Position numbers and translations under genes: made by a program
Notes under the pieces: generated by a model
Database searches by the model: none
What the model was told of the DNA's origin: nothing
Seen by the model: the letters and a program-made list of their open reading frames with translations, nothing else
Source of the DNA: Erythrobacter sp. HKB08
GTDB lineage: Bacteria; Pseudomonadota; Alphaproteobacteria; Sphingomonadales; Sphingomonadaceae
Assembly: GCF_004114695.1 (NCBI RefSeq)
Contig: NZ_CP035310.1
Location: forward strand, 372,001 to 436,000
Direction: 5' to 3'
DNA: 64,000 nucleotides
In this document: piece by piece, positions 1 through 64,000 of the stretch
Numbering within the stretch: position 1 is the first letter of the stretch
How the letters are laid out: each line of letters begins with the position of its first letter

Positions 1-63
1 CGCGCGGCACAGGAAGGGCGAGAACCGCCGCGCCCGCTCCAGTGCATCTGCCCAATCAGCCAT
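1..63 (-). CDS. glnE: Glutamine synthetase adenylyltransferase, N-terminal fragment
   Basis: An open frame enters from the left edge on the minus strand and begins at the ATG at 61-63, giving 21 residues that start MADWADALERARRFSPFL. The ERARxxSPFL pattern near the N-terminus is typical of bifunctional GlnE, which adenylylates and deadenylylates glutamine synthetase in nitrogen control. The frame is open to the window edge, so the gene continues outside. It diverges from the M28 peptidase, leaving about 110 bases of shared upstream region (64-174) in which I see no clear site. The call rests on a short motif only. The start is supported by an uninterrupted frame, but no strong ribosome binding site is visible. 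Confidence 0.6.
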   Translation of the reverse strand, partial: MADWADALERARRFSPFLCRA

Positions 64-174
64 GGCCCAAGCACTGCCCGCGACGCGTGACGAGTGCAAG
101 CATCGCGCTTGCGGGCGGGCGCGCTCTTTGCGATGGAGGCGCATCGCAAATCCCAATGGGACGAGGAAATCCGA

Positions 175-1857
<1,683 letters not shown>

Positions 1858-1889
1858 GCCCTCTCGGACAGGAAACGGAAGGCCGATCC

Positions 1890-2858
1890 ATGAGCATCCT
1901 CATGCCGCCCGAATGGGCGAAGCAGGACTGGTTGTGGATCGGCTTCCCGCATGATGGCGAGGAATGGCCCGGCTACCTCGCCCGCGCGCAGGAGCAGATC
2001 GCCGCATTCGCCAATGCGGTCGCCGACAGCGGTCAGGAAGTGCGCCTGCTGGTGCGCGACGCGGCGAACGAGGCACGGGCGCGCGAACTCGTCTCGGGCG
2101 GTGTAACGCTCGAGCGGCGCGAATTCGGCGACATCTGGCTGCGCGATACCGGTCCGCTGGTGCGGGCCGACGGCTCGGCCCTGCGCTGCCGCTTTAATGG
2201 CTGGGGCGAGAAATACCTCATGGACGGCGACCAGACGATCGGCGCCGAGCTGGCCGAGGATGCCGGGCTTCCGGTGGTGGCGAGCGACTGGATCCTCGAG
2301 GGCGGCGCGATAGATGGCGACGGAACGGGGCTGGTCGCTACGACCGAGCAATGCCTGCTCAATCCCAATCGCAATCCCGAACTCTCGCGCGAGGAGATCG
2401 AGCAGCGCCTTGCCCGCGACCTCGGGTTCGATCGCGTGCTGTGGCTCGGCGACGGGCTGATCAACGATCACACCGACGGCCATGTCGACAATCTTGCGCG
2501 CTTCGTCGCACCGAACCGCCTGTGCCTGCCGCGCGCCACGGGCGAGGCCGATCCGAATGCAGCGATCTATGCCGATGCGAAACGGCGGGCGCAGGATTTC
2601 GGGGTCGAAGTGGTCGAAATCCCCTCGCCCGGCCTGATTACGCGCGGCGACATGGTCGAACCGGCGAGCTATGTGAATTTTGCGATCACCAGCAATCTCG
2701 TCGTTGTGCCGACATTCGGTTCGGTCCATGACGAGGCGGGGGTCGCCGCGATTGCCGAGCTGTTCCCCGACCGCGCCACCATCGGCCTGCCGGGCGATGC
2801 CGTGCTAGCGGGCGGCGGCGGCTTCCACTGCGCCAGCCAGCAGATGCCTTCGCTTTAA
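1890..2858 (+). CDS. aguA: Agmatine deiminase / peptidyl-arginine deiminase family
   Basis: This guanidino-group hydrolase of 322 residues would convert agmatine to N-carbamoylputrescine plus ammonia on the way to putrescine. The signature motifs are in order: WLRDTGPL near residue 88, NDHTDGHVDN near 192 (catalytic His/Asp) and GGGGFHCASQQMP at the C-terminus, which holds the nucleophilic Cys. It has no signal peptide and is therefore cytoplasmic. It is somewhat shorter than most family members (about 350-370). No aguB (N-carbamoylputrescine amidase) lies beside it, so its substrate is assigned by family only. Confidence 0.88.
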   Translation: MSILMPPEWAKQDWLWIGFPHDGEEWPGYLARAQEQIAAFANAVADSGQEVRLLVRDAANEARARELVSGGVTLERREFGDIWLRDTGPLVRADGSALRCRFNGWGEKYLMDGDQTIGAELAEDAGLPVVASDWILEGGAIDGDGTGLVATTEQCLLNPNRNPELSREEIEQRLARDLGFDRVLWLGDGLINDHTDGHVDNLARFVAPNRLCLPRATGEADPNAAIYADAKRRAQDFGVEVVEIPSPGLITRGDMVEPASYVNFAITSNLVVVPTFGSVHDEAGVAAIAELFPDRATIGLPGDAVLAGGGGFHCASQQMPSL

Positions 2859-2893
2859 GGCTTTCTTAGGGGGCGACGCGCCATGCTCGTCCC

Positions 2894-3022
2894 ATGAGCA
2901 AGGCCATTGCCCTCATCCGTAGCGAAACGCGCCCGCAGGACCTGCTGCGCACGGCTATCGTCGTCGGCTGCGCCGCGTCGCTCGCGCTCGCAGGCCAGGC
3001 CTTCCCGCTACTAGCCCTGTAA
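2894..3022 (+). CDS. Small single-span membrane protein, 42 aa
   Basis: A short reading frame encodes MSKAIALIRSETRPQDLLRT followed by a hydrophobic stretch rich in Ala, Val and Leu (about residues 20-42) and then stops. Its charged N-terminus and single C-terminal hydrophobic segment suggest a tail-anchored micro-protein. The last 12 bases overlap convergently with the end of the TSUP permease gene. I do not recognise a family. The upstream AGGGGG is too far away to be a good ribosome binding site, so the gene is tentative. Confidence 0.35.
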   Translation: MSKAIALIRSETRPQDLLRTAIVVGCAASLALAGQAFPLLAL

Positions 3023-3760
3023 CAGCTTCACCAGCGCAGCGATTGCCGCTGCCGCCAGCGTGAACGCGACGAACCCGCGCCACAGCGCGTCGTTCACCTT
3101 GCCGAACGCCTTCGCGCCGAGCCAGTTGCCGACCAGCACCGCAGGGAACAGCATGAGCCCGAAAAGCAGCAGGCGCCATTCCATCACGCCGATCGCGACG
3201 CCGGAACTCAGGCCCGCGAAGGATGCGATGGTGAAGATCAGCAGCATCGACGCCTTTGCGGTCACGCGCGGGATCGCGCGGCCGACGTAGTAAGGCACGA
3301 CCGGCGGGCCGGGCATGCCTGCAAAGCCCGTCAGGAGCCCGCTCGAAATGCCGACCGCACCGGTGACCAGCGGGCCCGGCTGCGCGGCTCCGCGCTGCGG
3401 GAGAAGGATCGCGGCAAAGGCCGACAAGGCGACGAGCGCGATAAGGAAACGGGCGAGGTTTTCCGGGGTCGATGCAAGCGCGACAAGCCCCGGCAGGGTC
3501 GCGACGAGGACGAGCCCGCCGATGACCAGCGCGGATTTCTCCGCCTCGCGCAGGATGGTGCGGATTTCGCTCAGCCCGATCATCAGCGCGAGGACATTGG
3601 TCACCAGCACCGCCTCGACCGGCGAGAGAGCCAGCGCGAGGATCGGGACCAGCAGGATCGCCATGCCGAACCCCGCCAGCCCGCGCACGAAGGCGGAAAC
3701 GAAGGTCGCAGCCAGCGCCGCCGCGATCTGGACGGCGGTGAAGCCGGCGAGGATTTCCAC
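3011..3760 (-). CDS. TSUP (TauE/SafE) family permease
   Basis: The 249-residue, almost wholly hydrophobic protein has about eight membrane segments in two similar halves. The first carries FVRGLAGFGMAILLVP and the second SSGLLTGFAGMPGPPVVPYY; the paired Gly/Pro-rich repeats are diagnostic of the TSUP family. Members export or import organic sulfur compounds such as sulfite, sulfoacetate or taurine-derived anions, but the substrate cannot be read from sequence. It starts with GTG at 3758-3760, only 9 bases after the thrS stop, so it is probably cotranscribed with thrS and would share its leader control. Confidence 0.88.
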   Translation of the reverse strand: MEILAGFTAVQIAAALAATFVSAFVRGLAGFGMAILLVPILALALSPVEAVLVTNVLALMIGLSEIRTILREAEKSALVIGGLVLVATLPGLVALASTPENLARFLIALVALSAFAAILLPQRGAAQPGPLVTGAVGISSGLLTGFAGMPGPPVVPYYVGRAIPRVTAKASMLLIFTIASFAGLSSGVAIGVMEWRLLLFGLMLFPAVLVGNWLGAKAFGKVNDALWRGFVAFTLAAAAIAALVKLLQG

Positions 3761-3769
3761 GTCCTGGCC

Positions 3770-5779
3770 CTAGCGCAGGTCGGGCGGCGTCGCCGCGTCC
3801 TTGAGCATGGCGATGGCTTCATCGAGGCTCATCACCTTCTGCTCCTTCTCGCCGAGCGTGCGGACCGCGACCGTGCCTTCCTCGGCCTCGCGCTTGCCGA
3901 CCACCAACAGGTGCGGGACCTTCGCGAGGCTGTGTTCGCGCACCTTGTAGTTGATCTTTTCGTTCCTGAGGTCGCTTTCGACGCGGATGCCGGCAGCTTC
4001 GAGCTTGGCGACTGCTTCGCTCGCATAGTCGTTCGCATCCGAGACGATCGTCGCGACGACCGCCTGTACCGGTGCGAGCCAGACCGGCAGGCGGCCCGCG
4101 AAGTGTTCGATCAGGATGCCGATGAAGCGCTCGTAGGAACCGAAGATCGCGCGGTGAAGCATGACCGGGCGGTGCTTCTCGCCGTCCTCGCCGACATAGC
4201 TGGCATCGAGACGTTCGGGCAGCACGCGGTCGCCCTGGATCGTGCCAACCTGCCAGGTGCGGCCGATCGCATCGGTCAGGTGCCATTCGAGCTTGGGAGC
4301 ATAGAACGCGCCTTCGCCCGGGAGTTCTTCCCAGCCGAATTCCTCGTTCATCATGCCCGCTTCCTCGACGGCATCGCGCAGTTCCTGTTCGGCCTTGTCC
4401 CAGTCGGCATCGGAGCCGAGCCGCTTTTCGGGCCGCAGCGCGAGCTTGATCGCGAAGTCGAAGCCGAAGTCCTTGTAAACTTCCGCGGCGAGGCGGCAGA
4501 AGGCCCGCACTTCTTCGACGACCTGCTTCTCGGTGCAGAAGATATGCGCATCGTCCTGCGTGAACTGGCGCACGCGCATCAGCCCGTGGAGCGCGCCATG
4601 CGGTTCGTTGCGGTGGCAGCAGCCCATTTCGCCCAGCCGGATCGGCAGGTCGCGATAGGAGGTGATGCCCTGCTTGAAGACCAGCACGTGAGCCGGGCAG
4701 TTCATCGGCTTGATCGCCATCCAGTCGGCATCGTCAGCGACCTTGGGCGAGGCGGCCTCGTCCTCGCTCTCGACGTCGGGCACGATGTCGGGGACCGCGA
4801 ACATGTTCTCGGCATATTTCCCCCAGTGGCCCGACTGGGTCCACTGGCGAACGTCCATCAACTGCGGCGTCTTGATCTCGCGGTAGCCCGAACCGTCCAT
4901 CTTGCGACGCATGTAGGCTTCCAGCTCGCGCCAGATGCGATAGCCCTTGGGGTGCCAGAAGACGCTGCCGTGCGCTTCTTCCTGCAGGTGGAAGAGGTCC
5001 ATCTCGCGGCCGAGCTTGCGGTGGTCGCGCTTGGCGGCCTCTTCCAGCCGCATGAGGTGCGCGTTCAGCTGCTTCTTGTTGAGCCAGCCCGTGCCGTAGA
5101 TGCGCGTGAGCTGCGCGTTCTTCTGGTCGCCGCGCCAGTAAGCACCGGCGACGCGCATCAGCTTGAACGCCTGCGGGTCGAGCTTGCCGGTCGAGGCAAG
5201 GTGCGGGCCGCGGCACATGTCGAGCCAGTCCTCGCCCGACCAGTAGACCGTCAGCTCCTCGTCTTCGGGCAGTTCCTTCGCCCATTCGGCCTTGAAGACC
5301 TCGCCTTCGGCTTCCCACTTGTCGATCAGCTGCTGGCGGCTCCACACTTCGCGGCGCAGCGGCTTGTCGGCCTTGATGATGCGGCGCATCTCTTCCTCGA
5401 TGGCGGGCAGATCGTCCATCGAGAAAGGCTCGCGGCCCTCGGGCGCCTTCACGTCGTAGTAGAAGCCGTCGTCCGTTGCCGGGCCGAAGGTGATCTGCGT
5501 GCCGGGAAAGAGCGACTGCACCGCTTCGGCAAGCACGTGCGCGAAGTCGTGGCGTGCGAGTTCGAGCGCGTCTTCCTCGTCGCGGGCGGTAACCAGCGCG
5601 AGCTCGGCATCGCCCTCGAACGGGCGGTTGATGTCGCGCAGTTCACCGTCCACGCGCGCGGCGATCGCGGCCTTGGCGAGGCCAGGGCCGATCGCGGCGG
5701 CAACGTCGGCGGGCGTGCTGCCCGGCTCCATTTCGCGCACCGAACCGTCGGGCAGGCTGATCTTGAGCAGTTCCGTCAT
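3770..5779 (-). CDS. thrS: Threonyl-tRNA synthetase
   Basis: The 669-residue class II synthetase charges tRNA-Thr. The order is an N-terminal TGS domain ([17 protein letters not shown]), an HD-type editing domain (about 70-240, including [11 protein letters not shown]), the catalytic core with [11 protein letters not shown] supplying the zinc-binding Cys, motif 2 ([14 protein letters not shown]), and an anticodon-binding domain at the C-terminus. The start at 5779 is chosen because GGACGACGAG precedes it and the TGS domain begins there; an in-frame ATG at 5812 would add 11 unrelated residues. A Thr-rich leader peptide and alternative hairpins lie upstream (5875-5985). Confidence 0.97.
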
Positions 5780-5874
5780 GTCACTCGTCGTCCGTTGTCT
5801 CGGCAGGCCCATGGCACAGCAGGGCGCAGCCTTGAAGCGGCGTTTGCCAGAAAATCACGATTTCGGGAGGAAAC

Positions 5875-5955
5875 GCCTGCCACCCGAAACCGGGGTGGCG
5901 GCAGTGCGCGTGTCTAACGCGCGACCGACCGCCCCCGGTTGCCCGGGGTGGTGGT
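5875..5955 (-). promoter_or_regulatory. Predicted thrS transcription attenuator (alternative hairpins)
   Basis: Read on the minus strand, four segments can pair in two ways. Segment 1 is CCACCCCGG inside the leader Thr/Pro codons (about 5943-5951). Segment 2 is CCGGGGGCGG (5929-5938). Segment 3 is CCGCCACCCCGG (5890-5901). Segment 4 is GGGTGGCAGG (5876-5885). Pairs 1:2 (tetraloop GCAA) and 3:4 (GCCACCC/GGGTGGC) are mutually compatible, whereas 2:3 (one bulged A) excludes both. A ribosome stalled on the Thr codons would cover segment 1 and favour 2:3, the expected antiterminator. The U-run after segment 4 is short (GTTTCC), so true termination is uncertain. Confidence 0.6.
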
Positions 5956-5985
5956 AGTCGCAGTCGTGAGAGCGCGAATAAGCAT
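5914..5985 (-). CDS. Threonine-rich leader peptide of thrS
   Basis: A 23-codon frame starts at the ATG at 5983-5985 and ends with TAG at 5914-5916. It encodes MLIRALTTATTTTPGN and then a short Arg/Gly tail. Six Thr residues fall at positions 7-8 and 10-13, a density characteristic of attenuator leader peptides. The stop lies 134 bases before the thrS start, and the codons overlap segments 1 and 2 of the alternative hairpins. No convincing ribosome binding site precedes it, which is the main weakness. It is read as a sensor of threonyl-tRNA charging, not as a functional protein. Confidence 0.6.
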   Translation of the reverse strand: MLIRALTTATTTTPGNRGRSVAR

Positions 5986-6023
5986 GGCGCCGCAGATAGC
6001 GGGAAAGGGTTAAACCTTCAACC

Positions 6024-7682
6024 TCACGCCAGACGGCGCGATCCGGCGGCGCTCGTCATGCGATGGGTCCCGGCGAGCGACGAGCCGCGCTGGCGGACAT
6101 TGCCGACGAAGCGCCATTCGCAGCTGGCCTCCTGCGGCGTGAGTTCGACCGCCATGTAGCCGCGCTGGCTGGTATCGGCCCAGCGCAGTTCCTCGTTCCG
6201 TTCGACGAGCGCGCGGCGAAGGTCAGCCGGGGCAACGCTGCCGAGGTAGGATTCGAGGCCGGGCGAGGTGACGCCCTGCACTGCAAACTCGACCCCGACC
6301 CGCTCGCCGTCCTGCGCAAGATCGAACGCCCAGGCATTGTGCGTGTCGCCCGCGAGCACGACGAGATTGGCGTCGGCCTCCAGTGCGGAGCCCATCACGC
6401 GTTCGCGCGCTGCGGGATAGCCGTCCCATGCATCCATGTTCGCCGGCAGACCCGCCTTGCTGGCGAGCGAGGAGGCGATCAGCCTGCGGCGGACATAGTC
6501 GGGTGCCGAACCGGCGAGCCCGTCGAGCAGGCTGGAAGCGCTCGCGAGCTTGCCCATCACTACCTGCTGGACGAGCACCTGCCATTGCTTGCCCGAGGCG
6601 CGCGAGGCCTTGAGCCCGTCGGCGAGCCAGGCTTCCTGCGTCATGCCCATCACCGTGCGCGAGGGATCGCGGTAGGCATCATCGCGGAAGGCGGCGAGCG
6701 CCGCGACCATCGCTTCCTGATCGGTCTTCCCGGCGAGGATCTTGGCGATATTGAACTGCTCGGAGCGCGCCGTGAGCCGCGTTTCCAGCCGGAACAGCGT
6801 CGCCAGATCGCCGATCTCGTAGCTTGCCCAGTCGTCGTCCGAGACCGGGAGCCATTCGCGATAGGCGCGCTTGGCCGCGCGCTTGCGGGCCGACCAATCG
6901 CCCTCGTTCTCCGGCTGGTGGTTCTCCGCCCCGCCTTCCCAGCTGTCGTTCGCGCTTTCGTGATCGTCCCAGCCGAGGATCATCGGGTAGAGCTGCGTCA
7001 GTCGCTGCAAGTCCTGGTCCGCGCGGTAGGATGCATGGCGCAGGCGATAGTCGGCGAGCGTTATCGTCTCCGCATCGGGCCACGCATCGCGGCCCGCCAC
7101 GCGCTCTTCGGCGGACGGGTAGGTCCCGCCGGGATATTCGTAGAAATAGTCGCCGAGGTGCAGCAGCAGGTCGAACTCGTTCGCTTCGGCGGCATGGGCA
7201 TAGGCGTTGAACCAGCCGAAGCCGATGTTCGAGCACGAGAACACGCCGAGGCGGTAGCGTGCGACATCGCCGACCGGCAGCGTCATCGTGCGCCCCATGC
7301 AGGACTGGCTGCCGTCCGGTGCGGTAAAGCGATAGAAATAGGTCCGACCCGGCTCGAGCCCGGTGGCAACCGGCTTCACGCAGAAATCATGCTCGGCCCG
7401 CGCCTCGACATCCCCGCCTGCAACGATCGTGCGGAACTCGGTGTCGGCAGCCATTTCCCACTCAAGCGAAACATCCTGCTCCGCCTTGTAGCGGGTCCAC
7501 AGCATGACGCTGGTGGCGGAAGGTTCGCCGCTCGCGACCCCGCTCGAAAATCCCGGACGCGCCGATGCGGCGAGCGCGGCAGGGGAAGCCAGCAGCCCCG
7601 CCCCAAGTGCCGCACCGCGGAAAAGCGAGCGGCGGTCGATCATCGGTCCGGAATGCGAGCGGGCGGGCGGTTCTGTCTTCAT
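6024..7682 (-). CDS. Tat-exported alkaline phosphatase D (PhoD-like)
   Basis: The 552-residue secreted metallophosphoesterase has a twin-arginine signal (DRRSLFRGAALGAGLL) ending near ALAASA. A fibronectin-like N-terminal domain is followed by the PhoD metal-binding motifs: FSCSN, LLHLGDYFYEY (metal Asp), GWDDHESANDSW (catalytic Asp-His region) and VLAGDTHNAWAF (metal His). PhoD enzymes release phosphate from mono- and diesters outside the cytoplasm. The start at 7682 adds 13 residues before an alternative ATG at 7643; both keep the Tat motif intact, and neither has a strong ribosome binding site. It lies alone, and no pho box could be identified by eye. Confidence 0.93.
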   Translation of the reverse strand: MKTEPPARSHSGPMIDRRSLFRGAALGAGLLASPAALAASARPGFSSGVASGEPSATSVMLWTRYKAEQDVSLEWEMAADTEFRTIVAGGDVEARAEHDFCVKPVATGLEPGRTYFYRFTAPDGSQSCMGRTMTLPVGDVARYRLGVFSCSNIGFGWFNAYAHAAEANEFDLLLHLGDYFYEYPGGTYPSAEERVAGRDAWPDAETITLADYRLRHASYRADQDLQRLTQLYPMILGWDDHESANDSWEGGAENHQPENEGDWSARKRAAKRAYREWLPVSDDDWASYEIGDLATLFRLETRLTARSEQFNIAKILAGKTDQEAMVAALAAFRDDAYRDPSRTVMGMTQEAWLADGLKASRASGKQWQVLVQQVVMGKLASASSLLDGLAGSAPDYVRRRLIASSLASKAGLPANMDAWDGYPAARERVMGSALEADANLVVLAGDTHNAWAFDLAQDGERVGVEFAVQGVTSPGLESYLGSVAPADLRRALVERNEELRWADTSQRGYMAVELTPQEASCEWRFVGNVRQRGSSLAGTHRMTSAAGSRRLA

Positions 7683-7763
7683 GCGCGCACCCTAGGCCCG
7701 CCACATGACAGCGCCAAGAACAATGACGACGCGCGTTCCACGGGACAAGCGACATGGTCATTT

Positions 7764-7813
7764 TGTAAAGCACCATTGACATAACACCGAATCACTGTAA
7801 AAGAAGCTTTACA
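7764..7813 (+). promoter_or_regulatory. Promoter region with TGTAAA dyad, likely operator
   Basis: Three half-sites occur in a short AT-rich stretch before the XRE operon: TGTAAA at 7764-7769, TGTAAA at 7796-7801 and TTTACA at 7808-7813. The last two form a perfect 6-bp inverted repeat with a 6-base spacer. A TTGACA box (7776-7781) sits between the first half-site and the dyad, so a protein bound at the dyad would cover the probable -10 and start region. The XRE protein encoded at 8626 is the obvious candidate. Function is inferred from symmetry and position. Confidence 0.5.
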
Positions 7814-7835
7814 TAGTGAAAAGGAAGTTTGACGC

Positions 7836-8009
7836 ATGGAACAGGTTTGGAAAGCACTCGGATGGGCGGCGGTGATCCTCGTCATGGCATTCATCGGTTC
7901 GAAGACCGGCATGTCGGACGGCACGATGATCGCCATGATCGCGGGCATGTCGGGAGCGGTAGTGGCGGGCAGGAACGCCAGGCGCTGCGGATCTTTCGGG
8001 AGGGCATGA
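7836..8009 (+). CDS. Small membrane protein, 57 aa, first gene of XRE operon
   Basis: The frame begins MEQVWKALGWAAVILVMAF and runs 57 residues. It has one hydrophobic segment (about 7-22), a second weaker one rich in Met, Gly and Ala (about 30-48) and a basic tail. AAGGAAG lies 9 bases upstream as a good ribosome binding site. Its TGA overlaps the ATG of the next gene (ATGA), indicating translational coupling. I do not recognise a family. Its place as the first gene of a coupled membrane-protein/regulator operon suggests it works with the 207-aa protein. Confidence 0.7.
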   Translation: MEQVWKALGWAAVILVMAFIGSKTGMSDGTMIAMIAGMSGAVVAGRNARRCGSFGRA

Positions 8010-8629
8010 CGATGAGCGCGCAGGAAACGCAAAAGGGGCGCAGCCCGTTCTTCTGGGGCGCGATGATCTTCGTCGCCTACGCCGCAATCGCCGCGCTCGG
8101 CATTACCGATGCGATCAACGAGACGACCTTGCTGATCCTGATGATCGCACCGGCCGGCCTGATGATCCCGCTCATCAAGGCGGCCAACCGCCGCATCGAC
8201 GATGGTGGAGCGGCGTGCATCGGGAAAGGCGAGGCGCAGAAGCGCTATATCAGGCGGGTCGCGTTCTCGGTTTCGCTATACCTGATCGCCATGGCGGTGA
8301 TGGTGCTGGTCGAGAACGGCAGGAGCGACGACACCGTCCTGCGCGCAATTGTCGCCATCCTGCCGGGCCTCGCGATGATCGGCGTGTTCTGGGCGATCGG
8401 AAGACTGATCGTCGAGGAGCAGGACGAGTTCATCCGCATGCTGGTCGTGCGCCAGTCGCTGATCGCGACAGGAATTACGCTGAGCGTCGCTTCGGTATGG
8501 GGCTTTCTCGAAGGGGCTGACCTGGTCCCGCATGCACCGGCATATTGGTGGGCGGTCCTGTGGTTCGTCGGACTGGCGCTCGGCGCGGTCTCGAACAGGC
8601 TCAAGTTCGGCGCGTGGGGCGCGGTATGA
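8006..8629 (+). CDS. Six-span integral membrane protein of XRE operon
   Basis: The 207-residue protein has about six hydrophobic helices, near residues 18-35, 43-62, 90-107, 113-137, 150-167 and 177-195, with a conserved-looking EEQDEF loop between helices 4 and 5. No catalytic motif is evident. Starts at 8006 (overlapping the preceding stop as ATGA) and at 8012 are both possible. Its own stop overlaps the start of the XRE gene in another ATGA. Membrane protein plus very small XRE regulator is a common bacterial arrangement in which the membrane protein may modulate the DNA-binding partner; that role is an inference here. Confidence 0.8.
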   Translation: MTMSAQETQKGRSPFFWGAMIFVAYAAIAALGITDAINETTLLILMIAPAGLMIPLIKAANRRIDDGGAACIGKGEAQKRYIRRVAFSVSLYLIAMAVMVLVENGRSDDTVLRAIVAILPGLAMIGVFWAIGRLIVEEQDEFIRMLVVRQSLIATGITLSVASVWGFLEGADLVPHAPAYWWAVLWFVGLALGAVSNRLKFGAWGAV

Positions 8630-8817
8630 AGAACCGCCTCAAGGTGCTGCGCGCCGAGCGGGACTGGAGCCAGCAGGAGCTCGCCAACCGGCTCGGCGTG
8701 TCGCGGCAGAGCGTCAACGCGATCGAGACCGGCAAGTACGACCCCTCGCTACCGCTCGCCTTCAAGATTGCCGATGTTTTCGGCCTGATCATCGAAGACA
8801 TCTTCGAAAAGGAATGA
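8626..8817 (+). CDS. Small XRE-family helix-turn-helix regulator
   Basis: The 63-residue protein is essentially a single HTH domain: SQQELANRLGVSRQSVNAIE contains the two HTH helices, followed by the usual KYDPSLPLAFKIADVF stretch and an acidic end. It resembles the compact YozG-like cytoplasmic regulators that have no effector domain. It overlaps the upstream membrane-protein gene by four bases (ATGA), so the two are made together. The dyad TGTAAA-N6-TTTACA in front of the operon is a plausible autoregulatory site. Confidence 0.92.
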   Translation: MKNRLKVLRAERDWSQQELANRLGVSRQSVNAIETGKYDPSLPLAFKIADVFGLIIEDIFEKE

Positions 8818-8830
8818 TAAGGTGCCCGTC

Positions 8831-8938
8831 ATGCGCTTGATCCTCCTCGCCTTTCTGATGCTCGGCCTGTCGGCCTGCCATGGCGAGCGCCCGGAAGAGC
8901 GCGACGACGCGCCGCATTACGTGCCGCATCTCTATTAG
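8831..8938 (+). CDS. Putative small lipoprotein, 35 aa
   Basis: The frame MRLILLAFLMLGLSAC followed by an acidic and His-rich tail ends after 35 residues. The hydrophobic core and LSAC lipobox predict a lipoprotein whose mature form is only about 20 residues. TAAGG is about 9 bases before the ATG, and the gene starts 13 bases after the XRE stop, consistent with operon membership. An upstream GTG at 8822 is in frame but fits the ribosome binding site less well. No family is recognised. Confidence 0.5.
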   Translation: MRLILLAFLMLGLSACHGERPEERDDAPHYVPHLY

Positions 8939-8989
8939 TCGCACGCGCGCTCTTGCCACCCGATCGCTGTTGGGTGACAAGCCCTGGCA

Positions 8990-9730
8990 ATGAGCGACAT
9001 AGCCTATCTCGAACTGAAGGACGGGCGCCGTATCGCCCACCGTTTCAATCCCGGTGCGGGTCCGGCGCTGGTCTTCCTGCCCGGCTACATGTCCGACATG
9101 GACGGCGGCAAGGCGAGCGCGGTGATGGGCTGGGCGCGCGAGGAAGGGCGCGCGTGCCTGCTGCTCGACTATTCCGGCTGCGGCCATAGCAGCGGCGACT
9201 TCGCCGACGGGACGCTGTCGATCTGGCGGGACGAGGTCCTCGCGCTGATGGGGGCGCGCGACATCGAAGAGGCTGTCGTCATCGGCTCCTCGATGGGCGG
9301 GTGGCTGATGCTGATGATCGGCCTTGCACTGGGCGACCGGCTCGCCGGGCTGGTCGGCATCGCTTCCGCGCCGGACTTCACCGAATGGGGACGCAGCTCC
9401 GGCGACAAGAAGAAACTGCGTGCGGGCGAGACCGTCTATGACGAGAACCCCTACGGCCCCGAACCCACGCCCATGCATCCCGGCTTCTGGGCCGACGGAC
9501 AGGCGAACCTGATGCTCGGCGGCGAGATCGCGATCGACTGCCCGGTGCGGCTGCTGCACGGCCAGCAGGATGCCGATGTGCCGTGGGATATCTCGATGCG
9601 CCTTGCCGATGCGCTGCGTTCGGACGCGGTACAGGTCACGCTGGTAAAGGACGGCGACCACCGCCTGTCGCGCGAGCAGGACATCGACCTGCTGCTCCAG
9701 CTGATTGCCGGATTGCCGACAGCCGACTGA
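8990..9730 (+). CDS. Alpha/beta hydrolase
   Basis: The 246-residue cytoplasmic hydrolase shows the complete fold signature. The nucleophile elbow is GSSMGG near residue 100, the acid is in LLHGQQDADVPW near 190 and the catalytic His is in KDGDHRLS near 222. An oxyanion region (FLPGYMSDMDGGK) lies near residue 25. It resembles short carboxylesterase/acyl-peptide hydrolase-like proteins related to palmitoyl-protein thioesterase ABHD10. The substrate is unknown. It precedes the TPR and luciferase-like genes in the same direction with short gaps, suggesting a shared transcript. Confidence 0.9.
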   Translation: MSDIAYLELKDGRRIAHRFNPGAGPALVFLPGYMSDMDGGKASAVMGWAREEGRACLLLDYSGCGHSSGDFADGTLSIWRDEVLALMGARDIEEAVVIGSSMGGWLMLMIGLALGDRLAGLVGIASAPDFTEWGRSSGDKKKLRAGETVYDENPYGPEPTPMHPGFWADGQANLMLGGEIAIDCPVRLLHGQQDADVPWDISMRLADALRSDAVQVTLVKDGDHRLSREQDIDLLLQLIAGLPTAD

Positions 9731-9751
9731 ACCGCCGGAGCCGAACTTTCC

Positions 9752-10591
9752 ATGCTGACTGCGACCCTCGTTCCCCTTCTCCTCCTGCAAGTCGGGCCCA
9801 ACCCCGATCCCAATGCGATCGGCAACATGATCCCGCGCGATCCGCGCGAGGAAAGCATGCTGCCGAGGCGGCTGGTCCGTTCGGTCAGCGAGACCGCGAA
9901 ATGCGAACTCGGCGCCGGTATCGACGCAGCCGAGGTCGCCGAGATCGCTTCGGCCCGCGCGCAGCTCGTCTCCGGGAACGAGCGGATTGCCGCGCTTCAG
10001 TGCGCCGCCATGGCCAAGGCTGACCAGGGCCTGTGGGACGAGGCGGCGAGCGGCTTCCTCGAAGCGCGCAATGCGGCGGGCGGAAACCTGTTGTGGCAGG
10101 CGCGGATCGGCACGCAGCGCGCCCATGCGCTGGTCGAGGCGGGCCGCGTGATCGATGCGCGTAGCGCTTTCGAGATCGCCATTCGCGATGCGCTGAGCGG
10201 CGGCGACACCGTCACCGCAGGCCAGATCGCCGCCGACCAGGCGATCGCCGAAGTGGCCGCGGGCGACCTCGAAGCTGCGGGACAGACATTGGCCGAAGCG
10301 CGCAGCCAGTCGCCGGGCGAATACCGCGTCTGGCTCCTCTCCGCGACGCTTGCGCGGCGCGAAGGCGACCTCGCTACGGCGCAAGGCCATATCGAGAAAG
10401 CGGCCGAGCTCGACGGCATCGATCCGGAGATCGGCCTCGAGGCAGGCGTGATCGCAGCGCTCGACGGCAGGCTCGATGCCGCACGGGCGAGCTTCGAATC
10501 GGTCGCCGCCCAGCCGCATGCGGGCGAGACCGGCAACAAGGCGCGCGCCTATCTCGCGCAGCTCGATTCCATGCTAGCGGAGAACGAATGA
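9752..10591 (+). CDS. Exported TPR-repeat protein
   Basis: The 279-residue protein has a hydrophobic N-terminus (MLTATLVPLLLLQVG) that may act as a signal. A helical region rich in alternating Ala/Leu and Gly/Asp follows, in units of about 34 residues (for example AALQCAAMAKADQGLWDEAA and the segment ending near ELDGIDPEIG), which marks tetratricopeptide repeats from about residue 80 to the end. TPR proteins are scaffolds; the partner is not evident. Its stop overlaps the next start (ATGA). Confidence 0.8.
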   Translation: MLTATLVPLLLLQVGPNPDPNAIGNMIPRDPREESMLPRRLVRSVSETAKCELGAGIDAAEVAEIASARAQLVSGNERIAALQCAAMAKADQGLWDEAASGFLEARNAAGGNLLWQARIGTQRAHALVEAGRVIDARSAFEIAIRDALSGGDTVTAGQIAADQAIAEVAAGDLEAAGQTLAEARSQSPGEYRVWLLSATLARREGDLATAQGHIEKAAELDGIDPEIGLEAGVIAALDGRLDAARASFESVAAQPHAGETGNKARAYLAQLDSMLAENE

Positions 10592-11574
10592 GCATCGACC
10601 TTTCCGTCCTCGACCTCGTCCCCGTCCGCGAAAACGGCACATTGAGCGAGGCCTATGCGGCGAGCGTCGCGCTCGCGCAGGCGGCGGAAAAGGCAGGCTA
10701 CCGGCGGTTCTGGGTCGCCGAGCACCACGTGATGGAAGGTATCGCGGGCGCCGCCGCCTCGGTCGTCATCGCGCATATCGGCAATGCCACGTCGACCATC
10801 CGCATCGGTTCGGGCGGCATCATGCTGCCCAACCACACCCCGTTCCAGATCGCCGAGCAGTTCGGCACGCTCGATGCGCTTTTCCCGAACCGCATCGACC
10901 TCGGCCTCGGCCGTGCGCCGGGGGCGGGCCCGGAATTGCAGCGGGCGCTGCGCAAGGATTTGCACCGAGCGGCGGAGAATTTCCCGCACGACGTGGTCGA
11001 ACTGCGCGCGCTGCTGACCGGCGACATCGACCTGCCGATCAAGGCGACGCCGGGGCTTGGTGCGAATGTCGAGCTATGGATGCTCGGCTCGAGCCTGTTC
11101 GGCGCTTCGCTCGCCGCCAAGCTCGGCATGCCCTACGCTTTTGCCTCGCATTTCGCGCCCGACCATCTCGACGAGGCGATCGCGCTCTACCGCCGCAATT
11201 TCGAGCCGTCCGACGCGCTCGATAAGCCGCACGTCATGGCCGCGATGACGGTGGTCGCGGCCGACAGCGACGAGCAGGCCGAATACATCGCCTCCTCGCA
11301 ATTGCAGGCCTTCGCGCGCCTGCGCAGTGGCAATCCGGGCAAGCTGCCACCGCCGGTCGAAGGCTATCGCGACAGCCTACCCGCGCCTGTGCGCGCGATG
11401 CTCGAACACATCGGCCAGGCAAGCGCCATCGGCACGCCGCAGAACGTGCGCGAGAAGATCGAGGCCTTCGTGAAGCGGACCGGGGCGGACGAGATCATCG
11501 TCGCGGGATCGACCTATGATCCCGAACACCGGATCCGCTCGCTCGAACTCACCAGGGACGCCCTGACTGGCTAG
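10588..11574 (+). CDS. LLM-class flavin-dependent oxidoreductase (MsnO8-like)
   Basis: This 328-residue luciferase-like TIM-barrel monooxygenase would use FMNH2 and O2 supplied by a separate reductase. Characteristic stretches are RFWVAEHHVMEG, IRIGSGGIMLPNH, RIDLGLGRAPG and PYAFASHFAPDHLDEA. Together they match the group-1 luciferase-like family without a specialised substrate assignment. It is translationally coupled to the TPR gene. The 261 bases after it, before the glutamate dehydrogenase start, hold no supported gene. Confidence 0.9.
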   Translation: MSIDLSVLDLVPVRENGTLSEAYAASVALAQAAEKAGYRRFWVAEHHVMEGIAGAAASVVIAHIGNATSTIRIGSGGIMLPNHTPFQIAEQFGTLDALFPNRIDLGLGRAPGAGPELQRALRKDLHRAAENFPHDVVELRALLTGDIDLPIKATPGLGANVELWMLGSSLFGASLAAKLGMPYAFASHFAPDHLDEAIALYRRNFEPSDALDKPHVMAAMTVVAADSDEQAEYIASSQLQAFARLRSGNPGKLPPPVEGYRDSLPAPVRAMLEHIGQASAIGTPQNVREKIEAFVKRTGADEIIVAGSTYDPEHRIRSLELTRDALTG

Positions 11575-11835
11575 GACGCTTCACGGCGAGCGGATCCGGC
11601 ACCGGCTTGGGGCTACCGGAATGGGCCGAAGACCAGGCCCCCATCGGCAGCGACCGGGGTGATGGTCGCGCCATGGTTTCAAGACTATAGAGAGCAAATG
11701 CTACGCGCGGGCACGGCGGTCTGCTAAAGGCGGAAAAGGCTGCGCTTGCAGGCCGGGAGAGATAAGCCTATCGCGCAGCATAGCTGCTGGACGCAGCAAC
11801 AATATAACAGGGCACGAAGCCCGATGGAGCATGTG

Positions 11836-14800
11836 ATGGGCTCGAGGAAAGCGACCGACACGGAGCAACCGCAACGCCGCATGGCGGGTCGTGACGATCT
11901 TGCGAAGGCGCTGGCAAAGCAGATGCGCGCCTCGCTCCTGCCGGGCGATACGCCCTTCGCGAACAAGCAGCTCGAAGAAGCGGCCTTCTTCGTCCTCGAC
12001 ACCGCGTCGCGCCGCGCGGACGCGCGCTCGGCAATGTCGATCGCATCGGCCAGCGACGACCGGCGCTTCGTGCGCATTGCGGTGGTCAACGACGACATGC
12101 CGTTCCTGGTCGATTCGATCGCGGCGACCATTGCCGCGCAGGGCCTCGCCATCGACCGCCTCGTCCACCCGGTCGTGCCCGTTTGCCGCGACAATGACGG
12201 CAACCTCCTCGACGTACGCGGCTGCGACGACGGCGAGACTGCGCGCGAATCGATGATCTATATCGAGACCGCGCGCGTCGATGCCCGCGAGCGGCGAGCC
12301 CTCGAAAGCGCGCTGCGCGAAACGCTCGCCGATGTGCGCGCGGCGGTGAGCGACTGGCCGAAGATGCGCCAGACCATGTGCGAAGACGCGAAGAAGCTCG
12401 GCGACGAAGAGGGGCAGGCGCTCCTCCAGTGGCTCGAAAGCGGCATGCTGACCCAGCTCGGCCATGTCACTCGCCACCGCGACGGGACCCAGACCGACAA
12501 GCTCGGCATTTGCCGCAAGAGCGCGAAGGAACTGCTCGCGCCCGCATCCTTCGAGCGCGCCTTCGAATGGTTCGACGACCCCAGGCTGCGCGACAGCCGC
12601 CTGCCGCTGATCATCAAGGCGAACATCGTCGCCAACGTCCACCGGCGCGTACCGCTCGACCTGTTCCTCATCCCGGTGATGGAGGGCGACAAGGTCACCG
12701 CGATCTCGATCCATGCCGGCGTCTGGACCAGCGCCGCACTGGCTGCCTCGCCTGCCGAAATCCCGGGCCTGCGCGCGCATCTGTCCGCGCTGATGGACAA
12801 GTTCGGCTTCGACACCGGCGGCCACGCTGGCAAGGCGCTCGTCCATGCGTTGACCGCCCTGCCGCACGACCTGCTGATCGGTTTCTCGCGCCGCGATATC
12901 GAGCGCGTTGCGACGACCATGATGAGCCTCGTCGACCGGCCGCGCCCGCGCCTGTCGCTTGTCACCGCGCCGCTTGCGCGCCACCTGTTCGCCTTCGTCT
13001 GGCTGCCGCGCGACACGCTGTCGACGCAGCTGCGCCACCAGATCCAGGACATGCTCGAAGAGGGCGCTAATGCCGAGCTGCTCGACTGGAGCCTGACGGT
13101 CGAAGGCGGCAATCTCGCGCTGCTGCGCTTCGTGCTCGACGTGCGCCATTCCTCGACCGAGGCGGACGAGAGCGCGCTCGAACACAAGCTCCAGTCCATG
13201 CTGCGCGGCTGGACCGAAGAGGTCGAGCACGAACTCGCAAAGCTCGAAGATGCAGGCCGGGCCGCCGCCATCGCGACGCGCTATGCCGATGCCTTCCCGA
13301 CGTCCTACCGCGCGGATTATGGTGCAGCCGAAGCAGCCCGCGATATCCGGCGGATGCGCCACCTCATGGCGGTCGATGCGGACCGCGAGGATGCCTCGCT
13401 GTTCCAGCGCGATGCGCGCCTGCTGCGCCACGAGAACGAGAGTGGCTCGCACCTGCGGCTCAAGATCTACGAGCACGAAGGTGCGCTGCCGCTGTCCGAT
13501 GCGGTTCCGGCGCTGGAGAATTTCGGCCTCGTCGTGCTCGACGAAATCCCGACCCCGCTGGCCGACGGCAGGCTCGGCACGATCCACGATTTCTCGGTCT
13601 CGCTGCCCGAAGGTGACGATGCCGATGCCCTGCTCGAACGGGCCGACACGATCGAGGCCGCGATCGCCGCAGTGCTCAACCACCAGGCGGAAAACGATCC
13701 GTTCAACCGCCTCGTCCTCGGCACCGGATTGTCGGCGCATGAGGCCGACTGGCTGCGCGCCTTCTATCGCTACCTGCGCCAGGCGGGCATGGGCTTCACC
13801 ATCTACACGGTGGTCGACGCGCTGAGCCGCGCGCCTGCCGTCACCAAGGCCCTCATCGCGCTATTCCGTGCGCTGCACGATCCAGATTTCGAAGGCGACC
13901 GCGAAGCCGGCGCGAAGGAAGCGGACGCGGCGGTCAAGGCCGGCCTCGCCAAGGTCCAGGCGCTCAACGACGATCGCCTGATGCGCCTCTATCACGCGCT
14001 GATCGGCGCGATCCTGCGCACCAACGCCTTCTCGCCCGCGGCCGAGGAAGCGCTCGCCTTCAAGATCGAATCGAAGCTGGTCCCGAACCTGCCCAAGCCG
14101 ATCCCGTGGCGCGAGATCTTCGTCTATTCGCGCCGGGTCGAGGGCATCCACCTGCGCTCCGGCCCGGTCGCCCGCGGCGGCCTGCGCTGGTCCGACCGGC
14201 GCGACGACTTCCGCACCGAAATCCTCGGCCTGATGAAAGCCCAGCGCGTGAAGAACGCGGTCATCGTGCCGACCGGCGCGAAAGGCGGCTTCTATCCCAA
14301 GCAGCTGCCCAACCCGGCGATCGACCGCGACGGTTGGGCCGCCGAGGGACAGGCGAGCTACGAAGTCTTCATCCGCACTCTGCTGTCTGTCACCGACGAC
14401 ATCGAAGGCGACAAGGTGATCCATCCGGAACGCGTCGTCATCCGCGACGGGGAAGACCCCTATTTCGTGGTTGCCGCCGACAAGGGCACCGCGCGCTTCT
14501 CCGACGTTGCCAATGCCATTGCGGAAGACCGCGGCTTCTGGCTCGACGATGCTTTCGCGAGCGGCGGCTCGAACGGTTACGACCACAAGGCGATGGGCAT
14601 CACCGCGCGCGGCGCGTGGGTCTCCGTCCAGCGGCATTTCCTCGAGATGGGCGTCGACGTGCAGAGCGACAGCATCGACGTGGTCGGCTGCGGCGACATG
14701 TCGGGCGACGTGTTCGGCAACGGCATGCTGTTGTCGAAGGCCATCCGCCTGCGCGCCGCCTTCGACCACCGCCACATTTTCCTCGACCCCGATCCCGATC

Positions 14801-16566
14801 CGGCAGCCAGCTGGAAGGAGCGCAAGCGCGTCTTCGACCTGCCGCGTTCGAGCTGGGAGGATTACGACGCCTCGCTCATCTCCAAGGGCGGCGGGGTCTT
14901 CTCGCGCTCGCTCAAGAGCATCAAGCTCTCGGCAGCGGTGCGCAAGATGCTCGGCATCGAGGAGAAGGAGATCGAGCCCGATGCGCTGATTTCCGCGATC
15001 CTCGCAGCGCCGGTCGACCTGATCTGGTTCGGCGGCATCGGCACCTACATCAAGGCGAGCCACGAGAATAACGTCCAGGTCGGCGACCCGGCCAACGATG
15101 CGCTGCGCATCGATGCGAAGGACGTGCGCGCCAAGGTCATCGGCGAGGGCGCGAACCTCGGCGCGACGCAGGCCGGTCGCATCGAATTCGCCCTCAATGG
15201 CGGGCGCATCAATACCGACTTCATCGACAACTCGGCAGGCGTCGATTGCTCGGACAACGAGGTCAACATCAAGATCGCGCTCGCCGCGGCGAACCGTGCG
15301 GGCAAGCTGTCGCGCAAGAAGCGCAACGTCCTGCTCGAGCAGATGACTGACGAGGTCGCGCATCTCGTGCTGGAGGACAACCGCCTGCAGGCGCTCGCCC
15401 TGTCGATCGCGGAGATCGACGGAGCCAAGGCGACCGCATCGCAGCTGCGCCTGATCGAATCGCTTGAAGATCGCGACGCGCTCGATCGGAGGACCGAGGG
15501 GCTGGCCGACAGCGAAACCCTGTCGCGCCGCGCGAGCGATGGCGCAGGCCTGACCCGCCCCGAACTGGCGGTACTGCTCTCCTCGAGCAAGCTCGTGCTG
15601 CAGGACGCGATCGAGAAGACCGGCCTGCCCGACGATGCGAGCGTCCAGCCGCTGCTGGTCGAGTATTTCCCGACGCAAATGCGCAAGAAATTCCGCAGCG
15701 AGATCGAAGGGCACCAGCTGCGCCGCGAAATCATCGCGACCAAGCTGGCGAACAAGCTCGTCAACCGCCTCGGCATCGTCCATCCCTTCGAGCTTGCGGA
15801 GGAAGAGGGCGTCGGCCTCGGCGATGTCACCGCGAGCTTCGTCGCGGCGGAGGAACTGTTCGGTCTCGACCAATTGTGGGCCGATATCGAAACCGCGAAA
15901 ATGAGCGAAAGCGCGCGCCTGCTGATGCTCGACCATGTGGCTGCGGCAACGCGCATCCAGATGGCCGACCTGCTGCGCGCCGGTGCGAGCCTCGTCCCGC
16001 CGTCGGAAATCATCGCGCGCCTCAAGAAGGGCGTGACCATGCTGTCCGATGCGACCGACACGCTGCTCGCCAGCCAGTCGCGCTCGCAATCGAGCAAGCT
16101 GCATGCGCGCTTCGTCGAGGCCGGTGCGCCCGATGCGATTGCCGCGCGGGTCACCCACCTGTTTGACATGGACGGTGCAGTCGGCCTTGCCTCGCTCGCG
16201 CGGGATGCGGAAATCAAGCCGATGAAGCTCACCAGCGCCTTTACCGACCTCGGCGACCGCCTCGGCCTCGACTGGGCGCAGGGTACCGCCGCGCTGATGA
16301 ACCCGTCCGACGTCTGGGAGCGCCTGCTCGTGTCGGGCCTTGCGCGCGATTTCCAGCAGATGCGCCTCGACTTCCTGCGCCGCCTCTCGCGCCGCAAGGG
16401 GGCGAAGGACGATCCGGCAGGAGCCGTCGCCAACTGGGCGGACGATCATGCCGCGGCGATCCGCCAGTTCCGCTCGATGATTTCGCGCGCGCAATCGCAT
16501 ACGCCGGTCGCCCCGGCGATGCTCGCGCAGATCGCCAGCCAGGCGCGCAACCTGCTCGGTCGCTGA
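11836..16566 (+). CDS. gdhB: NAD-specific glutamate dehydrogenase, large (180 kDa) type
   Basis: This very large enzyme (about 1576 residues from this start) oxidises glutamate to 2-oxoglutarate and ammonia with NAD. ACT-like regulatory domains fill the N-terminal half. The catalytic region near residues 770-1130 contains GPVARGGLRWSDRRDDFRTE, PTGAKGGFYPK and the NAD-domain stretch VIGEGANLG. An all-helical C-terminal domain follows. The start at 11836 is chosen because GGAG lies 6 bases upstream; in-frame ATGs at 11746 and 11824 would lengthen it by 30 or 4 residues. It stands alone and probably serves amino-acid catabolism and nitrogen balance. Confidence 0.96.
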   Translation: MGSRKATDTEQPQRRMAGRDDLAKALAKQMRASLLPGDTPFANKQLEEAAFFVLDTASRRADARSAMSIASASDDRRFVRIAVVNDDMPFLVDSIAATIAAQGLAIDRLVHPVVPVCRDNDGNLLDVRGCDDGETARESMIYIETARVDARERRALESALRETLADVRAAVSDWPKMRQTMCEDAKKLGDEEGQALLQWLESGMLTQLGHVTRHRDGTQTDKLGICRKSAKELLAPASFERAFEWFDDPRLRDSRLPLIIKANIVANVHRRVPLDLFLIPVMEGDKVTAISIHAGVWTSAALAASPAEIPGLRAHLSALMDKFGFDTGGHAGKALVHALTALPHDLLIGFSRRDIERVATTMMSLVDRPRPRLSLVTAPLARHLFAFVWLPRDTLSTQLRHQIQDMLEEGANAELLDWSLTVEGGNLALLRFVLDVRHSSTEADESALEHKLQSMLRGWTEEVEHELAKLEDAGRAAAIATRYADAFPTSYRADYGAAEAARDIRRMRHLMAVDADREDASLFQRDARLLRHENESGSHLRLKIYEHEGALPLSDAVPALENFGLVVLDEIPTPLADGRLGTIHDFSVSLPEGDDADALLERADTIEAAIAAVLNHQAENDPFNRLVLGTGLSAHEADWLRAFYRYLRQAGMGFTIYTVVDALSRAPAVTKALIALFRALHDPDFEGDREAGAKEADAAVKAGLAKVQALNDDRLMRLYHALIGAILRTNAFSPAAEEALAFKIESKLVPNLPKPIPWREIFVYSRRVEGIHLRSGPVARGGLRWSDRRDDFRTEILGLMKAQRVKNAVIVPTGAKGGFYPKQLPNPAIDRDGWAAEGQASYEVFIRTLLSVTDDIEGDKVIHPERVVIRDGEDPYFVVAADKGTARFSDVANAIAEDRGFWLDDAFASGGSNGYDHKAMGITARGAWVSVQRHFLEMGVDVQSDSIDVVGCGDMSGDVFGNGMLLSKAIRLRAAFDHRHIFLDPDPDPAASWKERKRVFDLPRSSWEDYDASLISKGGGVFSRSLKSIKLSAAVRKMLGIEEKEIEPDALISAILAAPVDLIWFGGIGTYIKASHENNVQVGDPANDALRIDAKDVRAKVIGEGANLGATQAGRIEFALNGGRINTDFIDNSAGVDCSDNEVNIKIALAAANRAGKLSRKKRNVLLEQMTDEVAHLVLEDNRLQALALSIAEIDGAKATASQLRLIESLEDRDALDRRTEGLADSETLSRRASDGAGLTRPELAVLLSSSKLVLQDAIEKTGLPDDASVQPLLVEYFPTQMRKKFRSEIEGHQLRREIIATKLANKLVNRLGIVHPFELAEEEGVGLGDVTASFVAAEELFGLDQLWADIETAKMSESARLLMLDHVAAATRIQMADLLRAGASLVPPSEIIARLKKGVTMLSDATDTLLASQSRSQSSKLHARFVEAGAPDAIAARVTHLFDMDGAVGLASLARDAEIKPMKLTSAFTDLGDRLGLDWAQGTAALMNPSDVWERLLVSGLARDFQQMRLDFLRRLSRRKGAKDDPAGAVANWADDHAAAIRQFRSMISRAQSHTPVAPAMLAQIASQARNLLGR

Positions 16567-16614
16567 GCCGATGCGCGCTTGACCGGCGGGAAAATTCCGC
16601 CAAGCCTTTCGCGC

Positions 16615-17841
16615 ATGGATCATTTCGACGTCATCATCGTGGGTGCGGGCCATGGCGGCGCGCAGGCGGCCATCGCTCTGCGGCAGAACGGCTACGAGGG
16701 CTCGATCGCGCTCATGGGGCGCGAGCGCGAAGCACCTTACGAGCGCCCCCCGCTATCCAAGGAATATCTCGCGGGCGACAAGCCGTTCGAACGCATCATG
16801 ATCCGCCCCCAGCAGTTCTGGGCGGACAAGGACGTGACGCTGATGCCGGGCTGCAATGTCACGGCAGTCGACCCGGGCGAGCACACCATCACGGTCGGCG
16901 ACGAGACCCAGTATTCCTATCGCAAGCTGATCTGGGCGACCGGCGGCGATGCGCGGCGCCTGTCATGCGAAGGCGGTCATCTCGAAGGCATTCACACCGT
17001 GCGCACCAAGGCGGATGCCGATCGCATGCGGGCCGAACTCGATGCCGGGGTGAAGCGCGTCGTGGTGGTCGGCGGCGGATATATCGGGCTCGAAGCGGCG
17101 GCAGTCTTGCGCAAGCTCGGGCGCGAGGTCGTGCTGCTCGAAGCCCTGCCGCGCCTGCTCGCACGCGTCGCCGGGACGCAGCTATCCGATTTCTTCCTCG
17201 AGGAGCACCGTCGCCAGGGCGTCGATATCCGCCTCGAGACGACGGTCGAGACAATCACCGGCGAGAACGGCAAGGTGACCGGAGTGACCACGCAGGCGGG
17301 CGAGGAGATCCCGGCCGACATGGTGATCGTCGGCATCGGTATCGTGCCTTCGGTCGGCCCGCTGATCGCTGCTGGAGCAAGCGGCTCGAACGGGCTCGAC
17401 GTCGACGAGTATTGCCGCACCGTGCTCGACGATATCTACGCCATTGGCGACTGCGCCTGCCACGCTAACGAGTGGGCCGACGGCGCGGTGATCCGGCTGG
17501 AATCGGTGCAGAACGCCAACGACATGGCGACCACGGCGGCCAAGGCGATTTGCGGCGACAAGCAGTCCTATCGCGCCTTCCCGTGGTTCTGGTCGAACCA
17601 GTACGACATCAAGCTGCAGACCGCGGGCCTGTCGATCGACCACGATGCGACCGTGCTGCGCGGCGACCCGGCAGAACGCAAGTTCTCGGTCATCTATCTC
17701 AAGGAAGGGCGCATCATCGCGCTCGACTGCGTCAACAACGTCAAGGATTACGTGCAGGGCCGCAAGCTGATCGAAGCCCATGCCGAGATCGCGCCGGAAC
17801 TTCTGGCCGACGCGGAAGCCCCGCTCAAGTCGCTGCTGTAA
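16615..17841 (+). CDS. FAD-dependent ferredoxin/rubredoxin reductase family
   Basis: The 408-residue flavoprotein resembles putidaredoxin/rhodocoxin reductases, which pass electrons from NAD(P)H to a 2Fe-2S ferredoxin serving a P450 or dioxygenase. It has an N-terminal FAD motif ([14 protein letters not shown]), an NAD-binding motif ([15 protein letters not shown]) near residue 145, ATGGDARRL, the IYAIGDCA motif near 275 and a C-terminal reductase domain. The start follows from the FAD motif; an upstream ATG at 16579 adds 12 unlikely residues. It could partner the P450 at 21306, but no ferredoxin gene is seen here. Its last 17 bases overlap queG convergently. Confidence 0.92.
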
Positions 17842-18901
17842 GCCGCGCCTTTGCCCACCCGGCCGCCTCGGCAACGACCGGGTCGGGATCGGTGAGGAGC
17901 GCCTCGACCTGCGGCAACAGGGCCGGTTTTGCGCTGTTGCCCGCCGCAATCAGGCAATTTCGCACGAACCTGTCGCGCCCGATGCGCTTGATTGGCGAGC
18001 CGGAAAACAGCCGGCGAAAACCCGCATCGTCGAGCGCTAGGAAATCGGCAAGGCGCGGTGCGACCAGTTCGGCCCGCGCGGCAAACGCTTTGTGCCGCGA
18101 GACCGTGCTGGCGAACTTGTTCCACGGGCAGACCGCAAGGCAATCGTCGCAGCCGTAGATCCGGTTGCCCATCGCTTCGCGGAATTCCTCCGGTATCGGC
18201 CCCTTGTGCTCGATCGTGAGGTAGGAAATGCAGCGCCGCGCATCGAGCCGGTAGGGCGCGGGGAAGGCATCGGTCGGGCAGGCGACCTGGCAGGCATTGC
18301 ACGAGCCGCAGCGATCGTCATGCGGTTCGTCGGGTGCGAATGCGAGCGTGGTGTAGATCGCGCCGAGGAACAGCCAGCTGCCTTCTTCGCGGCTGACGAG
18401 ATTCGTGTGCTTGCCCTGCCAGCCGATCCCCGCCGCCTCGCCCAAAGGTTTCTCCATCACCGGCGCCGTATCGACGAAAACCTTGAGCTGCGGCTCGTCC
18501 AGCCCGTGCTTCTTCGCCTCGGCGACGAACCAGCGCGCCAGCGCCTTCAGCGCCTTCTTCACGACGTCGTGATAATCGCGGCCCTGCGCATAGACAGAAA
18601 TCCGCGCGCGATCAGGCGAGGATTCGAGCGCCAGCGGATCGTGCGAGGGGGCATAGCTCATGCCCAGTGCGATCACGCTTTGCGCCTCGGGCCACATGGA
18701 TTGCGGACCCTGGCGCACATCGGCGCGGTCGGCCATCCACTCCATCGAACCGTGGTAACCGGCATCGATCCACTGCGCGAGCCGTTCGGCGCGGACCGGG
18801 TCGTCCTCGGCGGGCGCGAAGCCGATCGCGGCGAAGCCAAGGCGCTTCGCTTCGGCGATCAGGCCTTGCTTAAGCTGCTCGATAATCGCGCTGTTAACCA
18901 C
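17825..18901 (-). CDS. queG: Epoxyqueuosine reductase
   Basis: The 358-residue cobalamin- and iron-sulfur-dependent enzyme performs the last step of queuosine synthesis on tRNA, reducing epoxyqueuosine to queuosine. Two ferredoxin-type 4Fe-4S motifs are visible: [12 protein letters not shown] and [13 protein letters not shown]. The N-terminal half holds the catalytic B12-binding domain, including SYAPSHDPL and [13 protein letters not shown], and the C-terminus carries a HEAT-like segment ending ARLTAAT. It is transcribed away from the ABC exporter pair. Confidence 0.96.
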
Positions 18902-18945
18902 GCTTGGGGTTGCTCCCGTTCACACGCTACGGTTAACCCGCGCGA

Positions 18946-19953
18946 ATGGATATGGCGCTAAGCGATCCCGCGCTCGCGGGCAATGACCCCCTCAAGGCCT
19001 CTTCACGGCGCGATACGCGGCCGCTCGCGATCGAGGCACGCGGGCTGGTCAAGCGGTTCGAAGGCACGACCGCAGTCGACGGGGTCGACCTCGAAGTGCC
19101 GGAAGGGGCGATCTACGGCGTGCTCGGCCCGAACGGTGCGGGCAAGACGACGACGCTGCGCATGATGCTCGGCATCATCGATCCGGACGAGGGCGTGCGC
19201 CGCGTCTTCGGCCACGACAACCCGCACGAGATCGCCAAGCTCATCGGTTACCTCCCCGAAGAACGCGGGCTCTACCCGGCGATGAAGGCGATCGATGCGA
19301 TCGGTTTCATGGGCGCGCTGCGCGGCATGGACCGCAACGAGGCGCGCGAGCGGGGCCGCGAACTGCTCGAGAACCACGGCATGGGCTTTGCCGCCGATCG
19401 CCAGATCCGCCAGATGTCGAAAGGACAGGCGCAGACCGTCCAGCTGCTCGGCACGCTGGTCCATTCGCCCAAGCTGGTCGTGCTCGACGAGCCGTTCAGC
19501 GGCCTCGACGCGATCAATCAGGGCAAGCTCGAACGAATGATCCGCGATCTTGCAGACGCAGGGACGACGGTAATTTTCTCGACCCACGTCATCCACCATG
19601 CCGAACGCCTGTGCGAAGGCGTCGCGATCATTGCAGGGGGCAAGGTGCCCTACGCCGGCTCGGTCGAGCAGGCGCGCGACCGCATCCCCGCGCAGGTTCG
19701 CCTCGAAACCCACCAGCGCGAGGGCGCATGGCTCAACGCGCTGCCCGCCGACGCGAGGCGCGAAGGCGACTTCTTCTACTTCCCGCTGCCCGAAAGCGGT
19801 GTCGAGCCGCTGCTGCGCGCACTCATCGAAGGCAATGCAGGCATCGAATCGCTCTCGATCGAGCGTGCAGGCTTGCACGATGCGTTCGTCGCAATCGCGG
19901 GCGAGGCTGCGGCCAAGGCGATGGAGACGGGCGACATGGAGGACGGCCAATGA
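18946..19953 (+). CDS. ABC transporter ATP-binding protein (NatA-like)
   Basis: The 335-residue ATPase drives an ABC-2-type exporter. It has Walker A (GPNGAGKTTT) near residue 62, a Q-loop region, a signature-like MSKGQAQTVQLLG motif (MSKGQ in place of LSGGQ), Walker B VVLDEPFSGLD and a switch His in FSTHVIHHAE. The DUF4162-type C-terminal region is characteristic of NatA homologues. It overlaps the permease start by ATGA, so subunits are made stoichiometrically. The substrate is unknown. Confidence 0.94.
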   Translation: MDMALSDPALAGNDPLKASSRRDTRPLAIEARGLVKRFEGTTAVDGVDLEVPEGAIYGVLGPNGAGKTTTLRMMLGIIDPDEGVRRVFGHDNPHEIAKLIGYLPEERGLYPAMKAIDAIGFMGALRGMDRNEARERGRELLENHGMGFAADRQIRQMSKGQAQTVQLLGTLVHSPKLVVLDEPFSGLDAINQGKLERMIRDLADAGTTVIFSTHVIHHAERLCEGVAIIAGGKVPYAGSVEQARDRIPAQVRLETHQREGAWLNALPADARREGDFFYFPLPESGVEPLLRALIEGNAGIESLSIERAGLHDAFVAIAGEAAAKAMETGDMEDGQ

Positions 19954-21173
19954 GCGGCGAGATGCATTCCAAGTCGCGCCTGTCGATCTTCCAGGCGGCG
20001 CTGGTCGTGGCGCGGCGCGATTTCGTCGCCGTGCTGTTCAGCAAGGCGTTCTTCTTCTTCCTCATCGGGCCGATCTTCTTCCTCGGGATCAGCGGCGGTG
20101 CGGCGATGCTCGGCGCTTCGGCTGCCGACCGTGCGTCACCTCCGGCGCTCGCACTCGCGATGGAGGAACCCGACAGCACCGCATTCCTTGCCGCTCACGA
20201 GGAGCTGGCGGAGTTCGCGCGCATGCCCGACCTCGCCGTCGACGAGAGCTACGCTTCGGCAGAGCCGGTCGAGCTGCTCGCAACCCCCGACCGCAATATC
20301 GCCGCCGTGCTCACCGGCACGATCGAGGAGCCGCGCCTGGTCGGCCCTGGCGAGCGGATCGAGGCATGGAGCGGCGAAGTCGCGCTGATCGCCTCGCGCG
20401 CTAGCGGCGAACGGGGCGGCAACTATCCCGAAGTCGGCCTCGAATCGACCGAGACGAGTGTTGCCAACCAGCGCAGCAACAAGGCCAAGATCGCCACCGG
20501 ATCGCTCACCCTGCTGTTCCTGCTGACCATGCTGCTCGCCGGCATGGTGCTGTCCAACCTCGTCGAGGAGAAGGGCAACAAGATCATCGAAATCCTCGCG
20601 GCTGCCGTGCCGATGGACGCCGTTTTCCTCGGCAAGCTGTTCGCCATGCTTGCGATCAGCTTCGTCGGGATATCGGTCTGGGGAAGCGTGATCGGCGTGA
20701 TCATGCTGCTTGGCGGGGAGTCCTTCGACCTGCCGACACCGGCGGTTGGCTGGGGCATCTTCGTCCCGCTGTTCCTCGCCTATTTCGCCATGGCCTATCT
20801 GCTGATCGGCTCGATCTTCCTCGCGATCGGTTCGCTCGCCCCCACGGTGCGCGACGTGCAGACGATCTCGATGCCGGCGACGATGCTGCAGCTCGGGGTC
20901 TTCTTCCTCGCCACCTATGCGATGAGCGACACCGGTTCGCCGGCCGAGCTGTTCGCCGTCGCCTTCCCCCTGTCCTCGCCCTATGCCATGCTGGCACGCG
21001 CGGCGCAGGAGCCGGTGCTGTGGTGGCATGTCGCCGCGCTGGCCTGGCAGGTGCTGTGGGTTGCGATCTTCGTGCGGGCCGGGGCCACCCTGTTCCGCAA
21101 GAAGGTGATGAAGTCCGGACCGCGAAACACGAAACGCAAAGGTTGGTTCAAGAAAGGCGAAAAGCCCGCCTGA
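19950..21173 (+). CDS. ABC-2 type transporter permease (NatB-like)
   Basis: The 407-residue permease has one N-terminal membrane helix (FSKAFFFFLIGPIFFLGI), a large extracytoplasmic domain of about 160 residues, and five or six helices in the C-terminal half containing EEKGNKIIEILAAAVPMD. That last motif is typical of NatB/YhaP permeases. It forms the exporter with the overlapping ATPase gene. NatAB relatives export sodium or unknown small molecules. The basic C-terminal tail (KRKGWFKKGEK) faces the cytoplasm. Confidence 0.93.
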   Translation: MSGEMHSKSRLSIFQAALVVARRDFVAVLFSKAFFFFLIGPIFFLGISGGAAMLGASAADRASPPALALAMEEPDSTAFLAAHEELAEFARMPDLAVDESYASAEPVELLATPDRNIAAVLTGTIEEPRLVGPGERIEAWSGEVALIASRASGERGGNYPEVGLESTETSVANQRSNKAKIATGSLTLLFLLTMLLAGMVLSNLVEEKGNKIIEILAAAVPMDAVFLGKLFAMLAISFVGISVWGSVIGVIMLLGGESFDLPTPAVGWGIFVPLFLAYFAMAYLLIGSIFLAIGSLAPTVRDVQTISMPATMLQLGVFFLATYAMSDTGSPAELFAVAFPLSSPYAMLARAAQEPVLWWHVAALAWQVLWVAIFVRAGATLFRKKVMKSGPRNTKRKGWFKKGEKPA

Positions 21174-21219
21174 CGTAGCGAAATTGCCGAAAAGAGCATG
21201 ATTAGGTCGCAAATCGAAA

Positions 21220-21237
21220 CTCACTATTGACAGTGAG
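21220..21237 (+). promoter_or_regulatory. Inverted repeat over TTGACA box before the P450 gene
   Basis: CTCACT (21220-21225) and AGTGAG (21232-21237) form a perfect 6-bp inverted repeat with a 6-base spacer. The TTGACA box at 21227-21232 lies in the middle of the dyad. A repressor bound here would block the -35 region of the P450 promoter. No -10 of good quality is seen 17 bases downstream. No adjacent regulator gene exists, so the binding protein would be encoded elsewhere. Confidence 0.4.
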
Positions 21238-21305
21238 GTAAGTAAGCGCAGGATGCGCAGACATACGACTCCGGCACCGAAGCCGGGGCGATGAGGAGAG
21301 ATTTG

Positions 21306-22643
21306 ATGGCCACGATTGCCCCGCAACGCCCCGAGTGCCGCTCGGAGCCGACTGCCTATCAGGCGCTCAAGAAGCATTTCGAAGAGCATCCCGAGCATCG
21401 GCCCGAACACACGCACAAGTGGGACGTCAGCCGGTCCGACATCTATTACGAGAACACCTGGCATCCGATCTTCAAGGAAATGCGCGAGGCCGGGCCGCTG
21501 CATTACATCCCGGAAAGCCCGTTCGGCCCCTATTGGGCGGTCGTGCAGCACAAGGCGATCCAGCATATCGAGGCGCTGCCGGAAGTCTTCTCCTCCAGCT
21601 GGGAGCATGGCGGCATCACCATCCTCAACCGCCTGACCGACGAGGAAATCGCCGAGAGCGGCGTCGACCGGCGCGAGCTGCCGATGTTCATCGCGATGGA
21701 CCGTCCGCAGCACACCGGCCAGCGCCGCACCGTCGCACCCAAGTTCACGCCGAGCGGCATGGCCGAGATGGAAGGCGAGATCCGCCAGCGCACCGGCGAG
21801 CTGCTCGACAGCCTGCCGCGCGGCGAAGTCTTCGATTGGGTCGACAAGGTCTCGATCGAGCTGACCACCGGGATGCTCGCCATCCTGTTCGGCTTCCCGT
21901 GGGAAGACCGCCGCCTGCTGACCTTCTGGTCGGACTGGTCGGGCGATACCGAGCTCGCCACCGTGCGAGAACTCGACGAGATGCGCTGGGAATTCCTCCA
22001 CGAAATGGCGGCCTATTTCCAGTCGCTGTGGATCGAGCGCACGCACGACAAGGAGCCGGGCGACGATCTCATCTCGATGATGATCCACTCGGACGCGATG
22101 AACCAGATGCGGCCCGAGGAGTTCATGGGCAACCTCGTGCTGCTGATCGTCGGCGGCAACGACACGACCCGCAATTCCATGAGCGGAATCATCTACCAGC
22201 TCGACAAGAACCCCGACCAGCGCAAGCTGTTCGAGCAGCAGCCGGACCTCATTCCGAATGCCGTGCAGGAAATCCTGCGCATGCAGACCCCGCTCGCGCA
22301 TATGCGCCGGACCTGCACCGAGGACACCGAAGTCTTCGGCCAGCAGATCAAGAAGGGTGACAAGGTCGTTCTCTGGTACCTCTCGGCCAACCGCGACGAG
22401 CAGGTCTTCGAGAACCCCGACAAGCTCGACATCACGCGCGAGAATGCCCGCCGCCACATCGCTTTCGGCTACGGCATCCACCGCTGCGTCGGTGCGCGCC
22501 TGGCCGAACTGCAGCTGCGCGTCCTGCTCGAAGAAATGCACAAGCGCCGCATGCGCGTGCATCTTGCGGGCGATATCGAGCGCGTGCGCGCGAACTTCGT
22601 TCACGGCTTCCGCAAGCTGGAAGTCGAAATCACCGAGTTCTGA
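21306..22643 (+). CDS. Cytochrome P450, CYP153-like terminal alkane hydroxylase
   Basis: The 445-residue soluble P450 has the I-helix oxygen-activation motif GGNDTTRNSMSG (about 284) and the heme loop FGYGIHRCVGARLAEL with thiolate Cys394. Several stretches match the CYP153 family closely: SPFGPYWAV, GGITI, FIAMDRPQH, FDWVDKVSIELTTGMLA and FPWEDRR. CYP153 enzymes hydroxylate medium-chain alkanes or fatty acids at the terminal carbon using ferredoxin and ferredoxin reductase. The GAGGAGA site 6 bases before 21306 fixes the start. The flavoprotein at 16615 could supply electrons, but no ferredoxin is adjacent. Confidence 0.93.
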   Translation: MATIAPQRPECRSEPTAYQALKKHFEEHPEHRPEHTHKWDVSRSDIYYENTWHPIFKEMREAGPLHYIPESPFGPYWAVVQHKAIQHIEALPEVFSSSWEHGGITILNRLTDEEIAESGVDRRELPMFIAMDRPQHTGQRRTVAPKFTPSGMAEMEGEIRQRTGELLDSLPRGEVFDWVDKVSIELTTGMLAILFGFPWEDRRLLTFWSDWSGDTELATVRELDEMRWEFLHEMAAYFQSLWIERTHDKEPGDDLISMMIHSDAMNQMRPEEFMGNLVLLIVGGNDTTRNSMSGIIYQLDKNPDQRKLFEQQPDLIPNAVQEILRMQTPLAHMRRTCTEDTEVFGQQIKKGDKVVLWYLSANRDEQVFENPDKLDITRENARRHIAFGYGIHRCVGARLAELQLRVLLEEMHKRRMRVHLAGDIERVRANFVHGFRKLEVEITEF

Positions 22644-22709
22644 TCGCACCTGCCGTGGTGAAACCTTTTCGCTCCTCGTTTCGTATCTAGAGACGAGGAG
22701 CGATTTCGT

Positions 22710-23204
22710 ATGAGCAGCACCATGCCCGACCGTCGCGGCTTTCTCGGCTGGCTATCGGCCGGTGCCGCGGTGCCCGTCCTTGCCGCCTGCGGGAGCAGTC
22801 CGGCACAGGCGCGCGAATGGCCCGTGTCCTACACCGAGGCGCAATGGCGCCGCCGCCTGACCAAGACCGAGTACTGGATCCTGCGCGAGGCGGGGACCGA
22901 GCGACCTTACAGTTCGCCGCTAAACAAGGAAAAGCGCGCCGGGACCTATGTATGCGCCGGCTGCAAGAACCGGCTCTATTCCTCGAAGACCAAATACGAC
23001 AGCCGGACCGGCTGGCCGAGCTTCTGGAAGCCGCTACCCGGTGCGATCGCCACGGCGACCGACTACAAGCTCGGCTACCCGCGCACCGAGGTGCTGTGCG
23101 CCGATTGCGGCGGGCATCTCGGCCATGTCTTCAATGACGGTCCGCGCCCGACGGGCAAGCGTTATTGCATGAACGGCGCTGCGATGGATTTCGTCCCCGC
23201 CTGA
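22710..23204 (+). CDS. msrB: Exported peptide-methionine (R)-S-oxide reductase
   Basis: The 164-residue MsrB reduces the R epimer of methionine sulfoxide. The N-terminus has a Tat-like RRGFLGWLSAG and a lipobox-like LAAC, so the enzyme is probably attached to the periplasmic side. The MsrB core shows zinc-binding CAGC and CADC pairs, the GWPSFW motif and the catalytic Cys in RYCMNGAAM near the C-terminus. An exported MsrA-type protein is encoded at 38645, so both stereoisomers could be repaired outside the cytoplasm. It lies 66 bases after the P450 gene. Confidence 0.95.
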   Translation: MSSTMPDRRGFLGWLSAGAAVPVLAACGSSPAQAREWPVSYTEAQWRRRLTKTEYWILREAGTERPYSSPLNKEKRAGTYVCAGCKNRLYSSKTKYDSRTGWPSFWKPLPGAIATATDYKLGYPRTEVLCADCGGHLGHVFNDGPRPTGKRYCMNGAAMDFVPA

Positions 23205-23220
23205 AGCGGCGGACGAAAGG

Positions 23221-23892
23221 TCAGACGGCTTCGCCAGCGGTAGGCGGTCGTGGCTTCAGCGGTGGCGGATTGATCGCTCCTCCACGCTGCAATCGCTCCA
23301 CGGTCAACGCCAGCTCCCCGAGCGAGAAGGTGGTGTCGAAGACGAGCCCGTAGTGCCCTTCCCCGCGCCAGCGCACGCGCGCTTCGATCGCCGGAAGGCC
23401 GCGCGCTTCGAGGCGTAGCGCCTGGTCGAGTGCAAGCGGGGCCGCGATTTCGACGCGGGCGCCCTGGCGGGAAATGTTGTGCAGCTTGGCGGGGCGAGCT
23501 GTTCCGGTCGCATCGTGCAGCTTGATCGGCCATTCGATGGCGAAGCGGATATCCCGCTTGGGATAGAGGCTCGCATTGCCGATGACACTTTCGACCTCGA
23601 CCTCGTGATGGAATTCGAAACCGGCTTCGGAGCCGCGATTCCAGACGAGGTCCATCTTGTGCCGCTCGCCAGTCTGCAATTCGAGCGCAACGGGGCCGTT
23701 CCATTCGATCGCGTGGAAGATGCGTACCGAAACGCCGGTGGCCGAGATATCGCGGATGACGCAGACGAACTGGAGGTCGCCGACGACCAGCTTGGCCGGG
23801 CGGATCAAGAGAGTGAAACGGGGCGCAACGCGATCTTCGATCTCGTGCGGCTCGCCGTTCTCGAACTCACCTGTCCTGACAGGACAATTCAT
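23221..23892 (-). CDS. Tandem PilZ-domain protein
   Basis: The 223-residue protein contains two PilZ-like domains, the beta-barrel fold that binds cyclic di-GMP. The first has EDRVAPRFTLLIRPAKL followed by RDISATGVSVRIF. The second has PKRDIRFAIEWPIKL followed by HNISRQGARVEI. Each thus pairs a basic RxxxR-like segment with a D/NxSxxG segment, although the second replaces the Asp by Asn. The start at 23892 is supported by AGAGGGG upstream; an in-frame ATG at 23913 is an alternative. The regulated process is unknown. Confidence 0.82.
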   Translation of the reverse strand: MNCPVRTGEFENGEPHEIEDRVAPRFTLLIRPAKLVVGDLQFVCVIRDISATGVSVRIFHAIEWNGPVALELQTGERHKMDLVWNRGSEAGFEFHHEVEVESVIGNASLYPKRDIRFAIEWPIKLHDATGTARPAKLHNISRQGARVEIAAPLALDQALRLEARGLPAIEARVRWRGEGHYGLVFDTTFSLGELALTVERLQRGGAINPPPLKPRPPTAGEAV

Positions 23893-24030
23893 ATTCCCCG
23901 ACCCCTCTTGCATGCCATCGGCCTCGTTGCTGCCTGAAGCAAAAGGGTTAGCATTCGATGGCTAGGGCATGCCTACCGGCGCGTTAGGGAATTCTACGGG
24001 GAGAGGCCGTGCGGGCCCATTTCCGGGGGC

Positions 24031-24115
24031 TGGTGCGGGTGGTGGGACTCGAACCCACACGATCAAGGATCAGGGGATTTTAAGTCCCCGGCGTCTACCA
24101 TTCCGCCACACCCGC
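24031..24115 (-). tRNA. tRNA-Leu (anticodon TAA)
   Basis: On the minus strand the gene starts GCGGGTGTGGCGGAATGG and ends with CACCCGC, then A and an encoded CCA. The seven-base acceptor stem pairs perfectly (GCGGGTG with CACCCGC). The anticodon loop CTTAAAA sits on the stem GGGGA/TCCCC and gives anticodon TAA, reading UUA. A T-loop GGTTCGAGTCC and a long variable arm confirm a class II tRNA for leucine. The length is 85 bases including CCA. Confidence 0.96.
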
Positions 24116-24195
24116 CAGCGCGCTGCTTCGCAGCCGATCACGCGGCGCGGGTCAAGCGAAACAAGTGAAACCTGCTGTGGAGTGCGGGCGCGAGC

Positions 24196-24474
24196 CTACT
24201 TGTTGAGCCGCTCGCGCATCTCCTTGCCCGGCTTGAAATAGGGGACCCGCTTGGCCGGGACGTCCACCGTCTCGCCGGTTCGCGGGTTGCGGCCTTGCCT
24301 CGCCTCGCGCTCGCGCGTGGAAAATGCGCCGAAACCGCGTAATTCCACCCGTCCGCCTTCTGCCAGTCTGCGCGTGATTTCATCGAAGAAAATGTCGACT
24401 ACCTGCTCGACTTCCTCCGCGCGCAAATCCGGATTGTCCTTGGCAAGGGCCTGAAGGAGTTCCGATCTGATCAT
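24196..24474 (-). CDS. ihfB: Integration host factor, beta subunit
   Basis: The 92-residue DNA-bending protein of the HU/IHF family starts [17 protein letters not shown] and carries the beta-arm motif [20 protein letters not shown], with RNPRTGE and the intercalating Pro. The [19 protein letters not shown] ending is typical of IhfB. It acts as a heterodimer with IhfA, organising chromosome and promoter architecture. The gene stands alone between the tRNA and the GntR regulator. The 166 bases upstream (24475-24640) hold no gene. Confidence 0.93.
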
Positions 24475-24640
24475 CTGCCTCTCCGCCGGGATGTGCCGCT
24501 GCGCTGGATTGGCGCCACCCCAATAAATGTGCCCCGTTTTCCCGTGGCTATGATCACGACCCCGCACGCAATGTGCCAGAGCGCCGCGCTTTACGCAATC
24601 GCAAGCGCCTAGAATCGCAATAATTTGGCGGGAAAGCCGG

Positions 24641-24982
24641 TCAGGCGTCGGCGAGGAGATCCGCCGGCTGGATGCCGAGCCGGTCCATCCGGGCACGGAT
24701 TTCGGGCCATTCCTCTTCGATGAACTGGCGCCGCTCGGCCTTGCGCAGGCGCTCGGCCGCCCCGCGCACGACATACATGCCGACACCGCGCTGGACCTCG
24801 ACCAGTCCGTCGGACTGGAATTGCTGGTAAGCCTTTGCCACCGTAAGCGGGTTAGCACCCTGCTCGGCCGCGAATGCACGGACCGAGGGGAGCATCTCGC
24901 CCTCGGCATATTCGCCCTCGATGATTGCCGCAGCAATCCGGTCCCTCAGCTTGAGATAAACGGGTCGGCTCTGTTGGGTCAT
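24641..24982 (-). CDS. GntR-family transcriptional regulator (YtrA-like)
   Basis: The 113-residue protein has the winged helix typical of Gnt[21 protein letters not shown], then [20 protein letters not shown] and the wing [14 protein letters not shown]. There is only a short helical tail (about residues 75-113), as in the YtrA subfamily, which often controls transporters. It is transcribed divergently from the POT transporter gene 197 bases away, so control of that gene and of itself is plausible. No clear operator could be picked by eye. Confidence 0.92.
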
Positions 24983-25179
24983 GCGCGCGTGCTCATAATG
25001 CTAGTCCTCTCGCAGGTGCTTCAGTGCCATAATACAGCGGGGCGCGTCAAGGTTCCCGCGAATGCGAAAAGACCGGTTTCAATCGCAACAAATCCTTCAC
25101 ATGGAGCAAAACGTCGCTAGGGTGCGCGCTTTCAGGGCCCCGGCTAGAGGGCCTGGCCAAATCATCGGGGATCTAATTC

Positions 25180-26811
25180 ATGAAAGACATGGCGCTTTGG
25201 AACGAGGGGGACTGGATCGCAGCGATCGCGTCCGTCGTCCTGGTTCTCTTCCTCGTGGCAGGCGCATTCGCCGTCACGCGCAAGACCGAAGAAGTCGGGG
25301 GCCATCCCAAGGGTCTGTACATCCTGTTCTTCGCCGAAATGTGGGAGCGCTTCTCCTACTACGGCATGCGCGCGCTGCTGATTTTCTACCTGACGCAGCA
25401 CTGGCTGTTCAACGACAGCGCCTCGAACATCGTTTACGGCGCCTATGTCAGCCTCGTCTACATCACCCCGGTTCTCGGCGGCTGGCTTGCCGACCGCTAT
25501 CTCGGCCAGCGCAAGGCGGTGCTTTTCGGCGCTCTGCTGCTGACCTTCGGCCACTTCCTGATGGCGTTCGAGGGAACCGGCGGACAGAACGATCCGACGA
25601 TCAACATCTTCTGGCTGGCTCTCAGCTTCATCATCGTGGGTTCGGGCTTCCTGAAAGCCAACATCTCGGTGATCGTCGGCCAGCTCTATCCGCGTACCGA
25701 CGTGCGCCGCGACGGTGCCTACACGATCTTCTACATGGGGATTAACGTCGGCGCCGCGATCGGCACGATCATCGCTGGCTATCTCGGCATTACGCTTGGC
25801 TGGGCATACGGCTTCGGCGCAGCCGGCATCGGCATGCTGCTTGGCCTCATCGTTTTCGTCTTCGGCAAGCCGCTGCTGCTCGGCCGCGGCGAACCGCCCA
25901 AGCCGCTGGCCAAGAATACCGAAATGGTCATGTACGGCATCGGCCTCGTCGGCGTCGCCATCATGTGGGTCCTGATCCAGTACCAGTCGGTTGTCGGCGG
26001 CCTCATGCTGCTCTGCGGCGCGGCGCTGCTTGCCTACGTGCTGTTCGAAGCCTTCAAGCTCGACAAGGAACCGCGCGAGCGCATGTTCGCCATCCTGTTC
26101 CTGATCGCATTGCAGCCGCTGTTCTGGGGCCTGTTCGAACAGGCGGGCGGCTCGCTCAACCTGTTCACCGATCGCTACATCGACCTCGGCGGCGTTCCTG
26201 CGCCGATCTTCCAGTCGATCAACCCGATCTACATCATCCTGCTGGCACCGCTGTTCGCGATGCTGTGGACCTGGCTCGGTCGCAAGGGGCTCGAACCCTC
26301 GACCCCGGCCAAGTTCGGCCTCGGCCTCGTCCAGCTCGGTTTCGGCTTCCTCGTACTCGTCTGGGGTGCGGAAGCAGTGGGCGTCGATGCGAAGATCCCG
26401 GTGATCTTCCTTTTCGGCATCTACCTGTTCCACACCACCGGCGAGCTTTGCCTCTCCCCGGTCGGACTTTCGGCCATGAACCGCCTCGCGCCGCGTCACC
26501 TTGCCAGCCTCATCATGGGCGCATGGTTCTTCGCGACCGCCGGCGGTAACTACGTCGCCGGCATGATCGGCGCGGCCACCGGCGGTGAAGACGGCGAGAT
26601 GACCCGCCAGGGCACGCTCGACATCTACTGGCAGATCGGCCTGGTCGCGATGGGCGTCGGCGTTGTCGTCATCCTGATCTCGGGGCTCGTGAAGCGGTGG
26701 ATGCACCTCGACACGTTGCAGGACGACAATATCGACGATGCTCTTGCGGGTCAGGCTGAAGCCGGTCTCGAGGCCCAGGAAGCCGGCATCCACCCGGCGA
26801 CCAAGAACTGA
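25180..26811 (+). CDS. POT/PTR-family proton-coupled peptide transporter
   Basis: The 543-residue major-facilitator protein has about 14 membrane helices. The proton-coupling signature FAEMWERFSYYGMRALLIFY is in helix 1. The second POT motif appears as FYMGINVGAAIGTIIAGYLG, and FEQAGGSLNLF lies in helix 7. POT transporters import di- and tripeptides using the proton gradient. The upstream GntR-family gene may regulate it. The amidohydrolase gene starts 25 bases later, and an M28 peptidase lies elsewhere in the window, so peptide scavenging is a coherent theme. Confidence 0.95.
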   Translation: MKDMALWNEGDWIAAIASVVLVLFLVAGAFAVTRKTEEVGGHPKGLYILFFAEMWERFSYYGMRALLIFYLTQHWLFNDSASNIVYGAYVSLVYITPVLGGWLADRYLGQRKAVLFGALLLTFGHFLMAFEGTGGQNDPTINIFWLALSFIIVGSGFLKANISVIVGQLYPRTDVRRDGAYTIFYMGINVGAAIGTIIAGYLGITLGWAYGFGAAGIGMLLGLIVFVFGKPLLLGRGEPPKPLAKNTEMVMYGIGLVGVAIMWVLIQYQSVVGGLMLLCGAALLAYVLFEAFKLDKEPRERMFAILFLIALQPLFWGLFEQAGGSLNLFTDRYIDLGGVPAPIFQSINPIYIILLAPLFAMLWTWLGRKGLEPSTPAKFGLGLVQLGFGFLVLVWGAEAVGVDAKIPVIFLFGIYLFHTTGELCLSPVGLSAMNRLAPRHLASLIMGAWFFATAGGNYVAGMIGAATGGEDGEMTRQGTLDIYWQIGLVAMGVGVVVILISGLVKRWMHLDTLQDDNIDDALAGQAEAGLEAQEAGIHPATKN

Positions 26812-26836
26812 AAGCAAACCGATTGAGGAGACTAGC

Positions 26837-28212
<1,376 letters not shown>

Positions 28213-28216
<4 letters not shown>

Positions 28217-29508
28217 TCCGCAAGACGCTTCTCGGCGCGGCAGCCGCGCTCGCCTTCGCCGCGCCTGCCGCCGCGCAGGACTTCGCCATCATCAATGCGA
28301 CCGTTGCCACCGGCGACGGCAGCGAGCCGATCGAGAACGCAACGGTGCTCGTCCGCGGCGGCAAGGTCGTCGCTGCCGGCACCGGCGTCACCGTCCCGGC
28401 CGGGGTCGAGACGATCGACGGTTCGGGCCGCTGGGTCACGCCGGGCATCGTCGCTTCTGCCACCACCCTCGGCCTGTGGGACGTCGGCGCGGTGAGCCAG
28501 AGCAACGACCAGGCGGCCGGCGATTCCGATTTCGGCGCCGCGCTCGACGTCGTTCCGGCTCTCAACCCGGCCTCGCAGCATGTCGCCGTCAGCCGCGCGA
28601 GCGGCGTGACGCGGGCAACCGTCTATTCCCGCCCGTCGGAGTCGATCTTCGGCGGACAGGGCGCGGTGGTCGACCTCGGCGCGGATGCGAACATGGTCAG
28701 CAAGCCGCGCGCCTTCCAGATGGTCGCACTCGGCGAATATGGTGCCCGCATTGCAGGCGGCAGCCGCACGGCGAGCTTCGTCGAACTGGCCGCTGCCCTG
28801 CGCGATGCCCGCGAAGTCGCTGCCGGACAGCGCGATGCGGAAGATTCGCGCCTCAACCGGCAGGATGCAGAAGCGCTGGTCGATGTCCTTTCGGGCAAGC
28901 AGGCGCTCTACGTCGTGGTCGACCGCGCATCCGACATTCGCCAGGTGCTCGGCCTCACTGCGACCTATCCCAGGCTCGACCTCGTGCTTGTGGGCGCAGC
29001 GGAAGGCTGGCTCGTCGCGAACGAAATCGCAGCAGCGGGCGTGCCGGTGATCACCGATCCGCTCGACGACCTGCCGGTCAGCTTCGAACAGCTTGCCGCG
29101 ACGCAGAGCAATGTCGGACGAATGGTCGATGCAGGCGTGAAGGTCGCGATCGGCACGCTCGACGGCGGAACCGGCAGCCAGCCGCGCAATGCGGCGCAGT
29201 TCGCGGGCAACCTCGTCGCGCTGCAGAACGTACCGCGCGCAAGCGGGCTGACCTGGGGCGAGGCTTTCGCCGCGATCACCTCGGTCCCGGCCCAGATCGC
29301 CGGTTTCGATGGCTCGTTCGGTACGCTTTCGCCCGGCGCGACCGGCGATGTCGTGATGTGGGACGGCGATCCGCTCGAGGTGACCTCTGCCCCGGTTCGC
29401 GTGTTCATCGACGGCATCGAGCAGCCGCTGGTCAACCACCAGACGCGCCTGCGCGACCGTTACCGCGATCTCGACGAGAGCGACCTGCCCAAGGCCTACG
29501 ACTGGTGA
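28213..29508 (+). CDS. Amidohydrolase-like protein lacking the metal ligands
   Basis: The 431-residue exported paralogue of the preceding protein has a Sec signal ending PAAAQD. The fold landmarks are kept (VTPGIV after the first beta-domain, VVMWDGDPLEVTSAPVRVFID at the end). Where the partner has IDIHSHLGDY, however, this protein has VASATTLGLW, and only two His residues occur in the whole chain, neither at a ligand position. It is therefore probably non-catalytic or uses another mechanism. It is translationally coupled on both sides (ATGA, GTGA), which suggests a structural or regulatory partner of the intact enzyme. Confidence 0.87.
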
Positions 29509-30005
29509 GCCGCCTTCCCGCGAAGCGCGCGCTGCTGGCAGCCGCAGCGGCATTTGCCGCGAGCGCGCCGCTGGCAGCGCAGGACGCGCCGGTCGACCGC
29601 TCGCAGGATCTCGCCTGGCACAATGCGCAGCAGGCCGCACTGGCAGAGCGCGCGGCGAGCGACGAATGGTACGGCCTCGAAGACGGCCTTCTGTGGCGGC
29701 GCATTGCCGGCGACGGCACCGGGCCCAGCCCGACGGTCGCCGACACGGTCACGGTGCATTACGCCGGGACCTTCGTCGACGGATCGGGCTTCGACAGCTC
29801 CTACGAGCGCGGCGCGCCGGCGACCTTCCCACTCGGGCGACTCATCAAGGCTTGGCAGATGGCGATCCCGGAGATGTCGGTCGGCGACACGATCGAAATC
29901 GCGGTGCCCGCCAGCCTCGGCTACGGGACGCAGGGCAAGGGCCCGATCCCGGGCGGCGCGACGCTGATCTTCAAGGTCGAACTGATCGGTATCGAGGGCA
30001 GCTGA
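29505..30005 (+). CDS. Exported FKBP-type peptidyl-prolyl isomerase
   Basis: The 166-residue periplasmic chaperone starts with GTG overlapping the preceding stop (GTGA) and has a signal peptide ending ASAPLAAQ. The FKBP domain (about 65-164) includes VTVHYAGTFVDGSGFDSSY, PATFPLGRLIKAWQ and PASLGYGTQGKGPIPGGATL, with the usual active-site aromatic and Asp positions. It would assist folding of exported proteins, perhaps the two amidohydrolases encoded just before it. Confidence 0.93.
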   Translation: MSRLPAKRALLAAAAAFAASAPLAAQDAPVDRSQDLAWHNAQQAALAERAASDEWYGLEDGLLWRRIAGDGTGPSPTVADTVTVHYAGTFVDGSGFDSSYERGAPATFPLGRLIKAWQMAIPEMSVGDTIEIAVPASLGYGTQGKGPIPGGATLIFKVELIGIEGS

Positions 30006-30081
30006 CACCGCGAGGGGGCTTGCCAGCCTCCTTCGCTTGCGGAACACTCCTATCCGACGGGTCGGGTCGGGGGAGTTTCGC

Positions 30082-30765
30082 ATGTCGGACGCACTCATTT
30101 CGCTCATTGCCGCGAGCATCGCTTTCGTCGGTTCGCATTTCGCCATGTCGCATCCCTTGCGCGCAGGGATGGTCCGCGTGCTCGGCGAAGGCGGCTTCAT
30201 GGGCGTCTATTCGCTCGTCAGCGCGGCCTGCATGGCGTGGATGTATTTCGCCTTCAAAGCCGTCGGAGCAGGCGCTCCGCCGCTCTGGCCGGGCTTCGAC
30301 GATGTCAGCTGGGCAATCGCGAGCCTCCTGACGCTCGTCGCGATGATCCTCTTCGCCGGCTCGCTCGTCGGCAATCCCGCCCTGCCCGCACCGGGCGCGG
30401 AGAAAGCGGCGCGCGCCGAACCGGCGGGCGTCTTCAAGGTAACGCGTCATCCGATGATGTGGGGCTTCGGCCTGTGGGCGATCAGCCACATCGTCGCAGC
30501 GCCGACCGCCCGCACCCTCGTCGTCGCGGGTGCGATCCTGGTCCTCGCGCTGGTCGGCGCGCGGCTGCAGGACCGCAAGAAGGAAGCGCTGATGGGCGAG
30601 GCCTGGCAGGAATGGGAGAGCCGGACGAGCTACTGGCCGCGCTGGGCGAGCCTGCCCACGGTCGGCATCTTCCCGCTGGTCGGCGGCATCGCGCTGTGGC
30701 TCGGGATCAGCTGGGCGCATATCCCGCTCGGCGGCTGGGAAGCGGGCATCTGGCGCTGGCTCTAG
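30082..30765 (+). CDS. NnrU-family integral membrane protein
   Basis: The 227-residue protein has six or seven membrane helices and the NnrU/methyltransferase-like pattern FKVTRHPMMWGFGLWAISHI, the phospholipid-methyltransferase-like RHPM motif, followed by a tryptophan-rich EWESRTSYWPR segment. The founding member is linked to nitric-oxide reduction, but many relatives sit outside such clusters, as here. The start at 30082 follows GGGGGAG. The adjacent gene is convergent, separated by 10 bases. Confidence 0.88.
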   Translation: MSDALISLIAASIAFVGSHFAMSHPLRAGMVRVLGEGGFMGVYSLVSAACMAWMYFAFKAVGAGAPPLWPGFDDVSWAIASLLTLVAMILFAGSLVGNPALPAPGAEKAARAEPAGVFKVTRHPMMWGFGLWAISHIVAAPTARTLVVAGAILVLALVGARLQDRKKEALMGEAWQEWESRTSYWPRWASLPTVGIFPLVGGIALWLGISWAHIPLGGWEAGIWRWL

Positions 30766-30775
30766 CCGCCGATAG

Positions 30776-31573
30776 CTACTCGCCCTTGAAGACCGGCGCG
30801 CGTTTTTCGAGCAGCGCGTCGACGCCTTCCATGTGGTCGTCCGTCACATGCATCAGCGCCTGGGCATTGGCTGCCATCTCGAGCGCGGTGTCGTAGCTCG
30901 TGTGCCGGCCCTGGCGCAGCAGGTTCTTCGCCTGGCGCAGTGCGTGGGGCGGCATCTTCGCAACCTTCGCCGCGAGGGCATTAGCCTCGTCCATCAGCGC
31001 TTCGGGTTCGACCACCCGGCTGACGAGGCCCCAGTCGAGCGCCGTTGCCGGGTCGATCACGTCCCCAGTGTAGAACAACTCCGAAGCGCGCGCCTCGCCG
31101 ATGATGCGCGGCAGGATCCAGGTGCCGCCATCGCCCGGAATGATGCCGAGCTTTAGGAAGGTAACGCCGAACTTCGCGCGTCCGCTCGCGATACGCATGT
31201 CGGCAAGGCAGGCGAGGTCGCAGCCAAGACCGATCGCAGGCCCGTTGACCGCCGCAATCAGCGGTACGCGCAGGCCGTAGAGCGCCCGCAGGATGCGGTG
31301 GATGTTGTTGCGGTATCCGTCGGCGATGGCAGGAGCCGTGCCGCCGAAATTGCCGGTCCTCTCCTTCATCGCCTTGATGTCGCCGCCCGCAGAGAAGGCG
31401 CGACCCGCACCGGTCAGGATCACGCAGCGCACGTCCATGTCTGAATTGATTGCGTCGCATGCCTCGACAAAGGCATCGCCGTCTCCGGCTGCACCGAGCG
31501 GGTTCATGCTCTCGGGACGATTGAGCGTCAGCGTGGTGACGTGGCCGGATTTTTCGATCGTGAGAAGCGACAT
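30776..31573 (-). CDS. Enoyl-CoA hydratase/isomerase (crotonase) family
   Basis: The 265-residue protein has the crotonase oxyanion motifs FSAGGDIKAM near residue 62 and AVNGPAIGLGCDLACLADMR near 107. The classical hydratase Glu pair is not conserved: the first position is Asp (GLGCDLA) and the second is Phe (FGVTFLKLG), while an Asp appears in IIPGDGGTWILPR. This pattern fits enoyl-CoA isomerases better than hydratases. It stands alone on the minus strand; the 242 bases upstream hold no gene. Confidence 0.92.
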   Translation of the reverse strand: MSLLTIEKSGHVTTLTLNRPESMNPLGAAGDGDAFVEACDAINSDMDVRCVILTGAGRAFSAGGDIKAMKERTGNFGGTAPAIADGYRNNIHRILRALYGLRVPLIAAVNGPAIGLGCDLACLADMRIASGRAKFGVTFLKLGIIPGDGGTWILPRIIGEARASELFYTGDVIDPATALDWGLVSRVVEPEALMDEANALAAKVAKMPPHALRQAKNLLRQGRHTSYDTALEMAANAQALMHVTDDHMEGVDALLEKRAPVFKGE

Positions 31574-31815
31574 GGGCGTGAGGTTTCCTTTCGCCTGCGC
31601 TTGTGCCAGCCGCTCTTCCCCGCGTCACCCCTGCCGATAGCTTCAAGCCGGTTAACCGCGGTCCGAGACGAGCAAACCGGCGGTTTCCTGCCGTTCTTCC
31701 GGCCCAGCACCGCCGCCCGATAGGACGAAATTAACAGTCCTGCGAAAGGGATTGATGACCCGGCAGCGGCTAATTCGAGGCCGGGCTCGCAAAACGATCG
31801 GGTGGTGGAACCACG

Positions 31816-32010
31816 ATGTCGAAACTCAGTATTGGCCTCACATTCGTAACGATCGCTCTGATCATCGTTGCCGCAATGTACCAGATGCCATTCGCCTCGA
31901 ACGGCAGCGGCGTGCTGCTCGTCGCAGGCCTCGTCTATGCCTATTGGGTCGCCAAGCGCGAGCTGCACCTGCTCGCCTACGCCAAGGCCGAAGCCGAGGC
32001 GGAGGACTGA
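31816..32010 (+). CDS. Small two-helix membrane protein, 64 aa
   Basis: The product has two hydrophobic helices (about residues 6-22 and 31-47) and a highly acidic C-terminus built of repeated Ala-Glu. The start MSKLSIGLTFVTIALIIVAA is in a clean frame with an acceptable GGTGGAA upstream. No family is recognised. It is convergent with dxs, whose stop is 16 bases away. Confidence 0.72.
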   Translation: MSKLSIGLTFVTIALIIVAAMYQMPFASNGSGVLLVAGLVYAYWVAKRELHLLAYAKAEAEAED

Positions 32011-32025
32011 GCGAAGCCTGGGCGG

Positions 32026-33948
32026 TTAGGCCCGCGCTTCTTCCACGCCGGTGCTGTTGTGGCGCAGCGCCTTCAGCACCGTGTCGACGATCTGCGGGGC
32101 GTTCAGCCCGGCCTCGTCATACTGCTTTTCCGGCGAATCCTGGTCCTGGAAGATGTCGGGCAGGCGCATGGTGCGGATCTTGAGACCGGCATCGGTCAGG
32201 CCCTCGTCGCTCGCGAAAGTCAGCACATGGGCGCCGAGGCCGCCGATGGCGCCTTCCTCGACCGTCACGACGACTTCGTGGCTGCGCATGAGCTTCTCGA
32301 TCAACGCGGTGTCGAGCGGCTTGGCGAAGCGCATGTCGGCAACCGTGGTCGAGAGGCCCTTCGCTTCGAGCTGGTCGGCGGCCTTCTTGGCCTCTTCCAG
32401 CCGCGCGCCGAGCGAGAGGATCGCGACCTTGCTCCCTTCGCGCACGATGCGGCCCTTGCCGATCTCGAGCTTCTCGAGCTTCTCCGGGATTTCGACCCCA
32501 GTGCCCGCGCCGCGCGGATAGCGGAAGGCGATGGGCCCGTCGTCATATTCGGCGGCGGTGTAGGTCATGTGCGCCAGTTCCGCCTCGTCGGCGGCGGCCA
32601 TCACGACCATGTTGGGCAGCGTCGCGAGATAGGTGATGTCGAACGCGCCGGCGTGGGTGCAGCCGTCTGCCCCGACGAGGCCTGCGCGGTCGATCGCGAA
32701 GCGAACGGGCAGGTTCTGGATCGCGACATCGTGCACTACCTGGTCGTAGGCGCGCTGGAGGAAGGTCGAATAGATCGCCGCGAAGGGGCGCATGCCCTGC
32801 GCGGCAAGACCGGCGGCGAAGGTGACGCCATGCTGTTCGGCAATGCCGACGTCGAAGCTGCGTTCGGGATGCGCCTTGGCGAAGCGGTCGACGCCCGTAC
32901 CGCTTGGCATGGCGGCGGTGATGGCGCAGATGCGCTTGTCGGTTTCGGCCAGCTTGGCGAGCGTGTCGCCGAACACGTTCTGGTAGTTCGGCGGGCCGCC
33001 CTTGGACTTCTTCTGCTCGCCAGTGATGACGTCGAACTTGGCAACGCCGTGATACTTGTCGGCGCTCTGTTCGGCGGGCTCGTAGCCCTTGCCCTTGACG
33101 GTCACGACATGGATCAGGACCGGACCCTGCTCGCTGTCGCGGACGTTCTCGAGCACCGGGATCAGGTGGTCGAGATTGTGCCCGTCGATCGGGCCGACGT
33201 AGTAGAAGCCGAGCTCCTCGAACAGCGTGCCGCCCATCGCCATGCCGCGGGTATATTCCTCCGCCTTGCCGACTGCCTTGTGCACGCGGCGCGAAAGCTT
33301 GGAGGTGACCTTCGAGGCGAGGTTGCGCAGGCCGAGATATTCGCTCGATGACACGGTGCGCGCGAGATAGGCCGACAGGCCGCCGACCGGCGGGGCGATC
33401 GACATGTCGTTGTCGTTGAGGATGACGATCAGGCGATTGCCCGCCTGTTCGGCGTTGTTCATCGCCTCATAGGCCATGCCGGCGCTCATCGCGCCGTCGC
33501 CGATCACCGCAATGCCGCGGCCCGGCTGGTCGTTGAGCTTGTTGGCGATGGCAAAGCCGAGCGCCGCCGAAATCGAGGTCGAGGAATGCGCCGCGCCGAA
33601 CGGGTCGTATTCGCTTTCCGCGCGCTTGGTGAAGCCGGACAGGCCGCCGCCCTGGCGCAACGTACGGATGCGGTCGCGCCGCCCGGTGATGATCTTGTGC
33701 GGGTAGCACTGGTGGCCCACGTCCCAGATCAGCTTGTCGTCGGGCGTGTTGAACACATAGTGGATCGCAGTGGTCAGCTCGACCACGCCGAGGCCGGATC
33801 CGAGGTGGCCGCCGGACGTGCTGACCGCATCGATCATTTCGGCGCGAAGCTCGTCGGCGAACTGGCGAAGCTGGCTCTTATCCAGCTTGCGGAGATCCGC
33901 CGGATATTCGACGGTATCAAGAAGAGGAGTCTTGGGGGGCTGGGACAT
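32026..33948 (-). CDS. dxs: 1-deoxy-D-xylulose-5-phosphate synthase
   Basis: This 640-residue thiamine-diphosphate enzyme catalyses the first step of the MEP isoprenoid pathway, condensing pyruvate with glyceraldehyde 3-phosphate. It shows the N-terminal [12 protein letters not shown] and [12 protein letters not shown], the ThDP motif [17 protein letters not shown], the transketolase domain with [16 protein letters not shown] (catalytic Glu) and the C-terminal domain with [12 protein letters not shown]. The start at 33948 (MSQPPKTP) is chosen over 33969. It feeds isoprenoid genes, including those at 57401-62316. Confidence 0.97.
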
Positions 33949-34022
33949 GGATTCAGGCTCTAGCCTCACCCTTCACGCTTGTCGATTCCGGCTGGAAGCT
34001 CTTGCGAATTAGGCAAGAAGCG

Positions 34023-34961
34023 TCACGGACCGCTGCCCGCGCCCGCCGACTGGTCGGAAGCGGCAGGCTCGGCGATTGCGCGGTTGCAGCCGTCCTCGCC
34101 ATAGGTGAGCGTTCCGCCCTCTTCGCGCTGGAAAGTGAGGAAGCCGCTGGACGGCGGCAGGCAGATGCGCCCTCCGGTCCGCACGCGGCTGCCCAGCGGG
34201 TAGAACCGGCGCGCCACCTCCGATCCGCGAATGACGATCATGTAGGTCTCGCGCGGGGATGTTGATGCGCTACGGACCGAGCCTGTTCGCACGCGGCGGT
34301 TCTTGCTGGTGAGGTTGGCGAAAGCGCTGCGCGTCGAGACACCCCGGATGCCGGCGATCTGGCACTCCGCGCCCTCGATCGTTCGGACGATCGCTCCGGT
34401 AAAGAGCGACACGCGGCTGCCCTCTTCAAGGCAGATCCTGGTCGCGGCGACGATTTTCGTCCCGGCAGGGAAGCGCGGCGCATCGGGTCCGGTCGACGCG
34501 GCGATAATCAGCTCGTCGGGATCGAAGGCGATTGCTTCGGGTATCGGCGGAAGGGTTTCCTCTTCGGGTTCCTCGGCCGGCTCTTCGCCCCCGCGTGGTG
34601 GGGCAGCCATGCAGCCCTCGCCCGAAAACAGCAGCGCTTCGGGCTTTTCGTCGGCGCTCTCGCGCTTGCGTCCGAAGACGACGAAATCGCCCGCATCCTC
34701 GAGGCAGACTATCGCGGTTTCGGGCAGGGTGAAGCCCCTTGGATAGAGGCTCTTGCCCCAGGGCGAACCGTCGATCGCGACGAGGCTCGGCCCGCTGGGT
34801 GGCAGGGCGGCGAGTTCCTCGTCGGTGAGCTCGACCGGTTCGGCGGCCTCGGCTTCGGGTACGTCGGTTTCAGGCACCTCCTCGTCCTGCGCCGAAGCAG
34901 GTGCTGCGAAAGCGAGCATGCCGGGCAGGCCGGCCAGGGCGAGAGCACGCCAGGTCGTCAC
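34023..34961 (-). CDS. Exported protein with three two-cysteine repeat modules
   Basis: The 312-residue protein starts with GTG overlapping the preceding stop (GTGA) and has a Sec signal ending ASAQDE. Three copies of a roughly 50-residue module follow at about residues 59-117 (Cys86, Cys117), 151-200 (Cys177, Cys200) and 241-292 (Cys267, Cys292). Each runs: hydrophobic strand, YPxG or FPAG, I/VCL, a strand pair, GG or EG, then GxGC. Module 3 is typical: RRFYPLGSRVRTGGRICLPP. Acidic linkers separate the modules, and the tail AGAGSGP is shared with the next protein. I do not recognise the family. The two Cys per module probably form a disulfide in the periplasm. Confidence 0.8.
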   Translation of the reverse strand: MTTWRALALAGLPGMLAFAAPASAQDEEVPETDVPEAEAAEPVELTDEELAALPPSGPSLVAIDGSPWGKSLYPRGFTLPETAIVCLEDAGDFVVFGRKRESADEKPEALLFSGEGCMAAPPRGGEEPAEEPEEETLPPIPEAIAFDPDELIIAASTGPDAPRFPAGTKIVAATRICLEEGSRVSLFTGAIVRTIEGAECQIAGIRGVSTRSAFANLTSKNRRVRTGSVRSASTSPRETYMIVIRGSEVARRFYPLGSRVRTGGRICLPPSSGFLTFQREEGGTLTYGEDGCNRAIAEPAASDQSAGAGSGP

Positions 34962-35362
34962 GGACCGCTCCCCGCGCCGGCTTCCTCGCCATTGCGGCGC
35001 GGCTCCTCGATGACCTTGTTGCAGCCGCCCCCGCCGTAAGTGACCGTCCCCCCGTCCGAGCGCTGGAAAGTGAGGAAGCGCGCCCCTGCCGGCAGGCAGA
35101 TGCGGGCATTGACCGGGACCACGCGCCCCATCGGGTACCAGACGAGCGCATTGTCCGAACCGCGAATGACGAACATCTCGGGCATCGGAGCCGGGGCTGC
35201 ACGCGGTGGCGGAGGCGGCGGAGGCGGCGGAGGTGGCGGTGGCGGGGCAGCAGCTTCGGCCATCGGCGCATCATATGCGGACTGGCAGCCGGCAAGGCTC
35301 GCGACCGCCACGAAGACGAAGGCGATGTTCCTGACTGCCTGCCTGCTTCTTTCGCTTGCCAA
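34958..35362 (-). CDS. Lipoprotein with proline tract and one two-cysteine module
   Basis: The 134-residue protein has a lipoprotein signal with lipobox LAGC (Cys26). A run of 14 prolines at residues 40-53 acts as a stiff spacer. A single module follows at about 62-114 (LVWYPMGRVVPVNARICLPA, then FLTFQRSDGGTVTYGGGGC; Cys89 and Cys114). It ends AGAGSGP like the downstream protein. The poly-Pro tract is encoded by a GGC/GGA-type repeat at about 35204-35245 and may vary in length. It probably displays the module away from the membrane. It is the middle of three homologous genes behind the CHASE2 cyclase. Confidence 0.8.
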   Translation of the reverse strand: MASERSRQAVRNIAFVFVAVASLAGCQSAYDAPMAEAAAPPPPPPPPPPPPPPRAAPAPMPEMFVIRGSDNALVWYPMGRVVPVNARICLPAGARFLTFQRSDGGTVTYGGGGCNKVIEEPRRNGEEAGAGSGP

Positions 35363-35452
35363 AACCGCACCCCCTTGAATTCATTTCGTGCGGCGACCCG
35401 GTCGCATCATGCCACAAACCCGCGTGGCTGCTCAACGGCTTACTCGCACGCG

Positions 35453-36127
35453 CTACGGGCCGTCGCCGCCTCCCGGTCCTTGCCCGTCGATGCGAACATC
35501 CTCCTGTTTCGCCCGGCAAGTGCCGCCTTCGACGGTGACGAGACCGCCGTCCTCGCGCTGGAAAGTGACCGAGCCGGAGAAGGGCGGAAGGCACACTCGC
35601 CCGTCGACCCGCACGCGCGTGCCGAGCGGATACCATGCCAGCGCGGCCGGCGATCCGCGCAGGACGAACATCTGCTTGGGCGGAGGTGGCGGACGGCGTT
35701 CAACCCTTCGCTGGGAGCGACGGGCCTCTTCACGCTCCCTCGCACGCGCGGCAGCTTCTTCGGCGCTCATCGAGCCTCCCACTATCCGAGCATTGCGACG
35801 CTCGATCTCCTCCTCGCTCAACACATCGACATATTGGCAGGTCGGCCCGGTGAGCGTTCGCTCGACTTCCTGCGCCGCAACGACGAGGAATTCGTCCTCC
35901 TCCAGGCAGAACAGTTGCGAAACCGGAAAGCTCTCGCCCGCCGGGTAACGATCGCGCGCGCCGCGCGAAGCATCGAGGATCGCTACCTGCACATCATCGA
36001 GCGGTTTGACCGAGGAAATCGGCGCACCGACCATTCCATCGGCATCGGGCTGGGTAACGACCGGCGTAGCGCAGGCAGCGAGCGCACAAGGCGCGAGCGC
36101 AATCGCGCTATTTCGAACCCAAGACAT
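35453..36127 (-). CDS. Lipoprotein with two two-cysteine modules
   Basis: The 224-residue protein starts inside the end of the cyclase gene (20-base overlap). It has a lipobox LAAC (Cys19). Module 1 lies at about 47-97 (Cys74, Cys97), and module 2 at about 153-204 (Cys179, Cys204; LAWYPLGTRVRVDGRVCLPP). Between them is a charged helix (about 104-146, rich in Glu, Arg and Ala), likely a coiled coil, and a PPPPP stretch. The tail GPGGGDGP resembles those of its two neighbours. The start at 36127 is preferred because it gives a clean signal peptide; a longer frame to 36313 would not. Confidence 0.82.
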   Translation of the reverse strand: MSWVRNSAIALAPCALAACATPVVTQPDADGMVGAPISSVKPLDDVQVAILDASRGARDRYPAGESFPVSQLFCLEEDEFLVVAAQEVERTLTGPTCQYVDVLSEEEIERRNARIVGGSMSAEEAAARAREREEARRSQRRVERRPPPPPKQMFVLRGSPAALAWYPLGTRVRVDGRVCLPPFSGSVTFQREDGGLVTVEGGTCRAKQEDVRIDGQGPGGGDGP

Positions 36128-38147
36128 AGGCCTCCCCCTTGCCGACTGTTTCCCACCGCTCGACCAGTGACGCGATTGCCGGATCCTTCGCCGACAGGGC
36201 GGCCAGTTTCTCCCGCCCGGCCAGGCCTTCCGCAAGCGCTGCCGCCACTGCCTCGGCCCTGTCGCGCTGCTCTGTCCCCACGGGCTGGTAGACCGGGATC
36301 GGCGTATCGACACCCGACATGACGATGCTGCCGAGCGGCATATAGGCGAAATGCGACGCGGCCTTGCGCACGCTCTCGCTCACCAGGATGTGCGAACCGA
36401 GATACTTGTTCGCGCCTTCGAGCCGCGCGGCAGTATTCATCGCATCGCCGAGCGCGGTGTACTGGATGCGCTGGCGACCACCGAAATTGCCGACGATCAC
36501 CTTGCCGCAATGCAGGCCAATGCGCGTGCGGCCGAGCTGCTCGCCCTGCTTTGCCACTTCGGCACGAAAAGCCTCCGCCTTCTCATGCAGCGCAAGCGCG
36601 CAGGCGACGGCATTCTTCGCGTCCTCGGGCTTGCCGATCGGCGCGCCCCAGAAGGCGACGATCGCATCGCCGACGAATTTGTCGATCGTGCCCTCGTGTC
36701 GCAGGATCACCTCGCTCATCTCGTCGAGGTAGCGGTTGAGGATTTCCGCGGTCGTTTGCGGCTGCTGGTTGTGGCTGATCCGGGTGAAGCCTTCGAGATC
36801 GGTGAAGAGCATGAAGAGCTCGCGCTCCTCGCCCTTGAGTTCCAGCTTCTCGGGATCGGCGAGGATTTCCTGCGCGACCGTCGCCGGCAGGTACTTGCCG
36901 AGCGCGCCGCGAGCGAAGCGCCGTTCGCGCGACGTGCGCGCCCCGGCAAGGTAGCTGAACCCGCCGAGCGCAATGCCGAGCGTCAGGAGCCAGCCGAAGA
37001 CCGGGATGCTCAAGAGGTCGAAACCGGCCCAGCGTAGAAGAGGCGCGAGGCTCGCCCAGAGTGCGAGCAGTCCGACCGTCGCAAGAGCGAACAGCGTCGA
37101 GGAACGGTCGCGCGTTCCCGTCACCGCACCGGCGAGCGCGAGCAGGAGGGCGACGAACAGGGCCAGCCACCACGGCAATGGAGCGGGGAAATCGCCGTCC
37201 AGCGCCTGTCGCAGCATGTGCGCGTGCACGGCGACACCGGGAATCTCGTCCTCGCCCGCGATGCGCGTGATCGGGGTCGCGAAGCGGTCGGCGTTGAAGA
37301 TGCCGAGCCCGATCAGCACGTATTTGTCTCGGAAGAGCGGCCCCATCCGCGCGGCTGCTTCCGGCGATTGGAAGGCCGACATGGAGAAATCGGGAAAGAC
37401 CCCCGCCGCCTCGCTGCCCGGAGGCGAACCGGCTTCGGCATCGGGCACATAGCGCGTGAAGCTTATCGAGCCCTCGTAGGCGAAGCCCTCTTCCTCCATC
37501 CCTGCAACTGCGGCCGAAAGCGGGATCTGCGCTACCGCGTCTTCCACTGCCCCGTCACGCCGGGGCCAGCGGCGTGCGACATTCGCCTCGTCGGTCCCGA
37601 TCATCGGCGAGCTGCGCGTCACGTCGCCGCCCGCGATCTTGCGCCAGATGAGATCCTGGTGCGCGGCGGATTCACTCGCGATCGAAGGGCTCCAGAACCC
37701 TCCGCCGTCGCGCTTGGGATCGGCGTAGAGCATGACGATGGGCGTCTTGCTGCTTGCCAGCGCCTCTGTCAGCACGTCTTCGTCGTCGGTCGGCTGGGCG
37801 AAGAAGAAATCGATCCCGATCATCTTCGCCCCGCCCTCGTCCGCCGCGCGGATCGCATTGGCGAGCACCTGCCGGTCGATCGGGCTGGTCTTTTGCGAAA
37901 CCCGCGCAGTCGCATCGTCGTAGAGCAGCAGGGCGATATCCGGATCGCGCTGGCTGGACGTCGGTGCGAGCAGGTAGGCGTAGATATCGTGCGCAAGCCG
38001 CTCGACACTGGAGAGCGGCGGGAGGCCGGGCGAAACGAGCGGCGGAACGAGGCTCGCGAGCAGGATCAGGCAGGCGGCGATAAGCCCCTTGCGCTTCCCG
38101 GCCCGGCTTTCCCCCTCGCCGAGCCCGATGGCCTCGCCTAGCTGCAC
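36108..38147 (-). CDS. CHASE2-domain adenylate/guanylate cyclase
   Basis: The 679-residue membrane receptor cyclase has an N-terminal helix (LIAACLILLASLV), an extracytoplasmic CHASE2 sensor (about residues 40-320) and three helices ending SYLAGARTS. A class III catalytic domain follows near 420-610. Both metal-binding Asps are present (LFTDLEGFT, D450; KFVGDAIVAFW, D494), with a purine-recognising Lys490 and the transition-state motif GDAMNTAARLE, so it should be active. The likely start is the GTG at 38145-38147, overlapping the Fur-family stop by 10 bases. Specificity for ATP is suggested by Lys490 and the Asp in TALGD. Confidence 0.9.
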   Translation of the reverse strand: MQLGEAIGLGEGESRAGKRKGLIAACLILLASLVPPLVSPGLPPLSSVERLAHDIYAYLLAPTSSQRDPDIALLLYDDATARVSQKTSPIDRQVLANAIRAADEGGAKMIGIDFFFAQPTDDEDVLTEALASSKTPIVMLYADPKRDGGGFWSPSIASESAAHQDLIWRKIAGGDVTRSSPMIGTDEANVARRWPRRDGAVEDAVAQIPLSAAVAGMEEEGFAYEGSISFTRYVPDAEAGSPPGSEAAGVFPDFSMSAFQSPEAAARMGPLFRDKYVLIGLGIFNADRFATPITRIAGEDEIPGVAVHAHMLRQALDGDFPAPLPWWLALFVALLLALAGAVTGTRDRSSTLFALATVGLLALWASLAPLLRWAGFDLLSIPVFGWLLTLGIALGGFSYLAGARTSRERRFARGALGKYLPATVAQEILADPEKLELKGEERELFMLFTDLEGFTRISHNQQPQTTAEILNRYLDEMSEVILRHEGTIDKFVGDAIVAFWGAPIGKPEDAKNAVACALALHEKAEAFRAEVAKQGEQLGRTRIGLHCGKVIVGNFGGRQRIQYTALGDAMNTAARLEGANKYLGSHILVSESVRKAASHFAYMPLGSIVMSGVDTPIPVYQPVGTEQRDRAEAVAAALAEGLAGREKLAALSAKDPAIASLVERWETVGKGEAYVLGSK

Positions 38148-38602
38148 GCGGCGCAGAGACCCCTGACTTCGATGATCGGCCGCTCGGCCTTGAAGCTGCA
38201 ATCCTGCGCGACGCTGCGGACCGATCGGGCGATCTCGTCCTGGTCGACATGGGTCGCCTCGCCGCATTTGTCGCATACGAGGAAGATGCAGTCGTGCAGG
38301 CAGCCCGGATGGCTGTTGGCGAGATAGGCATTCGCGCTCTCGACCCGCAGCGCGAGATTGTTCGTCACGAACAGATCGAGGATACGATAGACGCTGTTGG
38401 GCGCAACGCGCTTGCCGCGAGACCGCGACAGGTTGTCGGCGATATCATAGGCCGAGGCCGGCTTGTCGTGCCGGGCAAGCTCGGTGAAGACATCGGCGCG
38501 AAGGCCGGTCCACTGCTCGCCCGCCCCGGTCAGCGCCGCGCGCGCGGCATCGACGAGGTTGTCGCCCGAATGTTCGTGGTGCTTGTGATCGTGACCGCCC
38601 AT
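38138..38602 (-). CDS. Fur-family zinc regulator, Zur-like
   Basis: The 154-residue repressor has a His-rich N-terminus (MGGHDHKHHEHSGD), a winged helix (ASAYDIADNLSRSRGKRVAP and NSVYRILDLFVTNN) and a dimerisation domain with two structural zinc CxxC pairs (VCDKCG and GLCAACS). CLHDCIF and the His-rich segment fit Zur, the zinc-uptake regulator, better than Fur. An upstream ATG at 38623 would add seven residues. It overlaps the cyclase start, so the cyclase and module-protein operon may respond to zinc status, although that link is only positional. Confidence 0.88.
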   Translation of the reverse strand: MGGHDHKHHEHSGDNLVDAARAALTGAGEQWTGLRADVFTELARHDKPASAYDIADNLSRSRGKRVAPNSVYRILDLFVTNNLALRVESANAYLANSHPGCLHDCIFLVCDKCGEATHVDQDEIARSVRSVAQDCSFKAERPIIEVRGLCAACS

Positions 38603-38644
38603 GCGCCGGATATAGCGAGCCATTGGCGCAACGCCAATCTCGCG

Positions 38645-39325
38645 TCACCCGTCGCGCAGGAAGCTGCTACGATAATGCGAGGGATACATCCGCTTGAGCG
38701 CGTTCACCTTGGGCTTGTCCCACCGCAGGATGTAGCCGTGGCGCGGGTTCTTCGCCGCGAAATCCTGGTGATAGTCCTCCGCCGGATAGAAGGCGCGGTA
38801 GCTTTCGACCGTGGTCACGATGGGCCGCGACCATTTGCCCGACGCTTCCATCTGCTTGAGGTAAGCGGCGGCAACCTTGCGCTGCTCGGCGTTCACCGGG
38901 ATCAGCTCGGCATTGTAATGCGCCCCGCGATCCGGACCCTGCCGGTTTTTGAGCGTCGGGTCGGCGACGACCGAGAAGAAGATGCGCAAGAGCTCGTCAT
39001 AACGCACGACCTTGGGGTCGTAGGTGATGCGAACCGCCTCGACATGGTTGGTGAGCCCGCTGCTGACGAGATCGTATTTCGCGGTCGAGGATTTCCCGCC
39101 GTGATAGCCGGAGACCGCGCTCTTCACGCCTTTCACATGGCTGAAAACGGCTTCGACGCCCCAGAAGCAGCCGCCCGCGAAGACAGCGGTCTTGAGGCCC
39201 ATGCCTTCATTAGCGAAGCGCTTGGCTGCGGGTGCGGCGACCGGGCGTTCGAGTGCCTGCGCCGGCTCGGCACAGGAAGCGGTCAGCAATGCAAAGGGAA
39301 CGAGCGCACCGAAAAGGCGCTTCAT
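38645..39325 (-). CDS. msrA: Exported peptide-methionine (S)-S-oxide reductase
   Basis: The 226-residue MsrA has a lipoprotein-type signal (MKRLFGALVPFALLTASC) and the catalytic motif AGGCFWGVEAVF with the nucleophilic Cys. The substrate-binding stretch is SGYHGG, and the DRGAHYNAELIP-like region appears as RGAHYNAELIPV. It complements the exported MsrB at 22710. The start at 39325 overlaps the stop of a 45-residue membrane-protein gene (ATGA), implying cotranslation. Confidence 0.95.
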   Translation of the reverse strand: MKRLFGALVPFALLTASCAEPAQALERPVAAPAAKRFANEGMGLKTAVFAGGCFWGVEAVFSHVKGVKSAVSGYHGGKSSTAKYDLVSSGLTNHVEAVRITYDPKVVRYDELLRIFFSVVADPTLKNRQGPDRGAHYNAELIPVNAEQRKVAAAYLKQMEASGKWSRPIVTTVESYRAFYPAEDYHQDFAAKNPRHGYILRWDKPKVNALKRMYPSHYRSSFLRDG

Positions 39326-39459
39326 CGCGCGGTTTGCGCTGCCGCTTCGGGAAGCGCGGCCTGCGCCATGTCCGGCCCGATCTGGAACAGCAGCATCAGC
39401 GCCCCGGCTGCGAAGCCGATGGCGAAATTGCGCGTCAGGTCGGATTTCAAAAAGCTCAT
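39322..39459 (-). CDS. Small membrane protein coupled to msrA, 45 aa
   Basis: A 45-residue frame starts MSFLKSDLTRNFAIGFAAGA, continues with a hydrophobic stretch (about residues 11-27), and ends in an Ala/Gln-rich tail. The TGA overlaps the msrA ATG, good evidence that it is translated. Its basic N-terminus and single membrane segment suggest a cytoplasmic-in orientation. No family is known to me. Upstream, 39460-39634 holds no gene; a TGTATATACG sequence at 39574-39583 is the only notable motif. Confidence 0.6.
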   Translation of the reverse strand: MSFLKSDLTRNFAIGFAAGALMLLFQIGPDMAQAALPEAAAQTAR

Positions 39460-39634
39460 GGTTCCGATTCGTTTTGTTCGTTCGAGAGATCATTTAGCGC
39501 TCGACCTCTTTCCATCGGGTGAATGACATGTCGTCTCCCGGTCATTCGCCGCGGGGCGTCGACCGGTTACACCTGTATATACGAAAGAAGCGCGCTGCCG
39601 GATGCAGGCGGGCGAATGCCCTGGTGGCGGAAGT

Positions 39635-41221
<1,587 letters not shown>

Positions 41222-41228
41222 CGCGGCG

Positions 41229-43142
41229 TTACCCCATTTTCTTGAACAGCCAGGAGAAATTGCCTCCGCTGCGTGATGTCATTCCCTGGATCACGATTTG
41301 CTGGATCGGCTGCGGGCGGCCATTGCCGTCGACCCACATGCTTTCCTCGATCGCGACTTTCGCATCGCCGGATTCGCCCGAGATGCGGAATTGCCAATAG
41401 CTGCCGTCGGGCAGCGCCATGCCCGCGCCGCGCTTGTCCTCGGCCAGCCGCAGCTCGACCCCGCGGCCCATGTGGAAGCGGATCGCATAACCAATCTTGC
41501 CCCGCTTGCCGCGCTTGCCCGCAGGCAGTAGCAGGTCCTCGCCGCGCAGTTCGGAGCCATCCTCGCGAAGCATCAGCACCCGGCGATGAAGCAGGCCGTA
41601 TCGCGCGGCATAACCGTCGTGGCTCGCTTCGAGGCGGGTGACGATGCCCTGCGGCGTCTTCAGCGTCTTGCGGTCGACCTCGACCTCGTTGACGCCTGCG
41701 CCGAGCCGCCCGTTGATATGCACCGCAGTCGAATTCGCATCGTCGAGCACGAGGGTCGAGTGCGCAGCCGATGCGCGCAGGCCCTGCTCGATCCGCGCCG
41801 GCACCTGGCCTCCGGCAAAGGCGGACCCGCCGCAATTGACGATCAGGCGCTGACCCTGCGGGCAGAATTCGAACGCCAGCGTCGAAGCGCAGCCGAACCG
41901 CGCATGGCGCTGCAGCGGCGGCGGCGCGGCATCGAACAACAGCGTCGACTTGTTCGCCAGCACGCGCTGGTAGCCCCACTGCCGCACATCCTTGAGCGGT
42001 CGGGCACGCACGCCGCTCGCATCGACCAGGGCGGCCAGCCGGTCGTGCCTCACGGCTCCTGCACCCTGCCAGCTGCCCAGAGCGCCATCGGAATGGACGA
42101 GATTAAGCAGCGGCGGGACGAGCAGTTGCAGCATCCCTTCGAAGGCTTCGGGCATGTCCTTTTCGCGCGCGGCGTAGCAGGCGCGCAAATCGACCAGCAG
42201 CGCGATCGCGTCCATCTGCGCCAGCGGGCTGCGCGAAAGTGCTCCGCCATCGTCGGCCACCAGCTCGCCGAGGCAGCGCAGCAGCCCCGCCTCGCCGAAA
42301 ATCTGCCGGGGGCGCCCCTCGGGCAGCAGCAAGCCGGCAGCCACGATAGCGCACCAGCCGGCCATTTCGCCAAGGCGGTCGCCCGCATCCTTCACATTGC
42401 GGTCGAGCCAGCGCGCGGTTTTCGTGATCGCCTCTAGCCGCGCGCCGCGCTCCTTGTCGGTCGCAGTAGACAGTATCAGCGGCGCGTGGACGAGCCAGCC
42501 GAGCAGGCGGTGCCCGACATGCTCGACCTTCCAGGCCGGCCCCTTGCCCGGCTTCTCGCTCGCATCGAGCCAGGCCTGCATGATCCGGCTCGCGGTCGGC
42601 GCGACCTGCTCGCGCGGCCCCGCGGCAGCGAGGTCGGCAAGCCAGGTAAAGCCGTGGATCACCCGCTCGAACGGCGGCGTCAGGTGCACGCTGGAGGAGA
42701 AATCCATCTGCGCGATCGGCGCCTTGACGCCGTAGACGAGGAAATGCCCGGCCCGCAGCGCCATCCCGGCCGAGCGATCGCCCATGCAGCCCGGCTCGAC
42801 CGCCGCCAGCAGGCGTGGGCGCGATGGCTTGGCGAAGGGCTTGGCGAGCGTGGAGGGCGGAACCCCGATGCCGTAGGCGAAGCGCACCAGCCGGTCGCTC
42901 AGCCCGTGCGAGGGCGGCGCGAAATCGGAGATGACCAGCGAGCGCCCAGGTTCGAGCGTCTCGCGGCGCGAGGAATGCGCAGCGCTTTCGCCCGCGACCA
43001 GCGGCTCCTCGTCCTCGGCAGCGCTCGGTTTCTTGAGCGGTATCGCCTTGGCGGGCCGCTCTTCGTCAAGCGCTAGTTCCGGCTCGTCGACGTCGGGCGC
43101 ATGGCGGGCCGGCGTCATGCTCGAGGACGCCGCGTCCACCAT
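41229..43142 (-). CDS. Heparinase II/III family protein
   Basis: The 637-residue protein has an N-terminal toroidal alpha/alpha domain, including [16 protein letters not shown] and WLARN-like [16 protein letters not shown]. The heparinase II/III beta-sandwich domain spans about residues 400-620 ([40 protein letters not shown] and [15 protein letters not shown]). Relatives are polysaccharide lyases, but no signal peptide is seen and the N-terminal 80 residues are charged and low in complexity. Its role between rpe and purH is unclear. Its start overlaps the rpe stop (ATGA). Confidence 0.9.
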
Positions 43143-43804
43143 CAGCCTTCTCCCCTCAGGGCCGCGATATTGGCGGCATATTGCGATGGGCCGCCCTTGA
43201 AGGTCGCGCTACCCGCAACCAGCACGTCGGCTCCGGCATCGACGCACAGCCGCGCCGTATCGGGATTGACCCCGCCATCGACTTCGAGATGGATTGCGCG
43301 GCCCGTCTCGTCGATGCGCTTGCGGATCGCCTCGACCTTGGCGAGCTGGCTGTCGATGAAGCTCTGCCCGCCGAACCCGGGATTGACGCTCATCACGAGG
43401 ATGAGGTCGGCAAGGTCCATGAGGTTGTCGAGCACCTCGACCGGTGTGCCCGGATTGAGCACCACGCCCGCCTTCTTGCCCAGCCCGCGGATCGCCTGCA
43501 GCGTGCGGTGGATGTGCGGGCCGGCCTCCGGATGGACGGTGATGATGTCCGCACCCGCATCTGCAAACGCCTCGAGATAGGGGTCGATCGGCGCGATCAT
43601 CAGGTGGACGTCGAAGGTCTTGTCGGTGTGCGGGCGAAGCGCCTTCACGACCGCCGGGCCGATAGTGATGTTGGGCACATAATGCCCGTCCATCACGTCG
43701 ACATGGATCCAGTCCGCGCCGGCCTCGTCGATCGCGCGCACTTCCTCGCCCAGCTTCGCGAAGTCGGCCGAGAGTATCGATGGGGAAATGAGCGGGCGAG
43801 CCAT
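43142..43804 (-). CDS. rpe: Ribulose-phosphate 3-epimerase
   Basis: The 220-residue TIM-barrel enzyme interconverts ribulose 5-phosphate and xylulose 5-phosphate. It shows [17 protein letters not shown], the metal-binding [36 protein letters not shown] and [12 protein letters not shown]. The start [11 protein letters not shown] at 43804 is standard for the family; an in-frame ATG at 43888 is not supported. It diverges from the RiPP cluster, with 141 bases between the two starts. Confidence 0.96.
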
Positions 43805-43945
43805 GCGCTTTTCGGGTCTGAGTTTGGGTCCATTCCCGAGTAGGCCCCGCGACTCGCGACAACAAGCGGCGCCCGTGGCCTTTTCCACATCGCACGGCCC
43901 CTCGGCGGCATGGCCATGGAAGAAGCTGCGTTATAGGGTGGCTGC

Positions 43946-44209
43946 ATGGCCATGATCCGCAAAGCTGCGAGCGATATCATCGAGACCGATGTCGACGACG
44001 AGACCATCATCGTCAGCCTCGAAAGCGGCGAGATGTTCTCGCTGTCCGGCACCGCCCGGGCGATCTGGGAGAAGCTCGAGGCAGGGATGGACGAAAGCGA
44101 CCTGGTCGACGCCCTCACTGACGAGTTCGAGGTCGAAGAGGAGGTTCTGCGAGCCGATCTCGCCAAGTTCCTGGCAGATTCGCGCGAAGCGGGGCTGATC
44201 GAAAGCTGA
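43946..44209 (+). CDS. PqqD-like RiPP recognition element protein
   Basis: The 87-residue standalone PqqD-fold protein (a RiPP recognition element) binds the leader of a precursor peptide and presents it to the modifying enzyme. The pattern fits: an Ile/Val-rich strand (ETIIVSLESGEMFSLSGTA), then RAIWEKLEAGMDESDLVDAL and an acidic helix ending LADSREAGLIES. In lasso-peptide systems this is the B1 component. It is followed by two precursor genes, an asparagine-synthase-like gene and an ABC exporter. A second ATG lies two codons downstream. Confidence 0.9.
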   Translation: MAMIRKAASDIIETDVDDETIIVSLESGEMFSLSGTARAIWEKLEAGMDESDLVDALTDEFEVEEEVLRADLAKFLADSREAGLIES

Positions 44210-44219
44210 CCGCGCCGGT

Positions 44220-44248
44220 TTGCTCGCTTGGGGGCGATTCTCTATACT
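44220..44248 (+). promoter_or_regulatory. Predicted promoter for the precursor peptides
   Basis: TTGCTC (44220-44225) and TATACT (44243-44248) are separated by exactly 17 bases, a good housekeeping-type spacing with a 5-of-6 match at -10. The site lies just after the PqqD-like gene and 52 bases before precursor 1. It would let the peptides be expressed more strongly than the enzymes. Confidence 0.45.
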
Positions 44249-44300
44249 GGCGCGACAGGACTTGGCTGGGCCACGGCTCATGCAAACACTGGAGGCCGCG

Positions 44301-44429
44301 ATGAGGACGACGCGAAATACCCACAAACCGCAATGGCGCACACCGGTACTCAAGGCCATCGGCTCGATCGCCGATGTCGCGGGCAAGCCGGTCCCGTTCC
44401 GACAAGCCCACAACAACCGCAAGTCCTGA
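44301..44429 (+). CDS. RiPP precursor peptide 1 (lasso-type leader), 42 aa
   Basis: The frame starts at the ATG 5 bases after GGAGG and encodes a 42-residue peptide. Its leader contains PQWRTPVLKAIGSIADVAG, which fits the lasso leader signature aromatic-xx-P-x-L-xxx-G read by the PqqD-type protein. The putative core is GKPVPFRQAHNNRKS. The residue at the expected acidic ring-closing position (7-9 after Gly) is not Asp or Glu: Arg, Gln and Ala are there. It shares 29 of 42 residues with precursor 2, including IGSIADVAGKPVP and the ending NRKS. Confidence 0.78.
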   Translation: MRTTRNTHKPQWRTPVLKAIGSIADVAGKPVPFRQAHNNRKS

Positions 44430-44503
44430 TCTAGCGCGGGAATCCACCGGCAAGACGCCGTAAATGATTGCCGTTTCGGGCGAACGGCTTTACGAGCGCG
44501 GCG

Positions 44504-44632
44504 ATGACCAGGACGCAGAACACCGCGAAACCGGCATGGGACACCCCGGCACTCAAGCGTATCGGCTCGATCGCCGATGTCGCGGGCAAGCCGGTGCCGG
44601 TTCTCCAGGATGCCGGCAACCGCAAGTCCTGA
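44504..44632 (+). CDS. RiPP precursor peptide 2 (lasso-type leader), 42 aa
   Basis: The second 42-residue peptide has the same layout as the first: leader PAWDTPALKRIGSIADVAG and core GKPVPVLQDAGNRKS. Here an Asp lies at position 9 counted from the Gly (or 8 if the core starts at Lys), where a lasso cyclase would join it to the N-terminal amine. This makes it the better candidate for a classical lasso ring. The ribosome binding site is weak (ACGAG). Its last 23 bases overlap the likely start of the cyclase gene. Confidence 0.78.
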   Translation: MTRTQNTAKPAWDTPALKRIGSIADVAGKPVPVLQDAGNRKS

Positions 44633-46544
44633 GTCCGCTCGAAGGCAGGCAGACGCCTTGCCCGGCCTGATCGCTGCGCTGCATGGCTGGGCGAACCAAT
44701 CACAGGATGATCGCTGGCTCCGCTCGCTGACGGCGCGATTTTCGCTGCTCGCTGGTGTGCGGCAGGAAGAGTACGGATGGCTCGCGTCCGGTAGACTCGC
44801 CTCGCGGTCCGAATGTCTGGAGGGTTCGTTTGCGCGGCACGTCGTCGTCCTCGGTGCAATCGACGAGGCGGCGGACATTCGCGCTGGCAGTGCGGCGGAG
44901 ACCTACGCGCAGGCCCTGACGCGCTACGGCCCGGATGCCGATGCCCATATCGTCGGCAATTATGCCGCCATCGCGCTACTCGCCGATGGATCGGTCCGGC
45001 TGGCAAGGTCGCCATGGGACGCTCCGCCTCTTCATTTCACGAACGATGCGCGGCGCATGATCGCGGCGCCCCGGCTCGAACTGCTTTTCGCAGGCGGCGC
45101 CGAAGCGGAGCTCGATTACGACCGCATCGTCGACCAACTCGCCTACGACTTCCGCGATAACGAGGTGAAGGGCTGGTACCGCGACATCTTCGCCGTTCCG
45201 CTCGGCAGCGTCGTGACGTGCCGGCCCGGCGAATGGAGCGTCGATCGCTGGTACGATCCCGTCACCTTCCTGTCGGGCGAGCGCGTGCCTCCATCCGAGG
45301 CTGCAGGGCAGGCCTACACGCTGCTGCAGCAAGCCGCGCGTCATGCCTTGCGGCGCAGCGACAGCCCCGCACTTGCTTTGTCCGGCGGGCTCGATTCCCC
45401 GCTAGCGGCCTGCGCCCTGCTCGACGAACTGCCGCCGGACCACTCGCTGACCTCGATCACCTTCCGCCCGCACGCGGACTGGGACGGCGAGTGCGCCCCC
45501 GGCTCGATGGGCGACGAATGGCCGCTGGTTCAGGATTTCGCTGCCATGCACCCGCGGATCGCAGCCCATGAGGTCCGCGCCGACATGGACCGCCTCGCCG
45601 AAGACGAGCGCGAATTGCTGCGCGCGATGCGCCTGTTCGCGCCCGGTATCGCCAATATCGCGCCGCTCCATACGCTCTTCCGCGAGGCTAAGGCGCTCGG
45701 CTGCGACGCGGTCTTCACCGCCGGCCTTGCCAACCAGAGCTACAGCCAGGATGGCCGCTGGGCCTATGTCGAGAAGTTCCGCCATGGGCGCTGGGCGAGC
45801 CTGCTGCGGCAATTGTCCGCACGCCCCGGCGACAATCGCTCGCTGCTGCGCAAGTTCGCCGCGCTGAGCGTGCTGCCGCAGCTTCCGGCAAGCGCAAGAA
45901 AGGGGCTGCGCGCGCTCGTCCATCCGGGACGGGGCGACATGCTGGCACTGCTCACCCCGCTATCCAGACAGGCGCTGGCCGCCCAGCGCAGCCGTGCGGC
46001 AGGCCGTGGCGGCCAGTCCGACTGGGACGACCAGACCTTCCCGCGCAGCCGCGAGGAAGCCGTGCGCCACGATCACTATGCTGCGGATGGCGAAGGTGCG
46101 GACGTCGAATGGGCGCTCGGCTGGCGTCACGGCCTCGCACCGGTCGACGTCACCGCCTATCGCCCGCTGATCGAGTTCTGCCTCGGCCTGCCGACAGCCA
46201 GCTTCACCGACGAAGAGGGGGAGCGCAGCCTCGCGCGCCAGATGGCGCTCGGTCGCTTGCCCGAAGCGCAGCGGACCAACACGGACTACGGCGCGCATGG
46301 AGCCGACTGGCTCGTGGAGCTCGGCGAACGTCGGGATGAATATCGCGAGGCCTTGAAGGTCATGCGCGACCATCCGTTCCTCAGCCGGGTGATCGATCTC
46401 GAACGGGTTGAGCGACTGGTCGATGACTGGCCCGAGCGGCCCTCGCAGGACATCGACGAGGACTGGCCCCGCATGCTCGCCATCCCGCGCGCTATCCTCG
46501 CCGCCCGCTTCATAGGTGTGGTCGAAGGGCGCAACGACCTTTGA
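44610..46544 (+). CDS. Asparagine-synthase-like peptide cyclase
   Basis: The 644-residue protein has a degenerate N-terminal glutaminase-like domain without the nucleophilic Cys and an ATP-pyrophosphatase domain with the PP-loop ALSGGLDSPLAA near residue 258. Further conserved stretches are AVFTAGLANQSY, RPLIEFCLGLP and a C-terminal RTNTDYGAHGADW. This is the architecture of lasso-peptide isopeptide-forming cyclases, which adenylate an acidic side chain and join it to the core N-terminus. The start is uncertain: ATG at 44610 overlaps precursor 2; ATG at 44577 or TTG at 44656 are alternatives. Confidence 0.88.
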   Translation: MPATASPESARRQADALPGLIAALHGWANQSQDDRWLRSLTARFSLLAGVRQEEYGWLASGRLASRSECLEGSFARHVVVLGAIDEAADIRAGSAAETYAQALTRYGPDADAHIVGNYAAIALLADGSVRLARSPWDAPPLHFTNDARRMIAAPRLELLFAGGAEAELDYDRIVDQLAYDFRDNEVKGWYRDIFAVPLGSVVTCRPGEWSVDRWYDPVTFLSGERVPPSEAAGQAYTLLQQAARHALRRSDSPALALSGGLDSPLAACALLDELPPDHSLTSITFRPHADWDGECAPGSMGDEWPLVQDFAAMHPRIAAHEVRADMDRLAEDERELLRAMRLFAPGIANIAPLHTLFREAKALGCDAVFTAGLANQSYSQDGRWAYVEKFRHGRWASLLRQLSARPGDNRSLLRKFAALSVLPQLPASARKGLRALVHPGRGDMLALLTPLSRQALAAQRSRAAGRGGQSDWDDQTFPRSREEAVRHDHYAADGEGADVEWALGWRHGLAPVDVTAYRPLIEFCLGLPTASFTDEEGERSLARQMALGRLPEAQRTNTDYGAHGADWLVELGERRDEYREALKVMRDHPFLSRVIDLERVERLVDDWPERPSQDIDEDWPRMLAIPRAILAARFIGVVEGRNDL

Positions 46545-46557
46545 CAGCGCTGCGGAA

Positions 46558-48288
46558 ATGCGGGCATTCCGCCCCGTAACGATGCTCGCCATGCTGCCAA
46601 CACTCAAGCGCTACGCCCGGCCCTGGCGGCTGTGGGCGATGCTGGGCGTTACGCTGGCGGGCGCGGCGCTCGAAGGGGTCGGCTTCCTCATGCTCGTGCC
46701 GCTGGTCGATACAGCGCTCGGCGGCGCGGCCGGCGGCGCGGCAGGGTTCTTCGAGCAATGGGTCGGCCCGATGCCCGGCCTCGAGGTGCTGCTCGCAATC
46801 TTCATCGCCCTGCTCGCCCTTCGCGCATTGAGCGAGCTCGCCAACAGGCTGATCGCCTTCGACATCCGCATGGCGGTGATCGACGGCTTGCGGGGCCGCG
46901 CTGTGCGCGCGCTGGTCGGGGCGGACTGGCGCTATCTTTCGAGGCTCCGCCAGAGCGACAACCGCTCGCTGCTGCTGTCGGCAGTCGACCGGGCGGGGAA
47001 TGCGGCATCGGCCCTGTTCGGCACACTCAAGACCGCGACCAACCTCGTCGCCGTCGCCGTTGCCGCTTTCGTCATTTCTCCCACTTTCGCTCTCGCGGGA
47101 GCCGCGGCGGGCGCGCTCGTCCTGTTCCTCTACCGCGGGCTGCGGCGGCGGGCGGGCGAGCTCGGCAATGCGCTTGTCGGGCGCAACAAGGCGGTGTTCG
47201 GCAATCTCGAGACGATGCTCGACAGCCTGCGCGTGGTGAAGAGCTTCGGCGCCGAGGACATGGCTTCGCGCCGCGCAAGCGAAGGCTTTCGCGCCATGCG
47301 ACAGGTGCAGCGGCGCTATATCCTGCAGGCCGGGCTCGCGCGGCTGATACTGCAGCTTGGCGGCGGCATCGTGCTCGCGGCCATCGTATTCTTCGCGGTG
47401 ACCCGGTGGGAAGTGTCAGGCGCGCTGCTCTTGCCGCTGATCGCCATCTTCGCCCGTGCCGTTCCGCAGATCGGCAGCCTGCAGGAGCAGTGGCAGGACT
47501 TCGCCCACTCCTCGCCTGCGCTGGGCGAGACCGAGCGCCTCATCGCCGATGCCGAAGCGCATGAGGAGGTGGCCGGCGAGACGGGCCGGAGCGCCACGTC
47601 CCACTCGCTAGGAAACGGCTTGGCCCTGCGCGAAGTCACGGTTCGCCACGACGGCGAGCGACCAGCGCTCGATGCGGCGAGCCTCGAAGCGGCAGCGGGA
47701 AGCGTCATCGCGCTCACCGGGCCCTCGGGCTGCGGCAAAAGCACGCTTGCCGACGTGATCGGCGGCCTCATCGCGCCCGATGGCGGCGACGTGCTGCTCG
47801 ACGGCAAGGTACTTGAACCGGCGGACCGGAAGGGCTGGCGAGCGAAGGTCGCCTATGTACAGCAGGAACCGGTCCTCTTCGCCGGAACCCTGCGCGAGAA
47901 TTTCGCCTGGGCGGCTCCCGAGGCGAGCGACGAACAGATCCATGCGGCGCTTGCGCGAGCCAACGCCGGTTTCGTGCTCGAGCGGCCCGGGGGGCTCGAT
48001 GCCGAAACGGGCGATGCAGGGCGGTTCTTCTCCGGCGGCGAACGCCAGCGCATCGTGCTCGCCCGCGCGCTGCTGCGCGATCCCGAACTGCTGATCCTCG
48101 ACGAAGCGACAAGCGCGCTCGACCATGCTTCCGAAGCGGAGATCGCCAAGGCCATCGAAGGCATGCGCGGAAGCTGCACGATCCTCGTCATCACCCACCG
48201 CGGGCTGCTGAGCGATCTTGCCGACCTGCATGTCGCGATGGAAGCGGGACGGATCGTTTCCGCGACGCCTGCGCCTGAACGCGGGTAA
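46558..48288 (+). CDS. ABC exporter (membrane plus ATPase domains)
   Basis: The 576-residue half-transporter has about six membrane helices (residues 15-300) and a C-terminal ATPase with Walker A GPSGCGKSTLA near 388, signature FFSGGERQRIVLARAL and Walker B LLILDEATSALD. No N-terminal C39 peptidase domain is present, so it exports but does not cleave. It lies 13 bases after the cyclase gene and probably secretes the mature peptide and gives self-protection. A GTG at 46516 overlapping the cyclase gene is an alternative start. Confidence 0.9.
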   Translation: MRAFRPVTMLAMLPTLKRYARPWRLWAMLGVTLAGAALEGVGFLMLVPLVDTALGGAAGGAAGFFEQWVGPMPGLEVLLAIFIALLALRALSELANRLIAFDIRMAVIDGLRGRAVRALVGADWRYLSRLRQSDNRSLLLSAVDRAGNAASALFGTLKTATNLVAVAVAAFVISPTFALAGAAAGALVLFLYRGLRRRAGELGNALVGRNKAVFGNLETMLDSLRVVKSFGAEDMASRRASEGFRAMRQVQRRYILQAGLARLILQLGGGIVLAAIVFFAVTRWEVSGALLLPLIAIFARAVPQIGSLQEQWQDFAHSSPALGETERLIADAEAHEEVAGETGRSATSHSLGNGLALREVTVRHDGERPALDAASLEAAAGSVIALTGPSGCGKSTLADVIGGLIAPDGGDVLLDGKVLEPADRKGWRAKVAYVQQEPVLFAGTLRENFAWAAPEASDEQIHAALARANAGFVLERPGGLDAETGDAGRFFSGGERQRIVLARALLRDPELLILDEATSALDHASEAEIAKAIEGMRGSCTILVITHRGLLSDLADLHVAMEAGRIVSATPAPERG

Positions 48289-48415
48289 TCCTGCAAATTC
48301 AGCGACAATTCATTGCTCGACCGCTAATCCGGCGTCCAAATGGGGTAACCCGCACAGGCTAACAGGGTGCGCGCAACCGGGTTGCGCCGCGCCGACAATC
48401 GGGCAGACTAATCGC

Positions 48416-48910
48416 ATGACCAGCAAATTCCTGCGCTATTCGACCATGGCGCTCGCAACCGCGGGCCTCGCTCTCGCCGGTCCTGCGTCCGCGCAGTACC
48501 GCCAGAAGATTTCGCACAATCCAGCGCGTTGCTCGGCCAGTTCGGGCGCGGCGGTGAAGGTACAGATCAGCGGCATCGAATCCGCCACCGGCACCATCCG
48601 CGTGCAGAGCTATCGCGGCACCAAGGAAGACTGGCTCGAGAAGGGCCGCTGGATCAACCGGATCGAGCTTCCTGCCAAAAAGGGTTCGATGACGGTCTGC
48701 ATGCCGCTCCCCGGTCCGGGCACCTATGGCATAGCCGTGCGTCACGATGCCAACGGCAATGGCAAGACCGACATCAGCCAGGATGGCGGCGGCATGTCGA
48801 ACAACCCCAGCATCAACATCTTCAACCTCGGCAAGCCGAGCTACAAGAAGACCCAGTTCGTGGTCGGCGACAGCGTGACCTCGATCGGGATCACCATGCG
48901 CTACATGTAA
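48416..48910 (+). CDS. Exported DUF2141-like protein
   Basis: The 164-residue protein has a signal peptide ending ALAGPASAQ. The mature part matches the DUF2141 pattern: VKVQISGIESATGTIRVQSY, PLPGPGTYGIAVRHDANGNG, and KTDISQDGGGMSNNP, with a calcium-binding-like DANGNGKTD loop. The family is periplasmic and of unknown function. The start at 48416 follows from the signal peptide. It follows the RiPP exporter after 127 bases and may or may not belong to that cluster. Confidence 0.86.
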   Translation: MTSKFLRYSTMALATAGLALAGPASAQYRQKISHNPARCSASSGAAVKVQISGIESATGTIRVQSYRGTKEDWLEKGRWINRIELPAKKGSMTVCMPLPGPGTYGIAVRHDANGNGKTDISQDGGGMSNNPSINIFNLGKPSYKKTQFVVGDSVTSIGITMRYM

Positions 48911-48914
48911 GCGG

Positions 48915-49808
48915 CTAGCCGCTGCGCTTGAAACGCCACAATTTATAGAGAACGCCCGGCGCGGCGAGCAGCGGATGCTTCTCGCGCCACGGCGTCACTT
49001 CGATTGCCATGCCGGTGTGCCGCTCGATCTTCCATGCGGCATAGCGCGCAGCGCCTTCGAAGGTCGTGCTCGCCTTGGCGAGGCGCAGCAGGTTGAGCGA
49101 TTTGCCGAGCCTGCGGCGCGAATTCCACCAGGCGATGATCGACTTGCGCTTCTCGGGCGTCATCTCGGGCGAGAGGCGCTCGCCGTCGCGCGTGAAATCG
49201 ATCCCCTGTGCTTCCCATGCAAGCGGTAGCAGCCCGTCGAAATGCGCGGCGTTGACCGAGAGGATCGAATCCTCGCGGCCCGCTTTCTCGACGCGGAATT
49301 CCGCACGGTAGGTCGCCTGGAAGAGCGCGCGCCAGTAATCGTCAGCCGTCCCGCTGGCAGGGCCGAGCGCGGCGGCAAGGCGCGCCGCTGTCTTCGCCGC
49401 ACCGCCGAGAGCATCGAGAACGCGCGCGCGCACACCCTCGCCGCGCTGCCAGACCAGGGCGCTGGGCTGGACGAAGCGTGCCCAGATCGTCGTGTCGCGC
49501 GATTCCCCCGCAGCGGCTTTCGCGAATTGCGCGAAGCTCATGGTAGCGACCTTGGCACGCAGCGTTTCGCCTGCGTATTCCCACTCGTGATAGCTGACGC
49601 GCGGCCAGATGCGCTCTTCCTGCTTGCCTGGCATCAGGAGGTAGAAATCGAGCACACCCTCCAGCTCGCCGGTGCGCAGGTTCGAACCGTAGAACAGCGC
49701 CGCCTCGGCCCCGGCATTCGTTGCCAGCCGCTCGGCAAAGGCGCGCACCTCTTCGCGCACCGGGGCGTCGATCTGCGCTGAAATCCTGCTTTCGAGCGTC
49801 TCGCTCAT
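48915..49808 (-). CDS. Possible Tam41-like phosphatidate cytidylyltransferase
   Basis: The 297-residue protein shows a nucleotidyltransferase-like start: ALFYGSNLRTGELEGVLDFY, matching the YGS...hD pattern of Tam41 enzymes. RAKVATMSFAQF and DTTIWARFVQPSALVW follow, in the order of the Tam41 Lys-Val-Ser and AGRLxKP segments. Tam41 makes CDP-diacylglycerol from phosphatidic acid and CTP. The upstream, overlapping gene (ATGA) is a diacylglycerol kinase, which would make that phosphatidic acid. Family membership is inferred from motifs and context only. Confidence 0.6.
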   Translation of the reverse strand: MSETLESRISAQIDAPVREEVRAFAERLATNAGAEAALFYGSNLRTGELEGVLDFYLLMPGKQEERIWPRVSYHEWEYAGETLRAKVATMSFAQFAKAAAGESRDTTIWARFVQPSALVWQRGEGVRARVLDALGGAAKTAARLAAALGPASGTADDYWRALFQATYRAEFRVEKAGREDSILSVNAAHFDGLLPLAWEAQGIDFTRDGERLSPEMTPEKRKSIIAWWNSRRRLGKSLNLLRLAKASTTFEGAARYAAWKIERHTGMAIEVTPWREKHPLLAAPGVLYKLWRFKRSG

Positions 49809-50800
49809 GGCACCACGAATTGCAGCTGCGGCCCGCTTTCGACGACGAAGCGCCCGCCGGGAAATGCCTCGCCGTCGAGAATGAAGTCGTCCTCGATCGC
49901 CAGTTCGAACCGGTCGGTGGCAAGCTGGTGGAAGCCCTTGGCCTCCATGCCTTCGGACGGGCCGAGGAACAGCGTCTTGGGCAGCGCGGCAAGCAGCCTG
50001 CGGCCCGGGCGATCCATCACCGCAAGCTTCAGTCCTTCGCGGAACTTGCCGAACAGCTTGAGCCCCATCGGGAAGGTCTCGAGCGTCGAGGCGAGCATGA
50101 CCGCGCGGCGACCTTCGAAGCCTTGCCCGCTATGCGCCAGCGGTTCGCGCTTCTCGCCCAGCAGGATGTCCATTTTCGCGCCGCGTCGCCACTTGTTCGC
50201 ATCGCTGCCGAACAGCGCCTGCATCACGCCCCAGGCTGCCGTCACCCCGACCGCGAGACTGTCGAAGGCGCCGAGCCGGTGCGCATCCTGGCCCGCCTGG
50301 ATACCAAGCGTGAAGCCGCCCGCGCCGAGGATGAAGCCGACCAGCGGGGTTTCCTGCTCGTCGAGCCGCGTGACCACGACAGGGCGCCGCACCACGCGGT
50401 TGCCGCTGGCGAAGGCGTCGACTGCATCGGTCAGGTTCCAGCCCGAAGGCGCGCCGAGGTCGACGTTGAGCGCATTGGTCTTGCCCTTGGGCAGCACCGC
50501 GAGCGCGGGCCAGCGATCGCCGAACACGCGCATGCCGCAGGTCAGCACGTCGCGCACGGTGCCGTCGCCCCCGTTGATGATCAGGTAGTCGATCCCCGCG
50601 CGGGCGAATTCCTCCAGCTCGGTCGCAATGTCCTCGCGCCGCAAGGGCTGCGCGAAATGGACGTTCGGCCGGTCCGCGATATCGAAGTCCTGCCCCCGGT
50701 TGCGGTGGCTGCGCGGATTGTAGATCACGCCCACCGTCGGACCGGCGAGCGCTTCGCCGGACGCGCCTTGCGCGGAAAGGTGGCTGGCGGGGCTGTGCAT
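49805..50800 (-). CDS. Diacylglycerol kinase family lipid kinase
   Basis: The 331-residue protein of the DagK_cat family has GVIYNPRSHRNRG, the nucleotide-binding IINGGDGTVRDVL near residue 78 and PKGKTNALNVDLG, followed by the family's beta-rich C-terminal domain. It would phosphorylate diacylglycerol or a related lipid. The start at 50800 (MHSPASHLSAQ) is the first Met that keeps the family N-terminus; longer frames are antisense to the M20 gene. It is coupled (ATGA) to the possible Tam41-like gene. Confidence 0.9.
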   Translation of the reverse strand: MHSPASHLSAQGASGEALAGPTVGVIYNPRSHRNRGQDFDIADRPNVHFAQPLRREDIATELEEFARAGIDYLIINGGDGTVRDVLTCGMRVFGDRWPALAVLPKGKTNALNVDLGAPSGWNLTDAVDAFASGNRVVRRPVVVTRLDEQETPLVGFILGAGGFTLGIQAGQDAHRLGAFDSLAVGVTAAWGVMQALFGSDANKWRRGAKMDILLGEKREPLAHSGQGFEGRRAVMLASTLETFPMGLKLFGKFREGLKLAVMDRPGRRLLAALPKTLFLGPSEGMEAKGFHQLATDRFELAIEDDFILDGEAFPGGRFVVESGPQLQFVVP

Positions 50801-50881
50801 GGCTGCGCGCCTTAGCCGTTGTGCGGCTGCGAAAACACTTTTTTCTGCACCGGAACGGGCGTCCTGCGCTAGTATCGGCGC

Positions 50882-52078
50882 ATGCTGCATCCCGACCTGC
50901 TCGAAAGCGCTCGCCAACTCTCCCCGCAAATCGTGGCGCTGAGGCGCGCGATACACGCCGAACCGGAGATCGGCCTGCAAACGCCCTTGACCAGCGCCAA
51001 GGTACGCGAGGCGCTCGCCGACCTGCCGCTCGAATGGAAGGACGGTGGCTCGACCACCGGCATGGTCGCGACGCTCAAGGGCGCGCGCGAAGGGCGCCGG
51101 GTGCTGCTGCGCGGCGACATGGACGCATTGCCGATGCCGGAGGAGACCGGGCTCGATTTCGCCTCGACCATTCCGGGCCGGATGCACGCCTGCGGGCACG
51201 ACACCCACACCGCCATGCTGGCCGGGGCAGCCCGGCTGCTTGCCGGCAAGACGAGCGAGTTCGCCGGCGAAATCCAGTTCATGTTCCAGCCCGGCGAAGA
51301 GGGCTATCACGGCGCGCGCTTCATGCTCGACGAAGGGCTGGTCGACCCGCTGCCCGATGCAGCTTTCGCGCTCCACATCATGCCCAATGCAGCGCACGGC
51401 GTCGTTGCAGGCAAGGCGGGCGCACTGATGGCGGCTGCCGACCAGCTCGACATCACCGTGCGCGGCAAGGGTGGGCATGCTTCCATGCCGCACGACTGCC
51501 GCGACCCGATCCCGGTGGCGGCCGAAATCGTCACCGCATTGCAGTCGCTCGTCACCCGCCGGTTCAATGCCGCCGATGCGGTCGTGCTGACCATCACCCA
51601 GCTGGAGGCAGGCACCACGCACAACGTCATTCCCGATTTCGCAACGCTGAGGGGCACGATGCGTACCCTCTCGCCGCAGAACCGCGAGACGCTGCAGCGC
51701 CTCGTGCGCGAGACGGCAGTCGGCATCGCCGCAGCGCATGGCATCGAGGCGGAAGTCACGGTGACCGAAGGCTTCCCCGTCACCATCTGCGACCAGCGCG
51801 CAGTCGATCTCGGGCGCAAGGTGGTGCAGTCGGCGCTGGGCGAGGCGAGCTGGCGCGACCTGCCCGCCCCGATCATGGGCGCGGAGGACTTCGCCTATGT
51901 CCTCGAGAAGGTGCCCGGAGCGATGTTCTTCCTCGGCGTGGCGCAGGAAGGCGAGGACTGGCGACAGTGCTGCAGCATCCACTCGCCGCGCATGGTCGTC
52001 GACGAATCCGCCCTGCCCCATGGCACCGCGACTCTCGCCGGCTGCGCGCTCCAGTTCCTCGAACACGGTTTCGATTGA
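50882..52078 (+). CDS. M20-family amidohydrolase (hippurate hydrolase-like)
   Basis: The 398-residue zinc peptidase relative cleaves N-acyl amino acids. It shows LRAIHAEPEIGL-like LRRAIHAEPEIG, the metal motif RMHACGHDTHTAMLAGAA, FMFQPGEEGYHGARFM (catalytic Glu pair) and GADDFAY-like MGAEDFAYVLEKVPG. It has no signal peptide, so it is cytoplasmic. It could trim dipeptides or acylated amino acids imported by the cell. It is divergent from the lipid kinase and followed by the acyl-CoA synthetase in the same direction. Confidence 0.94.
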   Translation: MLHPDLLESARQLSPQIVALRRAIHAEPEIGLQTPLTSAKVREALADLPLEWKDGGSTTGMVATLKGAREGRRVLLRGDMDALPMPEETGLDFASTIPGRMHACGHDTHTAMLAGAARLLAGKTSEFAGEIQFMFQPGEEGYHGARFMLDEGLVDPLPDAAFALHIMPNAAHGVVAGKAGALMAAADQLDITVRGKGGHASMPHDCRDPIPVAAEIVTALQSLVTRRFNAADAVVLTITQLEAGTTHNVIPDFATLRGTMRTLSPQNRETLQRLVRETAVGIAAAHGIEAEVTVTEGFPVTICDQRAVDLGRKVVQSALGEASWRDLPAPIMGAEDFAYVLEKVPGAMFFLGVAQEGEDWRQCCSIHSPRMVVDESALPHGTATLAGCALQFLEHGFD

Positions 52079-52162
52079 AAACCGAGCTTTACGTCGCGTC
52101 ATAGTGCCGCCACTCTCCTGTCACAGAGAGCCGATTGATTCGGCCATGAGGAGAGGACCCCA

Positions 52163-53713
52163 ATGGGCGATGGACGTTATTTCCCGACGTATTCGGATGC
52201 ACTCGCGACGCATGCCGAGGAGATCCCCGATCAGGTCGCGCTAAGGTACGGCGAGCGTACGACGACCTATCGCGACTACGACCGCCACGCGACGCAGGTC
52301 GCCAACGGCCTGGCCGCAATGGGGCTAAAGAAGGGGGACCGGGTCGCCTATTTCGGCAAGAACACGGACCACTGCGTCGAATTGTGCCTCGGCGTCGCGC
52401 GGGCGGGTATGGTCTTCATCCCGATCATCTGGCGCCTCGCCCCGGCGGAAGTCGACTTCATCATGAAGGATTCCGGCGCCGCCGTACTGTTCCGCGAGGA
52501 TGAATTCTCCAACGTCACTTTCGACGGCAAGATCATCTCGATGGAGCAGGAATTCGCCGATTGGCGCGATGCGCAGTCCGATGCCCCGGTCGAAACGCAG
52601 GTCGACGCGCACGACCCGCTGCTGCAGCTCTACACCTCGGGCACGACCGGGCTTCCGAAGGGCGTGGTCCTGAGCAACCACAACGGCACGCACCTGCGCC
52701 CGCTGATGGATCAGCACGGTATCTACTGGTACAGCGCCGATCCGGGCGACACGATGATCTTCGCCATGCCTTACGGCCATATCGCGGGCGTCGGAACGGC
52801 ACTCGGTGCTGCGCTCGGCGGGCAGGAGCTCATCATCCACCGCGAATTCGATCCGGAAAAGCTGATCGCCGACGTGCAGACGCACCGGGTCAAATGGCTC
52901 TTCCTCGTGCCTGCCGCGATCGGCCTGATGCTGGCACACCCAGCTGCCGCCAATGCCGATTTCTCGAGCATCAAGGGCCTGACCTACGGCGCGAGCCCGA
53001 TTCCGCTCGACCTGCTCAAGCAGGGCGTCGACCGGCTGAAGTGCGACTTCGCGCAGCTCTACGGCCTGACCGAGACTTTCGGCACCGTCGTCAGCCTGCC
53101 GCCGGAAGATCACAAGCCGGAGAACATCAAGGGCCGCGAGCAGGTCATGAAATCGGCCGGCAAGGCGCTGCCGGGCACCGAGATCGCGATCCTCGGCGAG
53201 GACCTGAAACCCCTGCAGCCGGGCGAAATCGGCGAGGTCGCCATTCGCGGCGACAGCGTGATGCTCGGCTACTGGAACCGTCCGGAAGAAAACGAGAAAG
53301 CCATGATCGAGGGCGGCTGGTTCCGCACCGGCGATGCCGGCATCCTCGACGAGGAAGGCTATCTCTACATCCAGGACCGCATCAAGGACATGATCATCTC
53401 CGGCGGCGAGAACGTCTATCCGGCGGAAGTGGAAAGCGCGGTCTACGGCCACCCCGACATTGCCGATATCGCCATTATTGGCGTGCCCGACGACAAGTGG
53501 GGCGAAGCGGTCAAGGCGGTCGTAGTCAAGAAGCCCGGCTCCGATCTCGATGAGCAGGGCGTAATTTCCTACGCAAAAGAACGGATTGCAGGGTTCAAAT
53601 GCCCCAAGAGCGTCGACTTCATCGAAGCCCTGCCGCGCAATCCGTCGGGCAAGATTCTCCGGCGCGAATTGCGCGCGCCCTATTGGGAAGGTCGCGAGAG
53701 GCAGGTCAACTAA
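52163..53713 (+). CDS. Acyl-CoA synthetase (AMP-dependent synthetase/ligase)
   Basis: The 516-residue class I adenylate-forming enzyme activates a carboxylic acid as the acyl-AMP and then the CoA thioester. It shows the P-loop YTSGTTGLPKGV near residue 158, YGLTETFGTV, GWFRTGDAGILDEEGYLYI and the C-terminal lysine motif NPSGKILRREL. Strong GAGGAG precedes the ATG. The substrate is unknown, probably a fatty or aromatic acid. It could act downstream of the terminal hydroxylase P450, but there is no direct linkage. Confidence 0.93.
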   Translation: MGDGRYFPTYSDALATHAEEIPDQVALRYGERTTTYRDYDRHATQVANGLAAMGLKKGDRVAYFGKNTDHCVELCLGVARAGMVFIPIIWRLAPAEVDFIMKDSGAAVLFREDEFSNVTFDGKIISMEQEFADWRDAQSDAPVETQVDAHDPLLQLYTSGTTGLPKGVVLSNHNGTHLRPLMDQHGIYWYSADPGDTMIFAMPYGHIAGVGTALGAALGGQELIIHREFDPEKLIADVQTHRVKWLFLVPAAIGLMLAHPAAANADFSSIKGLTYGASPIPLDLLKQGVDRLKCDFAQLYGLTETFGTVVSLPPEDHKPENIKGREQVMKSAGKALPGTEIAILGEDLKPLQPGEIGEVAIRGDSVMLGYWNRPEENEKAMIEGGWFRTGDAGILDEEGYLYIQDRIKDMIISGGENVYPAEVESAVYGHPDIADIAIIGVPDDKWGEAVKAVVVKKPGSDLDEQGVISYAKERIAGFKCPKSVDFIEALPRNPSGKILRRELRAPYWEGRERQVN

Positions 53714-53791
53714 TAGGCACGGTTAACTATCTTTGCGCGACTCTGGAGATTCGTGTAATACTCTTACTTTATCCTCGAGGGGACGCGAGGT

Positions 53792-56700
53792 TTGGCTGAG
53801 ATATTCATCTCCTATAATCGGGAGGACCAGGCGGCTGCCGGTCTCTTCGCCCGTGCCTTCGAGGCTGCCGGGCACTCGGTTTGGTGGGATGTCGCGCTCA
53901 GGGCCGGGCAAGTCTACGACGAAGTAACCGAACAGGCGCTGCGCACCGCGCGCGCAGTGGTCGTGCTGTGGTCGCCGCGCTCGGTCAATTCGCGCTGGGT
54001 CCGCGCAGAGGCGACGCTCGCCCAGCGCTTCGGGACCTTCGTGCCCTGCACTATCGAGCCGTGCGACCGGCCGATCATGTTCGAGCTGACGCAAACGCCC
54101 GACCTGTCGCACTGGCAGGGCGATGCGAGCGATCCGGCATGGGCCGCCTTCCTGCATCACGTGCGCGAATTCCTGAATGTCGGCAAGGCGGCTCAACCGG
54201 CCAGCGCGCCGGCCCAGCCCGGCATGCTGAGCGGCGAGTTGCAGCAGGCAGGCATCACCTCGACGCCTGCGCCGCCGCAACCGATCCCCCAACCCGCGCC
54301 CCAGCCGCAGCCCAACCTTCAACAAGCTGCGGCCACGCCGGCTCAGGCACCCGCCAGGAACGGCCAGAGCGAGCGGCGACAAATCACCTTCCTCGCTGCA
54401 GAGCCGGTCGGCGGCACCCAGCTCGCCTCGCAGTTCGATCCGGAAGACTGGCACGAATTCGTCACCTCGCTGCAGGCGCGCATCACGCCGGTGATCGAGA
54501 ACATGGGCGGCACTGCGAACTGGTCAGGGCCCGAGCTCTCCGCCCTGTTCGGCTATCCCCACGCCCAGGAACACGCAGCCGAGCGCGCCATTCGCGCAGG
54601 GATAGAGGTCGCCCGGCTCGGCGAGCAGATCGCCTGCGAGAACAACCTCGGCTGCGAGGGCGAGCTCAGCCTGCATTGCGGCATCCATACCGCGAGCGTC
54701 CTCGTCGCAGCATCGGCCGGCGGCGATGCGGAAATGTTCGGCGACGGGGCGACCGTTGCCTCCAGCACCTGCTCCGCCGCGCCGCCTTCGGGCGTGCTGG
54801 TGACGGATTCGGTGCGCGAACTGGCCGGCGGGGCATTCGACCTTGCCGATGGTCCCGCGAACGGCTCGACCCGCCTGTTTCAGGTGGAAGGCGCGAAGAA
54901 GCGCGTCCAACTGGCGCGCAGCTGGGCAAGCGGTGCATTGCACGGCTTCGTCGGACGCGAGGAAGAGCTCGCGATGCTCAAGAGCCGCTGGAAAAAGACC
55001 GAGGCGGGCGAGGGGCAACACGTGCTGGTGCGCGGCGAGCCGGGTATCGGCAAGACCCGCCTGGTCGAGGAATTCCACCGCTGGATCGGCGAGCGCGAGC
55101 ATAGCTGGGTGACGCTGCAGGGCGCATCGCTCTATCCCAACACGCCCTACCACGCGCTCGGCACGCTGGTGCGCAACCTCGCCGAGGGGCACGAAGGGCA
55201 CGCGGGCGAATGGCTCGAGATGCGGTCCGAGCAACTCGGGCTACCATCCAAGCTGCTGCCGCTGCTGGCGCCGAGCATCGGGCTGCGCCTGCCCGACCAC
55301 GTCCTGCCGACGACGATCGCCAACGAACAGCAGCGCCCGCAACTGCTCGCAACGATCATCGAGGCAGCCTTCATCCTCGCCAAGCGCAAGCCCGTGCTGC
55401 TGCTGGTCGACGACCTGCAATGGATCGACCCTTCGACGCTCGAAGTCGTGCACATGCTCGTCGAACAGGCGCAGACCGAGCGCATCATGGTGCTGTGCAC
55501 CGCCCGGCCCGAATTCGAAGCGCCGTGGAGCGACGACGAACACCATGCGCGCATCACGCTCGGCAAGCTCGGCACCGACGAGATGGCCCAGCTGGTCGCC
55601 GAAGCCGCCGGCGCCGCCGCCGATCTCGAAACCATCCAGAAAGTGCTCGACCGCGCCAACGGCGTGCCGCTTTTCGCCGAGGAACTCTCGCGCCTGCTCG
55701 CATCCGGCAATGGCGAGATCGGGGAACATGCCATGCCGCCAACCCTGCGCGAGCTTTTCGCGGCGCGCATGGACCGGATCGGCGATGCGCGCGAACTGCT
55801 GCAGGTCGCGGCAGTCATCGGGCGCGAGTTCAAGCCGTCGATCCTCGCCAGCATCGGCGATGCCGATTCCGCGTCGCTCGATGCGCATCTCGCGCGGTTG
55901 TGCGACGAGCAGCTGCTGTTCCGCCGCGGCGCGCCGCCGCTTGCAAGCTACCGCTTCAAGCATGCGCTGGTGCAGGACGCGGCCTATGAAACACTGCCCA
56001 AGAAGCGGCAGAAGGCGCTTCACCTAAAGGCTGCCGAAGTCCTCTCGAGCGAGGGTAATGGCGAGGCCGATATCGCGCAGGAAGTGCTCGCCATGCACTG
56101 GATGCGCGGCGACGCCTTCGACAAGGCCGCCGCTGCTTGGGAGAGCGCCGGCCAGGCCGCATACAGTCGCGGTGCCTGCAAGGAGGCGGTAAGCCACTTC
56201 CGCCAGGGCCTTGCCGCGCTGGAGCGGATGCCGGAAAGCGACGATCGCAACGCCTCCGAACTGCGCTTGTGGAGCGCGCTGAACCGCGCACTCCAGCAGA
56301 CGCTCGGCTACGCGAACCCGGTCACGGTCGAGGCGGCCAACAAGGCGCTCGCCCTCGCCAAGCAGAGCGGCACCCTGCGCAAGGCGGTGATCGAGGAAGC
56401 GCAGCTGTGGCGCGCCGTCCTGACCTCCGGCGACTATGCCGAGGCGGATCGCATTGCCGAGCGGGTCATCGCGCTGGGCCGCGAAATGGACGAGGGCCAT
56501 ATCCCGCCGTGGATCGACTATTTCGCGACCAATGCCCGCCTGCAGACCGATTTCTACGCCGGCCGGATCAATCATATCGAGCGCGACTACGCCGAGTTCT
56601 GCCGCACGATGGATAACGAGGAAGCGCATCGCCACGTGATGGACGATGTCGTCGGGATCGGCATCGGCGCGCTCGGTGCATGGATGATCGGACGGTCCGA

Positions 56701-57400
56701 TCTCGCGCAGGAGCGGATGGCGCAGGCCGTGCAGATGGGGAAGGAAAGCGGCCAGCCCTTCCCGGCGGCGGTTTCACTCCATTTCGCAGGCACGCTCAGC
56801 GCGCTCGACCTCGATCTCGACGCGACCCACGATTACTCGGCCAAGGCGCTCAAGATCTCGAAGGAGAACGGGCTCGCCTATATCGGGCATCTGGTGCAGG
56901 CGAAGCTCGACTGGGTCGGCGGGCGCGACGACAGCGCGCAGGCCAATGTCGAATCCATGCGCCGCTCGATCGACGCGATGGTAACCGCGGATTCGCGCGT
57001 CGGCATGATCTTCTACATGAACCGCCTGGCCATGGCGCTCGACGGCAAGGGCAAGGCGGAAGAGGCGATGGCGACCATCGAGGATGCGCTCAACGCCAAT
57101 CCTCAGGAACGCGTCATCCGCCCGCAATCGCTAATCGTGCGCGGGCGGTTCCACGAGGAAGCCGGCAGGCACGATGAGGCAGAGGCCGATTTCGCCCATG
57201 CCCTCAGCCTCGCCGAAGAGATGGGCGCCCTCGCGCTGGAGTTCTACGCGACCCACGCGCTGGCAAGCTTCCTCGCCGACCAGGACCGCCCCGAGGAAGC
57301 GCGCAAGGCGATCGAAAGCGTGCTCGCCAAGTGCGAGCCGGAAACCAACTCGCCCTATCTCGACATGGTCAGGGAGCTGAAGGCAGAGCTGGGCGGCTGA
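53792..57400 (+). CDS. TIR - degenerate cyclase - ATPase - TPR protein
   Basis: The 1202-residue protein starts with TTG; translation begins MAEIFISYNREDQ. A TIR domain (about 1-135) has a candidate NADase Glu73 in SRWVRAEAT. A Pro/Gln-rich linker (150-190) leads to a class III cyclase-like domain (195-370) whose metal Asps are replaced: the first by Glu204 in ITFLAAEPVGGT and the second by Pro in SGPELSALFG. A STAND-type ATPase follows, with Walker A GEPGIGKT (Lys421) and Walker B LLLVDDLQWID (Asp540/541). TPR-like helices fill about 740-1195. STAND proteins with TIR effectors often act in immunity or signalling; the trigger is unknown. It ends exactly where the convergent prenyl synthase gene ends. 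Confidence 0.88.
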   Translation: MAEIFISYNREDQAAAGLFARAFEAAGHSVWWDVALRAGQVYDEVTEQALRTARAVVVLWSPRSVNSRWVRAEATLAQRFGTFVPCTIEPCDRPIMFELTQTPDLSHWQGDASDPAWAAFLHHVREFLNVGKAAQPASAPAQPGMLSGELQQAGITSTPAPPQPIPQPAPQPQPNLQQAAATPAQAPARNGQSERRQITFLAAEPVGGTQLASQFDPEDWHEFVTSLQARITPVIENMGGTANWSGPELSALFGYPHAQEHAAERAIRAGIEVARLGEQIACENNLGCEGELSLHCGIHTASVLVAASAGGDAEMFGDGATVASSTCSAAPPSGVLVTDSVRELAGGAFDLADGPANGSTRLFQVEGAKKRVQLARSWASGALHGFVGREEELAMLKSRWKKTEAGEGQHVLVRGEPGIGKTRLVEEFHRWIGEREHSWVTLQGASLYPNTPYHALGTLVRNLAEGHEGHAGEWLEMRSEQLGLPSKLLPLLAPSIGLRLPDHVLPTTIANEQQRPQLLATIIEAAFILAKRKPVLLLVDDLQWIDPSTLEVVHMLVEQAQTERIMVLCTARPEFEAPWSDDEHHARITLGKLGTDEMAQLVAEAAGAAADLETIQKVLDRANGVPLFAEELSRLLASGNGEIGEHAMPPTLRELFAARMDRIGDARELLQVAAVIGREFKPSILASIGDADSASLDAHLARLCDEQLLFRRGAPPLASYRFKHALVQDAAYETLPKKRQKALHLKAAEVLSSEGNGEADIAQEVLAMHWMRGDAFDKAAAAWESAGQAAYSRGACKEAVSHFRQGLAALERMPESDDRNASELRLWSALNRALQQTLGYANPVTVEAANKALALAKQSGTLRKAVIEEAQLWRAVLTSGDYAEADRIAERVIALGREMDEGHIPPWIDYFATNARLQTDFYAGRINHIERDYAEFCRTMDNEEAHRHVMDDVVGIGIGALGAWMIGRSDLAQERMAQAVQMGKESGQPFPAAVSLHFAGTLSALDLDLDATHDYSAKALKISKENGLAYIGHLVQAKLDWVGGRDDSAQANVESMRRSIDAMVTADSRVGMIFYMNRLAMALDGKGKAEEAMATIEDALNANPQERVIRPQSLIVRGRFHEEAGRHDEAEADFAHALSLAEEMGALALEFYATHALASFLADQDRPEEARKAIESVLAKCEPETNSPYLDMVRELKAELGG

Positions 57401-58330
57401 TCAACGGCGCGACAGCTCGCGCGTGTGCTGGATCAGCGTGAGCAAGACTTCCGGATTGTCCGAATTGGTGCGCGCTTCCCATGCAGCATCGCTGGCGATC
57501 TGGTCGAGATGCGCTTCGGCGTCAGGCAAGCGGTCGCGCATCTCGCGCGAGATCAAGGCCAGCTCTTCGTCGCTCGGATCATCCTTGCAGAACAGGTCGC
57601 AGATCGACTCCTTCTCGATCGCGAGCGCGGCCGGCAGGGTGAGGATGCCGTCGCGCAAGTCCTCCTCGCCGCCGCCGCCGAGCGATTCCAGCCCCTTCAC
57701 ATCGCCCACGTCGTCGCAGCCGTGATAAAGCATGCCGAGCAGGCGGCCGAAGCGGCGCAGCGCCTCGTCGCGCGTGCCGAGGCAGGCGCAGGTTTCGAAC
57801 ATCGAGCCGGTATCCTCGCCCGCGATCTCTTCCCAATCGGCGACGCCGAGCGGCTGGCGGCGTAGGCGCCACTGCGCGCATTCGGCAACTCCCAAGCGCT
57901 TCACGAGGTCGGCGAACAGGCGGATGTCGTGCGGGTCCTCGGCCGACATGGTGAAGCCGTCGGCGACGATGAAGCCCGATGCCATCAGCGCAGGCAGCAT
58001 CCCGAACTCGGCATGCATCGTCGGCTTGCCCCGGCGCTCGTCCGACTGGTCGAGGATATCGTCGATGACGAGCGTCATGTTGTGCATCATCTCGAGCACC
58101 GCGGCCGAGCGGATCGTCTGGTCGGTAATTTCCCCGCCGACACGTGCGCGGTGGCAACCGAACACCGTGAGCGGACGGAAGTATTTCGACCCGGCATCGA
58201 ATTGCCATTCGAGCAGCGGACGCAGCTCCGAATTCGACCGGGCTATCCAGTCGCCGAGATAGTCCCTGAGACGGTCCATTTCCGGCTCGAAGCCGAGGTC
58301 GGCAACGATGCCGGCCGTTATGTTATCCAC
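57401..58330 (-). CDS. Polyprenyl diphosphate synthase-like protein
   Basis: The 309-residue trans-prenyltransferase relative has both Asp-rich motifs: first DDILDQSDERRGKPT and second CDDVGDV. The isopentenyl-binding motif is altered to GSKYFRPLTV (usually GGKRLRP). Chain length cannot be read reliably. It is the last gene of a minus-strand set with the desaturase-like flavoprotein (18 bases upstream) and a geranylgeranyl-reductase family gene, so it may supply a C15-C20 prenyl substrate. Confidence 0.85.
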   Translation of the reverse strand: MDNITAGIVADLGFEPEMDRLRDYLGDWIARSNSELRPLLEWQFDAGSKYFRPLTVFGCHRARVGGEITDQTIRSAAVLEMMHNMTLVIDDILDQSDERRGKPTMHAEFGMLPALMASGFIVADGFTMSAEDPHDIRLFADLVKRLGVAECAQWRLRRQPLGVADWEEIAGEDTGSMFETCACLGTRDEALRRFGRLLGMLYHGCDDVGDVKGLESLGGGGEEDLRDGILTLPAALAIEKESICDLFCKDDPSDEELALISREMRDRLPDAEAHLDQIASDAAWEARTNSDNPEVLLTLIQHTRELSRR

Positions 58331-58348
58331 GCTGTGCCCCCTTACAAA

Positions 58349-60820
58349 TCAACGCTTCACACGCCAGCGTCGCCGCGTGGTGCCGCGGATCGACCCCGTG
58401 ACTGCCGCGCGTGCGACCCCTTTGAGCCCTGCAAAGACCGCCTTGCCGACACCGAAGGCGGCATCAGCCAGCTCGTCTTTCGGACCCTTCGGCGGCGACG
58501 CACTTCGCGGTGCATCCGCATGCGCGGCTCGCGGCGCATCGGCATGTCCCCGATGCGGCGGCGCGGGCGCGGCGCGGGCGTGCCCCGGGTGCTGCCCGCC
58601 GCCCGGACTGTCGCCCGGCTGCCAGCCGATCGGCTGGTCGTTGTTGTTCCCGGCGAGCTGGTCGATCAGGTAGCTTATCACCTCGCCCGCCACCATCAGC
58701 GTCGCTTCGGGCAGGCCGATCACCTCGTCGGTATGGCCCGCATCGCTGTCGGATATCTTGGTATCGCCATGCGCCGGATTTGCCGGGTGGTGCGGATCGG
58801 GCGCGGCAGCCCCCTGCGGCGCTGCTCCCTTAATCTGGGCGAGCTGCTTCAGGTAGAGCACCCGGCCGCCGAGCGGGTCGTCCTCTCCGCTGTCGAGCAG
58901 CGAGCGGATGAGCCAGTAGGCGCCCTTCCACCAGTCGATCGTGTACTGCAGCGGCACGATCGCCATGTACTCGGCCAGCGTGAACTCGTTCGCGCCGACA
59001 GGCCGGTCGTTGCGCCGCCGTTCCTCGAACTGCTCGAATGCGACCTTGGCGAGCGCCATGTAGGCGAACGGCAGGTAGAACAGCTTGGCCGCGCGGAAGC
59101 TCGTCGTGCTGTAGACCTCGTGCGGCTGTTCGACGATCGGCCCGCCGCGCCGCGGGTGGTTGTTGAGCACCGCATCCTGCGCCTGGACCGAGTGCGCCGC
59201 ACGCAGCCCGCTTTGGATCGCGCCCTCGACGGTCGCCATGTCGACATCGGTGCGCACCAGGTCGCCGGCGAAGAACACGCGCGGCAGGTGATCGGGATAG
59301 AGCGTCTGCGGTCGCCACGCCCAGCTGCCGGTGTCGTTGCGGAACAGGGTGAAGCTGGTGTTCGTGCGAACATGCGACTTGTCCCAGTCGATCAGCTCCG
59401 GCTTGTCGCCCCACTTCAGAATGCCTTCGAACTCGGGATAGTAGTTCGCAAACTCCTCGATCATGCGGACGCCCATCATCTTGGGGTCCTCCGCCGGAAT
59501 CGCGACGCCATCGGAGGCAGCGATGACCAGCACCGTCTTGTCGTTGAAGTTGTTGTTGTCCCACAGCTGCTGGATATCGATCACGGTCAGCCCGTATTTC
59601 GATCCCGCCAGCCCGATATGCTCGTTGGGGAACCCGTCGAGCTTCTTGGTGAGGTGCAGGTCGACGACCGGGATCGCAACGCTCGACAGGCGGCGCAGGT
59701 TGGCGAGCTCCGGTTCCTTCTCCACGATGCGCACGCCGTCGAGGGAATCGTCGCGCGTCATTACCAGCCGGCGCAGCGCGTCGATGCCGACCGCGAGGAT
59801 CACGTAGTCGTAATCTTCCTGGATGATCTCGTTTGCTTCGTACTCGCCTTCCGAATGCGGGGTCTTGCGCGAGCGCAGGATCGGCCGGTCGTCGAGCAGT
59901 CGGACCGTCACGATCTCGGTGTCGCACCTGATGGTGCAGCCATCATCCTCGAGCCTCTGGCGGATAGGCTTGATCAGCTTCTCGCTCATGCTGCCCTTGA
60001 GCAGCCAGGAGAAAGGCGCGCGGTCGGGGAAGGTGTAATTGTGGCGCAGGAAATTCTGGTAGGTCGCCGCCGCCGTCCACGAGCTCTGGATCGACCAGAT
60101 CAGCATCAGGATATAGTTCTGCATCGCCGCGACGTTCTCGGTCGCATAGCCGCGCGAATAGATGAACCCGTTCACATCGAGCATCTGGATCGTGTTCTGG
60201 CTGTCGCGATCGAACGGATGGGCGGCGAGGTCGATGCCGCTGTAGCCGAGGAGGAATATCTCGGCCGGAGACATCGCCCCCGACTTGAGGTTCTCGACCA
60301 CCGCTTCCATCGAAGTCGGGTTGAGCAATTCGATATATTTGTTCTGGTCGGTATCTTCCGGCTTCGTGGCCTCGCGCATCTTGGTGCCGGCGCGCGGCGA
60401 GAAGAATTTCTCGCGCGAATTCTCGCCCAGCACGTCGTCGCACAGGGCCCAGAAGTTGGTGTACCACTCGCAGAACATATGCGGGTAGACGTCGTATTCC
60501 ACGTCGTCGATTTCTTCCGACGAGGTGTTCCCGCCGAGCATCTTGTTGCGCTCGAACAGGGTCACGTCGAAGTCGTTCTCCTGCAGCTTGAGCGCGGCCT
60601 GCAGCCCCGCGATACCGCCGCCGATGATGGCGACCCGCGGCTTGGGGCCGGGCAGGCTGGTGGCATTGCCGCTCCTGCCCGCGCCGCGCGTCGCGGTCTT
60701 CCTGGGCTTGGCCTTGGAGGAGCCGCCCGCCTTCTTGGTGGTTCGCTTCGATGCCGCAGCCTTGGGCTTGGTCGCCGCCTTCGCCTTCGTCTTGCTTGCG
60801 GTCTTGCCTGTCTTGCTCAT
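58349..60820 (-). CDS. Carotene-desaturase-like flavoprotein with basic extensions
   Basis: The 823-residue protein begins with about 45 residues almost entirely Lys, Ala, Thr and Ser (KTKAKAATKPKAAASKRTTK), resembling histone-H1-like tails. The FAD domain follows (RVAIIGGGIAGLQAALKLQ; GGNTSSEEI; YPHMFCEWYTNFW, like PHMF of plant-type phytoene desaturases). A helical region lies near 600-660. The C-terminus is low-complexity His/Pro/Ala-rich and ends GTTRRRWRVKR. The amine-oxidase fold suggests isoprenoid desaturation or isomerisation. It overlaps the reductase stop (ATGA). The substrate is unknown. Confidence 0.85.
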   Translation of the reverse strand: MSKTGKTASKTKAKAATKPKAAASKRTTKKAGGSSKAKPRKTATRGAGRSGNATSLPGPKPRVAIIGGGIAGLQAALKLQENDFDVTLFERNKMLGGNTSSEEIDDVEYDVYPHMFCEWYTNFWALCDDVLGENSREKFFSPRAGTKMREATKPEDTDQNKYIELLNPTSMEAVVENLKSGAMSPAEIFLLGYSGIDLAAHPFDRDSQNTIQMLDVNGFIYSRGYATENVAAMQNYILMLIWSIQSSWTAAATYQNFLRHNYTFPDRAPFSWLLKGSMSEKLIKPIRQRLEDDGCTIRCDTEIVTVRLLDDRPILRSRKTPHSEGEYEANEIIQEDYDYVILAVGIDALRRLVMTRDDSLDGVRIVEKEPELANLRRLSSVAIPVVDLHLTKKLDGFPNEHIGLAGSKYGLTVIDIQQLWDNNNFNDKTVLVIAASDGVAIPAEDPKMMGVRMIEEFANYYPEFEGILKWGDKPELIDWDKSHVRTNTSFTLFRNDTGSWAWRPQTLYPDHLPRVFFAGDLVRTDVDMATVEGAIQSGLRAAHSVQAQDAVLNNHPRRGGPIVEQPHEVYSTTSFRAAKLFYLPFAYMALAKVAFEQFEERRRNDRPVGANEFTLAEYMAIVPLQYTIDWWKGAYWLIRSLLDSGEDDPLGGRVLYLKQLAQIKGAAPQGAAAPDPHHPANPAHGDTKISDSDAGHTDEVIGLPEATLMVAGEVISYLIDQLAGNNNDQPIGWQPGDSPGGGQHPGHARAAPAPPHRGHADAPRAAHADAPRSASPPKGPKDELADAAFGVGKAVFAGLKGVARAAVTGSIRGTTRRRWRVKR

Positions 60821-62316
60821 CGTCGCGCCTCCAGGAATGCGAATGGGCCGCGCAGTCGCGGGTTCTCCTCCATCAGGAAGGAAGGGCCGAGCTTGGTCAT
60901 CGCCTTGCCGATGTCGGACAGCCACGAAAGGTGCCAGGCAAGGTCGTCACTCGTCGAGGCGCGCCATCCGCGCTGCCACGCAAGCAGGTCGGCCATAGCG
61001 CCGCTCGCCGTGATCCCTCGCCGGGTGATGAGGCTGCGGACGGCTTCGATGCCTCCGCGCGTGAAATGTTCGGCCAGCCCCCACATGATTTGCCCGCTCA
61101 TGGCGAGCGGCTGGACGTTGAGCCCGCCGAAGCTGCAGCCCGAAATCTCGGCAAAGCTGCGGTCTTGCTGGGCCCGTTCGAAACCCTGGCGTGTGGCAAG
61201 GAAGACGCTTTCGCGGAAATGCCGGTTGCGCAGGATCTGGGCGAGGAACACGAGGTAGCGCATCGCCGGGTCGAAATAGTCTCGGAAGTCTTCCTCGTAG
61301 GGGGCGAAATCCTCGGCCGTGAAGGATCCGCGATCGAGCGCGGCGGCAATGGTTTCCGCCCCGAGGGTCGAGCTTTCCATGCCCTGCGTGATCCCCTCGC
61401 CGGTCATCGGATCGACGAAGCCGCCGGCATCGCCGACGAGGATGCCGCCTTCGAAATGGTTCCGTTTCACCCCGCCATACATGTGCACCGCGCCGCCCAG
61501 CGGCTTGCTCGCAATGCGGGCGTTCTTGCACCCGGGGTGGCGCCAGCGCAGCCGCTCGACCGCCTCGCGGAAGCATTGCTGGACCGACATGTCGAAGCGG
61601 TCGCAGGTCTCGGTCAGAAGGCCGATCCCCATGTTCGCGCGGCCGCCGGTCATGGGGAACATCCAGCCGTATCCGGGCACGTGGTCCTCGTCGAACCAGA
61701 TGGTCGCCTCGCCTTCCTCGATGTCGAGATTGTCGAGATAGACGCGCTGCGATGCGCCGATGTGCCGCCGGTCGGTGTGGCGCAGATCATGCGTTTTCGC
61801 GACCATCGACTGCACGCCGTCGGCCCCGACGATGACCGGCGCCTCGAGCGAAATCTCGTCCTTGCCCTGCCGCGCGGTCAGGACGTTCATCCCGTCCTTG
61901 CGCTCGAGCCCGCGGGCCATGGTGCCCTGGAACACGGTCGCGCCCGCCGCCTCGGCATTGGCGAGCAGCACGGTGTCGAGCTGGTCGCGCGGGATGATGT
62001 AGCCGTGCGGCGGCATGCCATGCGCGCCGTCGTAATAGGGAATCTCGCCGTGATAGGGCAGGCGTGGGCCGAAATAGACGCGGTTCTTGGTGATCGGCAG
62101 GCGTTCGTGCAGCGAGAGCGCTTCGATGCAGCCCATCTTCTCGAGAATGCGCAATCCGGCCGGTTCGACGAAGTCGCCGCACACTTTCTCGCGCGGAAAT
62201 TCGGCGCGTTCGACCACCGCGACATCGATCCCGCGCGTGGCGAGGTTCCAGCCCATGGCAGAGCCTGCCGGGCCTCCTCCAACAACTATGACATCGAAGC
62301 GCCGAGTTTGCGCCAT
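60817..62316 (-). CDS. Geranylgeranyl reductase family flavoprotein
   Basis: The 499-residue FAD enzyme has VIVVGGGPAGSAMGWNLA at the N-terminus, RAEFPREKVCGDFVEPAGL, the YAW-like segment GYGWMFPMTGGRANMGIGL and LVGDAGGFVDPMTGEGI, all hallmarks of geranylgeranyl reductase (ChlP/GGR) proteins, which saturate prenyl double bonds. The ATG at 62316 follows GAGG; a TTG at 62322 is an alternative. It leads the trio with the desaturase-like and prenyl synthase genes. There is no chlorophyll or archaeal lipid gene nearby. Confidence 0.9.
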   Translation of the reverse strand: MAQTRRFDVIVVGGGPAGSAMGWNLATRGIDVAVVERAEFPREKVCGDFVEPAGLRILEKMGCIEALSLHERLPITKNRVYFGPRLPYHGEIPYYDGAHGMPPHGYIIPRDQLDTVLLANAEAAGATVFQGTMARGLERKDGMNVLTARQGKDEISLEAPVIVGADGVQSMVAKTHDLRHTDRRHIGASQRVYLDNLDIEEGEATIWFDEDHVPGYGWMFPMTGGRANMGIGLLTETCDRFDMSVQQCFREAVERLRWRHPGCKNARIASKPLGGAVHMYGGVKRNHFEGGILVGDAGGFVDPMTGEGITQGMESSTLGAETIAAALDRGSFTAEDFAPYEEDFRDYFDPAMRYLVFLAQILRNRHFRESVFLATRQGFERAQQDRSFAEISGCSFGGLNVQPLAMSGQIMWGLAEHFTRGGIEAVRSLITRRGITASGAMADLLAWQRGWRASTSDDLAWHLSWLSDIGKAMTKLGPSFLMEENPRLRGPFAFLEARR

Positions 62317-62421
62317 AAGCAACCGCCTCGTTCTGTCCTCAAAACGAGCGACCCCCTTTTGCGCTCAGCCTAGGGGAAATCCCTGCATGTGCAAGAAACT
62401 TAATATTAATTACGCGCCCCG

Positions 62422-64000
62422 TCAGACCGGCACGGCCATCTTCTTCGTTCCGAAGATCGACTGCCAGCTTTCGATCTCCTCGACCACGACATCGCTCATC
62501 GCGTGGGCGAGGTCGACGAAGTCGCCATAGCTGGTGTCGCGCTCGTTGCCGTCGATGAGCAAGTCGACCCGCCGCCGCAAGCGGTCGAGCTTGGTCGCCG
62601 AGACGTCGGAAATGGCCGCGAAGCGCTCGAAATCGCCGAAATAGCGGATGCCGGCAAAGGCTGCGCCAAGCGTCGGGAAAGCGACGCCGAGGAAGGTCAG
62701 CGGCTTGCTGAAGGCATAGGGCACCGATTTCGGGATCACTCCGAGCGCTGCGAAAAGCTCCATCAGGAGGAACCCGCCAACCGAGATGATGGCGAGCACG
62801 AAGAGCACTTCGGACACGCGGTCGAGATTGTGGTGGACCTTCTCCAACCGCTCGACCTTGCCGCGATGATAGTCGCGCTGGCCGACGAGATAGGGCCGCA
62901 GCACCTTCTTCGCATGTTCGCGCAGATAGGCGTGGGTCAGCTTCATCTCCGGGATGCCCGGCGCCATGGTCCGGGCACGCGCGTCGAGTTCGGGCCACTG
63001 CGCATCGCGCGACTTGGGCCAGCGGCCGATCGGGCGGGTACAGCCGAGCGAGAGCATCATCGGCGCATGGCGCAGATATTCCGCCACGCGCCGCGTGCCG
63101 AACCAGCGGCGGTGCCAGTTGCCGCGCGTGCCCGCGATGGTGATCAGCACGATCAGGATCAGCAGCAGGAATTCGAGCAGGGCGAAGGGCCATTTCCACT
63201 CCGCTCCGACCAGCGGGAGATAGGCGACGCCGCCGACGATCGCTGCTGCCGACAGGATGAAGCTCGCGACCATTCCGCCGCGATAGGCATCGGAAAGGTA
63301 AGTCGCGATCCCGTCGGCGAGAGCGAAATGCGGGATTACGTCGCGCCCGACCTCGTGGACGAATGCCTTGTCCGCGCCGGGGAGGTTTTCCAGCTCGACC
63401 AGCATCGGGCCGAGGCTTCCGCTCTCGATATTGCGCGGGTCCTCGTAGCGTTGGACGAGCGAGCGAAACGGCCGCCCGTCACCGCCGAACAGCGCCTCGA
63501 TCCGGCGATAGGCGTGGAACCGGCGTGCCGAGAAGGGGCGCCAGGCACCGTGCTCGAGATGGTCCGAGGCATCCGCCATCGCCGCCCAGGCCTCTTCGGT
63601 GCTCTGCGCGATGGCTTCGACGATCAGGTCCTGCCCGCTATCCGCAGGCGTCTCGAGCGCGGCAACGAGGTCGGCCGGGTCGGCCAGCATCTGCATCGAG
63701 GAGGGATTGCGCGCATCGATCCACACGACCGGCACTTCGGCGACGAGCGCCTGATTGATCGTGTCGCGCGTGCCGCCGAGCGCACTGGGAGACGAGCCGT
63801 CCCATACCGCGACCAGCACGTCGCTCATCTCGACCGTCACCGTGCTCGCCGCGCGCGAGCGGTCGGAAATCAGCAGCATCACGTCCTGCGCCGCGCGCGA
63901 TCCGGGGGCGACGTGGGGCAGCTTCGCCAGCCCTTCGAGGACGAGCGCATCCTGGTCGGCAAGCTCGAAACAGGCGGCCCTGTCGCCGAGCGCTTTCAGG
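62422..64000 (-). CDS. SLOG-like domain membrane protein, partial
   Basis: The frame is open to the right edge on the minus strand, so the 5' end is missing; 525 residues are visible. The N-terminal part has the nucleotide-binding pattern SDVLVAVWDGSSP ... LGGTRDTINQAL with VPVVWIDAR, resembling SLOG/YpsA-like Rossmann proteins. After a helical middle come two pairs of membrane helices: about AAAIVGGVAYLPLVG and LLEFLLLILIVLITIA, then VLFVLAIISVGGFLLMEL and FLGVAFPTLGAAFAGI. These are followed by a SLATT-like helical tail. An in-frame GTG at 63882 is too late to keep the whole SLOG fold. Such SLOG-membrane fusions are suspected second-messenger sensors. Confidence 0.65.
   Translation of the reverse strand, partial: LKALGDRAACFELADQDALVLEGLAKLPHVAPGSRAAQDVMLLISDRSRAASTVTVEMSDVLVAVWDGSSPSALGGTRDTINQALVAEVPVVWIDARNPSSMQMLADPADLVAALETPADSGQDLIVEAIAQSTEEAWAAMADASDHLEHGAWRPFSARRFHAYRRIEALFGGDGRPFRSLVQRYEDPRNIESGSLGPMLVELENLPGADKAFVHEVGRDVIPHFALADGIATYLSDAYRGGMVASFILSAAAIVGGVAYLPLVGAEWKWPFALLEFLLLILIVLITIAGTRGNWHRRWFGTRRVAEYLRHAPMMLSLGCTRPIGRWPKSRDAQWPELDARARTMAPGIPEMKLTHAYLREHAKKVLRPYLVGQRDYHRGKVERLEKVHHNLDRVSEVLFVLAIISVGGFLLMELFAALGVIPKSVPYAFSKPLTFLGVAFPTLGAAFAGIRYFGDFERFAAISDVSATKLDRLRRRVDLLIDGNERDTSYGDFVDLAHAMSDVVVEEIESWQSIFGTKKMAVPV

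What the first reader, a model, noticed from the sequence alone, without database searches (positions are those of the whole stretch)
43946..48288. Compact lasso-like RiPP cluster with twin precursors
Directly seen: a PqqD-fold gene, two 42-codon peptides sharing 29 residues, an asparagine-synthase-like protein with an intact PP-loop and an ABC exporter, all on one strand in 4.3 kb. The leader motif W-xx-P-x-L-xxx-G matches the signature read by lasso B1 proteins. The inferred product is a previously undescribed peptide with core GKPVPxxQxxxNRKS, conserved Pro-rich front and conserved C-terminal Ser.
Basis: partly seen in the sequence, partly recalled or inferred. Interest (0 to 1): 0.88.

Follow-up and report, generated by a model that had tools for sequence, protein, structure and literature searches.

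The report
Split lasso-like pathway, glutamine replaces acid
A bacterium and its relatives carry a lasso-peptide-type production line whose peptides mostly have glutamine where lasso peptides need an acidic residue to close their ring, and whose protease and kinase genes sit elsewhere in the genome, which points to unusual ring-closing chemistry that can be tested.

Summary
In detail: B1/PqqD, two 42-codon precursors (29/42 identical), an AsnB-like C with PP-loop and an ABC exporter lie on one strand at 43946-48288. It is not a complete ordinary lasso cluster. (1) B2 protease and tailoring kinase are missing from it, but the genome holds one lasso B2 and a kinase beside purC. In relatives both are kept, linked or not: B2 in 46 of 46 C-positive versus 87 of 252 C-negative genomes; kinase in 36 of 36 C-positive genomes tested. 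(2) The A1 core has no Asp/Glu. In 71 distinct C loci with an assigned precursor the ring position holds an amide in 58 (Gln8 in 54) and an acid in 13, with at least three switches on the C tree. Best reading: a dispersed, paeninodin-like (Ser-phosphorylated) RiPP pathway whose C acts at residue 8, now Gln. No product or reaction is shown; a linear phosphopeptide remains a serious rival.

The parts
43946..44209 (+). B1 / RiPP recognition element (PqqD-like, 87 aa)
   Evidence: PF05402 70.1 bits, cutoff 23.4; NF033536 lasso_PqqD 47.9 bits, below its cutoff of 80
44301..44429 (+). precursor A1, 42 aa, leader W-xx-P-x-L, core GKPVPFRQAHNNRKS (boundary inferred; Gln8, no Asp/Glu in the core)
   Evidence: ORF; GGAGG 5 nt before the ATG; like precursors beside C in relatives
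44504..44632 (+). precursor A2, 42 aa, core GKPVPVLQDAGNRKS (boundary inferred; Gln8, Asp9)
   Evidence: ORF; NF033521 lasso leader 12.4 bits, below its cutoff of 19; 29 of 42 residues shared with A1
44658..46544 (+). C, asparagine-synthetase-like cyclase homologue, 628 aa from TTG 44658 (start uncertain), PP-loop SGGLDS
   Evidence: PF00733 46.3 bits; AlphaFold2 model pLDDT 89.0, pTM 0.91; Z 26.0 to TsnB9, 24.0 to beta-lactam synthetase, 23.6 to AsnB
46516..48288 (+). D, ABC exporter (open frame from GTG 46516, overlapping the end of C; true start uncertain)
   Evidence: PF00005 107.1 and PF00664 41.3 bits
43142..43888 (-). flank, not part of the system: ribulose-phosphate 3-epimerase
   Evidence: PF00834 280.9 bits; its protein cluster is near C in 27 of 41 loci
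48416..48910 (+). flank, not part of the system: DUF2141 protein
   Evidence: PF09912 84.1 bits; its protein cluster is near C in 29 of 41 loci

Best explanation
A paeninodin-like (C-terminal-Ser-phosphorylated) lasso-type RiPP pathway of Erythrobacteraceae, dispersed over three loci. B1 binds the W-xx-P-x-L leader of A1/A2 (inferred from homology). The kinase beside purC phosphorylates the C-terminal Ser (inferred). B1 with the trans-encoded B2 cuts after V-A, releasing G1-K2-P3... (inferred). C closes a ring between the N-terminal amine and the side chain of residue 8, which here is Gln (inferred). The likeliest product is the gamma-glutamyl isopeptide that Glu8 relatives would also give, formed with loss of NH3; whether the amide is exchanged directly or first deamidated is open. 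D exports it (inferred). Shown here: gene content, co-retention of B2 and kinase with C, conservation of Gln8, acid/amide switching on the C tree. Not shown: any reaction or product.
For: Gene content. The trans B2 passes the NCBIfam lasso B2 cutoff; Cys and His in 22 of 22 B2s aligned. PF13471 in 46 of 46 C-positive and 87 of 252 C-negative family genomes at one search depth (Fisher p 4e-19, kinship not corrected). Linked B2: 26 genomes, 21 without another; not linked: 20, of which 19 have exactly one elsewhere and one has two. Lone B2 kept in G207, G238, G058, G078, G062, G086, G197, which have no member of the second-C clade. Kinase elsewhere in 20 of 20 tested genomes whose locus lacks it, best E 1e-29 to 7e-43, purC in view in 19 of 20; 16 of 16 kinase-linked genomes, 15 with no other at 1e-15; C-negatives 12 of 60 at 1e-15, 5 of 60 at 1e-25. 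An invariant His, Lys, Asp, Asp set in 34 of 34 kinases. Ring position amide in 58, acid in 13 of 71 loci; 4 changes on the C tree, at least 3 forced.
Against: No product, transcript or enzyme assay. Gln cannot be condensed as an acid, and a review says single substitutions are well tolerated except at the acidic residue (PMC13352647, passage). Two cores have 12 residues, four after Gln8, hardly a threadable tail (recalled). The own genome has a second lasso-type cluster with no B2 in it, so the lone B2 may serve that one; G015 has a lone B2 and that second C but no window-type C. In G158, G002 and G096 the unlinked B2 lies in a second cluster with its own C, and in G221, G037 and G258 beside other lasso-type genes. 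The beta-lactam synthetase Lys falls on a variable position, in an insignificant HMM stretch.
Confidence: 0.5

Rival explanations
1. C activates the Gln8 carboxamide oxygen with ATP, as PP-loop relatives such as argininosuccinate synthetase and TilS activate ureido or amide-like oxygens (recalled). The N-terminal amine attacks and AMP leaves, giving a macrocyclic amidine (core minus H2O).
For: PP-loop residues G-L-D-S invariant in the 36 C proteins of alignment A1; AsnB/beta-lactam synthetase fold; 41 of 60 amide-type cores have no acid at all; no further gene stands between B1 and D in the window.
Against: Glu8 members sit beside Gln8 sisters on the C tree, which a shared isopeptide product explains more simply. 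No column separates Gln8 from Glu8 enzymes cleanly.
Confidence: 0.12
2. The product is not ringed at Gln8. It is a linear, C-terminally phosphorylated peptide, comparable to the linear polyphosphorylated peptides of Bacillota, and C has been repurposed, for example to act on the C-terminal carboxylate.
For: C-terminal Ser and kinase retained; very short tails in some cores; the window C scores 29 bits on the lasso cyclase model against 90.7 for a Glu8 and 132.3 for an Asp8 relative. LPPs share the other genes but lack the cyclase (PMC13381572, section 6 and passages).
Against: C is kept in 46 of 298 genomes, its G-L-D-S invariant in 36 of 36 aligned. Residue 8 or 9 is the core side chain held most constant before the terminal Ser, and it alternates with Asp/Glu.
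Confidence: 0.28
3. Ordinary acid-dependent lasso peptide: only A2 (Asp9) is productive and A1 is a decayed copy.
For: A2 has Asp9, a permitted ring position; Asp9 also follows Gln8 in L036, L037 and L038.
Against: 46 of 60 amide-type precursors have no acid at 7-9 and 41 none anywhere in the core; 73 precursors were collected in 71 loci, so nearly all stand alone. A1 keeps leader, Gln8 and the terminal RKS.
Confidence: 0.07
4. Decaying remnant of a lasso cluster that has lost B2 and kinase.
For: The window cluster lacks both.
Against: Precursors, C and chromosomal place are conserved across genera, and B2 and kinase are retained in trans.
Confidence: 0.03

Closest known systems
Paeninodin-like phosphorylated lasso peptides (paeninodin, pseudomycoidin, SyanA of Sphingobium)
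   Same: WxxP leader, discrete RRE, HprK-like kinase with His-Lys-Asp-Asp, C-terminal Ser, AsnB-like C, B2 (features from passages of PMC9266682, and sections 6 and 9 of PMC13381572; compared)
   Different: Amide (Gln8) instead of Asp/Glu at the ring position in A1; B2 and kinase unlinked; Val instead of Thr at leader -2; no linked nucleotidyltransferase
BsfA (Bradymonas sediminis), Ile(-2) phosphorylated lasso family
   Same: Val/Ile at leader -2, tailoring kinase, B1 and B2; its authors report Ile/Val(-2) precursors in Sphingomonadales, all with a kinase or phosphotransferase gene in the cluster (PMC10368454: abstract, sections 22, 24, 26 and passages)
   Different: BsfA is assigned Gly1 and Asp8; the term Gln does not occur in the main text. 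Its supplementary alignments were not seen, so this family may be listed there
Linear polyphosphorylated peptides (LPP) of Bacillota
   Same: RRE, HprK-like kinase, transporter, [Y/W]xxP-type leader (PMC13381572, sections 6 and 9)
   Different: LPP clusters lack the cyclase and use a signal-peptidase-like leader peptidase; here C is kept
Lasso clusters predicted in Erythrobacter genomes
   Same: Lasso peptide clusters are reported as predictions in several Erythrobacter species (PMC9723273, passages)
   Different: No precursor or ring residue is given in the passages seen; whether they are this family was not tested
TsnB9 hydroxyamidotransferase, beta-lactam synthetase, asparagine synthetase B
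   Same: Nearest solved folds of C: Z 26.0, 24.0 and 23.6
   Different: 13-17% identity over aligned residues; their substrates are not RiPP precursors

Membership tests
lasso peptide | leader with [Y/W]xxPx[L/V/I/..] and a discrete RRE | tested here: met
   W-xx-P-x-L in A1 and A2; PqqD-fold B1 adjacent. Binding itself not tested
lasso peptide | B2 cysteine protease | tested here: met
   Not in the cluster; the only PF13471 gene found in the genome is at C1:2498072 and passes NF033537. That it acts on A1/A2 is inferred
lasso peptide | AsnB-like macrolactam synthetase C | tested here: inconclusive
   PF00733, PP-loop and fold present. NF033535 29 bits against cutoff 525, but the second C of this genome, beside an acid-bearing precursor, also fails it at 154.8
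lasso peptide | Asp or Glu at core position 7-9 as ring-closing residue | tested here: not met
   A1 core has no Asp/Glu (A2 has Asp9). In the family 58 of 71 loci have an amide at the aligned position
lasso peptide | Thr at leader position -2 | tested here: not met
   Val(-2) in A1 and A2 with the boundary inferred here. An Ile(-2) exception is proven for BsfA (PMC10368454, section 24)
lasso peptide | threaded lariat product | not testable with these tools
   needs purified product, MS/MS, proteolysis and NMR
paeninodin-like phosphorylated lasso peptides | HprK-like kinase with His-Lys-Asp-Asp | tested here: met
   Trans kinase at C1:1370736-1371473 beside purC; a His, Lys, Asp, Asp set invariant in 34 of 34 kinases aligned. 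Its substrate is inferred
paeninodin-like phosphorylated lasso peptides | C-terminal Ser in the precursor | tested here: met
   A1 and A2 end in Arg-Lys-Ser; 72 of 73 collected precursors end in Ser, Ser or Thr being asked for in that pattern
paeninodin-like phosphorylated lasso peptides | linked nucleotidyltransferase (common, not universal) | tested here: not met
   no match within 7 kb of the window C to a profile made from nine relatives
linear polyphosphorylated peptides (LPP) | no macrolactam cyclase | tested here: not met
   C homologue with PP-loop present
linear polyphosphorylated peptides (LPP) | SpI-like leader peptidase | not tested
   no search for it was made

The most novel reading that the evidence does not exclude
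A large family of lasso-type synthetases in Sphingomonadales closes its macrocycle on a carboxamide (Gln8 or Asn9) instead of a carboxylate, by ATP-driven transamidation or amidine formation by C, possibly with the transglutaminase-fold B2. That would be a new ring-forming reaction for RiPPs.
Probability: 0.3. Interest if true: 0.9.

Novelty: new variant of a known kind. Interest (0 to 1): 0.72.

Why it matters
The one residue regarded as indispensable in lasso peptides is replaced by its uncharged amide in 58 of 71 distinct loci of one enzyme family, while relatives still use Asp or Glu, so natural pairs exist for finding what the cyclase really needs. If the ring is closed on Gln, the activation chemistry of AsnB-like cyclases is broader than thought, and mining rules that ask for Asp/Glu at 7-9 and a complete cluster would overlook such families. 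The dispersal of B2 and kinase suggests that a usually clustered RiPP pathway can be split over the chromosome and still be kept together by selection.

Tried and rejected
Rejected: the leader Asp (D of D-V-A) as ring acid with an earlier core start. That site is D in 60 of 73 precursors but A, N, E or S in 13, and acid-type members with the short leader keep it besides their ring acid. Rejected: chance ORFs (conserved across genera). Rejected: the weak kinase hits (58-68 bits) of C-negative genomes as the purC kinase: seven such regions (L213-L219) show, by eye, HprK-like and nucleotidyltransferase-like neighbours, several with a PqqD-like gene, and purC was found in none of the ten control regions fetched. 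Of the 12 C-negative genomes with a hit, G014 was not fetched and of G011 none of its three places.

Weak or unclear: no column separates Gln8 from Glu8 enzymes. The beta-lactam synthetase Lys comparison rests on an HMM stretch of -2.4 bits. At one solo-kinase locus (L195) an ABC gene matches the D profile at 119.5 bits, not followed. The direction of the acid/amide switches is not established: only L065 (acid) and L164/L165 (amide) are nested well; L057/L110 could be retained acid. No paper on Gln at the ring position, on an amidine or on a split lasso cluster was found with searches; supplements and subscription papers were not seen.

Limits of counts: controls were searched to a smaller depth than some tests (kinase: up to 39 candidates scored per genome, all; second C: at most 4 per genome). 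For B2 the comparison is within, 14 scored per genome. Of the 46 C-positive genomes, 36 were in the kinase searches; the other ten were not (among them G023, G087, G116, G151, G212 and G250, whose C loci show a kinase by profile; G082, G168, G267 and G288 were not examined or lie at a contig edge). C-positive means E <= 1e-20 and includes distant members. 108 loci were reduced to 91 at <97% C identity; 20 of 91 were set aside for want of a clear precursor (contig edge, none found, or odd), among them L183 (odd, Gln at 7) and L187 and L189 (acidic candidates). Precursors were picked by eye from motif lists, so leader features and the last Ser are partly by construction; residue 8 was not in the motif. 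The C tree is the quick method, SH-aLRT only. Genomes are not independent, so the Fisher values overstate.

Full report
What is there. On the + strand at 43946-48288 lie a PqqD-fold protein (B1), two 42-codon peptides, an asparagine-synthetase-like protein (C) and an ABC exporter (D). A1 and A2 share 29 of 42 residues. Both have a W-xx-P-x-L-xxx-G leader and the block G-S-I-A-D-V-A followed by GKPVPFRQAHNNRKS (A1) or GKPVPVLQDAGNRKS (A2); the leader/core boundary is inferred. C has the SGGLDS PP-loop. Its AlphaFold2 model (pLDDT 89.0, pTM 0.91) is closest to TsnB9 hydroxyamidotransferase (Z 26.0), beta-lactam synthetase (24.0) and AsnB (23.6). The genome is a single contig of 2.75 Mb. Genome G104, of the same genus, has a contig of the same length, 1,702,330 bases, as one of Parerythrobacter lutipelagi, Erythrobacteraceae, so the window is probably from that genus.

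The locus in relatives. A C homologue at E <= 1e-20 occurs in 46 of 298 family genomes. Of 41 loci compared, 27 have the rpe cluster and 29 the DUF2141 cluster near C, so the place is often the same and inheritance largely vertical. Named carriers of a relative include Parerythrobacter, Pontixanthobacter, Qipengyuania, Parapontixanthobacter, Actirhodobacter and Croceicoccus. Some relatives carry B2, an HprK-like kinase and a nucleotidyltransferase in the cluster; the window locus does not.

Where B2 is. The own genome has one PF13471 match, at C1:2498072, between an acetate-CoA ligase and an acyl-CoA dehydrogenase. It passes the NCBIfam lasso B2 model (61.1 against 33 bits). In one search of the 298 genomes PF13471 is found in 133: in all 46 C-positive ones and in 87 of the 252 others (Fisher p 4e-19, without correction for kinship). 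By positions, B2 lies within 10 kb of C in 26 of the 46, and 21 of those have no other; of the 20 without a near one, 19 have exactly one elsewhere and G288 has two. Seven of these (G207, G238, G058, G078, G062, G086, G197) keep a lone B2 without the second type of C: four have no match to it at 1e-20 and three only weak ones of E 3e-22 to 2e-24 (28% and 30% identity where shown) (at most 4 candidates scored per genome), and the 13 kb fetched around B2 shows none of the protein clusters to which the second-type C, exporter, kinase and B1 of other genomes belong. This speaks for a need of B2 by the window-type C.

Where the kinase is. A lasso-type kinase was sought in 20 genomes whose window-type locus lacks one: 20 of 20 have one elsewhere, best E 1.1e-29 to 6.7e-43. 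purC, identified in G000 by TIGR00081 and elsewhere by BLAST clustering, lies within about 4 kb in 19 of 20, the other stretch starting at a contig edge; no C, B1 or B2 profile match lies in these 8-12 kb stretches, and one ABC gene does. Conversely, 16 of 16 genomes with a linked kinase show it, and 15 of them no other at E <= 1e-15. Among 60 C-negative genomes 12 have a match at 1e-15 and 5 at 1e-25 (searched less deeply). A His, Lys, Asp, Asp set like that reported for lasso kinases (PMC9266682, passages) is invariant in 34 of 34 kinases. In the tested genomes the pathway's parts are thus kept together though they are scattered; that they act together is inference.

A second lasso-type cluster. 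The own genome also holds two sulfotransferases, an Asp/Asn-hydroxylase-like gene, a kinase, B1, a precursor with an acidic core, a C and a glycosyltransferase at about C1:2475100-2481520, 17 kb from the lone B2, and may share that B2. G015, of the same genus, has the second C and a lone B2 but not the window-type C, and only the one kinase match that lies near its second C. This weakens an exclusive B2 link, while the purC kinase follows the window-type C. In G158, G002 and G096 the unlinked B2 lies in a second cluster with its own C; in G221, G037 and G258 beside exporter and nucleotidyltransferase-like genes. A similar gene set is listed for Pontixanthobacter (PMC10040529, passages).

The ring position. 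From 108 loci, 91 remain at under 97% C identity, and a precursor was assigned in 71. Counting the core from the second residue after the leader Val/Ile, the ring position holds an amide in 58 loci (Gln8 54, Gln9 2, Asn9 2) and an acid in 13 (Glu8 3, Asp8 5, Asp9 5). Among the 73 precursors of these loci Gln8 occurs 55 times; of core positions 1-9 only Gly1 (50) comes near, and the last residue is Ser in 72, which was partly asked for. 41 of 60 amide-type cores have no Asp or Glu at all and 46 none at 7-9. On the tree of C, amide and acid need 4 changes, at least 3 forced by well-supported branches. Glu8 (L065; L057 with L110) stands beside Gln8 sisters and Gln8 (L164 with L165) inside an Asp8 group; directions are not established. 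Gln/Glu at 8 and Asn/Asp at 9 thus behave as alternatives at one position. The papers seen define lasso peptides by Asp or Glu at 7-9 (PMC10368454 and PMC9266682, passages), and a 2026 review says single substitutions are tolerated except at the acidic residue (PMC13352647, passage).

How it most likely works. A W-xx-P leader with kinase is typical of paeninodin-like lasso peptides (PMC13381572, sections 6 and 9), the kinase of that group modifies the C-terminal Ser (PMC9266682, passages), and Ile at -2 has a tested precedent in BsfA (PMC10368454, section 24). So B1 would present the leader, the kinase would phosphorylate the Ser, B2 would cut after V-A, C would act at residue 8 and D would export. 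Closing the ring on Gln8 with loss of NH3 gives the same bond as Glu8 does with loss of water, which would explain the interchange. An amidine is possible because PP-loop enzymes such as argininosuccinate synthetase activate amide-like oxygens (recalled). A linear phosphopeptide with a repurposed C remains a serious rival: the window C scores only 29 bits on the lasso cyclase model against 90.7 (Glu8 relative L057) and 132.3 (Asp8 relative L072), and two cores of 12 residues leave four residues after Gln8, too few for a usual threaded tail (recalled).

Verdict. It should not be filed as a lasso peptide until a product is seen, because the defining acid is missing in A1. No paper on Gln at this position was found with the searches listed; Ile/Val(-2) precursors of Sphingomonadales and lasso clusters of Erythrobacter are in print (PMC10368454, PMC9723273), and these may include this family.

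Noticed in passing
L034:99-6521 (own genome, about C1:2475100-2481520): Second lasso-type cluster: two sulfotransferases, Asp/Asn-hydroxylase-like gene, kinase, B1, 43-aa precursor with acidic core, C, family 8 glycosyltransferase; no B2 inside it, the genome's only PF13471 match is 17 kb away.
   Followed up: partly
L084 (G207), near 6.4 kb: A lone B2 beside secDF/yajC-like genes (by eye), where three genomes of the same genus (L083, L085, L087) have a second cluster with kinase, B2 and C: it looks like a decayed cluster of which B2 was kept.
   Followed up: partly
L074 and L168: Two precursors with Asn at core position 9, the amide counterpart of Asp9.
   Followed up: partly
L213-L219: In C-negative genomes, HprK-like genes with nucleotidyltransferase-like and often PqqD-like neighbours, some next to a small protein with a twin-arginine-like signal (by eye): perhaps an HPr-rel-A type system.
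   Followed up: no
L108 (about 2.1 kb after C start) and L121 (about 2.2 kb): Further precursor-like ORFs with W-xx-P leaders, about 2.1-2.2 kb after the start of C.
   Followed up: no
L115 and L184: Shortest cores of the family (12 aa), with four residues after Gln8.
   Followed up: no
window 53792-57400: 1202-aa protein with TIR_2, AAA and TPR matches, a possible signalling or defence-type ATPase.
   Followed up: no
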